Shown: piece after piece, positions 1 through 64,000 of the stretch
Numbering within the stretch: position 1 is the stretch's first letter
How the letters are laid out: every line of letters starts with the position of its first letter
NCBI RefSeq assembly: GCF_028532485.1
Contig: NZ_CP116942.1
Span: forward strand, 4,340,001-4,404,000
Direction: 5' to 3'
Origin: Iamia majanohamensis
GTDB taxonomy: Bacteria; Actinomycetota; Acidimicrobiia; Acidimicrobiales; Iamiaceae
Length of the DNA stretch: 64,000 nucleotides
Notes under the pieces: generated by a model
Told to the model about the DNA's origin: nothing
Database searches by the model: none
Seen by the model: only the letters and a program-made list of their open reading frames with translations
Translations under genes and position numbers: made by a program

Positions 1-1594
1 CGTTGACGCGGCGGGCCCGGACGAGCACGCCGGCCGAGCCGGGCAGGCGCCCCACCGACAGGATGTCGGTGCGGACCTCGCCGGAGCGGTCGTCCACCAG
101 GGAGGCCGCCACCTCGTCGCCGGGGGCGGCGGGCTCGGGCCCGTCGACCACGGGCACGTCGGCGAGGGTGCCGAAGCCGGGGACGTCGACGCTGACCGCG
201 TCGGACCCGTCGGCCACGGGGGCCACCGCCACGTGGAGCGTGCGGGTGGTCCCCTCGGCCACACCGGCCGCGGCGGTGGAGCCGTCGGCGCCGTCGCTGC
301 CCTCGAGGGTGCCCAGGCGCTGGCGCTCGGCCGGGTCGATGACGGCCCAGTCGTCGAGGTCGACGTCGAGGCCCTGGGGCCAGGTGCGGTCCGACCCGCT
401 CCGGGTGAGGTCCACGTAGACGGTGCTGCGGGCCTCGCCGGTGCGCACCACGGCGCGGGCAGCGACCGACCAGCCCGGCTCCGCCTCGGAGCTCAGCGCC
501 GGGCCGGGGTCGGGGAGGGAGACCTGGGGCCCCTCGGCGTCGGCCGAGACGTCGTCGGGCTCGGCCAGGGTGATCAGGTCGCCCTCGTCTCGGGCCGGGC
601 CGTCGAGCGTCGCCGTCCGGGGCTCGTCGAGGTCGTCGGGGGCGAGGGTGGTCGTGGGGGCGTCGTCGGCCACCGTCACCGGGAGGCTGCGGCGGACGCC
701 CGGGATGCGGACCAGCACCGTGTCGGGGTCGCCGCCGGGGGCCGCCACCAGGACGTCCCGGGTGACCGACCGGCCCGAGGGGACCGGGTCCTCGGCCAGC
801 TCGGCCACCGACCGGCTGCTCTCGGTGCGCACCTGGCCGAGGCGGCCGGTGGCGGGATCGACGACCGAGGCGTCGGCCAGGTCGGCGAGGGCGGACGGCG
901 AGAGGGCGTCACCGGTGCCGTTGCGGTCCTCGACGCGCAGGAGGATGCCGTCCGGCGTCCGCCAGGCGCCCTGGACGGCGACCTCGTGGTCCGGGGCCAG
1001 CTCGTCGACGGTGACCGTCGAGGGCGCCGGCGCGAACCGGACGTGGCGGACGGGGACGTCGTCGGCCGGCCGCCACCCGGGCAGGGCCACCCGCACCGAG
1101 CCGGCACCGGGGTCGACGTCGGCGAAGGTCACGTGCACGATCGCGGTGGCGCCGGACGGGACCGTCGTGGGCGAGCCCGAGCACAGGCAGGGCGAGCCGC
1201 CGTCGCCGGCCACGGGTGCGTGGCGCACGGTGCCCTCGGTGGTGACGATCCGCGTGGCGACGAGCCCGTCGAAGCCGAACAGGCTCGAGAGCGACGCCGA
1301 GCCCGACCCCTCGTTGGTGACCTCGGCGACGAGGGTGGTGGTGCCGTCGGGCTCCCGGAGGAGGGGCCGGAGGGCGACCGAGGCGTCGGGCTGGGCGGGC
1401 GAGGCCACCTCGACCACCGGCTCGTCCTCGGGCCAGGCCCGCAGCTCGGCGGCGGGCTCGGTGGTGGTCGTGGTGTCGGTGTCCTCACCGCTGCGGAGGG
1501 CCCCGGTGCACCCGGTGGCGAGCAGCCCGGCGACGGCCAGGGCCACGCCGACGAGGCGCGCCCGGCGGTGGGGGTGGTTCGGTGTCGTGGTCAT
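1..1594 (-). CDS. Secreted lipoprotein-like protein, 3' end outside window
   Basis: The frame opens at ATG 1594 and is still open at base 1, so about 531 codons are visible and the C terminus is missing. The N terminus has a basic stretch (R10-R13), a hydrophobic segment (L14-A26) and Cys29 in LLATGC, which looks like a lipobox although Ala rather than Leu sits at -3. A Thr-rich linker follows. The rest is acidic and beta-strand-like, with no catalytic motif I recognise. Three segments share a pattern ending in xPGxxxxxxVPV (for example DVPGFGTLADVPV), suggesting repeated Ig-like beta-sandwich units. Function unknown; probably anchored outside the membrane. It lies downstream of the FHA/kinase pair on the same strand, 100 bp after the kinase stop. 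Confidence 0.75.
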   Translation of the reverse strand, partial: MTTTPNHPHRRARLVGVALAVAGLLATGCTGALRSGEDTDTTTTTEPAAELRAWPEDEPVVEVASPAQPDASVALRPLLREPDGTTTLVAEVTNEGSGSASLSSLFGFDGLVATRIVTTEGTVRHAPVAGDGGSPCLCSGSPTTVPSGATAIVHVTFADVDPGAGSVRVALPGWRPADDVPVRHVRFAPAPSTVTVDELAPDHEVAVQGAWRTPDGILLRVEDRNGTGDALSPSALADLADASVVDPATGRLGQVRTESSRSVAELAEDPVPSGRSVTRDVLVAAPGGDPDTVLVRIPGVRRSLPVTVADDAPTTTLAPDDLDEPRTATLDGPARDEGDLITLAEPDDVSADAEGPQVSLPDPGPALSSEAEPGWSVAARAVVRTGEARSTVYVDLTRSGSDRTWPQGLDVDLDDWAVIDPAERQRLGTLEGSDGADGSTAAAGVAEGTTRTLHVAVAPVADGSDAVSVDVPGFGTLADVPVVDGPEPAAPGDEVAASLVDDRSGEVRTDILSVGRLPGSAGVLVRARRVN

Positions 1595-1694
1595 GGCGCC
1601 AGGGGACCACCGCGGGCGGGGTGGCGACCATGGGGGACGACCCCCACGCGGCACGGCCGGGGCCGTGACCAGGGACGTCCGGGCGGCGGCGGGG

Positions 1695-3074
1695 TCACGG
1701 CCCGAGGAAGAGGTAGGCGGTGACGAGGGCGGCGACCGCCACGGCGACGGCGGCGGCCACGATCCGCACCCCCGGCGCCGCAGCCACCCGCCGACCGAGG
1801 AGGGCGGCGGCGCCCAGCAGGGCGGTGGTGAGGACCAGGTGCACGATGCGGCGGGCGGCCAGCCCGCCGGGGGTGACGGTGGCGACGAGGGATGCCACCT
1901 CGGCGGCCACCGCCCCGGCCACGGCACCGCCGGCCACCGCGGCCGCCACGCGACCGGGGGCGACGGGGGCGGGGGCGGGCTCGGCACCTGCGGCCGGGGC
2001 GGCGACGACGTCGTGCGGCGGGTCCGGGGGCGGGGCCGGCGTGGTGGCCGGGGCGGGGGCGACGGCGGTGCGGTCGCCCACGGTGGCCGCGTCGGGGCGG
2101 GCCCAGCCCGGGCTGGACGCCCCGCCCGCCGGGGCCGGGCGGGTGGTGCCGGGCACGGGAGCCGCCCCGAGGGGCGCCGGGGAGGGCGGGGCCGGCGCCG
2201 CCTCGGGCCCGTCGCCGGGGGCGGCCACCACCCGGGCCAGGGCGCGGAGCTCCTCGGCCGCCTCCGCGGCGGTGGCCCGACGGTGGGGGTCGGCCACGAG
2301 GAGGCGGCGGTCGATGAGGTCGCGGAGGGCGAGGGCCACGTCCGGCGCCGGGTTCCGGTCGCCCCGCAGGACCGCGGCGTGGCGGACGGTCGCGTCGGCC
2401 CCCACGAACGGGTGCTGGCCCGAGGCCACCACCCAGAGCGTGGTGCCCAGGGCCCAGATGTCGGCCGAGCGGTGCACGCGCCCCTCGCCCGCCGCCACCT
2501 CCGGGGGTCGGTAGTCGAGGGTGGCGCCGATGGGCCGGGCGTAGGAGCCGTCGAGGGCGGCGGACACGCCGAAGTCGCCCAGCTTCCAGAGGCCGTCGGC
2601 CCGCAGGGCGTTGGCCGGCTTCACGTCGCCGTGGAGGTGGCCGACCTCGTGGAGGGCGGCCAGGCCCTCGGCCAGCTGGGCCCCCACGTCGGCCACCTGC
2701 CCGGCGGGGAGCGGACCCTCCCGGGCCAGGACGGTGGCCAGGTCGACCTCGGCCCGCTCCAGCACGAAGACCACGCACCCGGCCAGGGGGCCCTCGTCGA
2801 TGTCGAAGGCGTCCTCCCCGGCGAGAAGGTGGGGGTGGCGGATCGAGCGGAGCAGGTCGAACTCGCCGACCAGGGCGCTGCGCGCCGCACCCGACAGGAT
2901 GGGGTCGAACACCTTGAGGGCCCGGCTGGGCTCGTCCTGCCAGGAGTCGCGGGTGGCGGCGAACACCTGCCCGAAGGCGCCGCGGGCGAGGAACCGCTCG
3001 ATGCGCCACTCGCGCACGCGGCTGCCGGGGCGCAGGGCATCGACGGGGCTCCCGCCGGGGGGCACCTCGGTCAC
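1695..3074 (-). CDS. Ser/Thr protein kinase with C-terminal membrane segments
   Basis: A 459-residue protein from GTG 3074, which overlaps the upstream FHA gene stop as GTGA (4 bp), so the two are translationally coupled. The kinase domain covers about residues 22-300: glycine loop RGAFGQVF (31-38), ATP-binding Lys54 (ALKVF), alphaC Glu71, catalytic loop HGDVKPAN with Asp150, Lys152 and Asn155, DFG at 167-169, and PPE (190-192) as the APE equivalent. The catalytic loop reads HGD, not HRD, as in non-RD or atypical kinases. A long Pro/Ala linker leads to two hydrophobic stretches near the C terminus (LTTALLGAAALLG and AAAVAVAVAALVTAYLFLG), so it is likely membrane anchored. It probably phosphorylates a partner read by the FHA protein (inference). 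Confidence 0.88.
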   Translation of the reverse strand: MTEVPPGGSPVDALRPGSRVREWRIERFLARGAFGQVFAATRDSWQDEPSRALKVFDPILSGAARSALVGEFDLLRSIRHPHLLAGEDAFDIDEGPLAGCVVFVLERAEVDLATVLAREGPLPAGQVADVGAQLAEGLAALHEVGHLHGDVKPANALRADGLWKLGDFGVSAALDGSYARPIGATLDYRPPEVAAGEGRVHRSADIWALGTTLWVVASGQHPFVGADATVRHAAVLRGDRNPAPDVALALRDLIDRRLLVADPHRRATAAEAAEELRALARVVAAPGDGPEAAPAPPSPAPLGAAPVPGTTRPAPAGGASSPGWARPDAATVGDRTAVAPAPATTPAPPPDPPHDVVAAPAAGAEPAPAPVAPGRVAAAVAGGAVAGAVAAEVASLVATVTPGGLAARRIVHLVLTTALLGAAALLGRRVAAAPGVRIVAAAVAVAVAALVTAYLFLGP

Positions 3075-3850
3075 GGCTGGGGCGCGGCGACGTCGTCGTC
3101 GGCCAGCAGGTCGAGGTCGGACCCGGTGACGGTGCCGGTGCGCAGGGCCAGGTCGACGAGGCGTCGGGAGGCGTCGCGCACCTCCAGGCCGGCGGCCGAC
3201 ACGCCGTCGGGGTCGCCGCCCAGGCCCGCCCGTCGGCGCACGTGGGCCAGCCGACGCTCCACCGCCTTGGTCGAGACCCGCCCGCCCTCGACCGGCAGGG
3301 CGGAGAGGGTGCGGGCCACCTCGGCCACGGTGGGGACCTCGGAGGTGGAGGGGTCGCGCAGCCGGGGGGCGCACAGGGCCACGAGCGCCCGGAAGTAGCC
3401 CGCGTCGCGGTCGAGGTCGAGGGCCCGCACGGTGTCGCCTGCCGGCGCCGCACCGCCGGCGGGGACGGCGGTGGCGAGCAGGGGGCAGTCGACCTCGACC
3501 GACACCACCTCCTCCCCGGTGGCCACCTCGACCCGGACGGAGGGCCACGGCACCCGCAAGGTGCGGCCGGGGGTGACGTCGGTGCTGTCGGCCCCGTCCC
3601 GGGGGACCACGCGGAGGTGCAGCCAGCGGCCCTCGTTCACGAGCAGCCAGCCGTCGTCGAGCACCTCGATCCGCCCGGCGTGGGCGTGCAGGCGCGCGCT
3701 GGTGGACAGGGCGAGGTGGGGCACCCCGACGCCCGCGTCGACCTCGGGCCCGTCGCCCTGGTCGCGGCCGAAGGTCACCTCGTCGCCCACGCCCAGCACG
3801 ACCTCACCGCCGGCGTGGGTCACGGTGAGGATCCCGTCGTCGCGCTCCAT
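3071..3850 (-). CDS. FHA-domain protein
   Basis: A 259-residue protein from ATG 3850, with GGGAG a few bases upstream. The N-terminal ~100 residues resemble a forkhead-associated phosphopeptide-binding domain: VTFGRD, then an LALS/RLHAHAGRIEVLDDG core with the usual strand-Gly-Arg pattern. The C-terminal half is helical and Arg-rich, with RLRDPSTSEVPTVAEVA and a helix-turn-helix-like block around KAVERRLAHVRRRAGL, as in actinobacterial FHA proteins that carry a winged-helix-like tail. It overlaps the kinase start by 4 bp, so the two are made together and probably act together: FHA domains bind phosphothreonine. Confidence 0.8.
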   Translation of the reverse strand: MERDDGILTVTHAGGEVVLGVGDEVTFGRDQGDGPEVDAGVGVPHLALSTSARLHAHAGRIEVLDDGWLLVNEGRWLHLRVVPRDGADSTDVTPGRTLRVPWPSVRVEVATGEEVVSVEVDCPLLATAVPAGGAAPAGDTVRALDLDRDAGYFRALVALCAPRLRDPSTSEVPTVAEVARTLSALPVEGGRVSTKAVERRLAHVRRRAGLGGDPDGVSAAGLEVRDASRRLVDLALRTGTVTGSDLDLLADDDVAAPQP

Positions 3851-3946
3851 GCTCTCCCGGTGGTGCGGCCCGCGGCGCCACGCTACCCGGGCCCGTCGGC
3901 CGCCCGGCCCCGGGCGAGCGCCCGGCGACGGCGGACGAGGGCGCGG

Positions 3947-4459
3947 TCAGAGGTCGACGACGGCCGAGGCGGTGTCGCCCAGCCGGACCGCGCCGCCCTC
4001 GACCACCTGGGCGTTCCACCCGCCGTGGCCCCGCAGGGCGTTCCACGCCCCCTCGCCCAGGGCCTCCTCCATGCGGGAGCAGGGGTCGCACGGCCCGGCC
4101 AGGGCCAGCAGGGCGCCGCCGACCCGGAGGTGGCGGCCGCGCAGGGCGGTGAGGTTGATCCCCTCGACCACCAGGTTGCGGCGGAGGACGGCGGGGTCGA
4201 CCTCGCGGTGGCCGGTGAGGGCGGCGATCACCGGCAGGTGCTCGGCCTGGAGCAGGGTGACCTGGCGGGTGCCGGGCCCGCCGGGACGGGGCGTCCAGTG
4301 GTCGCCCCGGAGGCCCTCGCCGGCGACGGCCTCGACCTCGTCGACCACCCGCACGTGCTCGCGTCGGGCGGTGCGCAGGCCGATCCAGGTGACCCGCCCG
4401 GATCGGGGGAAGGCGTCGCGCATCCGCCCCAGCGGGGAGTCGGGGTCGGGCACGGCCAT
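3947..4459 (-). CDS. MOSC-domain protein
   Basis: A 170-residue protein consistent with a single MOSC (molybdenum cofactor sulfurase C-terminal) domain, the usual length for stand-alone MOSC proteins of the YiiM type. The typical core NLVVEGINLTALRGRHLRVG is followed by the conserved cysteine region PCDPCSRME, where the Cys is thought to carry sulfur or bind molybdopterin. Members act in molybdopterin-enzyme maturation or N-hydroxylated substrate reduction; which applies here cannot be told. ATG 4459 is preceded by the hexamer TAGCGT at a 6-nt distance, suggesting a leaderless transcript. Confidence 0.85.
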   Translation of the reverse strand: MAVPDPDSPLGRMRDAFPRSGRVTWIGLRTARREHVRVVDEVEAVAGEGLRGDHWTPRPGGPGTRQVTLLQAEHLPVIAALTGHREVDPAVLRRNLVVEGINLTALRGRHLRVGGALLALAGPCDPCSRMEEALGEGAWNALRGHGGWNAQVVEGGAVRLGDTASAVVDL

Positions 4460-4465
4460 CGGCCG

Positions 4466-4471
4466 ACGCTA
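4466..4471 (-). promoter_or_regulatory. Likely -10 hexamer of leaderless MOSC transcript
   Basis: On the minus strand TAGCGT stands 6 nt before ATG 4459, leaving no room for a ribosome binding site. The same spacing recurs at many gene starts in this window. Confidence 0.45.
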
Positions 4472-4508
4472 GGTCGCCCCGGGGGCGCGCCCGCCCCGCA
4501 GCGACCGC

Positions 4509-5531
4509 TCAGGGGACGGCGATGGCCCGGCCGGTGCCGTGGTCGCCCCGGTCGAGGGCGGCGATGGCCTCGGGCACGTCGTCGAGCCCGATGGTGCGGG
4601 CGTGGACGGTGATGTGGCCCGCCTGGGCCAGGGCCACCACCTCCTCCAGCTCCCGGGGCTCGCCGGCGTAGGAGGTGTGCAGCCGGGTCTCCCACGGCAG
4701 CGACAGCAGGTTGAACCCGAAGGTGCCCAGCTTGGTGCCGATGAGGACCACCCGGCCGGCGGGGCCGACGGCCGCGGCGGCCATGGCGAGGGTGCTGTCG
4801 GAGCCGACCAGGTCGAGCACCAGCGAGGCGCCCGAGGGGCGCAGGCCGCGCACCTGGCCGGCCGCGTCGTCGTCGGGGTGGACGGCGAGGTTGGCGCCCA
4901 GCTCGAGGGCGAAGGCCCGCCGGCCCTCGTCGGGCTCCACCACCACGATGCGGGCCGGGCTGACCGCGCCGAGGATCTGGATGGCCATGTGGCCTACCCC
5001 GCCGGCGCCGATCACCACCGCCACCGACGCGCCGTCGAGCTCGTCGCGGGCGTTGCGGACGGCGTGGTACGGGGTGAGGGCGGCGTCGTCGAGGGGCCCG
5101 GCGGTGACGGGGTCGAGGTCGCCCAGGGGGACCACGTAGCGGGCCGCGGGCACGAGGATGTGGCTGGCCATGCCCCCGTCGGCGCCCAGCCCGCCCCCGG
5201 CGACGGGCGCCACCTCGGGGCAGAGCCGCTCGTGGCCCCGGCGGCAGGTGGTGCACGTGCCGCAGCCCCACTCGGAGTGGACGACCACGGGCAGGCCCTC
5301 GTCGAGGCCGACCACCCCGGGCCCGACGGCGGCGACGTGGCCGGCCGTCTCGTGGCCGAGGGTGAACGGCCGACCCTCGCCGTAGAAGTCGGGGGCCCGG
5401 CCGATGACCACGTCGGAGTGGCACACCCCGGCCCCGGCCACCCGCACCAGCACCTGCCCGGGTCCGGGCTCGGGGGTGGGGACGTCGGTGACCTCGATGC
5501 CGCCCCCGGGGATGGTGCGCACCGCCTTCAC
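4509..5531 (-). CDS. Zinc-dependent medium-chain alcohol dehydrogenase
   Basis: A 340-residue protein from GTG 5531 (start chosen by alignment to the family N terminus KAVRTIPGGGIEV and normal length). Catalytic zinc ligands are Cys37 (GVCHSD) and His60-Glu61 (GHE). The structural-zinc loop has Cys90, 93, 96 and 104 (CGTCTTC...C). The nucleotide-binding Rossmann motif is GAGGVGHMAIQ. It should oxidise an alcohol or reduce an aldehyde/ketone with NAD(P); the substrate cannot be inferred. It stands alone, with a CTGGAC-N4-GTCCAG palindrome about 50 bp upstream that may be its operator. Confidence 0.92.
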   Translation of the reverse strand: MKAVRTIPGGGIEVTDVPTPEPGPGQVLVRVAGAGVCHSDVVIGRAPDFYGEGRPFTLGHETAGHVAAVGPGVVGLDEGLPVVVHSEWGCGTCTTCRRGHERLCPEVAPVAGGGLGADGGMASHILVPAARYVVPLGDLDPVTAGPLDDAALTPYHAVRNARDELDGASVAVVIGAGGVGHMAIQILGAVSPARIVVVEPDEGRRAFALELGANLAVHPDDDAAGQVRGLRPSGASLVLDLVGSDSTLAMAAAAVGPAGRVVLIGTKLGTFGFNLLSLPWETRLHTSYAGEPRELEEVVALAQAGHITVHARTIGLDDVPEAIAALDRGDHGTGRAIAVP

Positions 5532-5579
5532 CGGGAGCCCCCGTCGTGGTCGGCGGCGGTCGGGGACGGCGGGGTGCAT

Positions 5580-5595
5580 CTGGACACCCGTCCAG
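5580..5595. promoter_or_regulatory. Operator-like palindrome CTGGAC-ACCC-GTCCAG
   Basis: Perfect 6-bp arms around 4 bp, about 50 bp before the alcohol dehydrogenase start. Related TGGACA/TGTCCA sites occur at 7623-7638 and 35279-35292, each upstream of a catabolic gene, which suggests a shared TetR-type regulator (inference). Confidence 0.4.
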
Positions 5596-5704
5596 GTTGC
5601 CAGGTCCGGCCCTCGCCCGCCCGAGGTCGGTGGCCGCCGGCCCGACCGCAACGGGCGCGGACCGCTGGGCCGGCCCCGATCGCTGCGGGCGCGGGCCCCG
5701 TGCC

Positions 5705-5836
5705 GCTTCTGGTCTGGGATCAGGCCCTCCAGGGCGTCATCGCAGACCAGAAGCGATCCGGTCCGGGCCGCACCCGATCTGGTCTGGGATCAGGCCCTCC
5801 AGGGCGTCATCGCAGACCAGGAGCGATCCGGTCCGG
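5705..5836. repeat. Tandem pair of intergenic hairpin repeats, 70-bp period
   Basis: Copy 1 has perfect 12-bp arms (5705-5716 GCTTCTGGTCTG; 5743-5754) around a loop that holds a second small palindrome GCCCT-CC-AGGGC (5724-5735). Copy 2 starts exactly 70 bp later (arms 5779-5786 and 5813-5820). The 59-bp shared unit (5708-5766 and 5778-5836) differs at one base. Confidence 0.85.
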
Positions 5837-5968
5837 ACCAGCTCCGGTCGACGACCCGGCCCCGCGAGCTCGCTCCGCGACCAGGAGCGACGGCGAGCGC
5901 GGCGCGACCGGCGTCGCACTGCCCCGCGGTGTGGGAGGTTGGCGGGCCGACGAGCCGAGGAGGACGCG

Positions 5969-7081
5969 ATGGGGCCGCTGGCCGGGGTGAAGGTCGTGGA
6001 GGTGGGAGGGCTCGGCCCCGGCCCCTTCGCGGGGATGCTGCTGGCCGACCTGGGCGCCGAGGTCGTGGTGGCCCACCGCCAGGGCCAGCCCCCCGGCGGG
6101 TTCGGCCCCCTCGACCGGGGCAAGCGCTTCGTGGGCGTCGACCTCAAGGACCCCGACGGCCTGGAGGTCCTGCTGCGCCTGGCTGACGGGGCCGACGTGC
6201 TCGTCGAGCCCTTCCGCCCCGGCGTGGCCGCCCGCCTCGGGTTCGGTCCGGCGGTGGCCTGCGCCCGCAACCCGGGCCTCGTCTACGTCCACCTCACCGG
6301 CTACGGCCAGGACGGCCCGCTGGCCTCGGCCGCCGGGCACGACATCGACTACCTGGCGGTGTCGGGCACCCTCGACCCGCTGGGGCGGGCCGGAGGGCCG
6401 CCCACGCCGCCGATCAACGTGCTGGGCGACTTCGCCGGCGGCGGCTCCTTCGCGGTGATCGGCGTGCTGGCCGCCCTGCACGAGCGGGCGAGCAGCGGCC
6501 GGGGCCAGGTGATCGACGCGGCCATGGTCGACGGCGCGGCAGTGCTGCTGGCCCCGTTCTTCACCGGGCGCATCGGCGGGGGCTGGGGTCCGCGGGGGAC
6601 GAACATGCTCGACGGCGCGGCGCCGTTCTACGACTCCTACCGCTGCGGCGACGACGCCTGGCTCGCCGTCGGGGCGCTGGAGCCGCAGTTCTACGTCGCC
6701 CTGCTGCAGGGCCTCGGCCTCGACGACGAGGACCCGGCCGACCAGCACGACCAGTCCCGGTGGCCGGCGCTGCGGGAGCGCATCGCCGCGGTGGTCGCCA
6801 CCCGCACCCGGGACGAGTGGGTCGAGGCCTTCGCCGACCTCGACGCCTGCGTGGCGCCCGTCCTCACCCCGGCGGAGGCCGCGACCCACCCCCACGCCGT
6901 GGCCCGGGCCGCGTTCCGCACCGACGCCGGCGGCACCCCCGAGCCTGCACCGGCGCCGCGCTTCTCCCGCACCCCGGCCGAGGTGGGCTCGCCGACGCCG
7001 GGTCCGGCGGCGGCGCTGGCCGCCTTCGGGATCCCCACCGACGAGGCCGCCGCCCTGGTCGACGCCGGCACCGTCACCTGA
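5969..7081 (+). CDS. Alpha-methylacyl-CoA racemase (CaiB/BaiF family III CoA-transferase fold)
   Basis: A 370-residue protein, the usual length for AMACR/MCR. ATG 5969 follows the strong Shine-Dalgarno GAGGAGGA by about 5 nt. The racemase signature is present rather than that of a CoA transferase: His124 in GHDIDYLAVSG (the catalytic His-Asp family signature), VIDAAMVDGA with the second catalytic acid, and DGAAPFYDSY. The N-terminal VVEVGGLGPGPFAGMLLADLGAEV is typical of the family (only part of this pattern is diagnostic). It should epimerise 2-methyl-branched acyl-CoAs, needed for beta-oxidation of branched fatty acids or sterol side chains, which fits the catabolic gene content. Confidence 0.92.
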   Translation: MGPLAGVKVVEVGGLGPGPFAGMLLADLGAEVVVAHRQGQPPGGFGPLDRGKRFVGVDLKDPDGLEVLLRLADGADVLVEPFRPGVAARLGFGPAVACARNPGLVYVHLTGYGQDGPLASAAGHDIDYLAVSGTLDPLGRAGGPPTPPINVLGDFAGGGSFAVIGVLAALHERASSGRGQVIDAAMVDGAAVLLAPFFTGRIGGGWGPRGTNMLDGAAPFYDSYRCGDDAWLAVGALEPQFYVALLQGLGLDDEDPADQHDQSRWPALRERIAAVVATRTRDEWVEAFADLDACVAPVLTPAEAATHPHAVARAAFRTDAGGTPEPAPAPRFSRTPAEVGSPTPGPAAALAAFGIPTDEAAALVDAGTVT

Positions 7082-7125
7082 GCCCGCCCTACCGGACGGG
7101 CACCGGCGCTGCAGCCGGGGAGCGG

Positions 7126-7584
7126 TCAGAGGCGGGGGTCGCCGGTGACGTCGGTGAGCCACCAGAGGTCGGCGCTGAAGAGGCGCTCCTTCCACCACTC
7201 GGGCGCGGCGTCGAGGAGGGTGCCGTAGTTCCAGTAGTCCTTCCAGAGCACGACCCGGTCGCCCTCGACCCGGTGGACGGAGCAGAACGGGAGCACGACC
7301 TCCTCGCCGGTGCCCCAGATCCAGCGCTCGGCGTGCTCGACCATCACCACGTCGCCGGTGCAGACGACGCGGCCCTCGATGTGCTCGTGGCCGGCGAGGG
7401 GCTCGAGGCCCAGCTGCAGCCGGCCGACGATGGCCTTCGGCCCGACCGCGGCGGTGGAGGGCCCGGTGGGCACGTCGAGGTAGATGGCCTCGTCGCCGAG
7501 GTGGGAGGCGATGCGGTCCCAGTCGTGGGCGTAGACCGCGTCCCAGAGGGCGGCGGTGACGTCGGTGGGCTCGGGCGTGGGCAC
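7126..7584 (-). CDS. SnoaL/limonene-epoxide-hydrolase-like (NTF2 fold) protein
   Basis: A 152-residue protein from GTG 7584, preceded by GGGAG at good spacing; upstream in-frame codons look non-coding. It shows the NTF2-like pattern WDAVYAHDWDRIASHLGD, then YLDVPTGPSTAAVGPKAI, a strand with GEEVVLPFCSVHRVEGDRVVLWKDYW. Members of this group are epoxide hydrolases, isomerases or uncharacterised small-molecule enzymes; I cannot confirm the Asp-Arg-Asp triad of limonene epoxide hydrolase. Single gene; a partial TGGACA/TGTCC palindrome lies in its promoter. Confidence 0.75.
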   Translation of the reverse strand: MPTPEPTDVTAALWDAVYAHDWDRIASHLGDEAIYLDVPTGPSTAAVGPKAIVGRLQLGLEPLAGHEHIEGRVVCTGDVVMVEHAERWIWGTGEEVVLPFCSVHRVEGDRVVLWKDYWNYGTLLDAAPEWWKERLFSADLWWLTDVTGDPRL

Positions 7585-7622
7585 GGCGGCTCCCAGGGGT
7601 CGGAGGCGCTCAGGGTGCCACG

Positions 7623-7638
7623 CTGGACACCTGTCTGC
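7623..7638. promoter_or_regulatory. Imperfect TGGACA-N2-TGTC operator-like site
   Basis: CTGGACACCTGTCTGC lies about 40 bp before GTG 7584; one half matches the sites at 5580 and 35279 and the other half is degenerate. On the minus strand the GTGTCCAG half is followed by CAGCGT, a possible -10, so a bound repressor would cover the promoter. Confidence 0.3.
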
Positions 7639-7734
7639 CTGCGGGGCGCAACCCGTGGGGCCGGCAGCCCGCGAGCGCCATCGATGAGCGTCGCCGCGTG
7701 CGGCCAGCAGCGAATTGACGCGAGCCCTCGAAGG

Positions 7735-7773
7735 TTGGACGGACAGCGTCACATGTGGCGGAGGTCCGTCCAA
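7735..7773. terminator. Stem-loop downstream of encapsulin operon
   Basis: Perfect 9-bp arms TTGGACGGA (7735-7743) and TCCGTCCAA (7765-7773) around 21 nt, 48 bp beyond the encapsulin stop. There is no T-tract, so it may be a processing or attenuating hairpin rather than a classic terminator. Confidence 0.4.
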
Positions 7774-7820
7774 GGTTCGGCGGCTTGCACCCCCTGTGGC
7801 CGATGCGCCGCCGGTGAGGC

Positions 7821-8630
7821 TCAGTCGTCGTAGCGGAGGGCGACGGCCGCCTCGGGGCCGATGGCCTGGAAGGCCACGCTCTCCTGGAGCTCCAGGGTGA
7901 CCGCGTCGGCGTCGTGGCTGCGGTAGGCGATGGAGGTGTCCTGGCCCACGGTGAGCTCGAAGTCGCCGCCCCGCTGGCTGAGCACGATGGCGCCGTCGAC
8001 GGCGGGGGCCCAGATGACCGGCCCGCCGAGGATCAGGTTCAGGTGCTGGAGGATGGGGTAGCCGCCCCGCTCGGTGGTCTCGATGACGCCCGTGTAGCAG
8101 CGAGGCCCGAGGGCGATGGCGTAGGGCCCGGCCACGCCGGCGCCCTTGAGGGTGGCGACGGCCTTGGCCACGTGGTTGGGGTAGCTGTTGAACTCGGTGT
8201 CGAGGTGCACCGGGTCGTGGGGCGAGGCGTCGCCGATACCGGTGATGCCGGCCCCCTCGTAGCCGGCGAACACGATGCGGTCCTCGGCGGTGGCCAGGGT
8301 GCGGCAGGCCTCGGCCAGGGGCTCGAGGTCGACGTCGGAGGCGCCGCGGTCGACGGCCTCGAGCTCGGAGCGCTCGACGGTGAACGTGGCGCGCAGCTCG
8401 AGCATGGGCAGCACCTTGCGCTGGGCGGCGGTGACGCCGTCGTAGGGCGAGTCGGGGCGGGACTCGGCCCGGCCCAGGCTCACCGCGGAGTGGGCCCAGC
8501 CGAGGGGGCCCACGAAGTCGACCAGCTTGCGGGCCGCCATGAAGTGGGTCAGCTGGCGGGTGGCCTCTTCGTCGATCTCGGACCAGGCGGACTCAGAGAT
8601 GGGGGCGAGGTCGCGCAGGAGGTGGTTCAC
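7821..8630 (-). CDS. enc: Encapsulin shell protein (family 1, linocin M18-like)
   Basis: A 269-residue protein from GTG 8630 with GGAGA 6 nt upstream. It has the HK97-fold encapsulin landmarks: N-terminal helix NHLLRDLAPISESAWSEIDE (which binds cargo tags on the inner wall), RKLVDFVGPLGWAHSAVSLG, the E-loop region LELRATFTVERSELE, DRIVFAGYEGAGITGI, and the C-terminal core LSQRGGDFELTVGQDTSIAY ending in LELQESVAFQAI. The length matches family 1 (about 265). It lies 22 bp after the encapsulated-ferritin gene, so it should assemble into an icosahedral nanocompartment holding that ferritin for iron oxidation and storage. Confidence 0.95.
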   Translation of the reverse strand: MNHLLRDLAPISESAWSEIDEEATRQLTHFMAARKLVDFVGPLGWAHSAVSLGRAESRPDSPYDGVTAAQRKVLPMLELRATFTVERSELEAVDRGASDVDLEPLAEACRTLATAEDRIVFAGYEGAGITGIGDASPHDPVHLDTEFNSYPNHVAKAVATLKGAGVAGPYAIALGPRCYTGVIETTERGGYPILQHLNLILGGPVIWAPAVDGAIVLSQRGGDFELTVGQDTSIAYRSHDADAVTLELQESVAFQAIGPEAAVALRYDD

Positions 8631-8652
8631 GGGTTCTCCAGGTCGGGGCGGG

Positions 8653-9054
8653 TCAGAGGGAAAAGTCGTCGCGGCGGAGGCTGCCGAGGCCGAGGCTGCC
8701 GTCGCCGGGGGGCGGCGCCGGTGCGGGGGCATCGCCGTCGGCGTCGTCGCGGCCCATGGCCTCCTCCTCGGCGTCGAGGATGGAGCCGGAGGCGAAGAGG
8801 TAGGTGCGGAGCTGCTCGTCGAAGACGGGGTCGCGGCGGCGGAGCCACTCGATCGTCATCGCCGCGTGCTCCTTCTCCTCGTCCCGGTTGTGGGCGAGGA
8901 CCGCAGCGAGCTCCTCGTCGTCGGTGGCCTGGACGCGCTGGTCGTACCAGTCGACGGCCTCGAGCTCCTCCATGATGGAGGCGATCGCCCGGTGGCGATC
9001 CATGACGTCCGGCCCGAGCCTCTCGATCGGCTCGTGGTAGCCCTCGCTGCTCAT
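8653..9054 (-). CDS. Encapsulated ferritin-like cargo protein (EncFtn)
   Basis: A 133-residue protein from ATG 9054 with GAGGAG just upstream. The two-helix half-ferritin of the EncFtn family is clear: MEELEAVDWYDQRV carries the first Glu ligands and HNRDEEKEHAAM the EExxEH ligands; dimerisation completes the ferroxidase site. HEPIERLG at the N terminus is also typical. After an acidic linker rich in Asp, Ala and Pro, the C terminus DGSLGLGSLRRDDFSL is a textbook encapsulin-targeting peptide (GSLGxGSLRR). It is co-transcribed with the shell gene. EncFtn oxidises ferrous iron, which is mineralised inside the shell. Confidence 0.95.
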   Translation of the reverse strand: MSSEGYHEPIERLGPDVMDRHRAIASIMEELEAVDWYDQRVQATDDEELAAVLAHNRDEEKEHAAMTIEWLRRRDPVFDEQLRTYLFASGSILDAEEEAMGRDDADGDAPAPAPPPGDGSLGLGSLRRDDFSL

Positions 9055-9156
9055 GTCATCTCCTCGGCTGAGAGGGGCGGCGGCTCGCCGTGGTCCCGGA
9101 GTCTCCCTGCCCGCGCCGCGCCGGGCAACACGGAGGACGGGTGGCGGGCCACGGGA

Positions 9157-9600
9157 TCAGCTCCGGCCCAGGCGGTCGGAGTCGTCGAGGTTCTGCAGGC
9201 GGACCTCGCCGCGGGCGACGAGGCGGTCGGTGGCGTCGTGCAGCTCGACCAGCCACAGCTGCTGGAGGCGACCCCGGTGGATGGGGGTGGCCCGGACGGT
9301 GACGGTGCCGTCGCGCACGGCCCGCAGGAAGTCGGTGTGGTTGGAGACGCCGACGACGCTGCCGCCCCGGCCCTCGGACCGCAGCCAGGTGCCGGCGCCG
9401 ACGCTGGCCGCCGTCTCGACGGCGGTGGCCCACACGCCGCCATGGACGATGCCGTAGGGCTGGTGCAGGTGGGGCTCGATGGGGAGGCGGAGGACCACCT
9501 CGTCGGGTGACACCGTGAGGTACTCGATTCCCACGACCTGGTCGAACCCGCTCGTCGGCATGCCGGCGGAGGGGAGGTCCGGGGTGTCGGTGTCGGCCAC
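9157..9600 (-). CDS. PaaI-type hotdog-fold thioesterase
   Basis: A 147-residue protein from ATG 9600 with AGGAG upstream. A hotdog domain with the PaaI active-site pattern GIVHGGVWATAVETAASVGA: the HGG turn and the following Glu on the long helix are the catalytic elements for acyl-CoA hydrolysis. VVGVSNHTDFLRAVRDGTVTV is the usual second half. It probably hydrolyses a phenylacetyl-type or medium-chain acyl-CoA; the substrate is unknown. It stands alone between the encapsulin operon and a divergent esterase. Confidence 0.85.
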   Translation of the reverse strand: MADTDTPDLPSAGMPTSGFDQVVGIEYLTVSPDEVVLRLPIEPHLHQPYGIVHGGVWATAVETAASVGAGTWLRSEGRGGSVVGVSNHTDFLRAVRDGTVTVRATPIHRGRLQQLWLVELHDATDRLVARGEVRLQNLDDSDRLGRS

Positions 9601-9908
9601 GGGGGCTCCTGGGGCGTCGGGTGCGCAGCAGAGGCTGCGACGTGGGCCCGAGGGTAGCGAGCCGGGCGTGTGGTCCCGCCGGGCCGTCTCCCCTGCCGCC
9701 CCTCGGGAGGCACCGGTCGATCACCGTTCTGAGGCACCTGGCGGCCACCGGTGTCCACGGGGTGCCTCAGAACGGCACCGACCTCTCGCTCTGATCGTTC
9801 TGGCACACGTGAAGGCCATCGGTGGCCACCCAGTGCCTCAGAACCGGCTCTCCCGCTGCCGTGACGGTCGGCCGGACGCTGCGGGGGCCGATGTGGGAAC
9901 CTCGACCC
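9601..9908. other. 308-bp divergent intergenic region
   Basis: Spacer between the thioesterase and esterase starts. It holds a tandem pair of hairpin repeats (9724-9845) and the two promoters; TACCCT in the thioesterase leader is a possible -10. No gene seen. Confidence 0.65.
9724..9845. repeat. Tandem pair of intergenic hairpin repeats, 71-bp period
   Basis: Copy 1 has perfect 15-bp arms, CCGTTCTGAGGCACC (9724-9738) and its complement (9761-9775), around a 22-nt loop. Copy 2 begins 71 bp later (GTTCTG-GCAC at 9797-9806; GTGCCTCAGAAC at 9833-9844) with a 2-bp deletion in the left arm and a similar loop (GGCCAYCGGTG). Confidence 0.85.
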
Positions 9909-11147
9909 ATGGCGGACATCGCCCCCGTGCCGGCATCGACGCCGGTCGTCGACGAGGTGGCCGGCCTGGCCCGCCTCGCCGGTGCCCTGGTCGACCAGCT
10001 CACCATCCCCGTGCGCGACACCCACCGGGCCGTCGCCGACCGGGTGTTCCGTGCCGTGGGGCCGAGCGCCACCCCGGTGCGACTGGCCCACGACGCGGTG
10101 GCCGGGGCGGTCTACGCCTCGGTGCGGGGCGGCAGCCGCCTCCTCGGCGCCGGGGCGGGCACGGCGATCGCCGCGGTCAACGGCTTCCGACCCCGGCGGT
10201 CGGTCTCGGCCACACCCCTCGGGGCGACGGGCCTGGCCTTCGCCAGCGGCCTGCTGGGCGACTGGCTGGAGGGGCGGGCCGACGACCTGGTCGTGCCCAC
10301 GACCGTCACCCACCACGGCCGGGCGGTGTCGCTCGAGGGCGACGTCCCCCTCGGCGTCGATGCTCCCACCGACCGGGTGGTGGTGTTCGTCCACGGCCTG
10401 GCCGAGACCACCTACTCGTGGGCGTGGTGGTCGACCGCCGAGGACGGCACCCACGTCCCCACCTACGGCGAGCGCCTGGCCGAGGTGGGCTGGACCCCGC
10501 TGGAGGTCGGCTACAACACCGGCCGCCCGGTGGCCGACAGCGGTGCCGACCTGGCCGAGCTCCTCGACCGGGTCGTGGCCACCTGGCCGGTGCCGGTGGC
10601 CGAGGTGGCCCTGGTCGGTCACTCCATGGGCGGGCTGGTGATCTCGGCTGCGGCCCACCGTGGACTGGCCTCGGGCCACGCATGGGTGTCCCGCACGTCC
10701 CACGTGGTGACGCTGGGGACGCCGCACACCGGTTCGTGGCTGGCGAAGGGTGCGGCCGGGGCGGTGCGGGCACTGGAGCGGCTGCCCGAGACCCGGGGCC
10801 TGGGCGGGATCATCGACCTGCGCAGCGCCGGCATCCGCGACCTCACCCACGGGTGGCGTCCGGAGCCCGACCCCGAGGCGCCCGACGACGAGATCGAGGA
10901 GCTGGCCGCCCTGCTCCCCCACGCCCGCCACGCCTACGTGGCCGCCACCCTGGGCAGCGAGCGCCACGCCCTCAGCCGCCTGCTGGGCGACGGCCTGGTC
11001 CACCTGACCAGCTCCACCGCGCCGGGCTCCGCCGGCGGCCCTAACATCGCCGTGCGCCACCACCCCAACGTCGGCCACATCCGCCTCGTCCACCACCAAG
11101 CCGTGGCCGACGACCTCGTCGACTGGCTCGAGCCCCGAGTCGACTGA
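9909..11147 (+). CDS. Alpha/beta-hydrolase (lipase/esterase, PGAP1-like)
   Basis: A 412-residue protein; ATG 9909 (MADIAPVP) is chosen because upstream codons lie in the repeat region. The hydrolase fold is evident from VVVFVHGLAETTYSW (oxyanion loop), the nucleophile elbow GHSMGG, the lipase-type VTLGTPHTGSWLAKG, and a late His in VRHHPNVGHIRLVHH. The N-terminal ~140 residues are helical and hydrophobic (AGAGTAIAAVNGF, GLAFASGLLGDWL), as in actinobacterial esterases with a cap domain. Substrate unknown; the THE-TPHxGS pattern suggests an acyl-ester or lipid substrate. Confidence 0.82.
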   Translation: MADIAPVPASTPVVDEVAGLARLAGALVDQLTIPVRDTHRAVADRVFRAVGPSATPVRLAHDAVAGAVYASVRGGSRLLGAGAGTAIAAVNGFRPRRSVSATPLGATGLAFASGLLGDWLEGRADDLVVPTTVTHHGRAVSLEGDVPLGVDAPTDRVVVFVHGLAETTYSWAWWSTAEDGTHVPTYGERLAEVGWTPLEVGYNTGRPVADSGADLAELLDRVVATWPVPVAEVALVGHSMGGLVISAAAHRGLASGHAWVSRTSHVVTLGTPHTGSWLAKGAAGAVRALERLPETRGLGGIIDLRSAGIRDLTHGWRPEPDPEAPDDEIEELAALLPHARHAYVAATLGSERHALSRLLGDGLVHLTSSTAPGSAGGPNIAVRHHPNVGHIRLVHHQAVADDLVDWLEPRVD

Positions 11148-11175
11148 ACTGACAGAGACCGCCGCCTGGACGCGC

Positions 11176-11181
11176 CACACT
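11176..11181 (+). promoter_or_regulatory. Likely -10 hexamer (CACACT) of leaderless helicase transcript
   Basis: CACACT lies 6 nt before ATG 11188 with no Shine-Dalgarno sequence between. Confidence 0.45.
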
Positions 11182-11187
11182 GGGCCC

Positions 11188-14100
11188 ATGGGGGAGGAAC
11201 TGGCTGCGGGTCTCTACGAGCGCTTGATGACCGAAGGGTTGCGAGCCCGGCTCGACCACGTCACCGAGCAGCTCGTCCCCCAAGCCGATGCGCTCCATCC
11301 GAGCGAGGCCGCGGATCGTCTTGCGCTTCACGTCTCGCAGATCCTCGAATCGGCTCTGGAGTCCCTGCCCGACAAGGAGCGCGTCGCCACCGGGGTCCAG
11401 GTCGTCCGCGCCCTGCTGGCCCAGGTCGAGAGCCAGCTCGACTGGGACGTCGGGACCGATCGGCCCGACGACGAGGGAATGGTGTTGCGCGCCCTGCGAC
11501 GGCGCCAGCCTGACGGCACGCCGCGAGCGATCGATCAGCCGCTCATTCCCCTGCTGGACACGACGCTGCTCACCAATGCTCCTGGTGAGCCGACTGTGGG
11601 CAGTCAGCTGCGCACGGAGATCGCATCGGCCGACCGCATCGACATCGTGATGGCGTTCATCCGTATGACCGGTATCACCCCTCTCCTCGACGCCCTCCGC
11701 ACCCATCGCCGCGAAGGTCGTCAGGTGCGCGTACTCACGACGACCTACACCGGGTCGACCGAGCAACGCGCCCTCGACGTTCTTCGCGACCTCGGTGCCG
11801 AGGTGCGCGTGTCCTACGACCTCACCACGACCCGCCTCCATGCCAAGGCCTGGCTGTTCCATCGCGACTCGGGGTACTCCACGGCCTACGTGGGGTCATC
11901 GAACCTCACCCACTCCGCCCAGGTCGCCGGACTCGAGTGGAATGTGCGGCTCTCCTCGGCGCGCAACGCGTCGGTGACCCAGAAGGTTGCTGCGGTCTTC
12001 GATGCGTATTGGGAGAACCCCGACTTCCGCGCCTACGACCCAGCGGAGTTCGCCGAGCAGACGGAGCGGTCGACACGGGAGGACGAGACCTACCTGAGTC
12101 CGGTCGAGATCCGCCTGGAGCCCTTCCAGGACCGCTTGCTGGAGCAGATCGAGGTCGCCCGGGCTCGGGGACGGCACAAGAACCTGCTGGTGAGCGCCAC
12201 CGGCACGGGCAAGACCGTCATGGCCGCTGTCGACTACGCCCGTCTGCGCCCCACCTTGACGCGCGACCGTCTGCTCTTCGTCGCCCATCGGGAGGAGATC
12301 CTTCGCCAGAGCCAGGCCACCTTCCGCCACGCTCTCCGCGACCCCTCCTTCGGCGAGCGCTGGGTGGCAGGAGAACGGCCCCGCGAGTTCGACCATGTCT
12401 TTGCCTCCGTGCAGAGCCTCAGCGCCGGGGCCATCGACTCCATCGATCCGGCCCACTTCGACGTCGTGATCGTGGACGAGTTCCATCACGCTGCCGCGCC
12501 CTCCTACCGACGCCTGCTCGATCACCTCGCTCCCGTCGAGCTGCTGGGTCTCACTGCCACTCCGGAGCGAGCCGACGGGTTGCCGATTCTCGATCTGTTC
12601 GATGGGCGGATCGCCGCCGAGCTCCGGCTCTGGGACGCGATCGATCAGCAGCGCCTCGCTCCGTTCACCTACTTCGGCATCTACGACGGGCTGAACTACG
12701 GGCAGGTCCCATGGCGGCGGGGCCAGGGCTACGACGTCACCAGCCTGACGAACCTCTACACGGGCAACGACGTCTGGGCCCGCCAGGTCGTCAAGGAGCT
12801 CACCGACCGCGTGGGCGACATGGCCCAGGCGAAGGTCCTCGGCTTCTGTTGCAGCGTCGACCACGCCAGGTGGATGGCCGATCGGTTCAACGAGGTCGGC
12901 ATCCCCTCGCTTGCGGTGTGGGCGGACACGCCCACCGAAGAACGCAAGCGGGCCCTGCTCGACCTCCAGACCGGCCGTCTCAACGTCGTCTTCTCCGTCG
13001 ACCTGTTCAACGAGGGCGTTGACGTGCCCTCGGTCGACACGCTGCTGCTCCTCCGCCCCACCGACAGCCCCACCCTCTTCCTGCAGCAGTTGGGCCGTGG
13101 GCTCCGCAAGGCTCCAGGCAAGACCTCATGTCTCGTCCTCGACTTCGTGGGGCAGCACCGCAAGGAGTTCCGCTTCGACCTTCGGTACCGCGCGCTGCTC
13201 GGCGGCACGCGGAGGGAGCTCGAGGACCGCATCAAGCAGGGCTTCCCGTTCCTGCCTGCGGGCTGCGACCTCTCCCTGGACCGGGTGGCATCGGAGAAGG
13301 TGTTGCAGAACATTCGGGAGTCGATTCCGACGCGCTGGCAGGCCAAGGCCGACGAGCTCCGCACCCTTGCCCGGAGCCACGGTGACGTGTCCCTGGCGAC
13401 CTACCTGCAGCAGACGGGTCTGGATCTCGAAGACGTGTACACCAGCAACAAGTCGTGGTCGGACCTCCGAGAGGCTGCGGGATTGCCACTCGCCCCTGCG
13501 GGGCCTGACGAAGCCGTCATCCGTCGGGCCATCGGACGCGTCGGCCACATCGACGACTCCGAGCGCATGGCGACCTACCGGGCCTGGCTCCTCGGCGACG
13601 TGCCGCCTCAGGTTTCCGTCCTCGATGACCGCCGCCGGCGATTGGCGCGCATGCTGGTCGGCGCCATCGCCGGACAGGCGCTGACGAAGGAACACACCCT
13701 TCAGAGCGCGCTGGACCTGCTGTGGGATCACCCGCAGGTTCGTGCCGAGCTGCGGGAGCTGCTCGATGTGCTGGCACCCCAGCTCAACCATCTCCACACG
13801 CCCTTGGTGGGTCGGCCCGCCGTCCCGCTCCAAGTCCATGCCCGCTACACCCGACTCGAGATCCTGGCCGCCTTCGGTGTCGGGGACTCGGTCCGACCCG
13901 CGAACTGGCAAGCCGGCGTCCAGTGGGTGGAGCCCGAGCAGGCGGACCTCTTCGTCTTCACTCTCGACAAGTCCGCGGGCTCGTTCTCCCCCACGACCCG
14001 CTACCGGGACTACGCCATCAGCCGCGACCTCATCCACTGGGAGAGTCAGTCCAAGACACGAGCCGATAGCGCGACTGGACTGCGATACCAGCACCATGCC

Positions 14101-14280
14101 GCCCGCGGCTCCGACGTCATGCTCTTCGCTCGTCTCAACACGAAAGAGCTGGCCTTCTGGTTCCTCGGGCCGGCGACCTACGTCAGCCACGTCTCCGAAC
14201 GTCCCATGCAGATCACCTGGCGCCTCGACCATCCGCTGTCGGGCGACCTGTTTGCGTCGTTCGCTGCGGCTGTCGCCTGA
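11188..14280 (+). CDS. PLD nuclease-like / SF2 helicase / DUF3427 protein
   Basis: A 1030-residue multidomain protein. Residues ~125-290 are a phospholipase-D-type domain with His218-x-Lys220 (LHAKAWLF) and VGSSNLT. Residues ~315-520 are the SF2 helicase core: Walker A ATGTGKT with Lys342, Walker B DEFHH (430-434), and LTATPER. The second RecA domain carries FSVDLFNEGVDVP and motif VI QQLGRGLR (Arg637). The C-terminal ~350 residues match the DUF3427 type, ending in a beta-rich region. Such proteins are expected to cut or remodel nucleic acid and are often accessory; a defence role is possible but unproven. Codon usage is clearly less GC-rich than in its neighbours, suggesting transfer. It has its own promoter and no partner gene. 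Confidence 0.88.
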   Translation: MGEELAAGLYERLMTEGLRARLDHVTEQLVPQADALHPSEAADRLALHVSQILESALESLPDKERVATGVQVVRALLAQVESQLDWDVGTDRPDDEGMVLRALRRRQPDGTPRAIDQPLIPLLDTTLLTNAPGEPTVGSQLRTEIASADRIDIVMAFIRMTGITPLLDALRTHRREGRQVRVLTTTYTGSTEQRALDVLRDLGAEVRVSYDLTTTRLHAKAWLFHRDSGYSTAYVGSSNLTHSAQVAGLEWNVRLSSARNASVTQKVAAVFDAYWENPDFRAYDPAEFAEQTERSTREDETYLSPVEIRLEPFQDRLLEQIEVARARGRHKNLLVSATGTGKTVMAAVDYARLRPTLTRDRLLFVAHREEILRQSQATFRHALRDPSFGERWVAGERPREFDHVFASVQSLSAGAIDSIDPAHFDVVIVDEFHHAAAPSYRRLLDHLAPVELLGLTATPERADGLPILDLFDGRIAAELRLWDAIDQQRLAPFTYFGIYDGLNYGQVPWRRGQGYDVTSLTNLYTGNDVWARQVVKELTDRVGDMAQAKVLGFCCSVDHARWMADRFNEVGIPSLAVWADTPTEERKRALLDLQTGRLNVVFSVDLFNEGVDVPSVDTLLLLRPTDSPTLFLQQLGRGLRKAPGKTSCLVLDFVGQHRKEFRFDLRYRALLGGTRRELEDRIKQGFPFLPAGCDLSLDRVASEKVLQNIRESIPTRWQAKADELRTLARSHGDVSLATYLQQTGLDLEDVYTSNKSWSDLREAAGLPLAPAGPDEAVIRRAIGRVGHIDDSERMATYRAWLLGDVPPQVSVLDDRRRRLARMLVGAIAGQALTKEHTLQSALDLLWDHPQVRAELRELLDVLAPQLNHLHTPLVGRPAVPLQVHARYTRLEILAAFGVGDSVRPANWQAGVQWVEPEQADLFVFTLDKSAGSFSPTTRYRDYAISRDLIHWESQSKTRADSATGLRYQHHAARGSDVMLFARLNTKELAFWFLGPATYVSHVSERPMQITWRLDHPLSGDLFASFAAAVA

Positions 14281-14331
14281 CGGGCAGGCGAACTCCCGGT
14301 GGCCCTCGGTGCGACCGGGGTCACGTCGCCG

Positions 14332-14337
14332 TAGCGT
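14332..14337 (+). promoter_or_regulatory. Likely -10 hexamer (TAGCGT) of leaderless LLM transcript
   Basis: TAGCGT lies 7 nt before ATG 14345; same spacing as other starts in the window. Confidence 0.45.
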
Positions 14338-14344
14338 TCCCTGC

Positions 14345-15322
14345 ATGACGCGCCTCGGCTACCAGATCCCCAACTTCACCTACCCCGACGTCGGGTCGGC
14401 CGACCTGTTCGAGGTGGTGGCCCGCCAGGCCCGGGAAGCGGACACCTCCGGCTTCGACACCGTCATGGTGATGGACCACTTCTACCAGCTGCCCATGCTG
14501 GGCCCGCCGGAGCTGGAGATGATGGAGTGCTACTCGCTGCTCTCCGCCCTGGCCCAGCACACCTCCACCGCCCGCCTGTCGGCACTGGTCACCGGCAACA
14601 CGTACCGGAACCCGGCGGTTCTGGCCAAGACCGTCACCACCCTCGACGTGGTGTCCCAGGGCCGGGCCCAGCTCGGCATCGGCGCCGGCTGGTTCGAGCT
14701 CGAGCACGACAGCTTCGGCATCGAGTTCGGCACCTTCACCGACCGCTTCGAGAAGCTCGAGGAGGCCCTCACCATCATCACCGGCATGTTCGCCGGCGAG
14801 CGGCCCAGCCTCGACGGCAAGTGGTACCAGGTCTCCGACGCCATCAACTCGCCCGCCCCCGTGGGCAAGATCCCGATCATGATCGGCGGCGGCGGCGAGA
14901 AGAAGACGCTGCGCCTGGTCGCCCAGTTCGCCGACGACAGCAACCTCATCTGCGGTGCCGACGAGATCCCCCGCAAGCTCGAGGCCCTCGCCGGCCACTG
15001 CGAGGACCTCGGTCGGGACCGCTCCGAGATCACCGTCTCCTACCAGGGCCTGGCCTGCGTGGCCCCCAGCCACGACCAGGCCGTGGCCGAGCTCGACGCC
15101 TTCCTCGGCCGGCGGGGCCTCGACGTCGGCTCGATGTCGGAGGAGGATGCCGCCGGCGTCCGGGCCATGGTCCCCCACGGCGACCCCGACGAGATCGGCG
15201 AGCGCTTCTCCGAGCACATGGCCACCGGCATCGACGGCTTCACCGTCAGCGCCCCGGCCAACGGCCACGTCGAGGGCCGGGTCGAGCTCCTGGGCCAGAC
15301 GATGGCCAAGGTCGTCGGGTAG
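14345..15322 (+). CDS. LLM-class F420-dependent oxidoreductase
   Basis: A 325-residue luciferase-like monooxygenase-fold protein of the F420-dependent type. The pattern is typical: GYQIPNFTYPD start, VMVMDHFYQLP, the LSALVTGNTYRNPAVLAKTV segment that contacts the cofactor, GRAQLGIGAGWFELEHDSFG, then KIPIMIGGGGEKKTLRLVAQFAD. It should transfer hydride between reduced F420 (or FMN) and an organic substrate; the substrate is unknown. It is followed 36 bp later by rsgA but has its own leaderless-type promoter, so the two need not be functionally linked. Confidence 0.9.
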   Translation: MTRLGYQIPNFTYPDVGSADLFEVVARQAREADTSGFDTVMVMDHFYQLPMLGPPELEMMECYSLLSALAQHTSTARLSALVTGNTYRNPAVLAKTVTTLDVVSQGRAQLGIGAGWFELEHDSFGIEFGTFTDRFEKLEEALTIITGMFAGERPSLDGKWYQVSDAINSPAPVGKIPIMIGGGGEKKTLRLVAQFADDSNLICGADEIPRKLEALAGHCEDLGRDRSEITVSYQGLACVAPSHDQAVAELDAFLGRRGLDVGSMSEEDAAGVRAMVPHGDPDEIGERFSEHMATGIDGFTVSAPANGHVEGRVELLGQTMAKVVG

Positions 15323-15346
15323 TCGGGGGCGCACGGGCCGTTGGGC

Positions 15347-15352
15347 GAGACT
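15347..15352 (+). promoter_or_regulatory. Likely -10 hexamer (GAGACT) for rsgA
   Basis: GAGACT lies exactly 6 nt before ATC 15359 and after TTG 15341. With the spacing seen elsewhere, transcription would start at the ATC, making the TTG untranscribed from this promoter. Confidence 0.35.
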
Positions 15353-15358
15353 GACCCC

Positions 15359-16396
15359 ATCACCGACACCGACCCCCTCGCCCCCCTCGGCTGGTCCCCC
15401 CTCTGGGCCGACCGGGCCGAGGACGCGGCGGCCCGCAACGAGCGGCCCGGGGCCGAGCCCGGGCGGGTCGTCCGCCACGACGGCGTGGCCGTCCAGGTCG
15501 CCACCCGCGACGGCGTCGTCGCCCGCCCCGTGCTGGCCACCGTCGACCCCCAGCCCGTCGTCGGCGACTGGGTCCTCACCACCGACGAGACCGTCGTCGC
15601 CGTGCTCGAGCGCAGCTCGCTCCTCCGCCGGCGCGACACCCGCCGTGACACCGAGCAGCACCTCGTGGCCAACGTCGACACCGTCATCATCGTCTGCGGC
15701 CTCGACCGGCCCGTGCGCGACGGCCGCATCCAGCGGGCCACCGCCGTGGCCTGGGACGCGGACGCCGAGCCCGTCGTCGTGCTCACCAAGGCCGACCTCG
15801 TCGCCGACGCCGAGGAGACCGCCGTCGCGGTGCGGGGCGCCAACCCCGGCGTCGAGGTGCTGGTCACCTCGAGCAAGGAGGACGCCGGCCTCCAGGGCGT
15901 GCGCGACCTCGGTGTCGGCAAGAGCGTGGTGATGCTGGGCGAGTCCGGCGCCGGCAAGTCGAGCCTGGCCAACGCGCTCTCCGACGGCGACGTGGCCATC
16001 GTCGGTGCGGTGCGCGAGGGCGACGCCAAGGGCCGCCACACCACCACCTCCCGCGAGCTGCACGTCCTGCCGTCGGGCGGCGTGCTCATCGACAACCCGG
16101 GCGTCCGGTCCCTCGGGCTCTGGACCGACGCCGAGTCGGTCGTCGCCACCTTCGACGACATCGACTCCCTGGCCGAGGGGTGCCGCTTCTCCGACTGCGC
16201 CCACGACGCCGAGCCCGGCTGCGCGGTGCGGGCCGCCATCGACGCCGGCGACCTCCACCCCGCCCGCCTCGAGGCCTGGCACGCCTTCCACGCCGAGGTG
16301 GAGGAGGCCGACCGCCGGGCCGACGAGAAGGCCTGGCGCACCCCCGAGGCCCCGCCCGAGAGCAAGCGCCGCCGCCGGCGCGGCCGGGGCCGCTGA
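15359..16396 (+). CDS. rsgA: Ribosome small-subunit-dependent GTPase A
   Basis: A circularly permuted GTPase acting late in 30S subunit maturation. The motif order is diagnostic: G4 LTKADL comes first, then G5 TSSKED, then G1 GESGAGKSSLANAL, the KGRHTTTSREL switch, and G3 DNPGVRSLGL, followed by a zinc-binding CRFSDCAHDAEPGC segment. An OB-fold precedes (VGDWVLTTDETVVAVLERSS). The only canonical start is TTG 15341, but this lies upstream of a plausible -10 box. ATC 15359 would give (M)TDTDPLAPLGW, which matches family N termini better (345 residues). I therefore place the start at ATC with moderate confidence. The C terminus is a basic Arg-rich tail. Confidence 0.93.
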   Translation: MTDTDPLAPLGWSPLWADRAEDAAARNERPGAEPGRVVRHDGVAVQVATRDGVVARPVLATVDPQPVVGDWVLTTDETVVAVLERSSLLRRRDTRRDTEQHLVANVDTVIIVCGLDRPVRDGRIQRATAVAWDADAEPVVVLTKADLVADAEETAVAVRGANPGVEVLVTSSKEDAGLQGVRDLGVGKSVVMLGESGAGKSSLANALSDGDVAIVGAVREGDAKGRHTTTSRELHVLPSGGVLIDNPGVRSLGLWTDAESVVATFDDIDSLAEGCRFSDCAHDAEPGCAVRAAIDAGDLHPARLEAWHAFHAEVEEADRRADEKAWRTPEAPPESKRRRRRGRGR

Positions 16397-16422
16397 GCAC
16401 CCACCCGGCCGACCGACGGAGA

Positions 16423-16545
16423 CCGCGACCCTGGTGGGCGCCAAGCGCCCAGCAAGGCGGCCGCTTCGCCGGAGACCGCCGGACTGACCGAATCCGCGAC
16501 CCTGGTGGGCGCCTGGCGCCCAGGAAGGTGGCCGTCTCGGGAAGG
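16423..16545. repeat. Tandem pair of intergenic hairpin repeats, 71-bp period
   Basis: Two copies begin with CCGCGACCCTGGTGGGCGCC (16423 and 16494, offset 71). Each has a tight palindrome: TGGGCGC..GCGCCCA in copy 1 and TGGGCGCC-T-GGCGCCCA in copy 2, followed by GGYGGCCG. Related single copies occur at 18042 and 44729. Confidence 0.8.
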
Positions 16546-16606
16546 TCCGGGCAGGAGGGCAAGGACGGTCGGGCGGGGCGGGGACGGGGAGGGAGAGGCT
16601 GGGGGG

Positions 16607-17122
16607 ATGATCACCCTCGCCGAGCTCGAGTCCGTCGCCCCCGAGGTGGCGACGCCCATCCGCCAGAGGCTGGAGGCCACCGGCATCGGCCTGGTCGCCA
16701 CCGTGCGCCGGGACGGGTCGCCCCGCATCAGCCCGTTCGAGGTGAGCGTCGTCGACGGCTCCCTCTACGTGGGGTCGATGCCGGGGGCGGCCAAGGCCCG
16801 GGACCTCGACCGCGACCCCCGTGCCGCCCTGCTCACCCCGGTGGCCGACAAGGACGACCTGGGCGGCGAGGGGAAGCTGTTCCTCCACGTCCGCCGCCTC
16901 GACGACCCGGCCGAGCGGGCTGCGGTCACCGCCGGGGTCCTCGAGGGCACGGAGATGGACGAGGACGACCTGGGCGACTCCCCGCTCTACGAGCTGCGGA
17001 TCACCGGGGCCGCGTGGCAGCACGTCGACGGCGACGCGTGGGACACGCTCTCGTGGTCGCCGGCCCACGGCGTCCGCCACCGCCGCCGGGAGGGCCCGAC
17101 CGGGGCGAGCGTCGACGTCTGA
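16607..17122 (+). CDS. PPOX-class (pyridoxamine 5'-phosphate oxidase-fold) protein
   Basis: A 171-residue split-barrel flavin/F420-binding protein. ATG 16607 follows a GGGAGAGG Shine-Dalgarno sequence. The strands GLVATVRRDGSPRISPFEVSV and the AKARDLDRDPRAALLTP segment are typical of F420-dependent or FMN-dependent PPOX proteins. The catalytic role and substrate are unknown; actinobacterial members include F420-dependent biliverdin and quinone reductases. It lies between rsgA and the GDPD gene on the same strand. Confidence 0.82.
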   Translation: MITLAELESVAPEVATPIRQRLEATGIGLVATVRRDGSPRISPFEVSVVDGSLYVGSMPGAAKARDLDRDPRAALLTPVADKDDLGGEGKLFLHVRRLDDPAERAAVTAGVLEGTEMDEDDLGDSPLYELRITGAAWQHVDGDAWDTLSWSPAHGVRHRRREGPTGASVDV

Positions 17123-17190
17123 TCGGGCTGGGCGCCACCCGGCAGGGCGTCCCAGGACCTCGGAGTGGTCGCGCACCACCTGCGGTGGGG

Positions 17191-17196
17191 CACGCT
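17191..17196 (+). promoter_or_regulatory. Likely -10 hexamer (CACGCT) before leader ORF
   Basis: CACGCT stands 6 nt before ATG 17203, the start of a 9-codon ORF, not before the GDPD start, suggesting the mRNA begins at the leader ORF. Confidence 0.35.
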
Positions 17197-17202
17197 CGTC
17201 GC

Positions 17203-17232
17203 ATGCTGACCCTGTTCGGCGCCGAGCGATGA
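17203..17232 (+). CDS. Possible 9-codon leader ORF coupled to GDPD
   Basis: ATG 17203 opens MLTLFGAER, and its TGA (17230-17232) overlaps the GDPD ATG as ATGA. The ATG sits where a leaderless transcript would start. A second leader ORF of identical length and arrangement precedes the P450 gene at 35337. It probably serves translational coupling rather than making a functional peptide. Confidence 0.35.
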   Translation: MLTLFGAER

Positions 17233-18011
17233 CGACGAGCCCGCCCCAGGCCCTCCACCCGTTCCTCCGGGTCGACGGCCCCGCCGCCTTCGCCCACCGC
17301 GGCGGGGCGGCCGAGGCGCCCGAGAACACCATGGCCGCCTTCGCCCACGCCGTGGACCTCGGCTACCGCCACCTCGAGCTCGACGTGCGGGCCACCGCCG
17401 ACGGCGAGGTGGTGGTGTTCCACGACGCCACCCTCGACCGGGTCACCGACGCCACCGGGCGGCTCCGCGCCCGGACCCTCGCCCAGCTCGACGGGGTCCG
17501 CGTCGCCGGCACCGAGCCCGTCCCCCGGCTGGCCGACGTGCTGTCGGCCTGGCCCGAGGTCCGGGTCAACATCGACCCCAAGGAGGACGCGGTCGTCGCG
17601 CCCCTCGTCGAGCTGCTGGGGCCGGGCGACCTGCTCGACCGGGTGTGCGTCACGTCCTTCTCCGACCGCCGCCTGGCCCGGCTCCGACGCGCCGTGGGCC
17701 CCCGCCTGTGCACCGCGCTCGGCCCCGCGGCCATGGCCCGTCTCCGCCTGGCCGCCAGCGGCGTGCCCACCCGGCGCCTCCGGGGCGGCGTGGCCCAGGT
17801 CCCGCCCCGTCTGCGCGGGGTCGAGCTCCTCGACGCGGCCGTGGTCCGCACCGCCCACCGGCTCGGCATCCCGGTCCACGTGTGGGTGGTCGACGAGGCG
17901 GAGGAGATGGAGCGCCTCCTCGACCTCGGGGTCGACGGGCTGATGACCGACCGCCCCACCGTGCTGCGCGACGTCCTCCGGCGCCGGGGCCTCTGGCCCG
18001 AGGCGCCCTGA
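17229..18011 (+). CDS. Glycerophosphodiester phosphodiesterase family protein
   Basis: A 260-residue GDPD-domain protein. The active-site pattern is complete: AHRGG with the catalytic His, APENTMAAF, the metal-binding ELDVRATADGEVVVFHD block (Glu, Asp, His), and the C-terminal VHVWVVDEAEEMERLLDLG and DGLMTDRP. It should hydrolyse deacylated phospholipids to glycerol-3-phosphate and an alcohol. No signal peptide, so cytosolic. Translation appears coupled to the 9-codon leader ORF through ATGA. Confidence 0.92.
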   Translation: MTTSPPQALHPFLRVDGPAAFAHRGGAAEAPENTMAAFAHAVDLGYRHLELDVRATADGEVVVFHDATLDRVTDATGRLRARTLAQLDGVRVAGTEPVPRLADVLSAWPEVRVNIDPKEDAVVAPLVELLGPGDLLDRVCVTSFSDRRLARLRRAVGPRLCTALGPAAMARLRLAASGVPTRRLRGGVAQVPPRLRGVELLDAAVVRTAHRLGIPVHVWVVDEAEEMERLLDLGVDGLMTDRPTVLRDVLRRRGLWPEAP

Positions 18012-18039
18012 CCGCCGGCACCCGGCCCCTCCCCCGGGA

Positions 18040-18092
18040 ACCGCAACCCTGGTGGGCGGCCGGCGTCCGGGATCACCGCCGTCCCCGGGCCG
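18040..18092. repeat. Single intergenic palindromic repeat
   Basis: CCGCAACCCTGGTGGGCGGC matches the left end of the 16423 repeat at most positions; the following GGCGTCC...GGACGGCGG-like bases can pair. One copy only, between the GDPD and crotonase genes. Confidence 0.45.
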
Positions 18093-18164
18093 GGGCCCCG
18101 ACCCCGGGGCCCGCCGACGGCGGAGCCGCGAGACTCGGCCCCACCACGGACCACGGAGGACCCC

Positions 18165-18824
18165 ATGACCAGCCTGGACCGCGACGGCGAGGTGTGGATC
18201 CTCGACCTCGGCGACGGTGACAACCGCTTCGACCCCACCACCGTCGACGAGGTGGGGGCCGCCCTCGACCAGGTGGCCGCCTCCGAGGCACCCGCCGCGC
18301 TGGTGACCACGGCGTCGGGGAAGATCTGGTCCAACGGCCTCGACCTCGACCACCTCTCGGCCGCGGGCGAGGGCTGGGTGGACTACGTGCAGTCGGTGCA
18401 GGCCCTGTTCGCCCGACTCCTCCGACTGCCCGTCCCCACCGTCGCCGCCATCCAGGGCCACGCCTTCGCCGCCGGCGCCATGTGTGCCCTGGCCCACGAC
18501 GTGCGGGTCATGCGCGCCGATCGGGGCTACATCTGCCTGCCGGAGGTCGACCTCGGCATGCCCTTCAGCGACGGCATGGTGGCGCTCATCTCCGGCTCGC
18601 TCGCCCCCGCCGCCCTCCACCGCATGGCCGTGCTGGGCGAGCGCATCCCCGGACCCGAGGCCGTGGCCCTCGGCGTGGCCGACGCCGCCGTCCCCCTCGA
18701 CCAGGTCCGCGACGAGGCCGTGGGCCGGGCCACCGCGCTGGCCGGGAAGGCGGGTCCGACCCTCGCCACCCTTCGCCGCACCTTCCACGGCCGGGCCATC
18801 GACCTCCTCGACCCCCCGGGCTGA
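18165..18824 (+). CDS. Enoyl-CoA hydratase/isomerase family protein
   Basis: A 219-residue crotonase-fold protein, shorter than classic ECH (about 260) and like delta3,delta2-enoyl-CoA isomerases. GKIWSNGLDLDHL provides the oxyanion-hole strand, VAAIQGHAFAAGAMCALAHD the second, and CLPEVDLGMPFSDGM carries the Glu expected to be catalytic. ATG 18165 follows GGAGGA. It would move or hydrate a double bond in an acyl-CoA; I favour isomerase, from the length and the PEVDLG motif. Confidence 0.85.
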   Translation: MTSLDRDGEVWILDLGDGDNRFDPTTVDEVGAALDQVAASEAPAALVTTASGKIWSNGLDLDHLSAAGEGWVDYVQSVQALFARLLRLPVPTVAAIQGHAFAAGAMCALAHDVRVMRADRGYICLPEVDLGMPFSDGMVALISGSLAPAALHRMAVLGERIPGPEAVALGVADAAVPLDQVRDEAVGRATALAGKAGPTLATLRRTFHGRAIDLLDPPG

Positions 18825-18846
18825 CGACCCGGGAGGGTGCGGGTCC

Positions 18847-19680
18847 TCAGGGGACGTAGGGCAGGGGGTCCTCGGCGCGCACCGCGGGCGGGTCGGGCAG
18901 CGCGAGCGACGAGGTGACCGTCAGGTCCTCGTGCACGTGGACCAGCTCGCCGCTGTCCATGAGGCGCCAGTCGTCGTGGCCGTCCATGGGCTCGGAGGCG
19001 ACGACGACGGACCGGTGAGGGTGGTCGGAGGTGACCTCCATCAGCTCGCCCCGGGCCCGGAGGCCCGCACCGTCGGCGGGGCCGCCCGCGGCCCGGTCGA
19101 GGACGTACAAGCGGTGGTGGTCGGGGTAGCGCAGGGCCCACAGGTCGGTGGGCGTGGCCAGCACCAGGTTCAGCGAGAAGAGGGGGACGTGGGCGGCCAG
19201 CCACCCCGCGGCGGCACTGATCCCGGCCCCGACGTCGCCGTCGTGTCGGTCGATCTCCCGGGTGACCAGGGCCATGTAGCGCTCGGAGTCGGTGTCGCCC
19301 TGCACCATGGCCATGGCGTCACCCAGCTCGGCCTCCAGCGCACCCAGCCCCTCGAACCCGCCGTTGTGGGCCATCACCCGCCCGTCCATGGCGAAGGGGT
19401 GGGTGTTCTCGGTGCGGAGCTCGCCGGTGGTGGCCACCCGGACGTGGGCCACGAAGGTCGTCGACTCGACCGTCTTGGCCTCGCGGATGAACTCGACGTC
19501 GGAGTAGGCCGCCACCGGCTCCTTGTCGACGACGGGCTCGCCGGCGGCGGTGAAGTGGCCCAGACCCGTCCCGTCGGGGTTGCGGCGCCCCTGGAACTGG
19601 AGGCTGTCGGGGGCGTCGAGCAGCCAGAAGGTGGCGTGCACCCGGTGCGGGCCGGCGCTGAGGCCGAAGAGGCGGCACAT
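18847..19680 (-). CDS. Class II glutamine amidotransferase (YafJ-like)
   Basis: A 277-residue Ntn-hydrolase domain with the nucleophile Cys2 directly after the start Met (MCRLFGLSAGP). FVAHVRVATTG and MAHNGGFEG carry the Arg and Asn-Gly oxyanion residues of the family, and QGDTDSERYMAL is the usual Asp region. There is no synthetase domain, so ammonia would pass to an unknown partner, or the protein is a stand-alone amidase. Its ATG overlaps the APC permease stop (TGATG), so the two form an operon. Function beyond glutaminase chemistry is unknown. Confidence 0.87.
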   Translation of the reverse strand: MCRLFGLSAGPHRVHATFWLLDAPDSLQFQGRRNPDGTGLGHFTAAGEPVVDKEPVAAYSDVEFIREAKTVESTTFVAHVRVATTGELRTENTHPFAMDGRVMAHNGGFEGLGALEAELGDAMAMVQGDTDSERYMALVTREIDRHDGDVGAGISAAAGWLAAHVPLFSLNLVLATPTDLWALRYPDHHRLYVLDRAAGGPADGAGLRARGELMEVTSDHPHRSVVVASEPMDGHDDWRLMDSGELVHVHEDLTVTSSLALPDPPAVRAEDPLPYVP

Positions 19681-21140
19681 CAGTCGTCGGCCTCCAGCTC
19701 GTCGACGGCCTCGGGGTCGGTGTCCCACGAGGGCTTGCGGAGCCGGTAGATGAGCTGCGGGGGCAGGGACAGGAGGATGACCCCGCCGGCCACGATGGCC
19801 GCGTAGGTGCCCGAGGAGAGGGTGGAGTAGCCGGCCGGCGGGGTGAGGCCGAGGACGATGGCCGCCACTGCGGCCAGGGCCCCGACCACGGCGATGACCG
19901 GCAGCCCCTTGATCCGGATGGGGCGGGGCACGTCGGGCTGGGTGCGCCGGAGCCGGATGGCCGAGGCGAACATGCACACGTACATGAGCATGTAGAGGCT
20001 GATGGACACGTCCTGGAGCAGGGCGAAGGCGGCCGAGGTGTTGGGCAGCACCACGAACACGAACGAGAGCACGCTGACGATCGCCCCCTGGAGCAGCAGC
20101 AGCGAGATCTGCACGCCCTCGGCGTTGGTGCGCTGCAGCCGCGGCGGCAGGTAGCCGGCTCGGCCCACCAGCCACATGGAGCGGCTGGGCCCGCCGATCC
20201 AGGCGATCGACGCGGCCAGCGCGCCCAGCACGAGCAGCCCCGAGAGGACGTAGGACATCGCCGTCACCCCGAAGCCGTCGGCGTAGACGGTGAACGCCTG
20301 CGACGCCCCCGAGGTCAGCTCCAGCGAGGCGTCGGGCACGGCCACGGAGATGGCGAGCGAGCCGAGCAGGTAGGTGGTGAAGACGGTCGCGGCGGCGAGC
20401 AGGACGGCCTTCAGGTAGTTCCGGGGCGGGCCCTTCATGCGGGCGATGTGGACGGCGTTCACCTCGAGGCCGGCGAAGGCCACGAAGGTCCCCACCACCA
20501 GGGCGATGCTCGACAGCCCGGTGAACGGCGGGGCGATGTCGGACAGGGCGAAGGTGATCTGCGACGGCTTCGCGTCGATCAGCCAGGCCGACATGAAGAA
20601 GATGAGGAACAGGGCGGGGATGATCGTGCCGAAGGCCAGGCCCAGGTTGCTGATGCCGGTCGAGGACCGCATGCCCCGCGACACCACCCACGTGGCCAGC
20701 CAGAACACGGCCAGCACCACGGTGCCCATGTACGCGCCGTTGGTGGAGAGGTCGGGCCGACCCAGGGCGCTGGCCAGGGCGGCGGCGCCGAACGACAGCA
20801 GCGACGGGTAGAGCGTCACGCTGTTCATGAAGACGAACCAGGTGGCCTGGAAGCCGGTGCGGTCGCCGAACGCGGAGCGGACCCAGACGAAGATGCCGCC
20901 CTCGTGGCTGGTGGCCAGCTCGGCCGACACCAGGCCCACGGGGACCAGGAACAGCAGGGCGGGCAGCAGGTAGACGGTGACCGCGCCGAGGCCGAAGCTG
21001 GCCGAGTCCGACAGCTGGGCGATGCTGCCCACGCTGGCGACCATGAGCATGGCCAGGGCGGGCCACGCCACCCGGCCCTGCCCGGCGGGGCCGTCGGCGG
21101 CGGCTGCGGTGCCGGGTGCGGTCTCGGGCGAGGTGGTGAT
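19680..21140 (-). CDS. APC-family amino acid/polyamine permease
   Basis: About 486 residues with roughly 12 hydrophobic segments. VASVGSIAQLSDSASFGLGAVTVYLLPALLFLVPVGL begins the APC fold (fragment given only to show the pattern), SAELATSHEGGIFVWV contains the consensus TM2 region, and SIAWIGGPSRSMWLVGRAGYLPP is the conserved loop. No ATG or GTG lies in a good position. ATC 21140 follows a strong GGGGGAGG at 4 nt and would give (M)TTSPETAPG, a normal cytosolic N terminus. The alternative GTG 21071 would start inside or just before TM1. It lies 11 bp after a small lipoprotein gene. Confidence 0.88.
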   Translation of the reverse strand: MTTSPETAPGTAAAADGPAGQGRVAWPALAMLMVASVGSIAQLSDSASFGLGAVTVYLLPALLFLVPVGLVSAELATSHEGGIFVWVRSAFGDRTGFQATWFVFMNSVTLYPSLLSFGAAALASALGRPDLSTNGAYMGTVVLAVFWLATWVVSRGMRSSTGISNLGLAFGTIIPALFLIFFMSAWLIDAKPSQITFALSDIAPPFTGLSSIALVVGTFVAFAGLEVNAVHIARMKGPPRNYLKAVLLAAATVFTTYLLGSLAISVAVPDASLELTSGASQAFTVYADGFGVTAMSYVLSGLLVLGALAASIAWIGGPSRSMWLVGRAGYLPPRLQRTNAEGVQISLLLLQGAIVSVLSFVFVVLPNTSAAFALLQDVSISLYMLMYVCMFASAIRLRRTQPDVPRPIRIKGLPVIAVVGALAAVAAIVLGLTPPAGYSTLSSGTYAAIVAGGVILLSLPPQLIYRLRKPSWDTDPEAVDELEADD

Positions 21141-21151
21141 GTCGCCTCCCC

Positions 21152-21559
21152 CTACCCGTCGCCGTCCACGGGGGCGAGCTCGGCGACCTCGGCCTCGAAG
21201 GCCGGGAGCTCGTCGGGGCAGTAGGTCTGCACCACGAGCCGGGCGTAGGTGACGGCGTCGGCGGTGATGACCTTCCGCCGCCCCTGGGCCAGGTTCCCCC
21301 GCAGCACCAGCTCCGCCGGCGTGGTCGACGCCTCGAACGCCCGGCACACCGTCGGCGCCTCGGATCCGTACAGCGACGCAGCGACGTCCACGGTCAGACG
21401 GGGTGCGACACCGGCCTGCCGGGTGGCGTCGACGAGCTGCTCGGCCCGCTCCCGCTCCTGGGCCTGCTCCTGGTCGTTCGGGGAGCCGCACCCGACCACC
21501 ACCAGCAGGGCGAGCGCGGCGACGGCGGCCCGGACCCAGGTGTGTCGGTGAGGAGCCAT
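21152..21559 (-). CDS. Small secreted lipoprotein, function unknown
   Basis: 135 residues from ATG 21559. Signal peptide with Arg after HTWV, hydrophobic AAVAALALLVVV and lipobox VVGC; mature part begins GSPNDQEQ. Gln/Glu-rich helix EQAQERERAEQLVDATRQAG, then a globular region with two cysteines (VCRAF, TYCPDEL) that may form a disulfide. No family recognised. It is the first gene of an operon with the APC permease and the amidotransferase, so it may be an extracellular partner of the transporter (weak inference). Confidence 0.7.
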   Translation of the reverse strand: MAPHRHTWVRAAVAALALLVVVGCGSPNDQEQAQERERAEQLVDATRQAGVAPRLTVDVAASLYGSEAPTVCRAFEASTTPAELVLRGNLAQGRRKVITADAVTYARLVVQTYCPDELPAFEAEVAELAPVDGDG

Positions 21560-21714
21560 CGGTCCCCCGTCCGGGTCGCGGTCGGCGTCTCGCCCCGGGA
21601 GGCCCGCTCCGCAGCCCCCGGCGGCGGAGTGTAGGGGTCGACCTGCGACGGGCCGGCGACCCTGGGCGGCGACGACCGCTGACGAGCGTCGCAGGGACGG
21701 AGGCACCCGGGGCC

Positions 21715-23373
21715 TCAGGTCCGGTCGGCGGGGAGGACCGGGGGTGGGGCGCCGTCGGTGCGGGACCCGGACGTGGTGCCCCGGGCGTGACCGGGCGGGT
21801 GGTCGGCCGGGGCGACCGGGGCCCGGGGCGGGGCTCCGGCCGCAGCGGTCGTCGGCGCCGCCCCGCCGAGGGGGGGCGCGCTGGCGACCGGCGGGGCAGG
21901 GGGTGGCGGGGGCATCCCGTCGGCCGGGTCGCCGAGCCCGCCGACCGTGGGACCGGCCGGGACGCTCGGGCGGCCGGCCACGCCCCGGTGGCGGTCGCGG
22001 GCGACCTCGCTCATGGCCCGCTCGGCCCGGTCGGTCAGGTCGAGCGGGCGGTCGCTCGGCTGGCTGGCGGCCACGCCCACCCGCGGCGACAGGGAGAGCA
22101 TCTCGCCCGCGGCGGCCAGCGGCTGGCGCAGCGCCTCGGTGATGCGGTGGGCGGCGTCGGCCGCCTCGTACTCCGACGTGGGCGCGGGGAGCAGGACGGC
22201 GAGCTCGTCACCGCCCAGGCGGCACACCAGGTCGTCGGGCCGGACCGCGACCCGCACCCGACCGATGGCGGCGACGAGCACCGACTCGGCCAGGCGGGGC
22301 TCGAGGGCGGCGGTGGCGGCGGCGAGGCCGCCGAGGTCGATGGCGAGCAGGTGGCAGCGCCGGGGCCCCTTCAGCTCGCGGGCCAGCTGGGCCACCAGGT
22401 GGGCCCGGTTGGCCGCACCGGTGGCCGACTGGTCGTCCATGCGTCGGCGGGCCTCGGCCTCCTGGCGGCGCTGGGCGGTCACGTCGCGGGCCATCAGGTA
22501 GGCCACGCCCTCGCCCAGGTCGGGCTGGACGTCGACCTCGAGCCACACCGGGTGGCCGTCGGCGTGGACCGCAGGCAGCTCGACCAGACCGGGGTCGAGC
22601 CGCCGGAACGAGTCACCCCCCGGGCCGCCGCCGGGGGCGCCGCCGGAGAGGATCTCCGCACCGGGACGCCCGACCAGGTCGTCGGGCGTGAGGCCGAGGA
22701 TCTCGGTGCTGGCCCGGTTGACCGAGCGGATCCGTCCCGTGCGCATGTCGATGCTGGCGATGAGGTCGCTGGACGCGGCGATCACCGTCTCGGCCAGGCG
22801 CCGCTGCCGGCGGATGGCCCCCACGGTCGATCCCATGAGCACCCCCACCAGCACCACGACGCCCACCCGGAACACGGTGGGGCCGAGCACCAGCGGCACG
22901 TCGGTCCGGGCCTGGACCAGGACCATCCACCCTGCGGTGAGTGCGCCGCCGGCCAGGCCCCCGGCCAGGCCGCCGGCCCGGCCCCACCGCACCGCGGCCT
23001 CGGCCGCCAGCACGATCGGCAGCAGGCCGGCCGGGTGGCCGGGGTCGGTGCTGAGGGTGGCGAGGAGCAGGAGGACGACGACGGCGTCGCCGGCCATCCC
23101 CAGCGCCCCCGTGCGCCGCAGGACCGTGAGGCCGCGGTCGCGGTGGAGGGCGATCTCGCTGGCCAGGCAGACGAGGGCCAGCACCACCGTCGGCGCCCAC
23201 CGGGCCGCCGGGGCGACGGTGCCCGGGTCGAGAACCGCCTGGGCGGTGGTGGCCGCCAGGGCCCACAGCCGGCAGCGTGCGATGCCCCGCTCCACCTGCC
23301 GCCGGGCGCGCTGGTCCGCCTCGGTCCGTCGCCGGGCCAGCTCCCGGCCCCGTGCCGCCGTCGTCTTCGCCAT
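21715..23373 (-). CDS. Membrane PAS-GGDEF protein (degenerate diguanylate cyclase)
   Basis: A 552-residue protein from ATG 23373. A basic N-terminal helix (RELARRRTEADQRARRQVERG, part of it) leads to six or so hydrophobic segments (for example VVVLLLLATLS, GLLPIVLAAEAAV, VFRVGVVVLVGVLMG). Then comes a PAS domain (ETVIAASSDLIASIDMRTG... GLTPDDLVGRP) and a GGDEF domain whose signature is GGDEL and whose usual DxLTGLxNR entry is degraded to SATGAANR. A Pro-rich low-complexity tail follows. GGDEL can be active, but the weakened nucleotide region suggests a sensor or degenerate cyclase. Divergent from the HD protein gene. Confidence 0.8.
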   Translation of the reverse strand: MAKTTAARGRELARRRTEADQRARRQVERGIARCRLWALAATTAQAVLDPGTVAPAARWAPTVVLALVCLASEIALHRDRGLTVLRRTGALGMAGDAVVVLLLLATLSTDPGHPAGLLPIVLAAEAAVRWGRAGGLAGGLAGGALTAGWMVLVQARTDVPLVLGPTVFRVGVVVLVGVLMGSTVGAIRRQRRLAETVIAASSDLIASIDMRTGRIRSVNRASTEILGLTPDDLVGRPGAEILSGGAPGGGPGGDSFRRLDPGLVELPAVHADGHPVWLEVDVQPDLGEGVAYLMARDVTAQRRQEAEARRRMDDQSATGAANRAHLVAQLARELKGPRRCHLLAIDLGGLAAATAALEPRLAESVLVAAIGRVRVAVRPDDLVCRLGGDELAVLLPAPTSEYEAADAAHRITEALRQPLAAAGEMLSLSPRVGVAASQPSDRPLDLTDRAERAMSEVARDRHRGVAGRPSVPAGPTVGGLGDPADGMPPPPPAPPVASAPPLGGAAPTTAAAGAPPRAPVAPADHPPGHARGTTSGSRTDGAPPPVLPADRT

Positions 23374-23539
23374 GGCAGGACCATCGGCCGCACCACCACC
23401 CTCCGTGATGGGTCTCCTGACCCAAAGTGGTGGGCGTCGCCGTCGCGGCCCGGGGTGACCGGGGGCACGGGCGGCCGTAGGCTCGTCCGGGCGGACGGCA
23501 CCTCCGGTGTCGTCGGACCGCTCCCGACGGAGGCCAGCG

Positions 23540-24100
23540 ATGACCACGACCGAGCCCGACACCTTCACCCGCATGGACGAGTCCACCGCCGAGCAGTGGG
23601 CGGTCATCGGCAAGGCGACCATCGAGAACCAGCCGCGGGTGGCCGACCAGTTCCTCACCATGCTGCGCCAGCTGGAGGCCATCACCGACGGCTTCGCCAC
23701 CGACCAGCTCACCCACGCCTGCCAGACCGCGACCCTGGCCGAGAAGGCCGGCGCCGACGACGACATGGTCTTCGCCGCCCTCTGCCACGACATCGGCAAG
23801 GTCGTGAGCGTGTTCAACCACCCGGCCATCGCAGCCGAGATGATCAAGCCCTACGTCTCCGACGACGTGTACCACGCCATCCTCTTCCACCAGGACTTCC
23901 AGGGCCGGCACTACTACGAGCACTTCGGCAAGAGCCCCGACCTGCGCGAGCAGCACCGGGGCCAGCCCTGGTACGGCCTGGCCGAGCAGTTCGCCGACGA
24001 GTGGGACCAGGTGGCCTTCGACCCCGTCGCCGAGACCTACCCCCTCGAGCACTTCGAGCCGCTGGTGCGACGCCAGACGGAGATGCCCCGCACCATGTGA
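23540..24100 (+). CDS. HD-domain protein, PhnZ/MIOX-like diiron oxygenase candidate
   Basis: A 186-residue HD-superfamily protein; ATG 23540 follows GGAGG. Metal ligands expected of the family are visible: LTHACQTA (His), CHDIGK (His-Asp), FNHPAIAAE (His), LFHQDFQ (His) and EWDQVAFDP (distal Asp). The FxxHP and FHQDFQG elements and the small size resemble mixed-valent diiron oxygenases such as PhnZ and inositol oxygenase rather than phosphohydrolases. If so, it would oxidatively cleave a C-C or C-P bond using O2. This is inferred from motif pattern; a nucleotide phosphohydrolase remains possible. Confidence 0.65.
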   Translation: MTTTEPDTFTRMDESTAEQWAVIGKATIENQPRVADQFLTMLRQLEAITDGFATDQLTHACQTATLAEKAGADDDMVFAALCHDIGKVVSVFNHPAIAAEMIKPYVSDDVYHAILFHQDFQGRHYYEHFGKSPDLREQHRGQPWYGLAEQFADEWDQVAFDPVAETYPLEHFEPLVRRQTEMPRTM

Positions 24101-24200
24101 GGGTCCCCCGGGCGGGCCCGGCGCAGAGTGGGACCACGCAGAGGAGCGGCGCTACGGTTCCGCCGCCGTCGCAGGGTGCGACGGCGGGGAGGGGACGGGG

Positions 24201-24443
24201 ATGCGCAAGGCGCTCTTCATCGTCGTGCTCGCGCTGGCTGTCACGCTCGTGGCGGGCTGCCAGCCGCGGGTGTTCAAGAGCTGCGACGAGGTCCACACGG
24301 TCTACAAGGGCGGCATCGCCCGGCCGGGCTATCGCCAGATCGGTCCGCCGCTGCGTCGAGCACCGCACGTGGACAAGGCCCTGTACGACGCCAACCGGGC
24401 GCGAGACCGTGACAAAGACGGGATCGGCTGCGAGGTGACCTGA
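24201..24443 (+). CDS. Excalibur-domain lipoprotein
   Basis: 80 residues. Signal peptide MRKALFIVVLALAVTLVAGC with lipobox VAGC; the mature part is an excalibur calcium-binding domain: SCDEVHTVYKGGIARPGY ... ALYDANRARDRDKDGIGCE, containing the DRDKDGIGCE EF-hand-like loop and two cysteines. Extracellular, membrane anchored; likely binds calcium. ATG 24201 follows GGGGAGGGGAC. Confidence 0.88.
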   Translation: MRKALFIVVLALAVTLVAGCQPRVFKSCDEVHTVYKGGIARPGYRQIGPPLRRAPHVDKALYDANRARDRDKDGIGCEVT

Positions 24444-24464
24444 GCCGGCGGCGAGCCGTGGCGG

Positions 24465-27050
24465 TCAGGGCTCGGGGGGTGGGGTCGCCTCGGCGACGAG
24501 GCGCATCATCTCCCGGGCGACCATGGGGGCCGCGTTCTGGTTCTGGCCGGTGACGAGGTTGCCGTCGACCACCCAGTGGTTGGCCAGCGGGTCCCGGAAC
24601 CGGGTCTCGCTCTCGAAGCGGGCCCCGGCCCGGCGCAGCTCGGTCTCGGGGTGCTGCGGGGTGGAGTCGATGCCCAGCTCGTGGACCTGCTTGTCGGTCA
24701 CCGCCGAGATGCGCCGCCCCTTCACGAGCGGCTCGCCGTCGGCGCCCTCGGCCCCGACCAGGCCCAGGGGGCCGTGGCACACGCCGCCGATGACCTTGCC
24801 CAGCTCGTTGGCCCGGGTGACCTGGTGGGCCAGATCCTCGGAGGTGCCGAGGTCGAACGCCGCCCCCCACCCGCCGGCCAGGTAGACGATGTCGTAGTCG
24901 GCCACGTCGAGGGCGGCGACCGGCCAGGACTGGTTCACCTTGTCCCGCAGGTCGTCGTCGGCCAGGAAGCGGTCGTCGGCCTCGGTGCGGACCACCGGCT
25001 TGAGCGACAGCGGGTCGACCGGCACCAGCCCGCCCTCGGGGCTGGCGATGTCGACGCTCATGCCGGCGTCGGTGAACAGGTAGTAGGGCACCGTCATCTC
25101 GCTGGCGAAGAGGCCGGTGGGCTTGCCGATGTCGAGCCAGGCGTGGTTGGTGCACACGATGAGGGCCCGGCGCATCACCAGCGAGATGCCGGGGTCGGCG
25201 TCGGGATCGGCCGGGTGGAGCCCGAGGCGCTGGGCCAGGCGCCGCAGGGCCCGGGCCGGCGGCGGTGGGCTCTGGGCCGGGGCCACCACCGGGTGGCGGT
25301 CGGCGTAGGGCCAGGGCTGGTGGCGCTCGGGCACGGCCCGGGCCCGCTCGGCCTTCAGCAGCCCCACCACGTGGTCGCGCACGGCGCCGAGGTCGGGGTC
25401 GGTCCAGCGATTGGCGGCCTCGCAGGGGTCGCCGGTGAGGTCGTAGAGCTCCCACTGGTCGTCGAGCGGGGCGGTCCGGTACGTCGGCCCGCCGGGGCCG
25501 TCGGAGGCCAGGTGGCGGACCCCGGGCTCGGTCCAGGTGGACGGGTCGTCGAAGGTGCGGACGACCTTCCAGAGGTGGCCGGCCCCGCCGAGGGCGTCGC
25601 CGTCCTCGATGCGGGCGACGAGGCCCTCGAAGCTCGACGCCACGTGGGCCGGCACCCGGATGCGCAGGGGCAGCGGCGGCGGGGCGTCGCGCCCGAGCCG
25701 ACGGGCGATGGCCGAGGCGGTGGAGTCGCCCTCGAGCACGTTGTCGCGGGTGATGAGGTAGACGGACCGCTCGCGGTCCGGCGTGGTGGTGCCGTCGACG
25801 ACGGGCATGAGGTCGCGGCCCGGCAGGGGGTGGACCTCGGTGAAGTCCTCGGCTAGGCGGGCCCCCACCTCGGCCTGGTCGATGCCGGCCGCGGCGAGGA
25901 GGGTCGGGATGATGTCGACGTGGGAGGTCGGCATGTCGTCGACCACCCGCGACCGGGTGGCGTCGGGGCCGGTGCGCACGACGGTGAACGGGACGCGCGT
26001 GGCCTCGTCGTAGAGGTTGAACCACTTCTGGTGGAGCCCGCCGTGGGCGCCCAGCAGGTCGCCGTGGTCCGAGGTGCGCACGAGCACGGCGCTCTCGGAC
26101 CCGCCCTCGGTGACGGCCCGGCGGACCCGGTCGATGGGCGTGTCGACCTCGGCGTGGAGGCGCAGGTAGAGGTCGCGGTACTCCTGGGCCCCGTTGGCGT
26201 AGAGGCGCTCGATGAACGGCGCCGGCCCGTAGGCCGTCGGGTACGAGGCCCGGTAGGCGACCTGGGCCGCAGGCTTGTCGGAGAGGTCCTCGTCGGCCGT
26301 GGGCGCCGGGGGGACGTGGGGCGGGTCGAGCGGCGACGGGGAGATGGGGCTCTTCCGCTGCCAGGCCGGGAACAGGACGATGTCGTGGGGGTTCACGAAC
26401 GAGGCCACGAGCAGGAAGGGCCGCAGGGCCTCGACGTCACCCTCCCGGCGGCGCCGGTAGCGGTCCTCGAGCCAGGCGCAGATGCGATCGGCGATGAGCG
26501 GGTCGCGGCGGAGCCCGGCGTTGGCCAGCGGGGCGCCGTGGGGCTCGGGGCCGACCCAGCCGGAGAAGCCGAAGGGGTCCAGCGGGTCGGCGTCGAGGTA
26601 GGCCTGCACGGCATCGGGGATGACGTTGCCGTCGCGGTCGTTGGTGGCGAGGGGCCGGCCCGTCTCGGGGTCCACGAGGTCGGCGTGGGAGATGTGCCAC
26701 TTGCCGTCGTAGTGGGTGTCGTAGCCGCCGGCCCGGAACCAGGACCCGAGGGTCGGGACCTCGCCCTCGCGCAGCCAGCGCATGCGGGAGTCGTCGGCCA
26801 GCTTCCCCAGGCCGTCGGTCTGGGTCACGCCGTGCACGTCGGGGTACTGGCCGGTGAAGATCGTGGGCCGGCTGGGCACGCAGGCCAGCGAGCCGGTGTA
26901 GTGGCGGTCGAAGCGGACCCCGTTCTCGTCGAACCAGCGGCGCCCGGTGAGGGTGGCGTCCCGCCAGGCCCGGACCTCGTCGGTCTCGTAGGGCGGGATG
27001 GCCCGCTCCTCGTCGGTCATGACGATGATGACGTCGGGTCGGTCAGTCAC
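24465..27050 (-). CDS. Sulfatase fused to a DJ-1/PfpI-type domain
   Basis: One open frame of 861 residues from GTG 27050. Residues 1 to ~610 are a type I sulfatase: PDVIIVMTDE metal site, Cys57 in CVPSR (the formylglycine CxPxR motif), GKWHISHAD, and the HGDLLGAHGG metal site. Residues 626-861 are a DJ-1/PfpI (Hsp31-like) class I amidotransferase-fold domain with LAGGWGAAFDL and Cys758 in the nucleophile elbow GGVCHGP. Met626 could be an independent start inside the frame, but no stop separates the two. Sulfatases hydrolyse sulfate esters; the second domain may be a glyoxalase or chaperone. Last gene of the dehalogenase operon; overlaps the SRPBCC stop by 8 bp. Confidence 0.88.
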   Translation of the reverse strand: MTDRPDVIIVMTDEERAIPPYETDEVRAWRDATLTGRRWFDENGVRFDRHYTGSLACVPSRPTIFTGQYPDVHGVTQTDGLGKLADDSRMRWLREGEVPTLGSWFRAGGYDTHYDGKWHISHADLVDPETGRPLATNDRDGNVIPDAVQAYLDADPLDPFGFSGWVGPEPHGAPLANAGLRRDPLIADRICAWLEDRYRRRREGDVEALRPFLLVASFVNPHDIVLFPAWQRKSPISPSPLDPPHVPPAPTADEDLSDKPAAQVAYRASYPTAYGPAPFIERLYANGAQEYRDLYLRLHAEVDTPIDRVRRAVTEGGSESAVLVRTSDHGDLLGAHGGLHQKWFNLYDEATRVPFTVVRTGPDATRSRVVDDMPTSHVDIIPTLLAAAGIDQAEVGARLAEDFTEVHPLPGRDLMPVVDGTTTPDRERSVYLITRDNVLEGDSTASAIARRLGRDAPPPLPLRIRVPAHVASSFEGLVARIEDGDALGGAGHLWKVVRTFDDPSTWTEPGVRHLASDGPGGPTYRTAPLDDQWELYDLTGDPCEAANRWTDPDLGAVRDHVVGLLKAERARAVPERHQPWPYADRHPVVAPAQSPPPPARALRRLAQRLGLHPADPDADPGISLVMRRALIVCTNHAWLDIGKPTGLFASEMTVPYYLFTDAGMSVDIASPEGGLVPVDPLSLKPVVRTEADDRFLADDDLRDKVNQSWPVAALDVADYDIVYLAGGWGAAFDLGTSEDLAHQVTRANELGKVIGGVCHGPLGLVGAEGADGEPLVKGRRISAVTDKQVHELGIDSTPQHPETELRRAGARFESETRFRDPLANHWVVDGNLVTGQNQNAAPMVAREMMRLVAEATPPPEP

Positions 27051-27504
27051 GGGAGGCTCCTTCGAGGGTGCGGGCGAGTCCGGCGAGCATGGAGTCCGAC
27101 TCCTTGCCCATGCGTCGCCCGACGAGGCGGGCGACGAGCTTCTGGGGCGGGCGGGGCCCGCAGTCGACGGTGGAGGTGAGGGTGACGGCGGTGGCGCCGT
27201 CGCCGGCGGAGGTGAGCGACCACGCGTTGCGGGCCCGCCGCACCACCGGGGGCAGGCCCTCGATGTCGTAGGCGAGGGCGTCGGGCCGGTCGCTCTCGAC
27301 GACCCGCTCCAGGAGGGCGGAGCGGCCGACCTGCACCCGGCGCTCGGCGCCGACGTCGGCGGCGCCACCCCCGGCCCCGGGGCGCAGCAGGGAGGAGTGG
27401 TCGACCCGGTCGGCCCAGGTGGCGATGGCGCCGAAGTCGGCGAGGGCGTCCCAGACCTCCTCCGGAGGGCGGGCGATGGTGCGGGCGCGGACGACGTCGG
27501 TCAT
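27043..27504 (-). CDS. SRPBCC (START/Bet v1-like) family protein
   Basis: 153 residues from ATG 27504. The N-terminal TDVVRARTIARPPEEVWDAL and the strand order that follows (LLRPGAGGG, RVQVGRSALLERVVE, AVTLTSTVDCG) mark a polyketide-cyclase/START hydrophobic-ligand fold, often used as a lipid or intermediate carrier or a non-catalytic binder. Ligand unknown. The ATG overlaps the upstream stop as ATGA, and its own stop overlaps the sulfatase start, so the four genes form one tightly coupled operon. Confidence 0.82.
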   Translation of the reverse strand: MTDVVRARTIARPPEEVWDALADFGAIATWADRVDHSSLLRPGAGGGAADVGAERRVQVGRSALLERVVESDRPDALAYDIEGLPPVVRRARNAWSLTSAGDGATAVTLTSTVDCGPRPPQKLVARLVGRRMGKESDSMLAGLARTLEGASRD

Positions 27505-28385
27505 GCCGACACCTCCTGGCGGTCGCGGGCGGCGGGCATCCAGCGGGGCCCGGCGGTCTCGTCGATGCGGGCCACGAGGCGGTCGCCCACCGGCTCGACC
27601 AGGGCCAGGAAGGCCTCGGTGCGCTCGGCGCCCAGGTGGCGCCACGCCGCCGCGGCCAGGTCGTCGAGGCGGTCCTCCAGCTCCTGGCGGTACGCCAGGC
27701 CGGCGTCGTCGACCCTTCCGTCGGTGGCCAGGCCGCGCCCCTCCAGGCGGTCCAGGGCGGCGGCCAGGGCGGCGTCGTCCATGCCCCGGCTGCGGGGCAG
27801 CCAGTGGTCGGGGTAGTGGCGCCAGGCCCCGTCGAGCACGCCGGCCACGTCGCCGTCGAGGCCCTCGGCGGCCTGGATCGCCCAGTGGGTGTCACCCCGC
27901 CACTCCCGGATGCAGTTCACGGCCAGCCAGGCCGACAGCAGGGGGTCGGCGGGGCGGGGCCGCTCCCGCAGCGAGGCGTGGAGCACCCGCCCGGCCACCG
28001 GCAGCGAGTCGGCCGCGTCCCACAGGGCGGGGGCCAGGGCGGCCAGGCCGTCGCAGATCTCGGGCACGTGGGTGCGGAGGCCCTCGACCACCGCCGCGTC
28101 GCGGGCCTCGGCCGCGGCGGCGAAGGTGGTGTGGACCCGGCAGGCGTCGAGGCAGGCGGCGATGAAGCCGGGGTGGATCGAGCCGAAGGCGGCGGTGACC
28201 GCCCCGTCGCCCCCGTCGGCCAGCGAGGCACCGCGGGTGGCGACGTAGTAGCCGAACCCGTCGGGCACCCCGAGGGCGGCGTAGCGCTCGATGCCGACGG
28301 GGTCCCAGTAGATCCAGCCGACCAGCCGGTGCGAGGCGAGGGCGGCCCGGCGACTGAGGTCGCGCCAGTCGACGGCCTCGGTCAC
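27501..28385 (-). CDS. SCO6745-type helical protein, function unknown
   Basis: 294 residues from GTG 28385, overlapping the dehalogenase stop as GTGA. It resembles the actinobacterial SCO6745 family: the N-terminal LASHRLVGWIYWDPVGIERYAALG pattern, GYYVATRGASLAD, SIHPGFIA, WLAVNCIREWRGDTHWAIQAAE and the C-terminal YRQELEDRLDDLAAAAW. Members are all-helical and often described as possible MarR-like or ligand-binding proteins, but without defined function. Placement between a dehalogenase and an SRPBCC protein suggests a role in handling the dehalogenation substrate or product (inference). Confidence 0.75.
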   Translation of the reverse strand: MTEAVDWRDLSRRAALASHRLVGWIYWDPVGIERYAALGVPDGFGYYVATRGASLADGGDGAVTAAFGSIHPGFIAACLDACRVHTTFAAAAEARDAAVVEGLRTHVPEICDGLAALAPALWDAADSLPVAGRVLHASLRERPRPADPLLSAWLAVNCIREWRGDTHWAIQAAEGLDGDVAGVLDGAWRHYPDHWLPRSRGMDDAALAAALDRLEGRGLATDGRVDDAGLAYRQELEDRLDDLAAAAWRHLGAERTEAFLALVEPVGDRLVARIDETAGPRWMPAARDRQEVSA

Positions 28386-29293
28386 GAGGTCTCCCGGACG
28401 AAGGCGACGATGACCCGGGCCAGCTCGGGGCCCCGGTCCTCCTGGAGGAAGTGGCCGCCGCCCTCGATGGTGGGGTGGTCGCGGCCCTGGGCGCCCGGGA
28501 CCTTGGCCCGGAAGGGGGCGTCGCCGCCCTTGGTGATGGGGTCGCCGTCGCTGAAGGCGCAGAGGAACGGCCGGTCGAAGCCCGCCAGCACCTCCCACGC
28601 GGCCTGGTTGTCGGCGCTGGCGGGGTCGTCGGTGCTGGTGGGCACCAGGGCGGGCATGATCCGGGCCCCGGCCTTGTAGGAGTCGTCGGGGAACGGGGCG
28701 TCGTAGGCGGCCACCACCTCGGGGGCCAGGTCGGTCGCACAGCCCCCGTTGATGATCCCGCCGACGGGGAAGTGCTCGGTGGTCTGGGAGAACTCCTGCC
28801 ATGCCAGGAAGGCGTCGCTGGGGGCGCCCTGCCCGGTGGGCAGGCCGGTGTTGCCCACCACCACCCGGGCGTAGCGGTCGGGCTCGGCCGCGACCAGGCG
28901 GAGGCCGATGAGCCCGCCCCAGTCCTGGCCGAAGAAGGTGATGCCCCGCAGGTCGAGGCGGTCGAACAGGGCCTGGCGCATCCACCCCACGTGGCGGGCG
29001 TAGGTGTGGTCGGACTGCTCGGTCGGCTTGTCGCTGCGCCCGAAGCCGACCAGGTCGGGGGCCACGACCCGGAACCCGGCGTCGACGAGGGTGGGCACCA
29101 TGTGGCGGTAGAGGAACGACCAGGTGGGCTCGCCGTGCATGAGCAGGACGACGGGGCCGTCGGCCGGGCCCTCGTCGAGGTGGTGCACGCGCAGCGTGCC
29201 GCCCTCGTCGTCGTCGACCTCGACGAAGTGCGGCGCGAAGGGGAAGTCGGGCAGGTCGGCGAAGCGCTCGTCGGGGGTGCGGACGGTCTGCAT
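28382..29293 (-). CDS. Haloalkane dehalogenase (HLD-I subfamily)
   Basis: A 303-residue alpha/beta-hydrolase with a complete HLD-I signature: oxyanion loop MHGEPTWSFLYR, nucleophile Asp124 followed by halide-binding Trp125 in FGQDWGG (the same numbers as in DhlA), catalytic acid in CAFSDGDPIT (Asp249/251), and base His281 in GGGHFLQED. Trp165 in the cap region is a candidate second halide ligand. It cleaves carbon-halogen bonds to an alcohol and halide (EC 3.8.1.5). First gene of the operon with the SCO6745-type, SRPBCC and sulfatase-DJ-1 genes. ATG 29293 follows GGAGAGCCCC. Confidence 0.92.
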   Translation of the reverse strand: MQTVRTPDERFADLPDFPFAPHFVEVDDDEGGTLRVHHLDEGPADGPVVLLMHGEPTWSFLYRHMVPTLVDAGFRVVAPDLVGFGRSDKPTEQSDHTYARHVGWMRQALFDRLDLRGITFFGQDWGGLIGLRLVAAEPDRYARVVVGNTGLPTGQGAPSDAFLAWQEFSQTTEHFPVGGIINGGCATDLAPEVVAAYDAPFPDDSYKAGARIMPALVPTSTDDPASADNQAAWEVLAGFDRPFLCAFSDGDPITKGGDAPFRAKVPGAQGRDHPTIEGGGHFLQEDRGPELARVIVAFVRETS

Positions 29294-29364
29294 CAGGGGC
29301 TCTCCTGGATCTGGGGGTCAGGCGTCGGGCGCGGCGGGGCACGCCGCACCGGGGTGGGACGGGG

Positions 29365-30198
29365 TCACGACGCCGGGACCTCGACGGTGTGGAGGTCGTC
29401 GCCCAGCTCGACGGCGCCGTCGAAGTGGGCTGCGGCGCGCTCGCGCCAGTCGTCGCCCCCGCCCGGGGGGAAGGCGGGCACGTAGTGGGTGAGCACCAGC
29501 GTCTCCATGCCGGCCCGCTGGGCGGTCTGGGCCGCCTCCTCCGGCGAGGAGTGGTAGTCGAGGGTGTCCTTCATGCGCTGGAGCGGGACGGTCTCGATGA
29601 TGTCCTTGCGGATCGCCGTGTGCACCAGCGCCCGGGCACCGGCGCACAGGCCGTCGAGCCCGGCGCAGGGGACGGTGTCGCCGGCGGCGACCACCGAGGC
29701 CCCGTCGTGGTCGAAGCGGTAGCCCACGCTGGGCTCGACCGGGCGGTGGTCGGTGGGGGCGCAGCGGATCGCCACCTCGCCCCCGAGGTCGACGGGGCCG
29801 TCGCTGACCTCGACCACCTCCACCGGCGGCGGGCCCTCCAGGTCGCCGTGGTGGGCCTCCCGGTAGGCGATGTCGGGCGCGAGCGAGGCCAGCAGGGCGT
29901 CGACCACGGCCCGGGTGCCGACGGGTCCCACGATCGTGAGCGGGCTGGGCTCGAAGGTGAACACCCACCGGCTGGTGATGAGGTCGTTCAGGTCGGTGAT
30001 GTGGTCGCTGTGGAGGTGGGTCAGCAGCACGGCGCGGAGGGCGGCGGGCCCCGAGCCGGCCGCGGCCAGGCGCATGAGCACGCCCCGGCCGGCGTCGACG
30101 AGGTACTGCTCGCCGCCTCCGCTGACGAGGGTGGCGGGGCCGGCCCGGTGCGGGTCGGGCAGGGGGCTGCCGGTGCCCAGCAGGGTGATGGTCAGCAC
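29365..30198 (-). CDS. Metallo-beta-lactamase-fold hydrolase (RNase Z/AtsA-like)
   Basis: 277 residues from GTG 30198. [19 protein letters not shown] and the zinc motif [13 protein letters not shown] place it in the RNase Z-type MBL group; later ligands are in VVAAGDTV and VLTHYVP. The AtsA-type arylsulfatases belong to this branch, and the two type I sulfatases nearby make a sulfatase or esterase role plausible. It is too small and too divergent in the exosite to be tRNase Z with confidence. Confidence 0.82.
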
Positions 30199-30226
30199 GG
30201 GTCGGCTCCGACGGTCGGCGGCGGGG

Positions 30227-32491
30227 TCACTGGCGGGCCATCTCGGCGCCGGCCTCGGCCGCGGCGGCGTCGGGGGTGGGCCGGGAGAGGAGGGCGATGG
30301 CGACCTCGTGGAGCGTCCCGGTGAACGGGAACGGGGCGTCGTAGCGGGCCGACACGGCGGAGCCGTGGTCGCGGCCGATGCTCGAGCCCACCGAGGAGAT
30401 CATCCGCATGTAGAGGGCGGTCTCGGCCGTGCCCGCCTCGGCGCCGTCGACCACCACGGTGATCGCGCCCGCCCGCCCGTCGCCCCGGCGGAAGCGGACG
30501 GCCACCTCGACGTCGCCCTCGGGGACGGGGACGTCGGAGACCACCACGGTGTGGTCGTCGAAGGCGTTGTAGTCGACGACCAGGTGGTCGTCCTGGACGA
30601 ACACGGAGATGCCGGAGTTCTCGGTGCCGGTGGCCCAGAGCACGCCCTCGTCGCCGGCGCCCCGGGTGAGCCGGGCGGTGAGGTCGAACGACCGCCCGCC
30701 GATGGCCGCCGAGGCCTGGGCCGGGATGGCCGACATCGGCGGCCGGTAGGAGTACCGGCGGTCGGCCGGGTGGGGCGAGTGGTCGCGGAAGCGGGCCCCG
30801 AAGAGCTCGATGGTGCGGTCGTCGAGGGGCAGCACCCCGTGGCGCTCGGCCTCGGCCCACCACAGCTCGACGAGCCCGGCCAGCCGGTCGGGCTCGTCGC
30901 CGGCCCGGTCACGGCACTCCGAGGGGTCCGAGGGCAGGTGGTAGAGCTCCCAGGCCTCGTCGTCGTAGGCGGCGCCGGGCTGGTGCTTCTGCACCGCCTT
31001 CCACCCGCCGGCGACGAGGGCCCGGCTCCCGGCCATCTCGAAGTGCTGGAGCGTGTTGGTGGCCGGCGCGGAGGGGTCGTGGAGCACCGAGGCGAAGGAG
31101 CGACCGGTGACCGGGAGCTGCTCCAGGCCCGCGTAGGTCTCCGGCGGGGTCACGCCGAGGAGGTCGTAGAGCGTGGGCACCACGTCGGCCACGTCGACGA
31201 ACTGGTCGCGACGGGTCCCCCGCTGCTCGGGGGCGAGGCCGTTCGGCCAGTGGAGGACGAGGGGCACGTGGACGCCGCCCTCGTGGGTGTTCTGCTTGTA
31301 CCAGCGGAACGGGGCGTTGCCGCACTGGGCCCAGCCCCACGGGTAGTTGGTGTGGCTGTGGGGGCCGCCGATGTCGTCGATGCGGTCGATGGCCTCGTCG
31401 GGCGTCTCCAGGATCCCGTTGAAGAACTTCATCTCGTGCATGACGCCGAACGGCCCGCCCTCCTGGGACGCGCCGTTGTCGGCCATCACCACCAGGATCG
31501 TGTCGTCGAGCACGCCGAGGCCGCGCAGGCCCTCGACCAGGCGGCCGATCTGGTCGTCGGTGTGGTCGAGGAAGGCGGCGAAGGCCTCCTGCAGGCGGGC
31601 CGCCAGCCGCTGCTGGGCCTCGGGCAGCTCGTCCCACGGCTCGACGCCCGGGTTGCGGGGCGCCAGCTCGGTGTGGGGCGGGACGACGCCCAGCTCCTTC
31701 TGGCGGGCGGACCAGCGCTCGCGCACCACGTCCCAGCCCTCGTCGAACGCGCCCCGGTACCGCTCCAGGTACTCGGCCGGGGCCTGGTGGGGGGCGTGGG
31801 TGGCGCCGAAGGGGAGGTAGGCGAAGAAGGGCCGGTCGGGGCGCACGCCCCGGCTGTCGGAGATCATGCGCAGGAGCTGGTCGACCAGGTCCTCGCTCAG
31901 GTGGTAGCCGTCCTCGGGCCCCGCCGGCGGGTCGACGGGGTGGTTGTCGCACACCAGGTCGGGGTGGAACTGGTCGGTCTCGCCCTCGAGGAAGCCGTAG
32001 AAGCGGTCGAAGCCCCGGGCCAGGGGCCAGTGGTCGAACGGGCCCGCGGCCGAGCACTGCTCCATGGGGGCCAGGTGCCACTTCCCCGCGCAGAAGGTGG
32101 CGTAGCCCTCGTCGCGCAGCACCTCGGCCACCGTCGCCGCGTGGCGGGAGATGTGGCCGAGCATGTTGGGGAAGCCGGTGCGGAAGTTCGACACCGCCCG
32201 CATGCCCACCGCGTGCGGGGAGCGGCCGGTGAGCAGCGAGGCCCGGGTGGGCGAGCAGAGCGGCGTGACGTGGAAGTTCGTCAGCTGCACCCCGCCGGCG
32301 GCCAGGGCGTCGATGTGGGAGGTGTCGATGTCGGAGCCGTAGCAGCCCAGCTGGGCGAAGCCGAGGTCGTCGAGCAGGACGACGACCACGTTGGGCGCGC
32401 CGTCGCCGGGGTGGGGCGGCTCGTCGAACCAGGCCTCGGAGTCGGCGACGGTGCGCCCGATGCGCCCCTCGAACCTCTCTGCTCTCGGCAT
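30227..32491 (-). CDS. Type I arylsulfatase
   Basis: A 754-residue sulfatase; ATG 32491 follows GGAGC at about 6 nt (an ATG 30 bp upstream is possible). [18 protein letters not shown] gives the first metal ligands, Cys79 in CSPTR is the formylglycine residue (CxPxR), GKWHLAP and [13 protein letters not shown] complete the metal and sulfate site. The C-terminal ~180 residues after the catalytic fold form a beta-sandwich ([20 protein letters not shown]), as in large AtsA-like enzymes of actinobacteria. No signal peptide, so it acts in the cytosol. It hydrolyses aryl or alkyl sulfate esters. Confidence 0.92.
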
Positions 32492-32542
32492 GGCTGCTCC
32501 GACGTCGGCGACCCGGACCATCTCACCGCGCCCTGTGCCCGA

Positions 32543-32562
32543 TGTCAACAGGTTGTGACAAC
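32543..32562. promoter_or_regulatory. Operator-like inverted repeat TGTCA-N8-TGACA with nested GTTGTGACAAC
   Basis: Located 52-72 bp before the sulfatase ATG 32491. The AT-rich sequence stands out in GC-rich DNA: TGTCAACAGGTTGTGACA has inverted 5-bp arms, and GTTGTGACAAC (32552-32562) is itself a palindrome. Likely promoter/operator of the sulfatase. Confidence 0.45.
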
Positions 32563-32602
32563 GCTCATCGCAATAGTTGGCCTCCGGCGAGCCTCGGACC
32601 CG

Positions 32603-33463
32603 TCACGCCGGGGCGTCGCCGAACTCGCCCCGGGCCGGCAGAACGCCTGCGGCCAGGGCCTCGCCCCGCTCCTTCAGGGCGGGGACGTACATGTCGTGGG
32701 TCAGCTGCACGAAGCGCTCCGCCCGGACGGCGTCGACCACCATCTCGGCCACCGCGGCCGGGTCGATGCCCTGGGCCGTGACCTCGGCCAGCATGTCGCT
32801 CACGAAGGCGCGGTCGTCGGTGGTCTCGGTGGCCAGCTCCGGCGGCCGGTGGCGCTCGGACCGGGTGGCGATGTTGGTGTCGACCATGCCCGGGCAGAGG
32901 GCCGTCACCTTCAGCGGGCTGCCGATGGCCTCCAGGTCCGAGGCCAGGGCCTCGGTGGCGGCGAAGGCGGCGAACTTGGAGATGCTGTAGGGCCCTGCGT
33001 ACGGCGTGCCGAGGAGGCCGGCGGCGGAGACGGTGTTGACGATGTGGCCCTCGGTGCCCTGGGCGATCATCCGGGGAACGAAGGCCCGGATGCCGTGGAG
33101 GATCCCCCACAGGTTGGGCCCCAGCACGAACTGCAGGTCGGCCGCGGGGCGCTCCCAGAGGAAGCCGCCGACGAACACGCCGGCGTTGTTGACGAGCAGG
33201 TCGACCTGGCCCCAGGTGTCGAAGACCAGGTCGGCGAGGGCGTCGACCTCGGACTCGGAGGCCACGTCGGTGAGCCGGGCCAGCACGTCGTCGGCCGCCG
33301 TGCCCGCCTCGACGATCATCCGCCCGGTCTCCTCGAGGGGCTCGGCGTCGACGTCGGCCAGGGCCACCCGCATGCCCTCGGCCGCGAAGCGCCGGGCCAT
33401 GGCCCGGCCCATGCCGCTGCCGGCTCCGGTGACGACGGCGACCTTGGTGACCAGCTCCTGCAC
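32603..33463 (-). CDS. Short-chain dehydrogenase/reductase
   Basis: A 286-residue classical SDR from GTG 33463, preceded by AGGAGGA. Cofactor motif VVTGAGSGMGRAMA, ADVD (acidic residue suggests NAD), NNAG, and the catalytic Ser (NTVSAAG) with Tyr-x3-Lys in GPYSISK. It oxidises or reduces a hydroxyl/keto group; substrate unknown. Divergent from a TetR gene 107 bp away, which probably represses it through the small palindrome between them. Confidence 0.92.
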   Translation of the reverse strand: MQELVTKVAVVTGAGSGMGRAMARRFAAEGMRVALADVDAEPLEETGRMIVEAGTAADDVLARLTDVASESEVDALADLVFDTWGQVDLLVNNAGVFVGGFLWERPAADLQFVLGPNLWGILHGIRAFVPRMIAQGTEGHIVNTVSAAGLLGTPYAGPYSISKFAAFAATEALASDLEAIGSPLKVTALCPGMVDTNIATRSERHRPPELATETTDDRAFVSDMLAEVTAQGIDPAAVAEMVVDAVRAERFVQLTHDMYVPALKERGEALAAGVLPARGEFGDAPA

Positions 33464-33531
33464 GGTTCCTCCTGGGTGGGGTGGGGGGTCACATCGTGGC
33501 CCGTCCGGAGGCGTCGCGCTTGTGCGAGCAC

Positions 33532-33544
33532 GGTTCGCAGAACC
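33532..33544. promoter_or_regulatory. Operator-like palindrome GGTTC-GCA-GAACC
   Basis: Perfect 5-bp arms between the divergent SDR and TetR genes, 13 bp before the TetR -10 hexamer. A natural binding site for the adjacent TetR protein. Confidence 0.4.
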
Positions 33545-33556
33545 CTGGTGGGTGGG

Positions 33557-33562
33557 TAGGGT
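33557..33562 (+). promoter_or_regulatory. Likely -10 hexamer (TAGGGT) of leaderless tetR transcript
   Basis: TAGGGT lies 7 nt before ATG 33570. Confidence 0.45.
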
Positions 33563-33569
33563 GGCGGTC

Positions 33570-34175
33570 ATGGTCGACACCGCCGCCGAGGTGCCCTCGG
33601 TCGACGGCCGCCGCGCCCGCCGGGCCCGCAACCGGGCCGCCGTGGTCGATGCCGTCTTCGCCCTCATCGAGGAGGACGAGGCCACCCCCACCGTCGAGGC
33701 CATCGCGGCGCGCGCCGGCGTCTCCGTCTCGTCGATCTTCCGCTACTTCGAGAGCCTCGACGACCTCCACCAGCAGACCATCGAGCACCACTTCGCCCGG
33801 GTGGCGCCGCTGTTCGAGGTGCCCGAGATCGGCGAGGGGCCGCTCGACGAGCGCCTCGCCCGCTACGTCGACGCCCGCCTCGACCTCTACGAGGCCATCG
33901 CCCCCGTGGCCCGGGTGGCCCGGGCCCGCGCCCTCGACGCCCCGGCCATCGCCCGCAGCCTGGCCCTGGCCCGGGCCCAGATGGCGGGCCAGGCCCGCAC
34001 CCACCTCGCCCCCGAGCTGGCCGCCCGCACCCCGGCCCGGGCCGACGACCTCGTCGCCCTGGTCGACACCCTCACCTCGTTCGAGGCGTGGGACCTGCTC
34101 GCCTCGGTCCACGGCCGCACCCGGGCCCAGGTCCGCCGGGCGTGGCTCACCGCCCTGACGTCCCTCACCGCCTGA
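33570..34175 (+). CDS. TetR-family transcriptional regulator
   Basis: 201 residues. N-terminal DNA-binding domain: RAAVVDAVFALIEEDEATPTVEAIAARAGVSVSSIFRYFESLDDL contains the TetR helix-turn-helix (only the motif AGVSVSSIFRYFES is essential). The C-terminal all-helical part should bind a ligand and dimerise. Divergent from the SDR gene, its likely target. Confidence 0.9.
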   Translation: MVDTAAEVPSVDGRRARRARNRAAVVDAVFALIEEDEATPTVEAIAARAGVSVSSIFRYFESLDDLHQQTIEHHFARVAPLFEVPEIGEGPLDERLARYVDARLDLYEAIAPVARVARARALDAPAIARSLALARAQMAGQARTHLAPELAARTPARADDLVALVDTLTSFEAWDLLASVHGRTRAQVRRAWLTALTSLTA

Positions 34176-34231
34176 CGGCCCGACCGCGCGGGTCGGCGGC
34201 CCGGCCCCGGCCCCACTGACCTACGAGCCCC

Positions 34232-34283
34232 CGTACTGGCACGCGTTCGCTACCGGGAACCGTCGTGAGCGCGCGCCACTTCG
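34232..34283. repeat. Intergenic palindromic repeat, inverted copy of the 61.55-kb family
   Basis: The reverse complement (CGAAGTGGCGCGCG...CGAACGCGTGCCAGTACG) matches the second copy at 61611-61665 at all but about six positions, 27 kb away and in the opposite orientation. Between convergent tetR and esterase genes. Confidence 0.75.
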
Positions 34284-34328
34284 GTGGGGGGCGCGGCGGG
34301 GAGGCCGGTGTGCCGGCGGGGGCGGGCG

Positions 34329-35216
34329 TCAGGCGGACAGGTGGTGGTGGACGAAGCGGCCGACGCGCTCGAGGCTCTGGTCGGCCTCGGGGACGAGGTC
34401 GGGCGGGAAGGCCTGGAACACGTGGAGCATCTCGGGCCACACCTCGAGGCTGACCTCGCCGCCGGCGGCCTCGATGCGCTCGGCCGTGACCCGGCTGTCA
34501 TCGAGGAGCACCTCGCCGTCGCCCACCTCGATGGCCACCGGCGGCAGCCCCGAGAGGTCGCCGAGCATGGGCGAGGCCAGCGGGTCGGTGGCGTCGCCGT
34601 CGCCCAGGTACATCCCCGCGGCCTCGTCGAGGCCCTCGCGGGTCAGCAGCGGGTCGGCCTCGGCGCGCGACTCGTAGGTCGCCCCGCTCTGGGTCAGGTC
34701 GGCCCACGGCGAGAGGGCCACCCCGCACGCGGGCTGGGTGCCGCCGGCGTCGCGCAGGGCCAGCAGCGTGGCCAGCGCCAGGCCGCCCCCGGCCGAGTCG
34801 CCGGCCACCGCGATGGGGCCCAGGCCGGCCTCGTCGAGCTCGCGGAAGGCGGCCACGGCGTCGTCGACCGCGGCGGGGAACGGGTGCTCGGGGCCGAGGC
34901 GGTAGTCGAGGGCGTGGACCACCGTGTCGGCGGCCAGGGCGAAGCGGGCCACCACGCCGCGGTGGCTCACCAGCGAGCCCGACACGTAGGCCCCGCCGTG
35001 GAGGTAGAGGACGGTGCCGGGCCCGGGGTCGCCGGGGGTGGTGCGGCTGGCCGGCCGGCCGGCGAGGGTGAGGTCCTCGATGACCACGCCGGTGGGCGGG
35101 GGCATGACCTCGCCGAGGGACTCGAGCCACTCCCGCCGCTCCTCCAGGGTGGGCTGCTCGGCGCGGACGCTGGCCCCGATCAGCTCGCGGACGGTGGCGA
35201 TGCCGGGGTGGCTCAT
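34329..35216 (-). CDS. Hormone-sensitive-lipase family esterase
   Basis: A 295-residue alpha/beta-hydrolase of family IV: oxyanion motif YLHGGAYVSGS, nucleophile elbow GDSAGGGLAL, the DYRLGPEHPFPAAVDD block, and the catalytic Asp/His region IEVGDGEVLLDDS ... EMLHVFQAF. It cleaves short-chain esters. Divergent from the P450-BVMO operon; the BVMO makes esters, so this esterase may take the next step (inference). A TGGACAC/GTGTCCA palindrome sits between. Confidence 0.9.
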   Translation of the reverse strand: MSHPGIATVRELIGASVRAEQPTLEERREWLESLGEVMPPPTGVVIEDLTLAGRPASRTTPGDPGPGTVLYLHGGAYVSGSLVSHRGVVARFALAADTVVHALDYRLGPEHPFPAAVDDAVAAFRELDEAGLGPIAVAGDSAGGGLALATLLALRDAGGTQPACGVALSPWADLTQSGATYESRAEADPLLTREGLDEAAGMYLGDGDATDPLASPMLGDLSGLPPVAIEVGDGEVLLDDSRVTAERIEAAGGEVSLEVWPEMLHVFQAFPPDLVPEADQSLERVGRFVHHHLSA

Positions 35217-35278
35217 CGGGGCTCCAGGGGTGCAGCGGCGCGGGGCGACCCATCATGGCCCAGACCCCGACGTGACGG

Positions 35279-35292
35279 TGGACACGTGTCCA
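35279..35292. promoter_or_regulatory. Perfect palindrome TGGACACGTGTCCA
   Basis: 14-bp perfect palindrome midway between the divergent esterase and P450 starts (63 and 71 bp away). The strongest of three TGGACA/TGTCCA sites in the window; probably an operator shared by both directions. Confidence 0.55.
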
Positions 35293-35336
35293 GGACTGCG
35301 GCACACTCGCGCGCCGACCCCACCGGAGGACCCCCC

Positions 35337-35366
35337 ATGGCCGCGCTCCCGGACCCGTCCGCATGA
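35337..35366 (+). CDS. Possible 9-codon leader ORF coupled to P450
   Basis: ATG 35337 opens MAALPDPSA with the Shine-Dalgarno GGAGGA at 6 nt. Its TGA overlaps the P450 ATG as ATGA. The good ribosome binding site serves this ORF and not the P450, so the P450 would be translated by coupling. The same length and layout occur at 17203. Confidence 0.4.
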   Translation: MAALPDPSA

Positions 35367-36574
35367 CCGCCCCGACGACCCTCTCGCTGGGCGACCCGTC
35401 CACCTTCGACGACGGCGTCCCCCACGAGGCCCTGGCCGAGATGCGCCGCACCACCCCGGTGCTGTGGCAGGAGATGCCCGACGGCCAGCCCGGCTTCCAC
35501 GCCGTGCTGGCCCACGCCGACGTGGTCACCGTGGCCCGGGAGCCGGTGCTGTTCTCGGCCTCCGAGGGCGGGGTGGTGCTCGAGGACCTCGACCCCGAGA
35601 ACCTCGAGATGATGCGGAACATGCTCCTGGCCATGGACCCGCCCCGGCACGTCACCTACCGGCGGCCGCTGGCGGAGACCTTCCGGGTCAAGGTCATCGC
35701 CGGGCTGGAGGACCAGATCCGCGGCATCGTGCGCGCCATCCTCGACGAGGCGGTGGAGGCCGGCGACGTCGACGTCGTCCACGAGGTGGCCGCCCACCTG
35801 CCCACCCAGGTGATGGGCCGGCTGATGGGCCTGCCCGAGGAGGACTGGGCCCTGCTCCACTCCCTGGCCGAGCGCCAGACCGCGGGGCAGGACCCGGAGG
35901 TGGTGGGCGACCAGCCCGACCACAGCGCGTCGATCGACATGGCCATGTACGCCATCGGCTTCGCCGCCGACCGCCGCACCCAGCCGCCCAAGGAGGACCT
36001 CACCACCTTGATCCTCGACGGCGACTTCGGCGGCGAGGCCATGACCGACGTGGACTTCGGGTCCTTCTTCGTCCAGCTCGTCACCGCCGGCAACGACACC
36101 ACCCGCACCATGCTCTCGTCGGGCCTGCTGGCCCTGCTCCAGCACCCGGACCAGATGGCCGAGCTCCGGGCCGACCCGTCGCTCACCGCCGGCGCGGTCG
36201 AGGAGATCCTGCGCTGGGCCAACCCGCTGCACTACTTCCGGCGCACCGCCACGGCCGACACCGAGCTCGGCGGGGTGCCCATCGCCGCCGGAGAGAAGGT
36301 GGCGATGTACTACACGGCCGCCAACCGCGACGACGACGTCTTCGCCGACGCCCAGGCCTTCGACATCCACCGCGACCCGAACCCCCACCTCAGCTTCGGC
36401 ATCGCCGAGCACTTCTGCCTGGGCGTGCACCTGGCCCGCCTGGAGGGACGGGTGTTCTTCGAGGAGCTGCTCTCCACCGTCGACCGCATCGAGCTCACCG
36501 GCGACCCGGTGCGGCTGCGGTCGAACCTGAACAACGGCTACAAGCGTCTCCCGGTCCGGCTGGGCCGGGGCTGA
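35363..36574 (+). CDS. Cytochrome P450
   Basis: 403 residues, the normal length of a soluble bacterial P450. I-helix oxygen-activation motif TAGNDTTR, the ExxR of helix K in EEILRWANP, and the heme-binding loop FGIAEHFCLG with the thiolate Cys. In that loop Ala replaces the usual second Gly, as in some CYP125/CYP142-like steroid and terpene hydroxylases. It needs a ferredoxin and reductase, not seen here. Followed 10 bp later by the BVMO, so the pair probably oxidises a ketone-bearing ring substrate in sequence. Confidence 0.95.
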   Translation: MTAPTTLSLGDPSTFDDGVPHEALAEMRRTTPVLWQEMPDGQPGFHAVLAHADVVTVAREPVLFSASEGGVVLEDLDPENLEMMRNMLLAMDPPRHVTYRRPLAETFRVKVIAGLEDQIRGIVRAILDEAVEAGDVDVVHEVAAHLPTQVMGRLMGLPEEDWALLHSLAERQTAGQDPEVVGDQPDHSASIDMAMYAIGFAADRRTQPPKEDLTTLILDGDFGGEAMTDVDFGSFFVQLVTAGNDTTRTMLSSGLLALLQHPDQMAELRADPSLTAGAVEEILRWANPLHYFRRTATADTELGGVPIAAGEKVAMYYTAANRDDDVFADAQAFDIHRDPNPHLSFGIAEHFCLGVHLARLEGRVFFEELLSTVDRIELTGDPVRLRSNLNNGYKRLPVRLGRG

Positions 36575-36584
36575 GGCGGCGCCC

Positions 36585-38546
36585 GTGACCGACACCGCAC
36601 CGGCCCGCAGCCGCCACGCCGGGGCGCCCATCACCGACGACGACGCCACCATCGCGGCCGCGCTGGAGGACCTGAGCGTCCCCGCCCTCATGGCCTCGAT
36701 GGTGCACATGACCGGCGACCCGTCGTGGATCCGGGGCGAGCTGCGGCCCCAGGGGATCTTCCTCAACGAGATCCAGGGGTTCATGTCCACCGACGACCAG
36801 GCGACGGTGCGGGCCCGGGCCCTCGACGCCATCCGGGCCTACCGCGACGGCGGCTGCGTCCTCCCGCCCCCGCCCGGGCCCGAGCTGGTGCAGGAGACGA
36901 TGTCGTTCCTCGTGGGCGAGCCGGTGCCCGACGAGTACCTCGGCCTCCTGCTCGAGGAGCTGGAGCTCGACGGCGTCGACGAGCGCGAGGTCACCTGGCC
37001 CGCCGAGGCCACGCCGGAGGCCCGCACCGCCTTCCCCGTGGTGGTCGTCGGAGGCGGCATGTCGGGGATCCTGGCCGGCATCCGCCTGGGCCGGGCCGGC
37101 ATCCCCTACACGATCGTGGAGAAGAACCCCCGGGTCGGCGGCACCTGGTACGAGAACCGCTACCCGGGCTGCCGGGTCGACGTGGGCAACCACTTCTACT
37201 GCTACTCGTTCGTCCCCGACGACGAGTGGACCGAGCGCTTCGCCCGCCAGCCCGAACTCCAGGCCTACTTCGAGCAGTGCGCCGCCGACTTCGACGTCGC
37301 CTCCCACATCCGCTTCGAGAGCGAGGTCACCCGGGCCGCCTGGGACGACGACGTCGGCCGCTGGACCGTCACCGTGCGGTCCGCCGACGGCGGGACCGAG
37401 GACCTCGACGCCGCCGCCGTCATCAGCGCGGTGGGCCAGCTCAACCGGCCCAAGGTGCCCGACGTCCCCGGCCGGGACACCTTCGCCGGGCTCGCCATGC
37501 ACTCGGCCGAGTGGGTCGAGGGGACCGACCTCCGGGGGAAGCGGGTCGCGGTGGTCGGCACCGGGGCCAGCGCCTTCCAGATCGTCCCCACCATCGCCCC
37601 CGAGCTGGAGCACCTCACGGTGTTCCAGCGCTCGGCGCCGTGGATGTTCCCCAACCCGCACTACCACGAGGCCGTGGGCCCCGGCGTGCCCTGGGCCATC
37701 CGCCACCTGCCCTTCTACGGCCGGTGGTTCCGCTTCCTCCTCTTCTGGCCGGCCTGCGACGGGGGACTGGAGGCCATGACCGTCGACCCCGACTTCCCCG
37801 ACCAGGACCGGGCCATCAGCGCAGCCAACGACGGGGCGCGCGAGGTGTTCACGGCGTGGATGGCCGAGCAGGTGGGCGACGACGCCGAGCTGCTGGAGAA
37901 GGTCGTGCCCGACTACGTGTGCCTGGGCAAGCGCACCCTGCAGGACAACGGCTCGTGGCTCGGCGCGCTCACCCGCGACGACGTCGACCTGGTCACCGAC
38001 CCCATCGCCGAGGTCGTGCCCGAGGGCATCGTCGACGCCACCGGCACCCTCCACCCCGTCGACGTCATCGTCTGGGCCACCGGCTTCCACGCCAACCGCT
38101 ACCTGTGGCCCATGGAGATCGTCGGGCGCGAGGGACGGGTGCTCTCGGAGCAGTGGGGCGACGAGCCCACCGCCCTCTACGGCATCACCGTGCCCGGGTT
38201 CCCCAACCTCTTCTGCCTCTACGGCCCGGGCACCAACCTGGCCCACGGCGGCAGCATGATCTTCCACGCCGAGTGCCAGGTGCGCTACGTGGAGGAGGCC
38301 CTGGCCCGGCTGGTCGCCGCCGGCCCGGGTGCCTCGCTGGAGTGCACCCAGGAGGCCCACGACACCTACAACGACGCCCTCCAGGACCAGATGGCGCGCA
38401 TGGTGTGGACCCACCCGTCGATCCGCCACAGCTGGTACCGCAACGAGAGCGGCAAGGTCCACATCCTGAGCCCGTGGCGCCTGGTCGACTACTGGGCCTG
38501 GACCCGGGCGCCCGACCCGGACCACTTCACCCTCGTCACCCGCTGA
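36585..38546 (+). CDS. Baeyer-Villiger monooxygenase (HAPMO-like)
   Basis: 653 residues from GTG 36585, 10 bp after the P450 stop. A ~140-residue N-terminal extension precedes the FAD site VVVVGGGMSGILAGIRLG; the BVMO fingerprint FAGLAMHSAEWVEG (FxGxxxHxxxW) and the NADP site VVGTGASAFQ follow. Length and extension match 4-hydroxyacetophenone monooxygenase-type enzymes (about 640 residues). It inserts one oxygen next to a ketone to give an ester or lactone using NADPH and O2. Confidence 0.93.
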   Translation: MTDTAPARSRHAGAPITDDDATIAAALEDLSVPALMASMVHMTGDPSWIRGELRPQGIFLNEIQGFMSTDDQATVRARALDAIRAYRDGGCVLPPPPGPELVQETMSFLVGEPVPDEYLGLLLEELELDGVDEREVTWPAEATPEARTAFPVVVVGGGMSGILAGIRLGRAGIPYTIVEKNPRVGGTWYENRYPGCRVDVGNHFYCYSFVPDDEWTERFARQPELQAYFEQCAADFDVASHIRFESEVTRAAWDDDVGRWTVTVRSADGGTEDLDAAAVISAVGQLNRPKVPDVPGRDTFAGLAMHSAEWVEGTDLRGKRVAVVGTGASAFQIVPTIAPELEHLTVFQRSAPWMFPNPHYHEAVGPGVPWAIRHLPFYGRWFRFLLFWPACDGGLEAMTVDPDFPDQDRAISAANDGAREVFTAWMAEQVGDDAELLEKVVPDYVCLGKRTLQDNGSWLGALTRDDVDLVTDPIAEVVPEGIVDATGTLHPVDVIVWATGFHANRYLWPMEIVGREGRVLSEQWGDEPTALYGITVPGFPNLFCLYGPGTNLAHGGSMIFHAECQVRYVEEALARLVAAGPGASLECTQEAHDTYNDALQDQMARMVWTHPSIRHSWYRNESGKVHILSPWRLVDYWAWTRAPDPDHFTLVTR

Positions 38547-38564
38547 GCGCCCACCCACCCCCGT

Positions 38565-38700
38565 ACCGGCGCAGGGTCCGGTCGCCCTGACGACCACATC
38601 CCGGCCCAGTTCAGGTGAGGTCCGGTACCGGGCCGGGATCTGGCTGTCCCAGCGGCCACATCCCGGCCCGGTTCGGGGCGAGGTCCGGTCCTGGTCCGAG
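38565..38700. repeat. Intergenic hairpin repeats, 62-bp period
   Basis: Copy 1: CCACATCCCGGCCC (38594-38607) pairs with GGGCCGGGATCTGG (38630-38643) with one mismatch. Copy 2 starts 62 bp later (38656) with a degraded right arm. Preceded by CCGTACCGGCGCAGGGTCCGG, shared in part with the spacer at 39.84 kb. Convergent genes on either side. Confidence 0.75.
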
Positions 38701-38713
38701 GTCTGTCGCCGGG

Positions 38714-39121
38714 TCAGGCCACGACGGCGACGGCCTCCACCTCGACGAGCATGTCGGGCTCGCCCAGGGCCGCCACCCCCACCAGGGTGATGGGGCGCAC
38801 GGGGTCGATGCCGGTGCGGGCGGCCACGGCCATGGCCCCGGCGACGAGGTCCTCCATCTTCTCCGGGCTCCAGTCGACGACGTAGACCGTGAGCTTGGCC
38901 ACGTCGGAGAAGGCGGCGCCGACGCCCTCCAGGGCGGTCACCAGGTTGGCGTAGGCCTGCTCGGCCTGGGCGCGGAGGTCGCCGGCGCCGACGGGCGTGC
39001 CGTCGGCGGCGCGGGCCACCTGCCCGGAGACGAAGACCATGCGGGTCCCGGTGGCCACCCCCACCTGGGCGTAGCCCATCGGCTCGGGGATGCCGGGCGG
39101 GTTGGACAGCTCGACGGTCAT
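38714..39121 (-). CDS. RidA-family protein
   Basis: 135 residues, standard for the Rid trimer fold. FVSGQVARAADGTPVGAGDL, AYANLVTALEGVGAAFSDV and the ligand Arg/Glu region DPVRPITLVGV..LGEPDMLVEVEAVAVV are typical. RidA deaminates reactive enamines and imines; many relatives sit in catabolic operons. ATG 39121 follows GAGGAG. Divergent from a tetR gene with an AT-rich operator region between. Confidence 0.88.
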   Translation of the reverse strand: MTVELSNPPGIPEPMGYAQVGVATGTRMVFVSGQVARAADGTPVGAGDLRAQAEQAYANLVTALEGVGAAFSDVAKLTVYVVDWSPEKMEDLVAGAMAVAARTGIDPVRPITLVGVAALGEPDMLVEVEAVAVVA

Positions 39122-39138
39122 GGGTGCTCCTCGGGTCA

Positions 39139-39161
39139 GAGTTTAAATATCAGTGATACTC
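39139..39161. promoter_or_regulatory. AT-rich promoter/operator of ridA and tetR
   Basis: TATCAGTGATA (39148-39158) is a perfect palindrome inside the most AT-rich stretch of the window (TTTAAATATCAGTGATACTC). It lies between the divergent ridA-like and tetR genes and is the likely TetR operator. Confidence 0.55.
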
Positions 39162-39175
39162 ATAGCACCGCCATG

Positions 39176-39181
39176 TATCCT
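39176..39181 (+). promoter_or_regulatory. Likely -10 hexamer (TATCCT) of leaderless tetR transcript
   Basis: TATCCT lies 7 nt before GTG 39189, supporting that start over an upstream ATG. Confidence 0.45.
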
Positions 39182-39188
39182 TGCCAAG

Positions 39189-39824
39189 GTGCCTCGTCCT
39201 CCCGACCCCGCCGTCCGGCAGCGTCTCGTCGACGTGGCCGCCGACCTGCTCGCCACCGGCGACGACGTAACCCTGCGCCGGGTGGCGGCCGAGGCGGGCA
39301 CGTCCACCATGGCCGTGTACACGTACTTCGACGGGATGCCCGGCCTGTGGCGGGCGGTGCGGGACCGGGCCTTCACCCGCCTGGCCTCCCGCCTGGAGGA
39401 CGTGGCGGCGACGGAGGACCCCGTGGCCGACCTGGTCGCCCTGGGGCGGGCCTTCGTCGACACCGCCCTCTCCCGCCCCGCCCTCTACACCGCGATGTTC
39501 GACCTCCGGCGGGAGGCGGCCCAGCCGGCGTCCGCGGCGGTGACCTTCGCCGTGCTCGTGGCCGGCGTCGAGCGGGCCGTCGCGGCCGGGCGGCTGGCGG
39601 GGCGCACCGACCCCGTCGCCGCCGCCACCCGCCTCTGGGGCGCGACCCACGGCTTCCTCGCGCTCGTCCTCGTCGGGGCGCTGCCGCCCTCGGCCCTCGA
39701 CGACCACCTGCCGCCGACCTACGCCGCCCTCCTGGTGGCGTGGGGCGACGGGCCGCGCCGCGCCCCCCGCTCGGTCGCGGCGGGCTGGGCCGTCCGGACC
39801 CCGTCGCCCGCCGAGCCGGGCTGA
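39189..39824 (+). CDS. TetR-family transcriptional regulator
   Basis: 211 residues from GTG 39189 (a leaderless-type promoter favours it over ATG 39153). HTH segment VTLRRVAAEAGTSTMAVYTYFDGM, followed by a TetR C-terminal domain of the kind with ALYTAMFDLRREAAQ and RLWGATHGFLALVLVG. It likely controls itself and the RidA-like gene, possibly also the convergent amidase. Confidence 0.9.
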   Translation: MPRPPDPAVRQRLVDVAADLLATGDDVTLRRVAAEAGTSTMAVYTYFDGMPGLWRAVRDRAFTRLASRLEDVAATEDPVADLVALGRAFVDTALSRPALYTAMFDLRREAAQPASAAVTFAVLVAGVERAVAAGRLAGRTDPVAAATRLWGATHGFLALVLVGALPPSALDDHLPPTYAALLVAWGDGPRRAPRSVAAGWAVRTPSPAEPG

Positions 39825-39840
39825 CCCCCGGTCCCTGCGC

Positions 39841-39945
39841 GCCGGGCCGGTCCACCCCCGACGACAGCTCCCGTCCTGGCGCGCGATCCGGTCGCCCCCG
39901 CGACCACATCCCGACCCGGTTCGGGGGAGGTCCCGTGGTGGGGCG
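39841..39945. repeat. Single intergenic repeat, relative of the 38.6-kb family
   Basis: GCGACCACATCCCGACCCGG and the preceding CCGTCCTGGCGCGCGATCCG match the 38565-38625 sequence in order; pairing arms are weaker. Lies between convergent tetR and amidase genes. Confidence 0.55.
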
Positions 39946-39962
39946 GGGGTGTCCCGGTGGGG

Positions 39963-41498
39963 TCAGGCGGTGGCGGCGGCGGCCTCGGCCACCGGGGGGG
40001 CCACCAGCGGCCACGGGCGCTCGCGCTCGACGGCCAGGGCCACGTCGAAGAGCAGGTCGTCGCGGTGGTGGCGGGCCAGGACCTGCATGCCCACGGGCAG
40101 CCCGTCGACCGTGCCGGCCGGGATGGACACCGCGGGGTTGCCGTAGATGTTGGAGATGATCGTCAGCCCGCCCATGTTCACCATGTCGGGGAACTTCCCG
40201 CTGAAGTACTCGAGCAGGTTGGTGGGCAGCTTGGGGGCGAAGGAGCTGGCGACGCGGGTGCCCATAAGGGCGCCCCGGAACACACCCCGGGCGATGGGGT
40301 TGGACTTGGCCCAGTCGATGAGGTCGTCCTCGGCGTTGCTGGTGGTGGACTCGGCCGGGAAGGCGGGCCCCGGGTTGGTGGCCGCGATGATCAGGTCGAC
40401 CTCGCCGAAGGCCTGGGCCATGGCCGCGTTGGCCTGGAGGCGCAGGGCCTCGGCCGCCGCCGCGGTGTGGAGGTTGTAGAGCGCCTGGGAGAGGTAGATG
40501 CCGATGGCCACCTCGTCGGTGAGCAGCGGGGCGCACCGGGGCCACTCCTCGCCCAGCTCGGCGAGCAGGGTCGACAGGTTGCCCATCATCCACTGGGCGG
40601 CCAGGTTCGGCGTCTCGAGGTCGAGGTCGACCTCCTTCATGCCGTGGTCCTTGATCAGCATCGAGGCGTGCTCGCGGAGGCTCTCCTCGACGCCGGCCTC
40701 GAGGGGGACCCCGCCGATGCCGGGCACGACCGCGACGCGGAGGCCGGTGAGGTCGTTCTGGCCCAGGTTGGCCTCCCAGCGACCGGGTGAGGGGAGGCTG
40801 GTGGGGTCGTAGGGGTCGACGCCGGCGGTGACGTCGTAGAAGCGGGCCGCGTCGCGCACCGAGCGGGCCAGGTTGCCGAGCACGACGGTGCCGGGCCGGG
40901 ACATGGCGTGGGGGCCGCGGGTGATGCGCCCGAAGGTGCCCTTCATGCCGAGCAGGCCGGTGTAGCCGGCGGGGATGCGGATGGAGCCGCCCCCGTCGCC
41001 GCCGGTGGCCAGGCTGACCAGGCCCCCCATCACCGAGGCGGCCGCGCCGCCGGACGAGCCGCCCACCGTGCGGCCGTACCGCCACGGGTTGTGGGCCACG
41101 CCGTTGAGCTTGGTGATGCTGACGTTGAGGCCGCCGAACTCGCTGGCGGTGGTGAGGCCGACGGGGACGGCACCGCCGTCGTCGAGCAGGCGGGCCACGT
41201 TGTGCGCGGTGTGGTCGGCGATGCGGTCCTCGAACACCAGGGAGGCCCCGGTGTCGGGCCAGCCCTCGACCGGCTCCAGCTCCTTGATGCCGGTGGGCAC
41301 CCCCCCGAAGGGCAGCGACAGGTCGGCGCTGGCCGCGGCCGCCCGGGCCCGCTCGGGGTCGACGTGGGAGAAGCAGTTGAGGTCGGAGGCCTCGATGGCC
41401 GCCAGCGTGGCGTCGAGCTCCTCGACGGGGCTGCGCTCCCCGGCTCGGAAGGCGTCCACGAGCGAGCAGGCATCGCCCTGCCACGGAGTGTCGGTCAT
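39963..41498 (-). CDS. Amidase signature-family enzyme
   Basis: 511 residues from ATG 41498. The Ser-cisSer-Lys triad is visible: Lys in PTGIKELEPVEG, the Gly/Ser-rich GRTVGGSSGGAAASV with cis-Ser, and the nucleophile region GGDGGGSIRIPAGYTG. It hydrolyses carboxamides to acid and ammonia; substrate unknown. Single gene, convergent with tetR; it could act with the RidA-like protein on an amide or nitrogenous compound (weak inference). Confidence 0.92.
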   Translation of the reverse strand: MTDTPWQGDACSLVDAFRAGERSPVEELDATLAAIEASDLNCFSHVDPERARAAAASADLSLPFGGVPTGIKELEPVEGWPDTGASLVFEDRIADHTAHNVARLLDDGGAVPVGLTTASEFGGLNVSITKLNGVAHNPWRYGRTVGGSSGGAAASVMGGLVSLATGGDGGGSIRIPAGYTGLLGMKGTFGRITRGPHAMSRPGTVVLGNLARSVRDAARFYDVTAGVDPYDPTSLPSPGRWEANLGQNDLTGLRVAVVPGIGGVPLEAGVEESLREHASMLIKDHGMKEVDLDLETPNLAAQWMMGNLSTLLAELGEEWPRCAPLLTDEVAIGIYLSQALYNLHTAAAAEALRLQANAAMAQAFGEVDLIIAATNPGPAFPAESTTSNAEDDLIDWAKSNPIARGVFRGALMGTRVASSFAPKLPTNLLEYFSGKFPDMVNMGGLTIISNIYGNPAVSIPAGTVDGLPVGMQVLARHHRDDLLFDVALAVERERPWPLVAPPVAEAAAATA

Positions 41499-41693
41499 CG
41501 GTTCCCCCAACGCGGTCTCGGATCGCCGGCTGCGACCCCTCGACCCATCTTCGCGGGTGCGCCGACACCCGTCGCCATCCGTCGCGTGTGGCACCCGCCA
41601 CGCGGCGCGGTGGTCCGCTTCCCCCGCACCCCGCCCGTGCACCAGACTGTCGCGGTCCCCGGCGGGCCGGGACGCAGACCCAGGGGGGACCCG

Positions 41694-42503
41694 ATGACCC
41701 ATCGCACCACCGGCGCACCGCGTCGCCGCACCGCCGTGGCCGGCATCGTCGCCGTGCTGCTCGTGCTCGTCGCCGGCGCCTGCCAGCCGGCGCGGGAGGC
41801 CCGGAGGGACCGTCCGATCCTGCTCGTGCACGGCTGGAGCGCGAGCGGCGGCACCAGCTGCAGCGGCACCTTCGACCGCACCATCTCCCAGCTGCGCAGC
41901 GAGGGCTTCACCGGCCCCTTCGTCAAGGTCGGCTTCTACACCGGCGACACCGGCTGCTCGATGAGCCTGCGCTCGTGGGGCAGCTTCGAGAACGGCTCGT
42001 CGTGGAAGGACGTGGCCAAGGCCTTCTCGAGGTACGTCCACGCCACCTACACCTCCAAGGGCATCCCGGTCGACGTGATCGGCTACTCGATGGGCGGCAA
42101 CATCGCCCGCGGCGCGGTCTACGGCTCGTCCATCCGCGAGTCCGGCTTCTCCGCCCCGATCCAGGTGGAGGACGCGGTCACCCTGGGAACGCCCCACGCC
42201 GGCGCGGCGTGGTACTCCACCGCCTGCCTCTGGGGCCAGTGCTCGACCCTCAAGCCCGGGGCCTCCGACATCCAGTGGCTCAACCGCGACCTCGACCCGC
42301 AGGGCCCGGGGGGCACCGAGTGGACCGTGGTCGGCTCCGACGGCGACGCCGTCACCCCGCTGACCTCGGCGCTCTACATGGCCCTGCCCACCGCCCGGAA
42401 GGTCTCCTACCCCGGCGTCCCCCACACCGGGTCGGACAACTACCTGGGCCGCACCGACATCGTGCGCGCCGCCGGTCGCTCCCTGGCCGAGGTCGGCCGG
42501 TAG
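41694..42503 (+). CDS. Secreted lipase/esterase A of a tandem pair
   Basis: 269 residues. Signal peptide with Arg-rich n-region (APRRRTAVAG) and hydrophobic IVAVLLVLVAGAC; the Cys may be lipidated but the lipobox is weak. Mature part is an alpha/beta-hydrolase of the secreted triacylglycerol lipase type: LLVHGWSASGGTSC, nucleophile GYSMGGNIARG, VTLGTPHAGAAW, and a late His in GVPHTGSDNYLG. Four or more cysteines suggest disulfides. About three quarters identical to the next gene, so a recent duplication. A promoter hexamer CAGACT lies before a long leader with AGGGGGGAC. Confidence 0.88.
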   Translation: MTHRTTGAPRRRTAVAGIVAVLLVLVAGACQPAREARRDRPILLVHGWSASGGTSCSGTFDRTISQLRSEGFTGPFVKVGFYTGDTGCSMSLRSWGSFENGSSWKDVAKAFSRYVHATYTSKGIPVDVIGYSMGGNIARGAVYGSSIRESGFSAPIQVEDAVTLGTPHAGAAWYSTACLWGQCSTLKPGASDIQWLNRDLDPQGPGGTEWTVVGSDGDAVTPLTSALYMALPTARKVSYPGVPHTGSDNYLGRTDIVRAAGRSLAEVGR

Positions 42504-42627
42504 CGACCCGCCGGGCGCGGGGCGGGCGTCCACCGCGGGGGGTGGTCCCGGCACCGCGCCCCGAGGTGCGCCAGACTGCCGCGTGTCGCCGGTCACACCG
42601 ACCGGGACCTGTCCCCCGGAGGTCCCC

Positions 42628-43461
42628 ATGCGCCCACCCGCGCCGTCGTCCCCTGCCGCCCCCCGGCACCGGAGCCTGGTCCTCGTGGCCGTGCTCCTGC
42701 TGCTCGTCTCGCTCGTCGTGGGCGGCGCCACCGCCGCCCCCTCGGGGGCGGCCAGCGGGGTCCGCAACCGGCCCGTGCTGCTGGTGCACGGCTACAGCCT
42801 GAGCGACGGCACCGACTGCGGCGCCACCTTCGACCGCATGATCAGCCAGATGCGATCCGAGGGCTTCACCGGGCCGTTCGTCAAGGTCGGCTTCTACTCC
42901 GGCGACACGAACTGCAACGTGAACCTGCGGTCGTGGGGCAGCTTCGGTGACTCGTCGTCGTGGAAGGCGATCGCCAAGGCGTTCTCCAAGTACGTGTCGG
43001 CCACCTACACGGCCAAGGGCATCGCCGTCGACGTCGTCGGCTACTCGATGGGCGGCAACATCGCCCGCGGCGCGGTGTACGGGTCGTCGATCCGGGAGTC
43101 CGGGTTCTCGGCGCCCATCCGGGTGGAGGACGTCGTCACCCTGGGGACCCCGCACAAGGGCGCGGCCTGGTACACCTACGGCTGCCTGTGGGGCCAGTGC
43201 TCCACGCTGAAGCCCAGCGCCTCGGACATCGCCTGGCTCAACCGCAACGGCAACCCGCAGGGCGTGGGCGGCACCGACTTCACCGTCATCGGCTCGAACG
43301 GCGACTGGGTGGTCTCGGCCTCGTCGGCCACCTCCATGAGCGTGCCGTCGGCCCGCAAGGTGGTCTACGCCGACGTGCCCCACACCGGGTCCGACAACTA
43401 CATGGGCCGCACCGCGGTGGTGACCCGGGCCGGCAACGCCCTCGCCCTGGCCGGCACCTAG
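42628..43461 (+). CDS. Secreted lipase/esterase B of a tandem pair
   Basis: 277 residues from ATG 42628, with GGAGG 5 nt upstream. Signal peptide: AAPRHRSLVLVAVLLLLVSLVVG, cleaved probably after GGATAA; there is no lipobox Cys, so this copy is likely secreted free while copy A may be anchored. Same motifs: VHGYSLSDGTDC, GYSMGGNIARG, LGTPHKGAAW, VPHTGSDNYMG. The promoter area repeats CCAGACTG.CGCG seen before copy A, so promoter and gene were duplicated together. Confidence 0.9.
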   Translation: MRPPAPSSPAAPRHRSLVLVAVLLLLVSLVVGGATAAPSGAASGVRNRPVLLVHGYSLSDGTDCGATFDRMISQMRSEGFTGPFVKVGFYSGDTNCNVNLRSWGSFGDSSSWKAIAKAFSKYVSATYTAKGIAVDVVGYSMGGNIARGAVYGSSIRESGFSAPIRVEDVVTLGTPHKGAAWYTYGCLWGQCSTLKPSASDIAWLNRNGNPQGVGGTDFTVIGSNGDWVVSASSATSMSVPSARKVVYADVPHTGSDNYMGRTAVVTRAGNALALAGT

Positions 43462-43479
43462 GCCCGACGGGGCGGCGCG

Positions 43480-43637
43480 GCCCGGGCGGTCGCGCCGCCC
43501 GCGGGCGGTCCTGCGCGCCGCCCGGTGGCGGTCAGCCCAGTCCGACGGCGGCCGTGCGCGCCGCCCGACGGCGGTCAGCCCGGCCCGTGGGCGGTCAGCC
43601 GACCCGAGGCCGAAGCCGAGTCCCCGGCCCGATGCCG
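43480..43637. repeat. GC-rich intergenic repeats
   Basis: TGCGCGCCGCCCG occurs at 43512 and 43555 (offset 43), each followed by RYGGCGGTCAGCCC; the GGGCGGTCAGCC element recurs near 43590. Self-complementary GCGCGC and GGGCGG/CCGCCC parts can fold. Between convergent genes; less regular than the other families. Confidence 0.55.
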
Positions 43638-44708
43638 TCAGCGCGGCCCGTGGCCGAAGCCGAGCCCGCTGCGGACCAGCGGCAGGTCGGCCATGGTGGC
43701 CACGCCGGCCGGCGCGGCCACGACGTCGGGGATGGCGTTCACCGCGGCCATGGCCGTGGCGATGCTCGCGGCCCGCACGTGCTCGGTGAGGGGCACGTCG
43801 CGGTCGAAGGACGCCAGCCCCAAGAAGTGGGTGCGGAACGACGGGTCGCCCTCGATGGTGAGGGTCCAGCCGTCGCGGGGTCGGGGCCACCCCGGCGGGT
43901 ACTCGCCCCCGACGGTCCACAGCGTCTCGATCTCGACCAGCGTGCGACCGTCCCTCCGGCCCCGCCAGTGCCAGCGCTGGCCGGCGACGGTGCCGGCCTC
44001 GAGGATCGTGCCGAAGACGTCGTGGTCCTCCTCGGCGGTGACCAGCTCGACGTCGGTGGTGACCTCGTCGATGCCGGCGCCGAGGGCATCGGCCACCAGG
44101 GCCACCACCTCCTTGAAGATGCCGCTGTTGAAGCGGAGGAAGTCGCTGGCCTCCTCGGACACCTCGTCGACCGGGCGCCCGAAGCGCATGTTGTCGAAGG
44201 TGATGTGGGTGCTCTCGTAGAACGACCAGTCGGCCCGCTCCTGCAGGGTGATGCGCTCGATGCGGCGGCTCATGCCCGACAGGGCCAGGGGGAGCACCCC
44301 GCTCAGCACCCCGGGGTTGAGCCCGGTGCCGTGGACCGACGCCCCGCCCTCCTCGCAGGCGGCGCGCAGCCGGTCCTGGTCGGCGGCCGGCAGCGACGGG
44401 GGGTGGAACAGGAACGCGGTGGTCACGACCGACGCCCCCGAGGCGAGGATGCGGCACACCTCGTCGACGTGGGCGATGCGGGGCATGTAGGCAACGCAGT
44501 CGGCGCCCAGGGCGAGGAGGGCCTCGACGTCCCGGGTGGCGGCCACGCCGATCGGGTCCCGCCCGGCCAGGGTGCCGAGGTCGGCCCCCGCCTTGGCGTC
44601 GGAGGACACCCACCCCCCGACCAGCTCCATGTCGGGTCGGTCGAGGATCGCCCGGATGGCCTCCACCCCCTGGCCGCCGGTGGCCCACTGGACGATGCGC
44701 AGGGTCAT
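43638..44708 (-). CDS. 2,4-diaminopentanoate dehydrogenase-like oxidoreductase
   Basis: 356 residues from ATG 44708. The N-terminal Rossmann fold RIVQWATGGQGVEAIRAILD (dihydrodipicolinate-reductase-like) is followed by GWVSSDAKAGADLGTLAG, FLFHPPSLP, HGTGLNPGVLSGVLPLALSG and FDNMRFGRP, matching the actinobacterial family named after diaminopentanoate dehydrogenase. It is NAD(P)-dependent; the true substrate is unknown and need not be an amino acid. CAGGAT stands 6 nt before the ATG, as at leaderless starts. Confidence 0.8.
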   Translation of the reverse strand: MTLRIVQWATGGQGVEAIRAILDRPDMELVGGWVSSDAKAGADLGTLAGRDPIGVAATRDVEALLALGADCVAYMPRIAHVDEVCRILASGASVVTTAFLFHPPSLPAADQDRLRAACEEGGASVHGTGLNPGVLSGVLPLALSGMSRRIERITLQERADWSFYESTHITFDNMRFGRPVDEVSEEASDFLRFNSGIFKEVVALVADALGAGIDEVTTDVELVTAEEDHDVFGTILEAGTVAGQRWHWRGRRDGRTLVEIETLWTVGGEYPPGWPRPRDGWTLTIEGDPSFRTHFLGLASFDRDVPLTEHVRAASIATAMAAVNAIPDVVAAPAGVATMADLPLVRSGLGFGHGPR

Positions 44709-44714
44709 GGCCCG

Positions 44715-44720
44715 ATCCTG
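44715..44720 (-). promoter_or_regulatory. Likely -10 hexamer (CAGGAT) of leaderless transcript
   Basis: Minus-strand CAGGAT, 6 nt before ATG 44708. Confidence 0.35.
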
Positions 44721-44726
44721 GCACCA

Positions 44727-44785
44727 CGCCGGGACCGCCACCCTGGTGCGCGGTGGGCGCCCACCACGGCGGCCGTCCCGCGACC
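44727..44785. repeat. Single intergenic palindromic repeat
   Basis: CCGCCACCCTGGTGCGCGG resembles the start of the 16423 repeat; it is followed by the perfect 12-bp palindrome GTGGGCGCCCAC and GGCGGCCGTCCCG, as in that family. Confidence 0.55.
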
Positions 44786-44834
44786 CCCACGCGATCAGGG
44801 CGCCCGGGCCGGCGCCGCCGTCACGAACCGAGGG

Positions 44835-45602
44835 TCAGGGCGGTGGGGTGAGGGCGGCCAGGGGGGCGGTGGGGACGTGGACCCAGCCCTCGACCCGCGC
44901 CGCGGCGACCTCGTCGGGCCCCGCCGGGGCGGTGGTGGTGCCGGCCCGGGCGGCGACGACCGTGAGGCAGCAGAGCAGCGCGTCGAGGACGTGGTCGGAC
45001 GCGGTGGCCGGGTCGGCCACGGGGTCCACGTCGACCCACGGCAGGGTGGCGGCGAGGTGGGCGACGATGCCGGCGCGGACCCGACGGGCCTCCTCCGCGT
45101 GGGCCGCGCCGCCCCGCTTGTAGCCGGTCGCCTCCACGCCCCAGGCCCGCAGCGAGGCCGCCGGGTAGGTCTCGACCAGCCGACCGGTGCCGTCGCGGGA
45201 CTCGGGCGCGCCCCACACCTCGGTGGCCCACCGGTGCTGGAGGAGAGCGCCCCGCATGGCGGGCGAGCCGATGCGGTCGGCCGACACCGACAGGGGTCGG
45301 CCCTCGCCCCGGGCGACGACGACGTGGTCGGTCACCCGGTGGGTCAGCGGGCCCCGGTCCACCCCGCCCGGCCAGGGCCCGAAGTCCTCGTGGGCCACCA
45401 CCGCGGCCACGAAGGCACGGGGCCAGCCCAGGGGCGCGTCGATGCCCAGCACGTCGACCTCGCGGGCGAGGGCGACCAGCCGGTCGTCGTCGGCCGGCCC
45501 CTCAGGCTTGGTGGCCGCCCACCGGCCGGGGCCGTCGGGGGCGAGGACCACGCACCCCGTGGTCCGGGGCTGGGCCGCCAGGTCGAGCCCGAGGATCCGC
45601 AC
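44835..45602 (-). CDS. DUF429-family protein (RNase H-like fold)
   Basis: 255 residues from GTG 45602 (an ATG lies 33 bp upstream, but TACGGT sits 7 nt before the GTG). RILGLDLAAQPRTTGCVVL is the N-terminal RNase H-fold strand with Asp, VDVLGIDAPLGWPRAFVAAV the second acidic strand, and ASDHVLDALLCCLTVVAA the C-terminal acidic helix of DUF429. Predicted nuclease by fold; biological role unknown. Confidence 0.82.
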   Translation of the reverse strand: MRILGLDLAAQPRTTGCVVLAPDGPGRWAATKPEGPADDDRLVALAREVDVLGIDAPLGWPRAFVAAVVAHEDFGPWPGGVDRGPLTHRVTDHVVVARGEGRPLSVSADRIGSPAMRGALLQHRWATEVWGAPESRDGTGRLVETYPAASLRAWGVEATGYKRGGAAHAEEARRVRAGIVAHLAATLPWVDVDPVADPATASDHVLDALLCCLTVVAARAGTTTAPAGPDEVAAARVEGWVHVPTAPLAALTPPP

Positions 45603-45609
45603 GCGGGCC

Positions 45610-45615
45610 ACCGTA
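45610..45615 (-). promoter_or_regulatory. Likely -10 hexamer (TACGGT) of leaderless DUF429 transcript
   Basis: Minus-strand TACGGT, 7 nt before GTG 45602. Confidence 0.4.
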
Positions 45616-45734
45616 GGCCGGGCCGTGTGGCACACGGACCTCCCGTCGCCCCGTCGTGGTCCACGGATCTTGCATCCCGGCGCGGCCAGGACGGACCAGG
45701 ACGGGGGTCGCGGCCGCCCGAGGTGGCCCCGAGG

Positions 45735-46847
45735 TCAGAGGGTGCCGTCGGCCTGCAGGCGGCGGTAGAGGGCGACGTGGGCCCGGGCCGCGGCGGGCCA
45801 CGAGCACGACGCGGCCAGGGCCTCGCCGGCCCGACGACGGGCGGGGTCCGGGTCCGACAGGGCCTCGTCGAGGGCGGCGGCCAGCGAGGGCGGGTCGACG
45901 CCGACGCGGGCGGCCGCCCCGAACACCTCCCGCAGCACGGGCAGGTCGCGGGTGACCAGCGGGACGCCGGCGGCGAGGGCCTCCATGGCGGCCAGACCGA
46001 AGCCCTCCTTGGTCGACGGGAAGCAGAAGACGTCGGCGGCGGCGACGAGGCTGGGCAGGGCGTCGTGGGCGACGGGCCCGAGCACGGCCACGGGCACGTC
46101 GAGGTCGACCCGGCGGGCCTCGAAGGCGTGGCGGTACTCCCGGTGGTCGAAGAGGGTCTCACCCCCCGCCACCACCAGCTGGGCGGCCGGGTGGCGGTGG
46201 CGCAGGTGGGCGACCGCCTCGAGCAGGTCGACGGTGCCCTTGCGCGGCTCGATGCCGCCGACCGCCAGGACGAGCGGCGATCCCGGCAGCTGGTCGCGCC
46301 AGCGCCTCCGGGCCGCCGCGGCCGCGGCGTCGCCGGAGGCGGCCCGGGCGAAGCGGTCGGCGTCGACGCCGTTGGGGATGACCGTGGCCGCGAGGCCCCA
46401 CCCCTCGGCCAGCTCGGCCGCCACCGCGGCCGACACGCACACGTGGGCCCGGGGCTCGACCAGGGCCCGCTCGTGGCAGGCGGCCAGCTCGGGCGTGGTG
46501 AAGGCGTCGAGGTGGTGCACGGTGCGGATGCAGCCGGGCAGGGCGTTGGCCGAGATGCAGTCCTGGGCGTGGACGACGTCCGCCCCCTCGGGAGCGAAGG
46601 CCTCGGCCAGGGTGGCGATGGAGCGCAGGATCCGGGGCCCGACGCCCTCGCCCTCCCGCTCGGGGAAGGGCACCGCCCGCACCTCCACCCGGGGGTCCAC
46701 GGGACGGAAGAAGGCGGCGTCGCCGCCCCGGGCGAGGGTCCACACCGCCACCTCGTGGCCCTGGTCGACCAGGGCCTCGGCCAGGGAGAGGGTGTGGACC
46801 ACGCCGCCGCGAGGGCGGGTCGAGTAGGTCGCCAGCGCGATCCTCAC
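45735..46847 (-). CDS. GT4-type glycosyltransferase (MSMEG_0565-like), last gene of Nit-like operon
   Basis: 370 residues from GTG 46847, overlapping the upstream stop as GTGA. IALATYSTRPRGGVVHTLSLAEAL opens the GT-B fold; VVHAQDCISANAL, VIPNGVDADRF, VLAVGGIEPRKGTVDLLEAV and the donor-binding CFPSTKEGFGLAAMEALAAG (ExxGxxxxEA) are standard GT4. The N terminus and its place beside carbon-nitrogen hydrolases fit the MSMEG_0565 glycosyltransferase found in such clusters. It would glycosylate the unknown product of the operon (inference). Confidence 0.88.
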   Translation of the reverse strand: MRIALATYSTRPRGGVVHTLSLAEALVDQGHEVAVWTLARGGDAAFFRPVDPRVEVRAVPFPEREGEGVGPRILRSIATLAEAFAPEGADVVHAQDCISANALPGCIRTVHHLDAFTTPELAACHERALVEPRAHVCVSAAVAAELAEGWGLAATVIPNGVDADRFARAASGDAAAAAARRRWRDQLPGSPLVLAVGGIEPRKGTVDLLEAVAHLRHRHPAAQLVVAGGETLFDHREYRHAFEARRVDLDVPVAVLGPVAHDALPSLVAAADVFCFPSTKEGFGLAAMEALAAGVPLVTRDLPVLREVFGAAARVGVDPPSLAAALDEALSDPDPARRRAGEALAASCSWPAAARAHVALYRRLQADGTL

Positions 46848-47686
46848 GGGCCCGTCCCCTCCGCGTCGAGGTAGGTCTCGGGGCGGCGCTCGTCGAGGTG
46901 GTGGAGGGTCCGCCGGGCCCGCTCGACCTCCTCGGCCACGTCCAGGGTGGCCACGGCCATGCCGGCCTTGGCGCCCGTGCGGGCCAGGGTCTGGCCGCCC
47001 GGTCCCACCACCTTCGACCGCCCGAGGAAGCGGAGCTGGCCGTGCTGGCCGCACTGGTTGGCCGCGACCCACACCACCTGGTTCTCGGCCGCCCGGGCCC
47101 GGTCGTAGAGGTCGAACAGGCGGGCCTGGGGGTCGAGGTCGACCCGGGTGGCCCGCACCGAGGTGCTGGCCGGCCAGGCGCACAGGCAGGCGACGAGCAG
47201 GGCGCCCCGCCCGGCGAGGGTGCGGGCGGCCTCGGGGAAGGTCTTGTCGTGGTCGACGAGCAGGCCCAGGCGGCCCACCGGCGTGTCGCACGGGCTGAAG
47301 GCGTCGCCGGGGGCGTAGACCTCCCGGTCGGCGGGGGGCAGGTGCACCTTGCGGTGGACCCCGAGCACCCCGCTCCCGTCCAGGCAGACGGCGCTGTTGT
47401 AGCGGTGGCCGCCGTCGGCCTCGCAGACGCCGAGGCAGACGACCAGGTCCCGGGCCGCAGCCGCGACCCGGGCCAGCTCGGGGCCGTCGACGTCCAGGGC
47501 CGGAGGCGGGTCGACCGTGCCCTCCCCCACGGCGAAGCTGGCCAGGTAGCCGCCCAGGCTGGCGTCGGGGAGCACCACGAGGTCGGCCCCCCGCCGGCGG
47601 GCGTCGGCCACGATGGCCTCGACGCGCGCCAGCCCGGCGTCGACGTCGCGGGTGAAGGCGGCGGCCACCGCGGCGACGGTCAGCAC
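46844..47686 (-). CDS. Carbon-nitrogen hydrolase paralog lacking catalytic Cys and Glu
   Basis: 280 residues from GTG 47686, 13 bp after the flavoprotein stop. Clearly in the nitrilase superfamily and close to the protein at 49139-49987: VLPDASLGGYL, HRYNSAVCL, GVHRKVHLPP, LGLLVDHDKTFPEAA, VWVAANQCGQHG. The triad position for Glu is Asp41 and for the nucleophile Cys is Asp145; only Lys113 remains. All other conserved blocks are intact and the frame is open, so it is not a decaying pseudogene. It is probably non-hydrolytic: a regulatory or structural partner, possibly forming mixed oligomers with its active sister. Gene order with the glycosyltransferase is tight. Confidence 0.85.
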   Translation of the reverse strand: MLTVAAVAAAFTRDVDAGLARVEAIVADARRRGADLVVLPDASLGGYLASFAVGEGTVDPPPALDVDGPELARVAAAARDLVVCLGVCEADGGHRYNSAVCLDGSGVLGVHRKVHLPPADREVYAPGDAFSPCDTPVGRLGLLVDHDKTFPEAARTLAGRGALLVACLCAWPASTSVRATRVDLDPQARLFDLYDRARAAENQVVWVAANQCGQHGQLRFLGRSKVVGPGGQTLARTGAKAGMAVATLDVAEEVERARRTLHHLDERRPETYLDAEGTGP

Positions 47687-47699
47687 GGCAGCCCGACGC

Positions 47700-49139
47700 T
47701 CAGGCGGAGACGGAGCGGGCCCGGGCCACCAGGTCGTCGTGGTCGGGGGCGGCCCCCCGGGCCGGACGCCAGCCCGAGGCGGCCACCTCCTCGGCCGCGG
47801 CGACCACCGTCGGGTCGTCGAGCACCTCGGCCGGTCGGGCCAGGGTGCTCTGCAGCCGGGTGAAGGCCCGCCACGCGGTGGGGTCGCGCTGGGCCGCGAG
47901 GTAGGCCTGGCCGTTGGTGAGGCGGTGGCGCCAGAGGGGCGGCTCCGGGTCGGTGCCGGGCCGCCACCGGGCCAGCCGGTCGGCGTCCTGGCCCACCGAG
48001 TCCTCCACCCAGGCGGCCAGCTCGTCGGAGGTGAAGGCGGCCATGGCCTCGGTCTGGGCCCCGACGTCGCCGGGGTGGGCGTCGACCGCCTCGGCCAGGT
48101 GGAGGGCGGTGGCCAGGGCCAGGGTCGTGCCCCGGGTGTGGGCCGGGTTGGTGACCGACCGGGCGTCGCCGACCACGTGGAGGCCGAGGGGCTCGCCCCG
48201 GACCCAGGGGCGCAGCAGGTTCTGGAGGTTGGCCATGGTGGCCACCTCGCTCGTGGGCTCGGCCACGTCGGGGTCGCCCCAGGGCGCCACGTCCTCGATG
48301 GCGGCGACCGCTGCGTCGAAGGCGGCCGGGTCGCGCAGGGCGCGCATGTCGCGGTCCTCGGGGAGCACGCCGAAGGTGAGGGAGAAGGCGCCGTCGTCGG
48401 CGGGGAAGACGAGGCAGGAGTAGCGGTCGTAGCTGGCCCCGTGGGTGTAGCCCCGGTTGAGCGGCGTGGGCTCGGCGCCACGCAGCCGGTAGAAGCGGGT
48501 GAGGTAGGTGATGCCGCACGGCACCACCCGGGGGGTGGGGCCGTCGCCCTCGACCACCGGGTCGTCGGCGACCCCGGCCCAGCCCCGCACCGGCGAGCGC
48601 TTGCCGCCGGCGTCGACCACCACGTCGGCCGCGACGGGGCCGGCGTCGGTGAGCACCCCGGTGACCCGGCGCAGCTCGTCGGCCTCCACCTCCACCCCCT
48701 CCACGCCGACGCCGAGGCGGAGGTCCACGCCCGGGGCGCGCTCCGCAGCCCGGCGCAGGGCCCACTCGAAGGTGGAGCGGCGGGCGTTGAGCACCACCAG
48801 GTCGTCGTCGCCGGCGGCGGGGACGAGGGCGCCCAGGCCGTCCGGCGGTACCTGGGCCAGGCGGGCCTCGCGGACACCGGCCTCGGCCAGGGTAGCCAGG
48901 ACCTCGGGTGCCTCCTGGGCCAGGATCGCCCGGCTGCGGGCCAGGAAGGCGTGGGAGTGGGCGGCCTGGGGCGTGGCCCGACGTCGCCAGGTGCCGGCCT
49001 CCGCGGCGGTGGCGGGGGTGGGCGTGGCGTCCTTCTCCAGCACCGTGACCCGGTGGCCTCGGCGGGCGAGGAACAGGGCGGTCGAGAGGCCGGCGACGCT
49101 GCCCCCGACGACGGCGACGGGCACCGACGAGGGGGCCAT
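47700..49139 (-). CDS. FAD-dependent oxidoreductase/monooxygenase of the Nit-like operon
   Basis: 479 residues from ATG 49139 (TGATG overlap with the hydrolase stop). FAD dinucleotide motif VAVVGGSVAGLSTALFLARRG, then TPQAAHSHAFLARSRAIL, as in geranylgeranyl-reductase and aromatic-hydroxylase relatives; VVDAGGKRSPVRGW (DG motif) and GLHVVGDARSVTNPAHTRG (GD motif) complete the group A flavoprotein pattern. Nit1C clusters end in a flavoprotein monooxygenase (NitH); this could be its counterpart, though it does not look like the MSMEG_0569 type. Probably hydroxylates or desaturates the pathway intermediate. Confidence 0.83.
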   Translation of the reverse strand: MAPSSVPVAVVGGSVAGLSTALFLARRGHRVTVLEKDATPTPATAAEAGTWRRRATPQAAHSHAFLARSRAILAQEAPEVLATLAEAGVREARLAQVPPDGLGALVPAAGDDDLVVLNARRSTFEWALRRAAERAPGVDLRLGVGVEGVEVEADELRRVTGVLTDAGPVAADVVVDAGGKRSPVRGWAGVADDPVVEGDGPTPRVVPCGITYLTRFYRLRGAEPTPLNRGYTHGASYDRYSCLVFPADDGAFSLTFGVLPEDRDMRALRDPAAFDAAVAAIEDVAPWGDPDVAEPTSEVATMANLQNLLRPWVRGEPLGLHVVGDARSVTNPAHTRGTTLALATALHLAEAVDAHPGDVGAQTEAMAAFTSDELAAWVEDSVGQDADRLARWRPGTDPEPPLWRHRLTNGQAYLAAQRDPTAWRAFTRLQSTLARPAEVLDDPTVVAAAEEVAASGWRPARGAAPDHDDLVARARSVSA

Positions 49140-49987
49140 CAGACGGCCACCGCGGCGCCGTAGGTGTCGGGCCGACGGTCGCGGAGGTGGCCCATGTGGC
49201 GGCGGGTGCCGGCCAGGGCCTCGCCCACGTCGAGGGTGGCCACCGCCAGGCCGGGCTCGGTGCCGGTGGTGGCCAGGACCTCGCCGCCGGGGCCGACCAC
49301 CTTGGCCGAGGCCACGAACCGGAGGTCGCCGAAGGTGCCGGACTGGTTGGCCGACACCCACACCACCTGGTCGTGGAGGGCGCCGGCCCGGTCGAGGAGG
49401 TCGAAGCGCTGCGTCCAGCGGTCCTCGGCCAGGGTCGGGGCCGGGTCGGTGCGGCTGCAGGGCCAGGCCGAGAGGCAGGCGATCACCTCGGCCCCGTCGA
49501 GGGCCAGGGACCGGCCCGCCTCGGGGAAGGCCTTGTCGTAGCAGATGAGCATCCCGAGGCGACCGACCGGCGTGTCGAAGGCGGCGAAGCCCGAGCCGCA
49601 GGCGTAGCTGGCGTCCTCCCGCAGGGGCAGGTGGACCTTGCGGTGCACGCCCAGCACCTCGCCGGCGTGGACGCAGGCCGCGGTGTTGTAGCGGAGGTCC
49701 CCGTCGCCCTCGCAGAACCCCACGCAGACGACGAGGCCGTCGGCCATCTCGGCCACCCGGCGGACCACCGGGCCATCGACGTCGAGCACGGGCGGCAGGT
49801 CGGGGGGCGCGCCGGGGCGACCGCCGTTGAGGTCGTGGAGGTAGCCGCCGAGGGCGGCCTCGGGCAGCACGACGAGGTCGGCGCCGGCCAGCCGGGCTCG
49901 GTCCAGCAGCGCCTCGACGTCGGCGAGGGCGCGGTCGAGGTCGCGCCCGAAGGGGGCGGCCACCGCGGCCAGGGTGACGGGGCTCAT
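49139..49987 (-). CDS. Carbon-nitrogen hydrolase (nitrilase superfamily), active-site complete
   Basis: 282 residues from ATG 49987, overlapping the upstream stop as ATGA. Complete catalytic triad: Glu43 (LPEAALGGYL), Lys117 (HRKVHLP) and Cys149 in LICYDKAFPEAG. The Cys context is CYD, as in amidases and carbamoylases, not the CWE of Nit6803-type nitrilases, and the protein is shorter than those (about 340). So it probably hydrolyses an amide or related C-N bond; nitrile hydrolysis is possible but not supported by motif. Its sister gene two positions downstream has lost Cys and Glu. Confidence 0.9.
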   Translation of the reverse strand: MSPVTLAAVAAPFGRDLDRALADVEALLDRARLAGADLVVLPEAALGGYLHDLNGGRPGAPPDLPPVLDVDGPVVRRVAEMADGLVVCVGFCEGDGDLRYNTAACVHAGEVLGVHRKVHLPLREDASYACGSGFAAFDTPVGRLGMLICYDKAFPEAGRSLALDGAEVIACLSAWPCSRTDPAPTLAEDRWTQRFDLLDRAGALHDQVVWVSANQSGTFGDLRFVASAKVVGPGGEVLATTGTEPGLAVATLDVGEALAGTRRHMGHLRDRRPDTYGAAVAV

Positions 49988-51411
49988 CGGAGGGCCTCCT
50001 CGGTCGGGGGTGGGACGGCCGCGGCCGGGCCCAGGCCGGTGGCGGGCGCGGCCACGGCGAGGGTGCGCCGACCGTCGGGCCACACCAGGGACACGGCGCC
50101 GGCGGGAGACGGGGCCGTGAGGCGGCCCACCGGTGCGGTGGTGGCCCGGGGCGACGAGGGGGGCGTCGCCCCGGGCCGGTCCGCGGTGAGCAGGGCGAAG
50201 CCGGGGAAGCAGGTCAGCCAGTCGGCCATGGCCGCCCCCTCGGGCCGGGGCACGCCGGCCACGTCGAGCTCGGCGCCGGTGCCGCTGGCCTCGGCCAGCA
50301 TGGCGAGGGTGCCGACGAGGCCGGCCATGCTCACGTCCTTGGCCGCGGCCGGTCGGTGGCGGGCGAGGGTGCCCACCAGCTCCCGCAGCTCGCGGGGGCG
50401 TCGGTGGGTGGTGGAGTCCCATTGGCGGCCGGCGTGGCCGGGCCGCCACCCGCCGCCCAGGTCGGCGACGAGGTGGACCACGTCGCCGGGGCGGCCGCCG
50501 CCGCCGGGCACGGGGTCGTCGGTCGCCCCCAGGGCGGTCACCGCGAGGGCCCCGTGCTGGCCGACCTGGGTGTGGCCCCCGAGCACGGGGAGGCCGTAGG
50601 CCTCGGCCGCGGCCCGGATGCCCCGGAGCACGGCGGCCACGTGCTCCTCGCTGCGGCCGGCCACCGCGTCGAGGAGCCCGACCGGCACCGCGCCCATGGC
50701 GGCCAGGTCGTTGACGTTGACGAGCACGGCGCACCAGCCGGCCCACTCGGGGTCGCGCTCCACCATCGCCGGGGTGATGGCGTCGCACGCCGCGACCAGG
50801 GCCGCCCCGGGGACGGGGGCGGCGTCGTCGCCGACCCAGCCCGCACCGCCGGGGACGAGGTCGCCGACCAGGCGGCCGAGCGGTGCCTTGTCGGCCACGG
50901 CCCGGGCCAGGCGGTCGCCGGGGCCGAGCATCAGCACGTGGGGCGCGCCGGCCACCGTGGTCCGGTCGAGGGTGGTCCACCCGAGCCGGGCGAAGAACGC
51001 CTCCTTGTCGGCCTGGACGGTGGCGTCGAAGCGCACCGCGCCCCGGTCCTCGGCCAGGGCGGTGGCCGCCCGCACCAGGCGGGCCCCGACGCCGCGCTCC
51101 GCGCCGGGGTCGACGACCAGGCGGCTGCCCCGCCACCAGCCCAGCCCGCCGTGGCCGTCGTGGGGGTGCACCCGCACCCCGCCGAGCACGGCGCCGTCGT
51201 CGTGGCGGCGGGCCACCAGCACCGTGGTGGCCGGGTCGTCGTCGACCACGTCGAGGTCGTGGTCGGCGAAGAGGCCCTGGTCCGCGACGAACGCGGCCCG
51301 GCGCAGGCGGCGGTGGGCGGCCACGCCGGCGGCGTCGCCGGGCTCCACGAGCACGGGGTCGTGGAGCCGGGGACCGCCCATGGAGGTGAGGAAGGGCTCG
51401 ACGGCGGTCAC
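49984..51411 (-). CDS. GNAT acyltransferase fused to AIR-synthase-like domain (Sll0786/Sll0787 types)
   Basis: 475 residues from GTG 51411, one base after the radical SAM stop. Residues ~1-155: GNAT N-acyltransferase of the MSMEG_0567 N-terminal type (LRRAAFVADQGLF, GVRVHPHDGHGGLGWWRGSRLVVDPGAERGVGARLV shows the acetyl-CoA loop RGVGARLV). Residues ~165-475: AIR synthase/SelD-like ATP-binding domain (WVGDDAAPV, VNVNDLAAMGAVP, GGHTQVG, KDVSMAGLVGTLAML). In cyanobacterial and proteobacterial Nit1C clusters these are two genes; in mycobacteria-type clusters they are fused, as here. Reaction unknown; likely acylation plus ATP-dependent activation of one substrate. Confidence 0.88.
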   Translation of the reverse strand: MTAVEPFLTSMGGPRLHDPVLVEPGDAAGVAAHRRLRRAAFVADQGLFADHDLDVVDDDPATTVLVARRHDDGAVLGGVRVHPHDGHGGLGWWRGSRLVVDPGAERGVGARLVRAATALAEDRGAVRFDATVQADKEAFFARLGWTTLDRTTVAGAPHVLMLGPGDRLARAVADKAPLGRLVGDLVPGGAGWVGDDAAPVPGAALVAACDAITPAMVERDPEWAGWCAVLVNVNDLAAMGAVPVGLLDAVAGRSEEHVAAVLRGIRAAAEAYGLPVLGGHTQVGQHGALAVTALGATDDPVPGGGGRPGDVVHLVADLGGGWRPGHAGRQWDSTTHRRPRELRELVGTLARHRPAAAKDVSMAGLVGTLAMLAEASGTGAELDVAGVPRPEGAAMADWLTCFPGFALLTADRPGATPPSSPRATTAPVGRLTAPSPAGAVSLVWPDGRRTLAVAAPATGLGPAAAVPPPTEEALR

Positions 51412-51412
51412 C

Positions 51413-52495
51413 TCATCCCCCCGCGGTGGACAGCACGCTGCACGCGCCGCAGGCGGCGCAGCCCGCGCCCTGGTCGGCCCCCCGCATCCCGGCGGCGCGC
51501 AGCACGGCCGCGACCCGCTCGGTGACCTCGGCCAGCACCGCGGGGTCGGGGGCGGGGTGGTCGGCGGCCAGGGTGCCGACGAGGGGGCGGAAGGGGACGA
51601 CGAAGGGGTAGACGCCCCGGGCGACCAGCTCGGAGGCGCCCGCCACCAGCTCGTCGGGGTCCTCGCCCAGCCCGACGAGCAGGTAGGTGGAGACCTGGTT
51701 GCGCCCGAAGGTGCGGACCGCGGCGTCCCAGGCCCGCCAGTAGTCGTCGAGGGGCACGTGGGCCTTGCCCGGCATCCACCGACGGCGCACCTCGTCGTCG
51801 AGTGACTCGACGTGGATGCCGATGGAGGTGGCCCCCACCATGCTGAGCTCGCTCAGCACGGCCAGGTCGTCGGGCGGCTCGCACTGCACCTGCACGGGCA
51901 GGCCCGGCACCGCCCGGCGGATGGCGGCCACGCACCGGGCCAGGTAGCGGGCCCCCCGGTCGGGGGTGGCCGTGGTCCCGGTGGTGAGCACCACCTGGCG
52001 CACGCCGTCGAGGCGGACCGCGGCCTCGGCCACCTCGGCCAGCTGCGGCGGCGTCTTGACCCGCGTCGTGGCCCCGGCCCGCAGCGACGACTCGATGGCG
52101 CAGAAGCGGCACCGGTCGTCCTCGCCGTAGCGGATGCACGTCTGGATGACGGTGCTGGCCAGCACGTCGGTGCCGTGGAGGCGGGCCAGCTGCTCGTAGG
52201 GGACGCCGTCGGCGGTGGCCAGGTCGTAGAAGCGGGGCCGGTCCACCGCCTCCACCTCGAGGCCGACGTCGTCGCCGTCGCGGAGGAGCCGGCCGTCGAC
52301 GACCTCGAAGGGGCTCGACGGGTCGAGGGGCAGGGCCGCCCCCCGCCCGTCGAGGCGCACGTGGCCGTCGTCGCTGGGCCCCGCACCCGCCTGGCGCCGG
52401 ACCGGCGGCGCCACGCGCACGCCCGCCACCGCGACCTCGGCCCGGGCGCGGGTCTGGGTGGTCGGGGCCGGTGGGGGGACGGCCACGTCGGTCAC
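51413..52495 (-). CDS. Radical SAM protein, MSMEG_0568/Sll0785 type
   Basis: 360 residues from GTG 52495. The cluster-binding cysteines are C-x8-C-x2-C (CIRYGEDDRCRFC), a wider spacing than the standard CxxxCxxC, followed by AIESSL, as in this Nit1C-specific family. VVLTTGTTATPDRG and IGIHVESLDDEVRRRW belong to the SAM barrel. A second group of cysteines ends the protein (GCAACGACS), possibly an auxiliary cluster or sulfur donor. It is the most diagnostic gene of the operon. Radical chemistry on the unknown substrate is expected. Confidence 0.9.
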   Translation of the reverse strand: MTDVAVPPPAPTTQTRARAEVAVAGVRVAPPVRRQAGAGPSDDGHVRLDGRGAALPLDPSSPFEVVDGRLLRDGDDVGLEVEAVDRPRFYDLATADGVPYEQLARLHGTDVLASTVIQTCIRYGEDDRCRFCAIESSLRAGATTRVKTPPQLAEVAEAAVRLDGVRQVVLTTGTTATPDRGARYLARCVAAIRRAVPGLPVQVQCEPPDDLAVLSELSMVGATSIGIHVESLDDEVRRRWMPGKAHVPLDDYWRAWDAAVRTFGRNQVSTYLLVGLGEDPDELVAGASELVARGVYPFVVPFRPLVGTLAADHPAPDPAVLAEVTERVAAVLRAAGMRGADQGAGCAACGACSVLSTAGG

Positions 52496-52526
52496 CGGAC
52501 CGGTCCTGCGCTGTCCACCGGTGCCC

Positions 52527-53036
52527 TCACAGGTTGTAGGTGGAGTTGATGATGGCGCCCTTGCGGGCGTAGTGGATGACGCAGTCCTGCACGTCGAGCG
52601 GGTGGGCCGGGATGACCCCCTCGATCAGGTCCTCCTCGCGGAGGCCGTGCAGCGACAGCCCGAAGCGGCAGCAGTAGACCTTGCCGCCCTCGGAGATGAA
52701 GGTGGCGATCTGGTCGTTCAGGTTCTGCTCGCCGGGGAAGGCCGAGTCCCCGGTGGTCGGGAAGCCCCGGGTGGCCATGCAGTTCATGGAGCCGGGCCCG
52801 TAGAAGTAGAGGACCGACTCGAAGCCCTTCCGCAGGGCCCGGGTGGCCTGGAGGATGGCCACGAAGCTGACCGACGACTCGTGGGCGATGCCGTGGACGA
52901 GGGTCAGGTACGACTCGCCGTCCTCGGCCTGGTAGTCGGGGAACAGCTTGGTGCTGCCGTACAGGTTGGATCCCTTGGGCAGGGACGGGTGCGGGATCTC
53001 GGCCAGGCTCTGGGCCTCGAGGTCGGTCAGCTCCAC
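52527..53036 (-). CDS. MSMEG_0572/Sll0783-family protein (NitB-like)
   Basis: 169 residues from GTG 53036 with AAGGA upstream. Strongly conserved small protein of Nit1C clusters: IPHPSLPKGSNLYGSTKLFPDY, the GESYLTLVHGIAHESSVSF core, ESVLYFYGPGSMNCMATRGFP, YCCRFGLSLHGLREEDLIEG and the C-terminal CVIHYARKGAIINSTYNL. Homologs are induced by nitrogen starvation (Sll0783 in Synechocystis). The chemistry is unknown; the double-Cys and DsrE-like features (ALRKGFESVLYFYGPG) suggest a sulfur-relay or ligand-binding trimer fold (inference). Confidence 0.9.
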   Translation of the reverse strand: MELTDLEAQSLAEIPHPSLPKGSNLYGSTKLFPDYQAEDGESYLTLVHGIAHESSVSFVAILQATRALRKGFESVLYFYGPGSMNCMATRGFPTTGDSAFPGEQNLNDQIATFISEGGKVYCCRFGLSLHGLREEDLIEGVIPAHPLDVQDCVIHYARKGAIINSTYNL

Positions 53037-53101
53037 GGTGGGGTCCTTCGCTTTCTGGTGGGTGGTGGGTCGGTGTCGGGGGTGGTCGGGTCGGGTCGGG
53101 G

Positions 53102-53923
53102 TCAGGTGCCGTAGAGGGCGGCGAAGTTGTCGCGGAACACGTGGCGGGAGAGCTCGTCGCCCCGCGCCGCGGCGGTCATGCGGGCCAGCTCGCCCTCGCG
53201 GTCGCTCCAGGGCTCGTCGGAGGCGAACAGGACGCGGTCCCAGCCGCAGCCCCGGGCCTCGACCTCCTCGAGCAGCCAGCGGGGGGCGAAGCCGATGGCC
53301 CAGGAGGCGTCGGTGTAGACCCGCTTGCCGGCGTCGACCCAGTCGAAAAAGCGGCCGCCGATGAGCTTGATGTGGCCCGACATGCCGCCGCCCAGGTGGA
53401 CGAGGTGGATGGCCACGTCGTCGCCGAAGCGGTCGACGAGGGTGGCGACCTGGTCGATGTCGGAGGCGCCACCGGGCGAGGTGTGCACGTGGACCACGAG
53501 GTCGTGCTCGCGGGCCACGGCGAAGATGCGCTCCAGGCCGGGCTGGCAGTCGGGGTCGGTGGGCGACCCGCCGAGCAGGAAGCTGAGCTTGAGGGCCCGC
53601 ACCCCGGGCTCGCCGACGAGGGTGAGGGCCCGGGCGGTGCGCTCCTCGTCGCCCGGGCGGGGCGACACCCAGAGGGCGGCCCGCACCCGGTCGTCGCGGG
53701 CGGCGGCCTCGATGCAGAGCTCGTTGAACCCGAAGGCCACGTCGGGGTCGGGCACGCCGTAGTTGGGGATCACCAGGGCCCGCTCGGTGCCCTCGGCGTC
53801 GAGGTCGGCCAGCAGGGCGTCGACGGTGCCGCGGGATCGGGTGTCGGGTGCGACCGCCGGGCCTCCGTAGAACGGGAACGCGGGGAGGGTGCCGAGGTGG
53901 CGGTGAGCGTCCCAGACGACCAT
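53102..53923 (-). CDS. Amidohydrolase (family 2), first gene of Nit-like operon
   Basis: 273 residues from ATG 53923. TIM-barrel metal-dependent amidohydrolase of the PF04909 kind: VWDAHRHLG (HxH near the N terminus), VVHVHTSPGG (His), HLVHLGGG (His) and FASDEPWSDRE (Asp). It lies 65 bp upstream of the Sll0783-like gene in the same direction, so probably the first gene of the operon; such enzymes hydrolyse C-N bonds or decarboxylate. Linked to the Nit module by position only. Confidence 0.85.
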   Translation of the reverse strand: MVVWDAHRHLGTLPAFPFYGGPAVAPDTRSRGTVDALLADLDAEGTERALVIPNYGVPDPDVAFGFNELCIEAAARDDRVRAALWVSPRPGDEERTARALTLVGEPGVRALKLSFLLGGSPTDPDCQPGLERIFAVAREHDLVVHVHTSPGGASDIDQVATLVDRFGDDVAIHLVHLGGGMSGHIKLIGGRFFDWVDAGKRVYTDASWAIGFAPRWLLEEVEARGCGWDRVLFASDEPWSDREGELARMTAAARGDELSRHVFRDNFAALYGT

Positions 53924-54545
53924 GACCCCAGTGGACCGGCGGGGTGTTTCGCCGGGACCACGGGAGGACGAACGGCCGGTCACGAGCGCGTTGGCCCGCC
54001 CTTGCCCCCACCTTGGCCCCGTCTGTCCTCGCTTGTGGGCTCCCGCGCCTCGCGACATCGCCTGCCACGACCTGTCACCCTGGGCCCGTGGCCACCCGAC
54101 CCGTCCCTCCCGCCGCAGCCGGACGGCGTGGCTCGTCGCCCTCGCCCTGCTGGCCGCTGGGCTGCTCGTCTGCTCCTCCGACGAGGGCCCCGACGACGTC
54201 GCGACCGCACCGAGCGCCTCTGCGCCGGCGAGCACCGAGGCCACCACCAGCACCACTGCGGCGACGGGCGGAGGGCTCGACGCCTTCTGCGCCGCTGCGC
54301 CCCGCCCCGACGAGGAGGTGCCGGAGTCCTACGTCGGGTCGGCGGAGCAGGTCGCCGACCTGCGCGCCCTCGCCGACATCGCCCCCGACGCCATCGCCGA
54401 CGACGTCACGGTGATCGCCGACCACTTCGAGACCGAGGTCGACCCGGCCGACCCCGACTCGCAGCTGACCGAGACGTTCCCCGACGACGTCACCGCGAGC
54501 ATCGACGCCGTCACCACCTACGCGGCCGAGACCTGCGACGGCTAG
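53922..54545 (+). CDS. Secreted or membrane-anchored protein, start uncertain
   Basis: The frame holds a good protein from about 54110 onwards: basic RSRTAWLVALALLAAGLLVC, then Ser/Thr/Ala linker and an acidic domain (GGLDAFCAAAPRPDEEVP ... TYAAETCDG) with two cysteines. The N terminus is unclear: ATG 53922 overlaps the amidohydrolase start, TTG 54033 is possible, and a leaderless-looking GTG 54088 is out of frame. No lipobox (V before Cys). Function unknown. The region between 53922 and ~54100 is probably not coding. Confidence 0.5.
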   Translation: MTPVDRRGVSPGPREDERPVTSALARPCPHLGPVCPRLWAPAPRDIACHDLSPWARGHPTRPSRRSRTAWLVALALLAAGLLVCSSDEGPDDVATAPSASAPASTEATTSTTAATGGGLDAFCAAAPRPDEEVPESYVGSAEQVADLRALADIAPDAIADDVTVIADHFETEVDPADPDSQLTETFPDDVTASIDAVTTYAAETCDG

Positions 54546-54554
54546 GGCGTCGGG

Positions 54555-56126
54555 TCAGGCCTCCGGCGGGGCGGCCAGCTCGGCCCGGCTGGCCTCGAGG
54601 ACCTGGTTCTCCTCGTAGATGGCGATGACGATGGCCTGGGCGTCGTCCTCGAGGGTGTGACGGGCCCGGAGCAGCAGGAAGAGCCCGGCGATCACCGGCG
54701 GGAAGACGATGTAGAAGGCGGCCACGAGCGACCCGGTGAGCGAGGACAGGCCCCCCACGATCAGCGGGGCCGCGGCCTGGCCGAAGATGGCGGTGGCGAG
54801 GGCCATGGCCGAGGCGCCCACCCCCCGGGAGTCCGGGGGCACCACGTCGAGCATGGCGGCGCGCAGGCCCGGCGCGGCGCCGGCCGCGGCGGTGACGCCG
54901 AGGAGCTGGAGGGCGAGGCGGAGGCCCACCGCGTCGATGGCGAACGACGCCATGAACAGCAGGGCGCAGATGACCGCCGACCAGACCACGATGACGATGC
55001 GGCCGCCCTTCCACCTGTGGTGGAAGCGGTCGGAGAAGGCCCCGCCGGCGAAGGTGCCGACGATCCCGCCCAGGCCGAGCAGGCCGCCGGTGAACACCGT
55101 GGCCTGGGTGACCGACATGCCCGAGTAGCGCTCGTGGTAGATGGCCAGCCAGGTGCTGATGCCCGACACGGTGAACAGCAGCGCGGCCACCCCCACCAGC
55201 ACGTAGCGCATGGTGCGGATCCCGAAGATGAGCTTCAGCTGGCCGACCAGCTCGGTCCACGCCAGGCGGGCGAACTGCCGGAACGACAGGCCCTCGGCGC
55301 CCGAGGCCCGCTCCACCTCCACCGACCGGGGCGGCAGGGCCTCGATCTCCTCCCACGTCATCGTCTCGGGCAGCTCGGCCTCGCCCCGGCGGGGCTCGCG
55401 CAGGCGGAACACGGCCAGGGCGACCAGGGCGCCGGGGATGCCGACCAGGGCGAAGGCCCAGCGCCAGCCCAGGGCCTCGCCCACCGCCCCGCCCACGGCT
55501 AGGCCGATGCCGCCGCCGAGGAAGAACGAGACCTGCTGGAACGAGAACACCCGAGCCCGCATGCGCGACGGGTAGGAGTCGCCCAGGTAGGAGGTGGAGG
55601 CGGGGTCGTCGACGGCCTGGCCGATGCCCATGGCGGCCCGGGCCACGAGCAGGTTGACGTAGTTGACGGCCGTGGCCGACAGCAGGATCAGGCCGCTCCA
55701 GCTGAGCAGCGTCCACCCGATGACCCGGTTGCGGCGGTAGTGGTCGGCCACCCAGCCCGCGGGGATGGTGGCCACCGCCCCCACGAAGATGAACACGGCG
55801 GGGATGAACCCCAGCTGGGTGTCGTTCAGGCCCCACTCGTCCTCGAGGATCGGGAGCACGCCCCGGGCCACCGACACGTCGATCTGGTCGACCAGGCCGA
55901 CGAGGGCCATGGCCACCAGCGGCCACAGCGGGAAGCGCCGCCCGGCGGGGGCGCCGCCGGCCGGGCCGGTCGGCGCCACGTCGGTCGGGGCCGCGTCGGT
56001 GGCGGCGGGAGCGCGGTCGGCGGGCGCGGGGCCGTCCTCGACCCCGGGTACGGGGGCCGGGGGCGACGAGGGCGCGGGGCTCGGCGCGCGGTCGCCGGCC
56101 TGCACCTCGCTGTCCTGGTCGGTCAC
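54555..56126 (-). CDS. MFS transporter
   Basis: 523 residues from GTG 56126 with AGGGGA upstream. A ~60-residue acidic/Pro-Ala N-terminal tail precedes 12 hydrophobic segments. WGLNDTQLGFIPAVFIFVGAVATIPAGWVADHYRRNRVIGW contains the loop 2-3 motif GWVADHYRRN; GIGQAVDDPASTSYLGDSYPSRMRARVFS and FSDRFHHRWKGG are the matching conserved loops of the spinster/ACS type. The central loop carries an acidic helix (EIEALPPRSVEVERASG). Likely exports or imports an organic anion; substrate unknown. Confidence 0.9.
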   Translation of the reverse strand: MTDQDSEVQAGDRAPSPAPSSPPAPVPGVEDGPAPADRAPAATDAAPTDVAPTGPAGGAPAGRRFPLWPLVAMALVGLVDQIDVSVARGVLPILEDEWGLNDTQLGFIPAVFIFVGAVATIPAGWVADHYRRNRVIGWTLLSWSGLILLSATAVNYVNLLVARAAMGIGQAVDDPASTSYLGDSYPSRMRARVFSFQQVSFFLGGGIGLAVGGAVGEALGWRWAFALVGIPGALVALAVFRLREPRRGEAELPETMTWEEIEALPPRSVEVERASGAEGLSFRQFARLAWTELVGQLKLIFGIRTMRYVLVGVAALLFTVSGISTWLAIYHERYSGMSVTQATVFTGGLLGLGGIVGTFAGGAFSDRFHHRWKGGRIVIVVWSAVICALLFMASFAIDAVGLRLALQLLGVTAAAGAAPGLRAAMLDVVPPDSRGVGASAMALATAIFGQAAAPLIVGGLSSLTGSLVAAFYIVFPPVIAGLFLLLRARHTLEDDAQAIVIAIYEENQVLEASRAELAAPPEA

Positions 56127-56247
56127 GTCCCCTGGGCCTCCCTGGCCGCCGGACCCTACCGGTCCGCCCCGGTTCGCACATGACCCGTGCAAGAAGGTGC
56201 CCGGCCGCTCCGGGCCGGCGCCTCCCGGGGTCACCCGCCACCACGTC

Positions 56248-56362
56248 CACGACGCGGTCCGGGATCCTGATGCCCGGGCACCGGGGATCCGGACCACGTC
56301 GTCGGGTGCGGGATCTCGGCGCGAGAGCACCGGGGATCCGGGCCACTTCGCCCCGGGCCGCG
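56248..56362. repeat. Intergenic palindromic repeats, 49-bp period
   Basis: GCACCGGGGATCCGG occurs at 56278 and 56327, each followed by RCCAC. The first copy pairs with GTCCGGGATCC just before it (one bulge). In the divergent region between the MFS and hydrolase genes. Confidence 0.55.
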
Positions 56363-56369
56363 ATCCGCA

Positions 56370-56375
56370 TAGGTT
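56370..56375 (+). promoter_or_regulatory. Likely -10 hexamer (TAGGTT) of leaderless hydrolase transcript
   Basis: TAGGTT lies 7 nt before GTG 56383. Confidence 0.45.
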
Positions 56376-56382
56376 CACGGCC

Positions 56383-57306
56383 GTGACCGTGCCCCTGCCT
56401 CTGCACCCCGAGGCCCCCGACTGGTTCCGGCGGGCCCTGGCCGTCCCCGTCACCGACGAGGTGGTCGAGGTCGGGGGCTGCCCCATCCACTACCTGGCGT
56501 GGGGCGAGCGCGGCCGGCCGGGCCTGGTGTTCGTCCACGGCGGCGGGGCCCACGCCCACTGGTGGACCCACGTGGCCGCCTCCTTCGCGGCCGAGCTCCG
56601 GGTGGTGGCCATCGACCTCTCGGGCCACGGCGACAGCGGCCATCGCGAGGTCTACGAGTTCGAGCAGTGGACCGACGGGGTCATGGCCGTGACCGAGGAC
56701 GCCGCCATCGAGGGCCTGCCGGTGGTGGTGGGCCACTCCATGGGCGGCTTCGTCACCATCGCCACTGCGGCCATGCACCCCGACCGGGTGTCGGGCGTGG
56801 TGATCTGCGACTCACCGGTGACCGAGCCCGACCCCGAGGTGGCGTCGTACCGGCTGAAGCAGGCCTTCGGCGGCGACCCCCGCACCTACGGCACCGTCGA
56901 CGAGGCCCTGGCGCGGTTCCGCACCGTCCCGGCCCAGGACCGCTACCTGCCCTACGTCATGGACCACGTGGCCCGGCGTTCGCTGGCCGAGGTCGACGGG
57001 GGGTACCGCTGGAAGTTCGACCGCGAGGTGTTCGCCCAGTTCGCGGGCGGCTCCATCCGGGCCGTGGCCCTCCCCCACCTGCGCCGCATCGTGGCCCGCT
57101 TCGCCCTGCTGCGCTCCGAGAACGGGCTGGTGACCCGGGACATCGGCGACTTCATGAACGCCGAGCTGGGCTCGGTGGCCACCGTGGCCGAGATCCCCGA
57201 GGCCGGACACCACCCGATGCTCGACGAGCCCCTCATCCTGCTCACCGCCCTCCGCACCCTGCTGGCCGACTGGGAGCATTCCGAGCCCCACCGCCGCCGC
57301 CGCTAG
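56383..57306 (+). CDS. Alpha/beta-hydrolase
   Basis: 307 residues from GTG 56383. GRPGLVFVHGGGAHAHWW (oxyanion loop), GHGDSG, nucleophile elbow VVGHSMGGFV, acid region near RIVARFALLRSENG and the base His in EIPEAGHHPMLDEP: a standard fold for C-C hydrolases, epoxide hydrolases and esterases. Ser nucleophile means it is not a dehalogenase or epoxide hydrolase. Converges with a BVMO gene; it could hydrolyse the ester that enzyme makes (inference). Confidence 0.87.
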   Translation: MTVPLPLHPEAPDWFRRALAVPVTDEVVEVGGCPIHYLAWGERGRPGLVFVHGGGAHAHWWTHVAASFAAELRVVAIDLSGHGDSGHREVYEFEQWTDGVMAVTEDAAIEGLPVVVGHSMGGFVTIATAAMHPDRVSGVVICDSPVTEPDPEVASYRLKQAFGGDPRTYGTVDEALARFRTVPAQDRYLPYVMDHVARRSLAEVDGGYRWKFDREVFAQFAGGSIRAVALPHLRRIVARFALLRSENGLVTRDIGDFMNAELGSVATVAEIPEAGHHPMLDEPLILLTALRTLLADWEHSEPHRRRR

Positions 57307-57317
57307 CCCCCCGCCCC

Positions 57318-57450
57318 TCCCGTACCTGCGGCAGATGAGTGCGGTCCTGTCCCACAGCCGCCGCAGGTTGCGAGGCGGGCCACAGCCTTCCCGTACCTGC
57401 GGCAGATGAGGGCGGTCCTGTCCCGCACCTGCCGCAGGTTGCGGGGCGGG
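57318..57450. repeat. Tandem pair of intergenic hairpin repeats, 71-bp period
   Basis: Copy 1: ACCTGCGGC (57324-57332) pairs with GCCGCAGGT (57360-57368). Copy 2 starts 71 bp later: ACCTGCGGCA (57395) with TGCCGCAGGT (ends 57439). The intervening 27 bases match at most positions (AGATGAGKGCGGTCCTGTCC). Between convergent genes, so it could also end transcription of both. Confidence 0.85.
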
Positions 57451-57454
57451 GGTG

Positions 57455-59266
57455 TCAGGTGGGGGCGTCGGCGGCGTGGGTGCGGGTGGTGCCGGGCATG
57501 TCGCCCTGCTCCCGCCAGCGCGCCAGGTGGGCGGCGTAGTGCATGAGGTTGCCGGGGTGCACCACGTTGCGGGCGGCCTGCATGCTGCGGGCGCCCTCGC
57601 TGTTGCCGTAGCTCGGCGTGCACGTGGCCGAGTAGCGGCCGAAGGCCCGGCCCGCGTCCCAGAGGGTCGAGAGCCACTCGTCCTCGGCCTCGACGGTGGC
57701 CTCGATGGAGGTGATGCCCTCCTCCAGGCAGGTCTCGATGATCCAGCCCACGTGGGCGGTGGACTCGGAGAGGAAGTGGGTGAAGTTGAGCCCGAAGCCG
57801 GCCTGGATGAAGTGCACCACCAGCAGGTTGGGGAAGCCGTTGCTGAAGATGCCGTGGAGCGTGTGGGCGCCGTCGTGCCAGCGCTCCGACAGGCGGACGC
57901 CGTCGCGGCCGAGCGGGTCGAACCCGAGGCGGCTGACGAGGCCGGTGGTGACCTCGAAGCCGGAGGCGAAGATCAGCAGGTCGACGTCGTAGGTGGTGCC
58001 GTCGACGACGGGGCCGTCGGGGCCGATGGTGCGCACGCCGCGCCCGTCGGTGTCGACGAGGTGCACGTTGGGCTCGTTGAAGGCCTGGAGGTACTCGTCG
58101 TGGAAGCAGATGCGCTTGCAGTGCTTGCCGTACCAGGGCTTCATGGCCTCGGCCGTGTCCGGGTCGTCGATGACCTCGTCGATCCGGCGCCGCAGCGACT
58201 CCATGGTCTCGAAGTCGGCCCGCTCCAGGGCCGCGGCCTCCTCGGCGGTGGCGGCCTCGGTCTGGGTGTCCTCCCAGAGCACGTCGGTCCAGCCGTCGCC
58301 CACCATGTCGGGCTGGGGCTTCTCGCCGGTGACGGCCTCGGTGAAGTTGCGCATCCGCTCCTGCTGCCACCCGGGCGGCAGGCTGCGGAACCACTCCTCG
58401 TCGGTGTCGCTGTTGGCCCGGACACCGACGGCCGAGGGGGTGCGCTGGAAGACGTAGACCTCCTTGGCGGCACGGGCCAGCTGGGGCACCAGCTGGATGG
58501 AGGTGGCGCCGGTGCCGATGATGCCGACCTTCTTGTCGGCCAGGCGGTCCATGGGCTCGGTGGGGCTGCCGCCGGTGTAGCCGTAGTCCCAGCGGGCGGT
58601 GTGGAACGACCGGCCCCGGAACTCGTTGATGCCCTCGATGGCCGGCAGCTTGGCCCGGTGGAGGATGCCGCCCGCGGTCACGAGGAAGCGGGCGTGGAGC
58701 CGATCGCCGCGGGAGGTGGTGACGAGCCAGCGCTGGGCGTCGTCGTCCCACACCGCATCCTCGACCTCGGTCTGGAACAGGGCGTGGGGGTAGAGGTCGA
58801 AGTGGCGGCCGATGCGCTGGCAGTGCTCGAAGATCTCCGGCGCGCTGGCGTAGCGCCGGGTCGGCATGTAGCCGGTCTCCTCCAGGAACGGCATGTAGAT
58901 GTAGGACTCCACGTCGCACATGCAGCCCGGGTAGCGGTTCCAGTACCAGGTGCCGCCGAAGTCCCCGGCCTTCTCGACGATCCGGAAGTCGGTGACGCCC
59001 CGGCGGAGCAGGTCGACGGCCAGGTTCATGCCCCCGAAGCCACCCCCGACGATGACGGCGTCGGTCTCCTCCTCGACCGGGTCGCGGTCGAGGTCGGGGT
59101 CGGCCCACGGGTCGCGGTCGAAGTCCTCGAAGTCGCCCCGCAGCTGGGCGTACTGGCCCAGGCCGTCGTCGCGGAGGCGCTTCTCCCTCTCCCGCTGGTA
59201 GCGCTGGCGGGCGGCCTCGACCGGATCGACGTCGTGCGATGGGTCCACGGGCCGCCATGACAGCAC
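57455..59266 (-). CDS. Baeyer-Villiger monooxygenase (CPDMO-like)
   Basis: 603 residues from GTG 59266. A ~65-residue N-terminal extension with charged helix ([16 protein letters not shown]) precedes FAD site [38 protein letters not shown], the BVMO fingerprint [14 protein letters not shown] and NADP site [11 protein letters not shown] follow. Length and extension fit cyclopentadecanone- and phenylacetone-type BVMOs. Converts ketones to esters or lactones with NADPH and O2. A 19-bp perfect palindrome stands 12 bp upstream of its start, a probable repressor site. Confidence 0.93.
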
Positions 59267-59277
59267 CTCGGACCCTC

Positions 59278-59296
59278 ATCTGACGAGTCGTCAGAT
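59278..59296. promoter_or_regulatory. 19-bp perfect palindrome ATCTGACGA-G-TCGTCAGAT
   Basis: Nine-bp arms around one G, 12 bp before the BVMO start and 65 bp before the pirin start. Length, symmetry and position fit a TetR- or GntR-type operator; no regulator gene is adjacent. Confidence 0.6.
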
Positions 59297-59347
59297 CCCC
59301 GGAGCGGTCGCGCCCGGCCCCCAGGAGCCGAGGTTGCGACCCGCCCG

Positions 59348-59353
59348 TAGCCT
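59348..59353 (+). promoter_or_regulatory. Likely -10 hexamer (TAGCCT) of leaderless pirin transcript
   Basis: TAGCCT lies 7 nt before ATG 59361. Confidence 0.45.
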
Positions 59354-59360
59354 GGTGGAC

Positions 59361-60440
<1,080 letters not shown>

Positions 60441-60504
60441 CCCCGCGGGGGTGGCCGGGAGCACCCCTCGGGGAGGCGGCGCCGGGTCCCGGCGCAGCGT
60501 GCCG

Positions 60505-60849
60505 GTGAGCCCCGACGACGAGCTGGCCGCCCGGCTCCGGGCCGAGCGCGACGCCACCGAGGCCCAGGTGGCGTCGCTCACCCGCGACCTGGCGGACATC
60601 GTCGACGGCGCCGACCTGGTGGCCACCGACGACGAGCACGACCCCGAGGGCCACACCATCGCCTGGGAGCGCCAGCAGGTGGCCGCCCTGCTCGACGCGG
60701 CCCGGGTCCACCGCGACGACCTCGACCTGGCCCTGGCCCGCGTCGCGGCGGGGACCTACGGCACGTGCGAGACGTGCGGCCGACCCATCGGCACCGAGCG
60801 CCTGGCCGCCCTCCCGGCCACCGCGACCTGCGTCGCCTGCGCCCCCTGA
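60505..60849 (+). CDS. DksA/TraR-type C4 zinc-finger protein
   Basis: 114 residues from GTG 60505; the frame is open from GTG 60451, so the start is uncertain. A coiled-coil N-terminal part (DDELAARLRAERDATEAQVASL, HTIAWERQQVAALLDAARVH) leads to ARVAAGTYGTCETCGRPIGTERLAALPATATC..C, a C-x2-C-x17-C-x2-C zinc finger. Relatives bind the RNA polymerase secondary channel or act as small stress proteins. It follows pirin by 64 bp and may be co-transcribed. Confidence 0.85.
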   Translation: MSPDDELAARLRAERDATEAQVASLTRDLADIVDGADLVATDDEHDPEGHTIAWERQQVAALLDAARVHRDDLDLALARVAAGTYGTCETCGRPIGTERLAALPATATCVACAP

Positions 60850-60861
60850 GACCGGACGCCC

Positions 60862-60990
60862 GGTCGTTCTGGGCGCGATCGCCGGCGCCCCTGCGCCGGG
60901 AACCTGCCCCAGAACCCGGGGGGTCCGGGCCTCCCCCGTCCTGGGCGCGATCCCCGTCGCCCCCGCGCCGGGAACCTGCCCCAGGACCGG
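60862..60990. repeat. Tandem pair of intergenic hairpin repeats with compensatory change, 72-bp period
   Basis: Copy 1: GTTCTGGG (60866-60873) pairs with CCCAGAAC (60908-60915); inside is CCGGCGC-CCCT-GCGCCGG. Copy 2 starts 72 bp later: GTCCTGGG (60938) pairs with CCCAGGAC (60980-60987). The T-A pair at the third arm position became C-G, keeping the stem. Between convergent dksA-like and GNAT genes. Confidence 0.88.
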
Positions 60991-61023
60991 GGAGGGGACG
61001 CCGGGGCCGGCGGGCGTGGGCGC

Positions 61024-61509
61024 TCAGCCCAGCGGGCGCTCCATGCCGATCTCGGCCAGGCCGTCCCGGGTGCGGGCCTCGGCGCAGCCGGTGCGCACGA
61101 AGCCGTGGCGCCGGTAGAGCCGCTCGGCGCCGTCGTTGCCCTCGGTGACGCAGAGGCGGAGCACCTCGATGCCCCCGGCCCCGGCCCAGGCCACGACCCG
61201 GGCGACGAGGACATCGCCCACCCCGGCCCGGCGGGCCTCGGGGGCGACCCACATCCCGACCAGGTCCGCGGTGCCGGGCAGGTCGGGGTCGGCGACGCCC
61301 GTGCACAGGCCCACCGGGGTGCCGTCGCCGTCCACGGCCACGAAGGTGGCGGCGTCGGACCGACCGAGGCGGGCGTCCCAGTCGGCGTCGGTGAAGGCCT
61401 CCTCCTCGGCCAGGCTCGAGCCGAAGGCCGACGGGGCCTCGGCCAGGGCCCGCAGGCGGAGGTCCCGCAGCAGGTCCCGATCGGCCAGCTCCAGGCGGCG
61501 CACGTCCAT
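61024..61509 (-). CDS. GNAT-family N-acetyltransferase
   Basis: 161 residues from ATG 61509. Begins MDVRRLELADRDLLRDLRLRAL; the acetyl-CoA loop VAPEARRAGVGDVLVARV (R-x-x-G-x-G) and LRLCVTEGNDGAERLYRRHGF (motif B) are standard. The LAEEEAFTDADWDARL segment is typical of RimI-like small acetyltransferases in actinobacteria. Acceptor unknown. Confidence 0.88.
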   Translation of the reverse strand: MDVRRLELADRDLLRDLRLRALAEAPSAFGSSLAEEEAFTDADWDARLGRSDAATFVAVDGDGTPVGLCTGVADPDLPGTADLVGMWVAPEARRAGVGDVLVARVVAWAGAGGIEVLRLCVTEGNDGAERLYRRHGFVRTGCAEARTRDGLAEIGMERPLG

Positions 61510-61549
61510 GCACCATGCTCGCCCGCTGCGGGTCACCCGCGTGCACGCA

Positions 61550-61675
61550 TTCGGCACGCGAACACGACGGTCCCCGGTACCGAACGCGTGCCAGTACGAG
61601 GTGGGTCCCCGAAGTGGCACGCGAAAACGACGGTCCCCGGTACCGAACGCGTGCCAGTACGAGGTGGGGTCCCGA
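61550..61675. repeat. Tandem pair of intergenic hairpin repeats, 63-bp period
   Basis: GGCACGCGAAMACGACGGTC starts at 61553 and 61616; each copy has arms GGCACGCG and CGCGTGCC (61553-61560/61585-61592 in copy 1). The copies are nearly identical over 60 bp. An inverted relative lies at 34232-34283. In the divergent region between the GNAT and acyltransferase genes. Confidence 0.85.
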
Positions 61676-61703
61676 GCGGCCCTCGCCGGCCGGCGACCCC
61701 GCC

Positions 61704-61709
61704 TACGCT
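61704..61709 (+). promoter_or_regulatory. Likely -10 hexamer (TACGCT) of leaderless acyltransferase transcript
   Basis: TACGCT lies 6 nt before ATG 61716. Confidence 0.45.
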
Positions 61710-61715
61710 CCGGCC

Positions 61716-63191
61716 ATGGGCGCGGCCGCCACCCCGGGACCCCCGACCCGCCGGGTGCACCGCCCCGCCCTCCGCGACCGCGTCCTGTCGGCCCTGGCCC
61801 GGTTCCTGGTCCGCTGCTTCTACCGCTCGGTCGAGGTCGAGGGGCCGCTGCCCCGCTCGGGCCGGGTGCTGCTGGCGGCCAGCCACCTGAACGGCTTCGT
61901 CGACCCGGTGGTCATGACCGCCCGGCTGGGCGTGCTGCCCCGGTTCCTGGCCAAGGCCACCCTCTGGGACGTGCGGGCTGCCCGCCCGTTCCTGTCCTTC
62001 GCCCGCATCATCCCCGTCTACCGGCGGGTCGACGCGGGCGGCGGCGCGGTCGACAACACGTCCACCTTCTCGGCCGCGGTCGACGCCCTGGCCGAGGACC
62101 ACCTCGTCGCCATCTTCCCCGAGGGCACCACCCACGACGACCCCGCGATCCGCGAGCTGCACACCGGCGTGGCCCGCATCGCCCTCCAGGCCCTGGCCTC
62201 GGGCCTGCCCGACGTCACCATCATCCCCGTCGGCATCACCTACGAGGACAAGGTGGCGGTGCGGGGCCGGGCCCTCGTGTCGTTCGGCCCGGCCATCCGC
62301 CTCAGCGCGGCGGACGCCCCCACCGGTGACGACCACGAGGCGGTGCGGGCCCTCACCCGCCGCCTCACCGACGCGCTGCGCGGCGTCACCCCCGCGTTCG
62401 ACTCGCTCGACGACGCCCTCGGCCTCCGGTCGGCGGCCGAGGTGACCCTGCGGCGCGACGCCCGACCGGTGCCCGTGGCCGCCACCCAGGACCTGGCCCG
62501 GCGCCTGGCCGGGGCCGGGCCCGACGACAGGGAGCGGGTGGTCACCACCGCGGCCCGCTACCAGCTCCTGCTCGACCACGTGCACCTCACCGACGAGGAG
62601 CTGGTCGCCGGCACCGGGCTCAAGGTGCTCACCCGGCGCCTCGTTGGCCTGGCCCTGCTGGTGGTGCTGCTCGCCCCGTTCGCCGCCGCCGGCCTCCTCG
62701 TCAACCTCGTCCCCGCCGCCCTGGTGCTGGTGGCCGGGCTGGTGCCCCGGGCGCCGGTGTCGAAGGGCACCATCCGCTTCCTCGTCGCCGCCGTGGCCTT
62801 CCCCCTCACCTGGCTGGCCGTGGCCGTCTGGGACGGGGGCGACGGGTGGCTGGCCGGCGCCACCCGGGGGGTGACCTTCCCGGCCGAGCCGCTGATGGAG
62901 GCCACCTTCGCCGACCGCCAGGGCGTCGCCGCCGGGATCATCGTCTTCCTCGCCGCCCCCCTCTTCGGGGCCGCCACCCTGGTGCTGATCGACCGGGTCC
63001 GGACCCTCGTCGGCGACCTGGTCGTGTGGCGCACGACGCTCGACCGGCGGGGCCAGCTGCCGGCCGTGCGCGAGCGACGGGCCCAGCTCGTCGCCGTCAC
63101 CGGCGCGGTGGCGAGCGGCACCCGGCGACCCGCGGGCGCGCCCGAGCCGGCGCCGGTGCCGGCCGGGACCGCCGAGGGGGCACGGGGGTGA
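61716..63191 (+). CDS. PlsC-like 1-acylglycerol-phosphate acyltransferase with C-terminal membrane domain
   Basis: 491 residues. Acyltransferase domain in the N-terminal half: ASHLNGFVDPVV is the H-x5-D variant of the active-site motif, PRFLAKATLWDVRAARP the second block, and FPEGTTHDDP the substrate-binding FPEGT. The C-terminal ~180 residues contain about five hydrophobic segments (GLALLVVLLAPFAAAGLLVNLVP, AFPLTWLAVAVW, GVAAGIIVFLAAPLFGAATLVL), a layout known from bacterial large LPLAT proteins. It would acylate lysophosphatidate or a related phospholipid precursor. Confidence 0.88.
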   Translation: MGAAATPGPPTRRVHRPALRDRVLSALARFLVRCFYRSVEVEGPLPRSGRVLLAASHLNGFVDPVVMTARLGVLPRFLAKATLWDVRAARPFLSFARIIPVYRRVDAGGGAVDNTSTFSAAVDALAEDHLVAIFPEGTTHDDPAIRELHTGVARIALQALASGLPDVTIIPVGITYEDKVAVRGRALVSFGPAIRLSAADAPTGDDHEAVRALTRRLTDALRGVTPAFDSLDDALGLRSAAEVTLRRDARPVPVAATQDLARRLAGAGPDDRERVVTTAARYQLLLDHVHLTDEELVAGTGLKVLTRRLVGLALLVVLLAPFAAAGLLVNLVPAALVLVAGLVPRAPVSKGTIRFLVAAVAFPLTWLAVAVWDGGDGWLAGATRGVTFPAEPLMEATFADRQGVAAGIIVFLAAPLFGAATLVLIDRVRTLVGDLVVWRTTLDRRGQLPAVRERRAQLVAVTGAVASGTRRPAGAPEPAPVPAGTAEGARG

Positions 63192-63267
63192 GGACCGCAC
63201 GGCGGACCACCGCGGCCGGCACCGGCCGCCCCGCGCCACCGGCGCCGCGACCCGGCGGGGGTCCCTG

Positions 63268-63918
63268 GTGACCGAGCGGCTCCTCGCCACCTCCGACTGC
63301 GAGGCGTGCCGGCCGGGCTGGGTCAGCCAGCCGGCCAACACCCTCTCGAGCCTGGCCTACGTGGCCACCGGCGGGCTGCTGGCCCGCGACGCCCGCCGCC
63401 TCCCCCGGGCCGAGCGCACCGCCACCCGGGTCCTGGCTGGCGCCATCGCCGCGGCCGGGCTGGGCAGCGTGCTCTACCACGGCCCCGGCGGCCGGCTCAG
63501 CCGCTGGGCCCACGACGCCACCCTGGTCGCGGCGTCGGGCCTGCTGGCCCAGCGCGACCTGGCGGTGCTGGCCGACCGCCCCGCCCCCGGCCCCCTCGCC
63601 CTGGCCGCCGTCCCGCTCGCCGCCGTCGCCGCCACCACCCCCCGCACGTCGGCCCTGGCCCAGCTGGCCACCGGGGCCGTCGCCATCGGCGCCGGGGTGG
63701 CCCGCCGGGTGGACGAGCGCGAGCAGGCCCCGCCCTCGGCCCCCGTCGCCCACTCCGCCCTCGGCGCCACCTGGGCCCTGGGCGCGACCCTCCACGTCAC
63801 CGGCCGCACCGGAGGTCCCCTGTGCCGTCCCGACTCCCCGCTCCAGGCCCACGCTGCCTGGCACGTGCTCTCCGCCGTCGGCCTGTGGCTGGGCGCCCGC
63901 CCGGCGAGGCCGACGTGA
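63268..63918 (+). CDS. CREST/alkaline-ceramidase-like membrane protein
   Basis: 216 residues from GTG 63268. The N terminus CEACRPGWVSQPANTLSSLAYVATG, then VLYHG, RWAHDATLV and AHAAWHVLSAVG provide the Ser, His, Asp and His pattern of the CREST membrane hydrolase superfamily (alkaline ceramidases, PAQR receptors). Several hydrophobic segments agree. It may hydrolyse an amide or ester in a lipid. It follows the lipid acyltransferase by 76 bp, which supports a lipid role. Its stop overlaps the next GTG as GTGA. Confidence 0.7.
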   Translation: MTERLLATSDCEACRPGWVSQPANTLSSLAYVATGGLLARDARRLPRAERTATRVLAGAIAAAGLGSVLYHGPGGRLSRWAHDATLVAASGLLAQRDLAVLADRPAPGPLALAAVPLAAVAATTPRTSALAQLATGAVAIGAGVARRVDEREQAPPSAPVAHSALGATWALGATLHVTGRTGGPLCRPDSPLQAHAAWHVLSAVGLWLGARPARPT

Positions 63919-64000
63919 GGCCCCGGGGTTGGCGCCGACCGGCCGCGCTGGTGCTGGCCGCGGCCCTGGTGCTCGGCGCCTGCGGGGGCGACGACGGGGC
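63915..64000 (+). CDS. Lipoprotein, 5' end only
   Basis: GTG 63915 overlaps the upstream TGA. The visible 28 codons make a lipoprotein signal peptide: RPRGWRRPAALVLAAALVLGAC with lipobox LGAC, then GGDDG. The rest lies beyond the window. Confidence 0.75.
   Translation, partial: MRPRGWRRPAALVLAAALVLGACGGDDG

Follow-up and report, generated by a model that had tools for sequence, protein, structure and literature searches.

The window analyzed here, a stretch of 64,000 nucleotides from Iamia majanohamensis, encodes two neighboring paralogs with the carbon-nitrogen (CN) hydrolase fold. One of them (here termed EKC) retains the catalytic Glu-Lys-Glu-Cys residues of the family, whereas the other (DKD) carries aspartate in place of both the nucleophilic cysteine and the general base glutamate. 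Since the same loss of cysteine has been kept across many actinobacteria, DKD appears to be a protein with its own function rather than a broken gene. On balance, and at a little better than an even chance, we take DKD to be a neofunctionalized, nucleophile-less member of the nitrilase superfamily that would serve a nonhydrolytic role, using its own ligand pocket to hold an intermediate of the pathway. Both paralogs lie on the minus strand in a cluster with the following features.

46844 to 47686, minus strand: DKD, the odd paralog, CN-hydrolase fold with D41-K113-D120-D145 replacing E-K-E-C (open reading frame, PF00795 match, alignments, and AlphaFold2 model)
47564 to 47566, minus strand: Asp41 codon of DKD, Glu (general base) in the intact paralog (frame count and paralog alignment)
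47327 to 47329, minus strand: Asp120 codon of DKD, the second Glu in relatives (frame count and ortholog alignment)
47252 to 47254, minus strand: Asp145 codon of DKD, the nucleophile Cys in the intact paralog (frame count, paralog alignment, and AlphaFold2 model)
45735 to 46847, minus strand: glycosyltransferase, MSMEG_0565 family (TIGR04047, 454 bits, cutoff 259.85; scanned from 46841)
47700 to 49139, minus strand: FADx, FAD-dependent oxidoreductase between the two paralogs (weak FAD-family matches; ends read in the sequence)
49139 to 49987, minus strand: EKC, the intact E-K-E-C CN hydrolase (ATG at 49987; PF00795 match and alignment)
49984 to 51411, minus strand: fusion of GNAT and AIR-synthase-like (AIRS) domains, MSMEG_0567 family (TIGR04050 and TIGR04045, both above cutoff)
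51413 to 52495, minus strand: radical SAM (rSAM) protein, MSMEG_0568 family (TIGR04043, 502 bits, cutoff 303.7)
52527 to 53114, minus strand: MSMEG_0572/Sll0783 family nitrogen-starvation protein (TIGR04044, 259 bits, cutoff 109.85; match from residue 39 of the given stretch)
53102 to 54256, minus strand: open frame with an Amidohydro_2 protein (PF04909 over residues 116 to 383)

Transcription runs from the amidohydrolase through the MSMEG_0572 family gene, radical SAM, GNAT-AIRS, EKC, FADx, and DKD to the glycosyltransferase. Overlaps of a few bases join AIRS to EKC, EKC to FADx, and DKD to the glycosyltransferase, whose probable start, a GTG at 46847, shares bases with the TGA stop of DKD. 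Since the PF04909 match spans residues 116 to 383 of its frame, the Amidohydro_2 protein probably starts near 53923; its gene is present at the same end of many related clusters. The MSMEG_0572, MSMEG_0568, MSMEG_0567, and MSMEG_0565 families occur together here, all above their NCBIfam cutoffs, which identifies the cluster as one of the Nit1C/gpr type. The slot between EKC and DKD holds FADx alone, which stops 13 bases before DKD. FADx is unlike the flavoprotein that occupies the same slot in many relatives (annotated as MSMEG_0569 family in Rhodococcus qingshengii), and the R. qingshengii arrangement, with MSMEG_0570 and MSMEG_0569 between the two CN hydrolases, was not found in the window's slot.

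DKD opens with GTG and runs for 280 amino acids with zero internal stops, in agreement with the clean frame claimed in an earlier note made from the sequence alone. BLASTP aligned DKD and EKC with 152 of 273 residues identical (56%) and 2 gaps, placing Asp41 opposite Glu43 and Asp145 opposite Cys149 (EKC residues are numbered counting its start Met), with Lys113 retained; these are the pairings that the note had proposed, and the four structural blocks that it had called intact (SLGGYL, HRKVHLPP, DKTFPEAA, and VWVAANQ) are all present in DKD. The PF00795 profile matched DKD over its full length (E = 1.6e-37) as well as EKC (E = 7.5e-33), and four further PF00795 matches lie elsewhere in this genome, a single contig of 4.58 Mb that is 99.44% complete. 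The second Glu of the superfamily, which by alignment is Glu132 of the M. truncatula N-carbamoylputrescine amidohydrolase (CPA), is also replaced in the window copy, where Asp120 is the sole Asp at this position among 113 orthologs; this replacement was absent from the earlier note. Tyr146 is changed to His, a state found in 2 of the 113 orthologs.

The DKD/EKC pair is rare in the window's class: 8 of 395 genomes matched the query P0001 at an E value of 1e-25, and 2 of these 8, the window's genome and G223, had close matches (≥56%, two each), the other six matching at 34 to 40%. G223 shares the window's gene order and has Asp41 and Asp145 as in the window, but it retains Glu120. A wider contig scan, from which the best 80 of 463 relatives were kept, was biased, since Asp145 formed part of one of its two seeds, and this seed occurs in 85 of the 85 odd sequences retrieved there. 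For this reason, the argument on Asp145 rests on a bait-free sample, in which the EKC query P0002 matched 48 of 394 genomes of another class at an E value of 1e-45 and one locus was read per genome (L047 to L049 and L177 to L221). DKD was present at 32 of these 48 loci and EKC at 47, with both at 31, EKC alone at 16, and DKD alone at 1. Asp145, Lys113, and Glu120 were each found in 32 of 32 bait-free DKD sequences, and position 41 was Asp in 24, Gly in 7, and Gln in 1. Among the EKC sequences, Cys, Lys, and Glu120 were kept in 47 of 47, and Glu41 was kept in all 46 that reach it (one row was short). The wider set of 113 DKD and 122 EKC sequences, drawn from overlapping collections in which some genomes are counted twice, agreed with the bait-free sample: Asp145 was present, Cys absent, and the base Glu lost in 113 of 113 DKD orthologs. 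Four Rhodococcus plasmids carry the DKD protein, each with two places. On R. qingshengii plasmid pN9T4-1, both paralogs, the pair WP_125053367.1 and WP_125053363.1, are annotated as "carbon-nitrogen hydrolase family protein," although the first reads LPE, RKVHQPLGE, and ICYDK and the second reads LPD, RKVHQPAGE, and LIDYDK. The D-K-D pattern, whose conservation in homologs the earlier note had put forward as a check, is therefore conserved in its loss of Cys and Glu and in its Asp145 and Lys113, with Asp, Gly, or Gln at position 41; the suggestion that homologs might keep Cys, making the window copy a local mutation or an assembly error, is contradicted by the 32 bait-free orthologs and by the one-contig genome.

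A tree of 115 rows, built in quick mode, resolved DKD as one branch (48 rows, SH-aLRT 93) and EKC as another (61 rows, SH-aLRT 75), showing an old duplication in actinobacteria that gave rise to two lines, one with Glu-Lys-Glu-Cys and the other with Asp for Cys. Since L210 and L216, which have EKC only, branch within groups of loci that carry the two paralogs together, the DKD gene has probably been lost at least twice; a fourteen-row EKC-only group (family code f136) is compatible either with loss of DKD or with DKD never having been present. Gly and Gln at position 41 were scattered in the tree (L212, the f136 group, and L193). The window DKD sits on a long branch (1.09), and since it has also lost Glu120 and Tyr146, this copy may be drifting.

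Purifying selection on both paralogs was compared across 107 loci with both genes, among which 343 pairs were more than 80% identical in DNA for each of the two genes; 45 of these pairs had usable divergence. dN/dS was lower in DKD than in EKC in 42 of the 45 pairs and in 13 of 16 disjoint pairs (median omega, 0.019 for DKD versus 0.041 for EKC), which bears out the selection on DKD that the earlier note had suggested. The three disjoint pairs that are wholly bait-free gave DKD and EKC values of 0.006 versus 0.011, 0.039 versus 0.027, and 0.065 versus 0.062. Since these pairs show no consistent contrast, an inconsistency that we counted against the favored explanation, we limit the claim to DKD being under strong purifying selection and at least as constrained as EKC. 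Mean column entropy at 31 matched bait-free loci was 0.86 bits for DKD and 0.97 bits for EKC.

AlphaFold2 modeled both proteins with high confidence (mean pLDDT, 94.3 for DKD and 94.0 for EKC), and in the models Asp145 of DKD and the Cys of EKC are predicted to occupy equivalent places, each beginning the helix that follows the same strand, i.e., the nucleophile elbow. The solved structures nearest to the DKD model were those of the Pyrococcus amidase (6ypa, Z = 35.6, 1.6 Å over 252 residues; 1j31, Z = 35.4; and 3ivz), and the M. truncatula CPA structure 5h8i matched it with a Z score of 34.2. DKD shares with these enzymes the whole fold, the triad Lys, and several pocket residues (Tyr47 and Pro117); it differs from them in having Asp for Cys, in having Asp, Gly, or Gln for the base Glu (113 of 113), and in a rewritten pocket mouth.

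The residues lining the CPA pocket, as named in the accessible text of the structural report (PMC4812014), were transferred to DKD and EKC by alignment; CPA is ~25% identical, and the alignment is weak across residues 174 to 190, where the loop may slip. At 31 matched loci, the 13 CPA-pocket positions had a mean entropy of 0.26 bits in DKD, versus 0.86 for all columns (permutation P = 0.0015), and of 0.44 bits in EKC, versus 0.97 for all columns (P = 0.009). With the catalytic four set aside, the remaining 9 positions gave 0.27 bits in DKD (P = 0.008) and 0.63 bits in EKC (P = 0.12). The permutation test omits five CPA residues, namely, Tyr130, Asp126 (insertion), Pro128 (backbone), and Cys276 and Trp277 (dimer mate). 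The two paralogs differ consistently at six positions: position 149 is Thr in 112 of 113 DKD versus Ala in 114 of 122 EKC sequences; position 175 is Val, Ile, or Leu (109 of 113) versus Arg (114 of 122); position 178 is Arg (106 of 113) versus Ala or Pro (85 of 122); position 181 is Arg (101 of 113) versus Asp or Asn (104 of 122); and positions 187 and 190, which were chosen for differing and stand outside the permutation test, are Gln (113 of 113) versus Trp (117 of 122) and Leu (113 of 113) versus Arg (122 of 122), respectively. Judged from the alignments, the DKD pocket lining is conserved but consistently rewritten, and it is this conservation that suggests that DKD uses its own pocket. 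A CPA-like specificity was considered and rejected, as the tail-amine Glu187 of CPA is kept by neither paralog and position 178 is the Arg noted above in DKD and Ala, Pro, Thr, or Ser in most EKC sequences; the idea that the DKD pocket had simply turned anionic was dropped given Arg178 and Arg181.

These comparisons show the sequence pattern, its history, and its constraint: the DKD line has swapped both the Cys and the base Glu, the former for Asp and the latter mostly for Asp, while keeping Lys113 and, outside the window, Glu120. The variation of position 41 among Asp, Gly, and Gln means that the ancestral catalytic site has been only partly maintained, a point against the favored explanation. 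As to ligand, reaction, and assembly, we infer the following. A protein of this kind would be incapable of the hydrolysis through a Cys thioester that typifies the family. It would fold like an amidase, and its predicted pocket, with Asp145, Lys113, and Glu120 at the bottom and Arg178 and Arg181 around the mouth, would hold a small molecule from the nitrogen-starvation pathway to which the cluster belongs. The proposed function is ligand dependent and nonhydrolytic: DKD would bind an intermediate, pass it along, or catalyze a reaction that needs no cysteine nucleophile. We favor this own-pocket role over a pure scaffold because the DKD pocket is conserved and respecialized, which a scaffold would not need.

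Ranked second is the possibility, which we consider somewhat unlikely, that noncatalytic DKD coassembles with EKC in a mixed oligomer and activates, shapes, or regulates it. The earlier note had described DKD as conserved beside an intact paralog, and indeed, of the 32 bait-free genomes that have DKD, 31 also have EKC; this near-constant co-occurrence, which also fits a mixed oligomer, was counted against the own-pocket reading. Six contig-scan loci lacked EKC beside DKD, and EKC was found elsewhere in 5 of the 5 genomes searched (the sixth, L093, was outside the search). M. truncatula CPA forms an octamer, and the mouth of each pocket is lined in part by the other subunit of the dimer, as described in the accessible text of PMC4812014. 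Pairwise distances of DKD and EKC were also correlated, at 0.83 over 107 loci and 0.66 over the 30 loci with six cluster genes. However, at those 30 loci the raw correlation of DKD or EKC with the glycosyltransferase was equal, at 0.66, and the partial correlation of DKD with EKC fell to 0.06, versus 0.36 (EKC) and 0.32 (DKD) with AIRS; the values for DKD and EKC with rSAM and AIRS ranged overall from 0.27 to 0.36. The partial correlation of DKD with the glycosyltransferase was 0.11, and this absence of special coevolution was likewise counted against the own-pocket reading. Since the partial correlations are low for both pairs, no special partner stands out.

Gene content and order also argue against a fixed partnership. 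EKC stands alone at 16 of the 48 bait-free loci, and in the 6 of these 16 genomes that were re-searched with all candidates scored, no second close copy was found. Conversely, genome G776 (20 contigs, 98% complete) has a lone DKD with Asp41, Lys113, Glu120, Asp145, Arg178, Arg181, Gln187, and Leu190; no close EKC was found in this genome, where the next match was at 38% (E = 1.6e-18), and neither was a match to the radical SAM family TIGR04043. This lone copy also has Val149 and Arg174, which are rare in the family and were counted against the own-pocket reading; the sample of the G776 family, 5 genomes, was too small to reveal further lone copies. DKD genes sit in nitrogen-starvation clusters of the Nit1C/gpr type, and the glycosyltransferase follows DKD on the same strand at 103 of 113 loci; of the other 10, 9 have no following cluster gene in the sequence at hand and 1 is followed by AIRS. 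At L047, L048, L215, and L219, DKD lies between AIRS and the glycosyltransferase and EKC lies beside the MSMEG_0572 family gene; the two paralogs there are kilobases apart while DKD still adjoins the glycosyltransferase. Loci L050 to L064 and L066, found via the glycosyltransferase family, had no DKD or EKC match at an E value of 1e-4. The EKC-only loci, the lone DKD of G776, and the partial correlations speak indirectly against an obligate DKD:EKC complex and lower its probability; the two may associate where both occur, but neither paralog needs the other everywhere. Of the role put forward in the earlier note, the selected, conserved loss is upheld, whereas the mixed oligomer with DKD as its allosteric or scaffolding subunit loses its place as the leading idea in light of the EKC-only loci, the lone DKD of G776, the partial correlation of 0.06, and the conserved DKD pocket.

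It is doubtful that DKD is instead a hydrolase or transferase that remains active by an altered mechanism, in which Asp145 would serve as the nucleophile or as an acid/base alongside the retained Lys113 and Glu120. The invariance of these three residues in 32 of 32 bait-free orthologs and a confident model that puts an Asp at the nucleophile elbow are consistent with it. The window copy has nonetheless changed Glu120 to Asp, and PDB entry 4lf0 is titled as an amidase mutant, E142D. Moreover, 113 of 113 orthologs lack the general base Glu, with Gly and Gln tolerated at position 41. The E142D amidase mutant is reported to be inactive, and we know of no member of the nitrilase superfamily with an Asp nucleophile, which we counted against a changed mechanism. 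A decaying pseudogene or an assembly error is very improbable and is refuted for the family: the extra deviations of the window copy (D120 and H146) and its long branch fit decay, but the frame is clean, the genome is one contig, Asp145 is present in 113 of 113 orthologs, including the one on the named R. qingshengii plasmid, and omega is about 0.02 among close relatives.

As a fold, DKD belongs to the nitrilase superfamily (PF00795), as the profile match, the model, and the Z score of 35.6 to 6ypa indicate; defined as Cys-dependent hydrolases, the superfamily does not include DKD, which has Asp-Lys-Asp instead of the Glu-Lys-Cys triad. Both paralogs fall below the cutoffs for N-carbamoylputrescine amidase (TIGR03381, cutoff 410.25; DKD 96 and EKC 103 bits) and for the Nit6803 nitrilase (TIGR04048, cutoff 502.6; DKD 43 and EKC 35 bits). 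Judged by sequence, DKD would qualify as a pseudoenzyme in that its catalytic residues are lost and the loss is conserved. Laboratory Cys mutants of the nitrilase fold are known from PDB titles (e.g., 6ypa, 5h8k, and 4izs), and a natural parallel is the AdoMet decarboxylase prozyme of Trypanosoma brucei, likewise a dead paralog persisting beside an active copy. That prozyme (PMC6221367) activates its partner as a heterodimer, whereas DKD is known from sequence and stands alone in one genome. Inactive paralogs are therefore a known kind, but our literature search, in which most subscription papers were beyond reach, found no report of a Nit1C/gpr cluster containing a CN hydrolase without Cys and hence no natural subfamily in which the change from Cys to Asp has long been conserved there.

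The Nit1C cluster, as described in the accessible text of Podar et al. 2005 (PMC1199592), occurs in cyanobacteria and proteobacteria and has one nitrilase, of subfamily 1. It resembles the window cluster in its nitrilase-superfamily enzyme, its radical SAM, GNAT, and AIRS genes, its conserved small ORF1, and, in two beta-proteobacteria, its glycosyltransferase; the window cluster differs in having two paralogs, far below the TIGR04048 cutoff, one of them without the Cys. In Mycobacterium smegmatis, the accessible text of PMC6039565 describes the gpr operon (MSMEG_0565 to MSMEG_0572) as induced via GlnR on nitrogen starvation and its deletion as a whole as making starved cells sensitive to peroxide. 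A GlnR peak adjoins MSMEG0572 in the accessible part of PMC3662644. Values for msmeg_0566 and msmeg_0571 were 8.94 and 48.04, respectively, in a table of PMC4222082 whose ratio is unlabeled in the part accessible to us, and 2.96 and 4.06 under nitrogen limitation in the accessible part of PMC4617892. MSMEG_0566 is annotated as an "aliphatic amidase" and treated as a putative amidase in the accessible text of PMC6039565, PMC4222082, and PMC4617892. Its place in the operon matches that of DKD between the MSMEG_0567 and MSMEG_0565 family genes at L047, L048, L215, and L219, and that of MSMEG_0571 matches EKC adjoining the MSMEG_0572 family gene at the same loci; by gene order, MSMEG_0566 would be a DKD protein. 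We think it unlikely that DKD goes further and is an enzyme with a new cysteine-free site (Asp145-Lys113-Glu120 with an Arg178/Arg181 mouth), which would catalyze an undescribed GlnR-induced step of nitrogen starvation and be misannotated as an amidase.

If the gene order is a guide, the M. smegmatis gene read as an amidase in studies of nitrogen starvation is probably no normal amidase. DKD offers a clean case of a Cys-less paralog at least as constrained as its active sister, and natural genomes with only DKD or only EKC exist. Being opposite in catalytic state and showing reciprocal changes in their pockets, the two close paralogs give a direct handle on the chemistry of the actinobacterial Nit1C/gpr cluster, in which the molecule that EKC hydrolyzes and the molecule that DKD would bind may be related.

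The slot between the intact Glu-Lys-Glu-Cys CN hydrolase (EKC) and its paralog lacking the catalytic Cys (DKD) is filled by a single gene:

47700-49139, (-) strand, FADx, an FAD-dependent oxidoreductase

In many relatives this slot is occupied by a flavoprotein from which FADx differs; the window's slot also lacks an MSMEG_0570 gene. A single gene in place of two appears to represent a replacement. Relatives of FADx, 37-46% identical to it, fill the slot in loci carrying only the intact paralog (L197, L199-L203, L206-L209, L211, L213, L214, and L220), and closer relatives (52-53% identical) occupy it in L065 and L185.

Passages of the paper on the gpr operon of Mycobacterium smegmatis (PMC6039565) propose that the UGA at the end of MSMEG_0571 is a selenocysteine codon. 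We compared the ends of 122 intact-paralog genes from the window and fetched loci. Since 9 of these genes stop at TAG and 27 of the 113 that stop at TGA are followed by an in-frame extension of at least 300 codons, the sequence pattern does not look like conserved read-through.

The pair belongs to the following cluster:

45735-54256, window cluster

Because close matches to the pair were found in 2 of 395 genomes of the window's own class, whereas in another class 48 of 394 genomes contain a match to the intact paralog (E 1e-45), this cluster was possibly acquired from other actinobacteria.

The window's open reading frame list also contains the following:

41691-43461, (+) strand, two adjacent open frames

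Their proteins, which presumably resemble lipases/esterases, are very similar and share long stretches, suggesting that the frames likely arose by tandem duplication.

Genome G776, which lacks a close intact paralog, carries a lone DKD:

L221:9393-10202, (+) strand, lone DKD paralog

No Nit1C-type (nitrogen starvation) cluster surrounds it in the 19 kb of L221 examined. This protein keeps its family's four active-site residues and represents a natural test of the role of DKD by itself.
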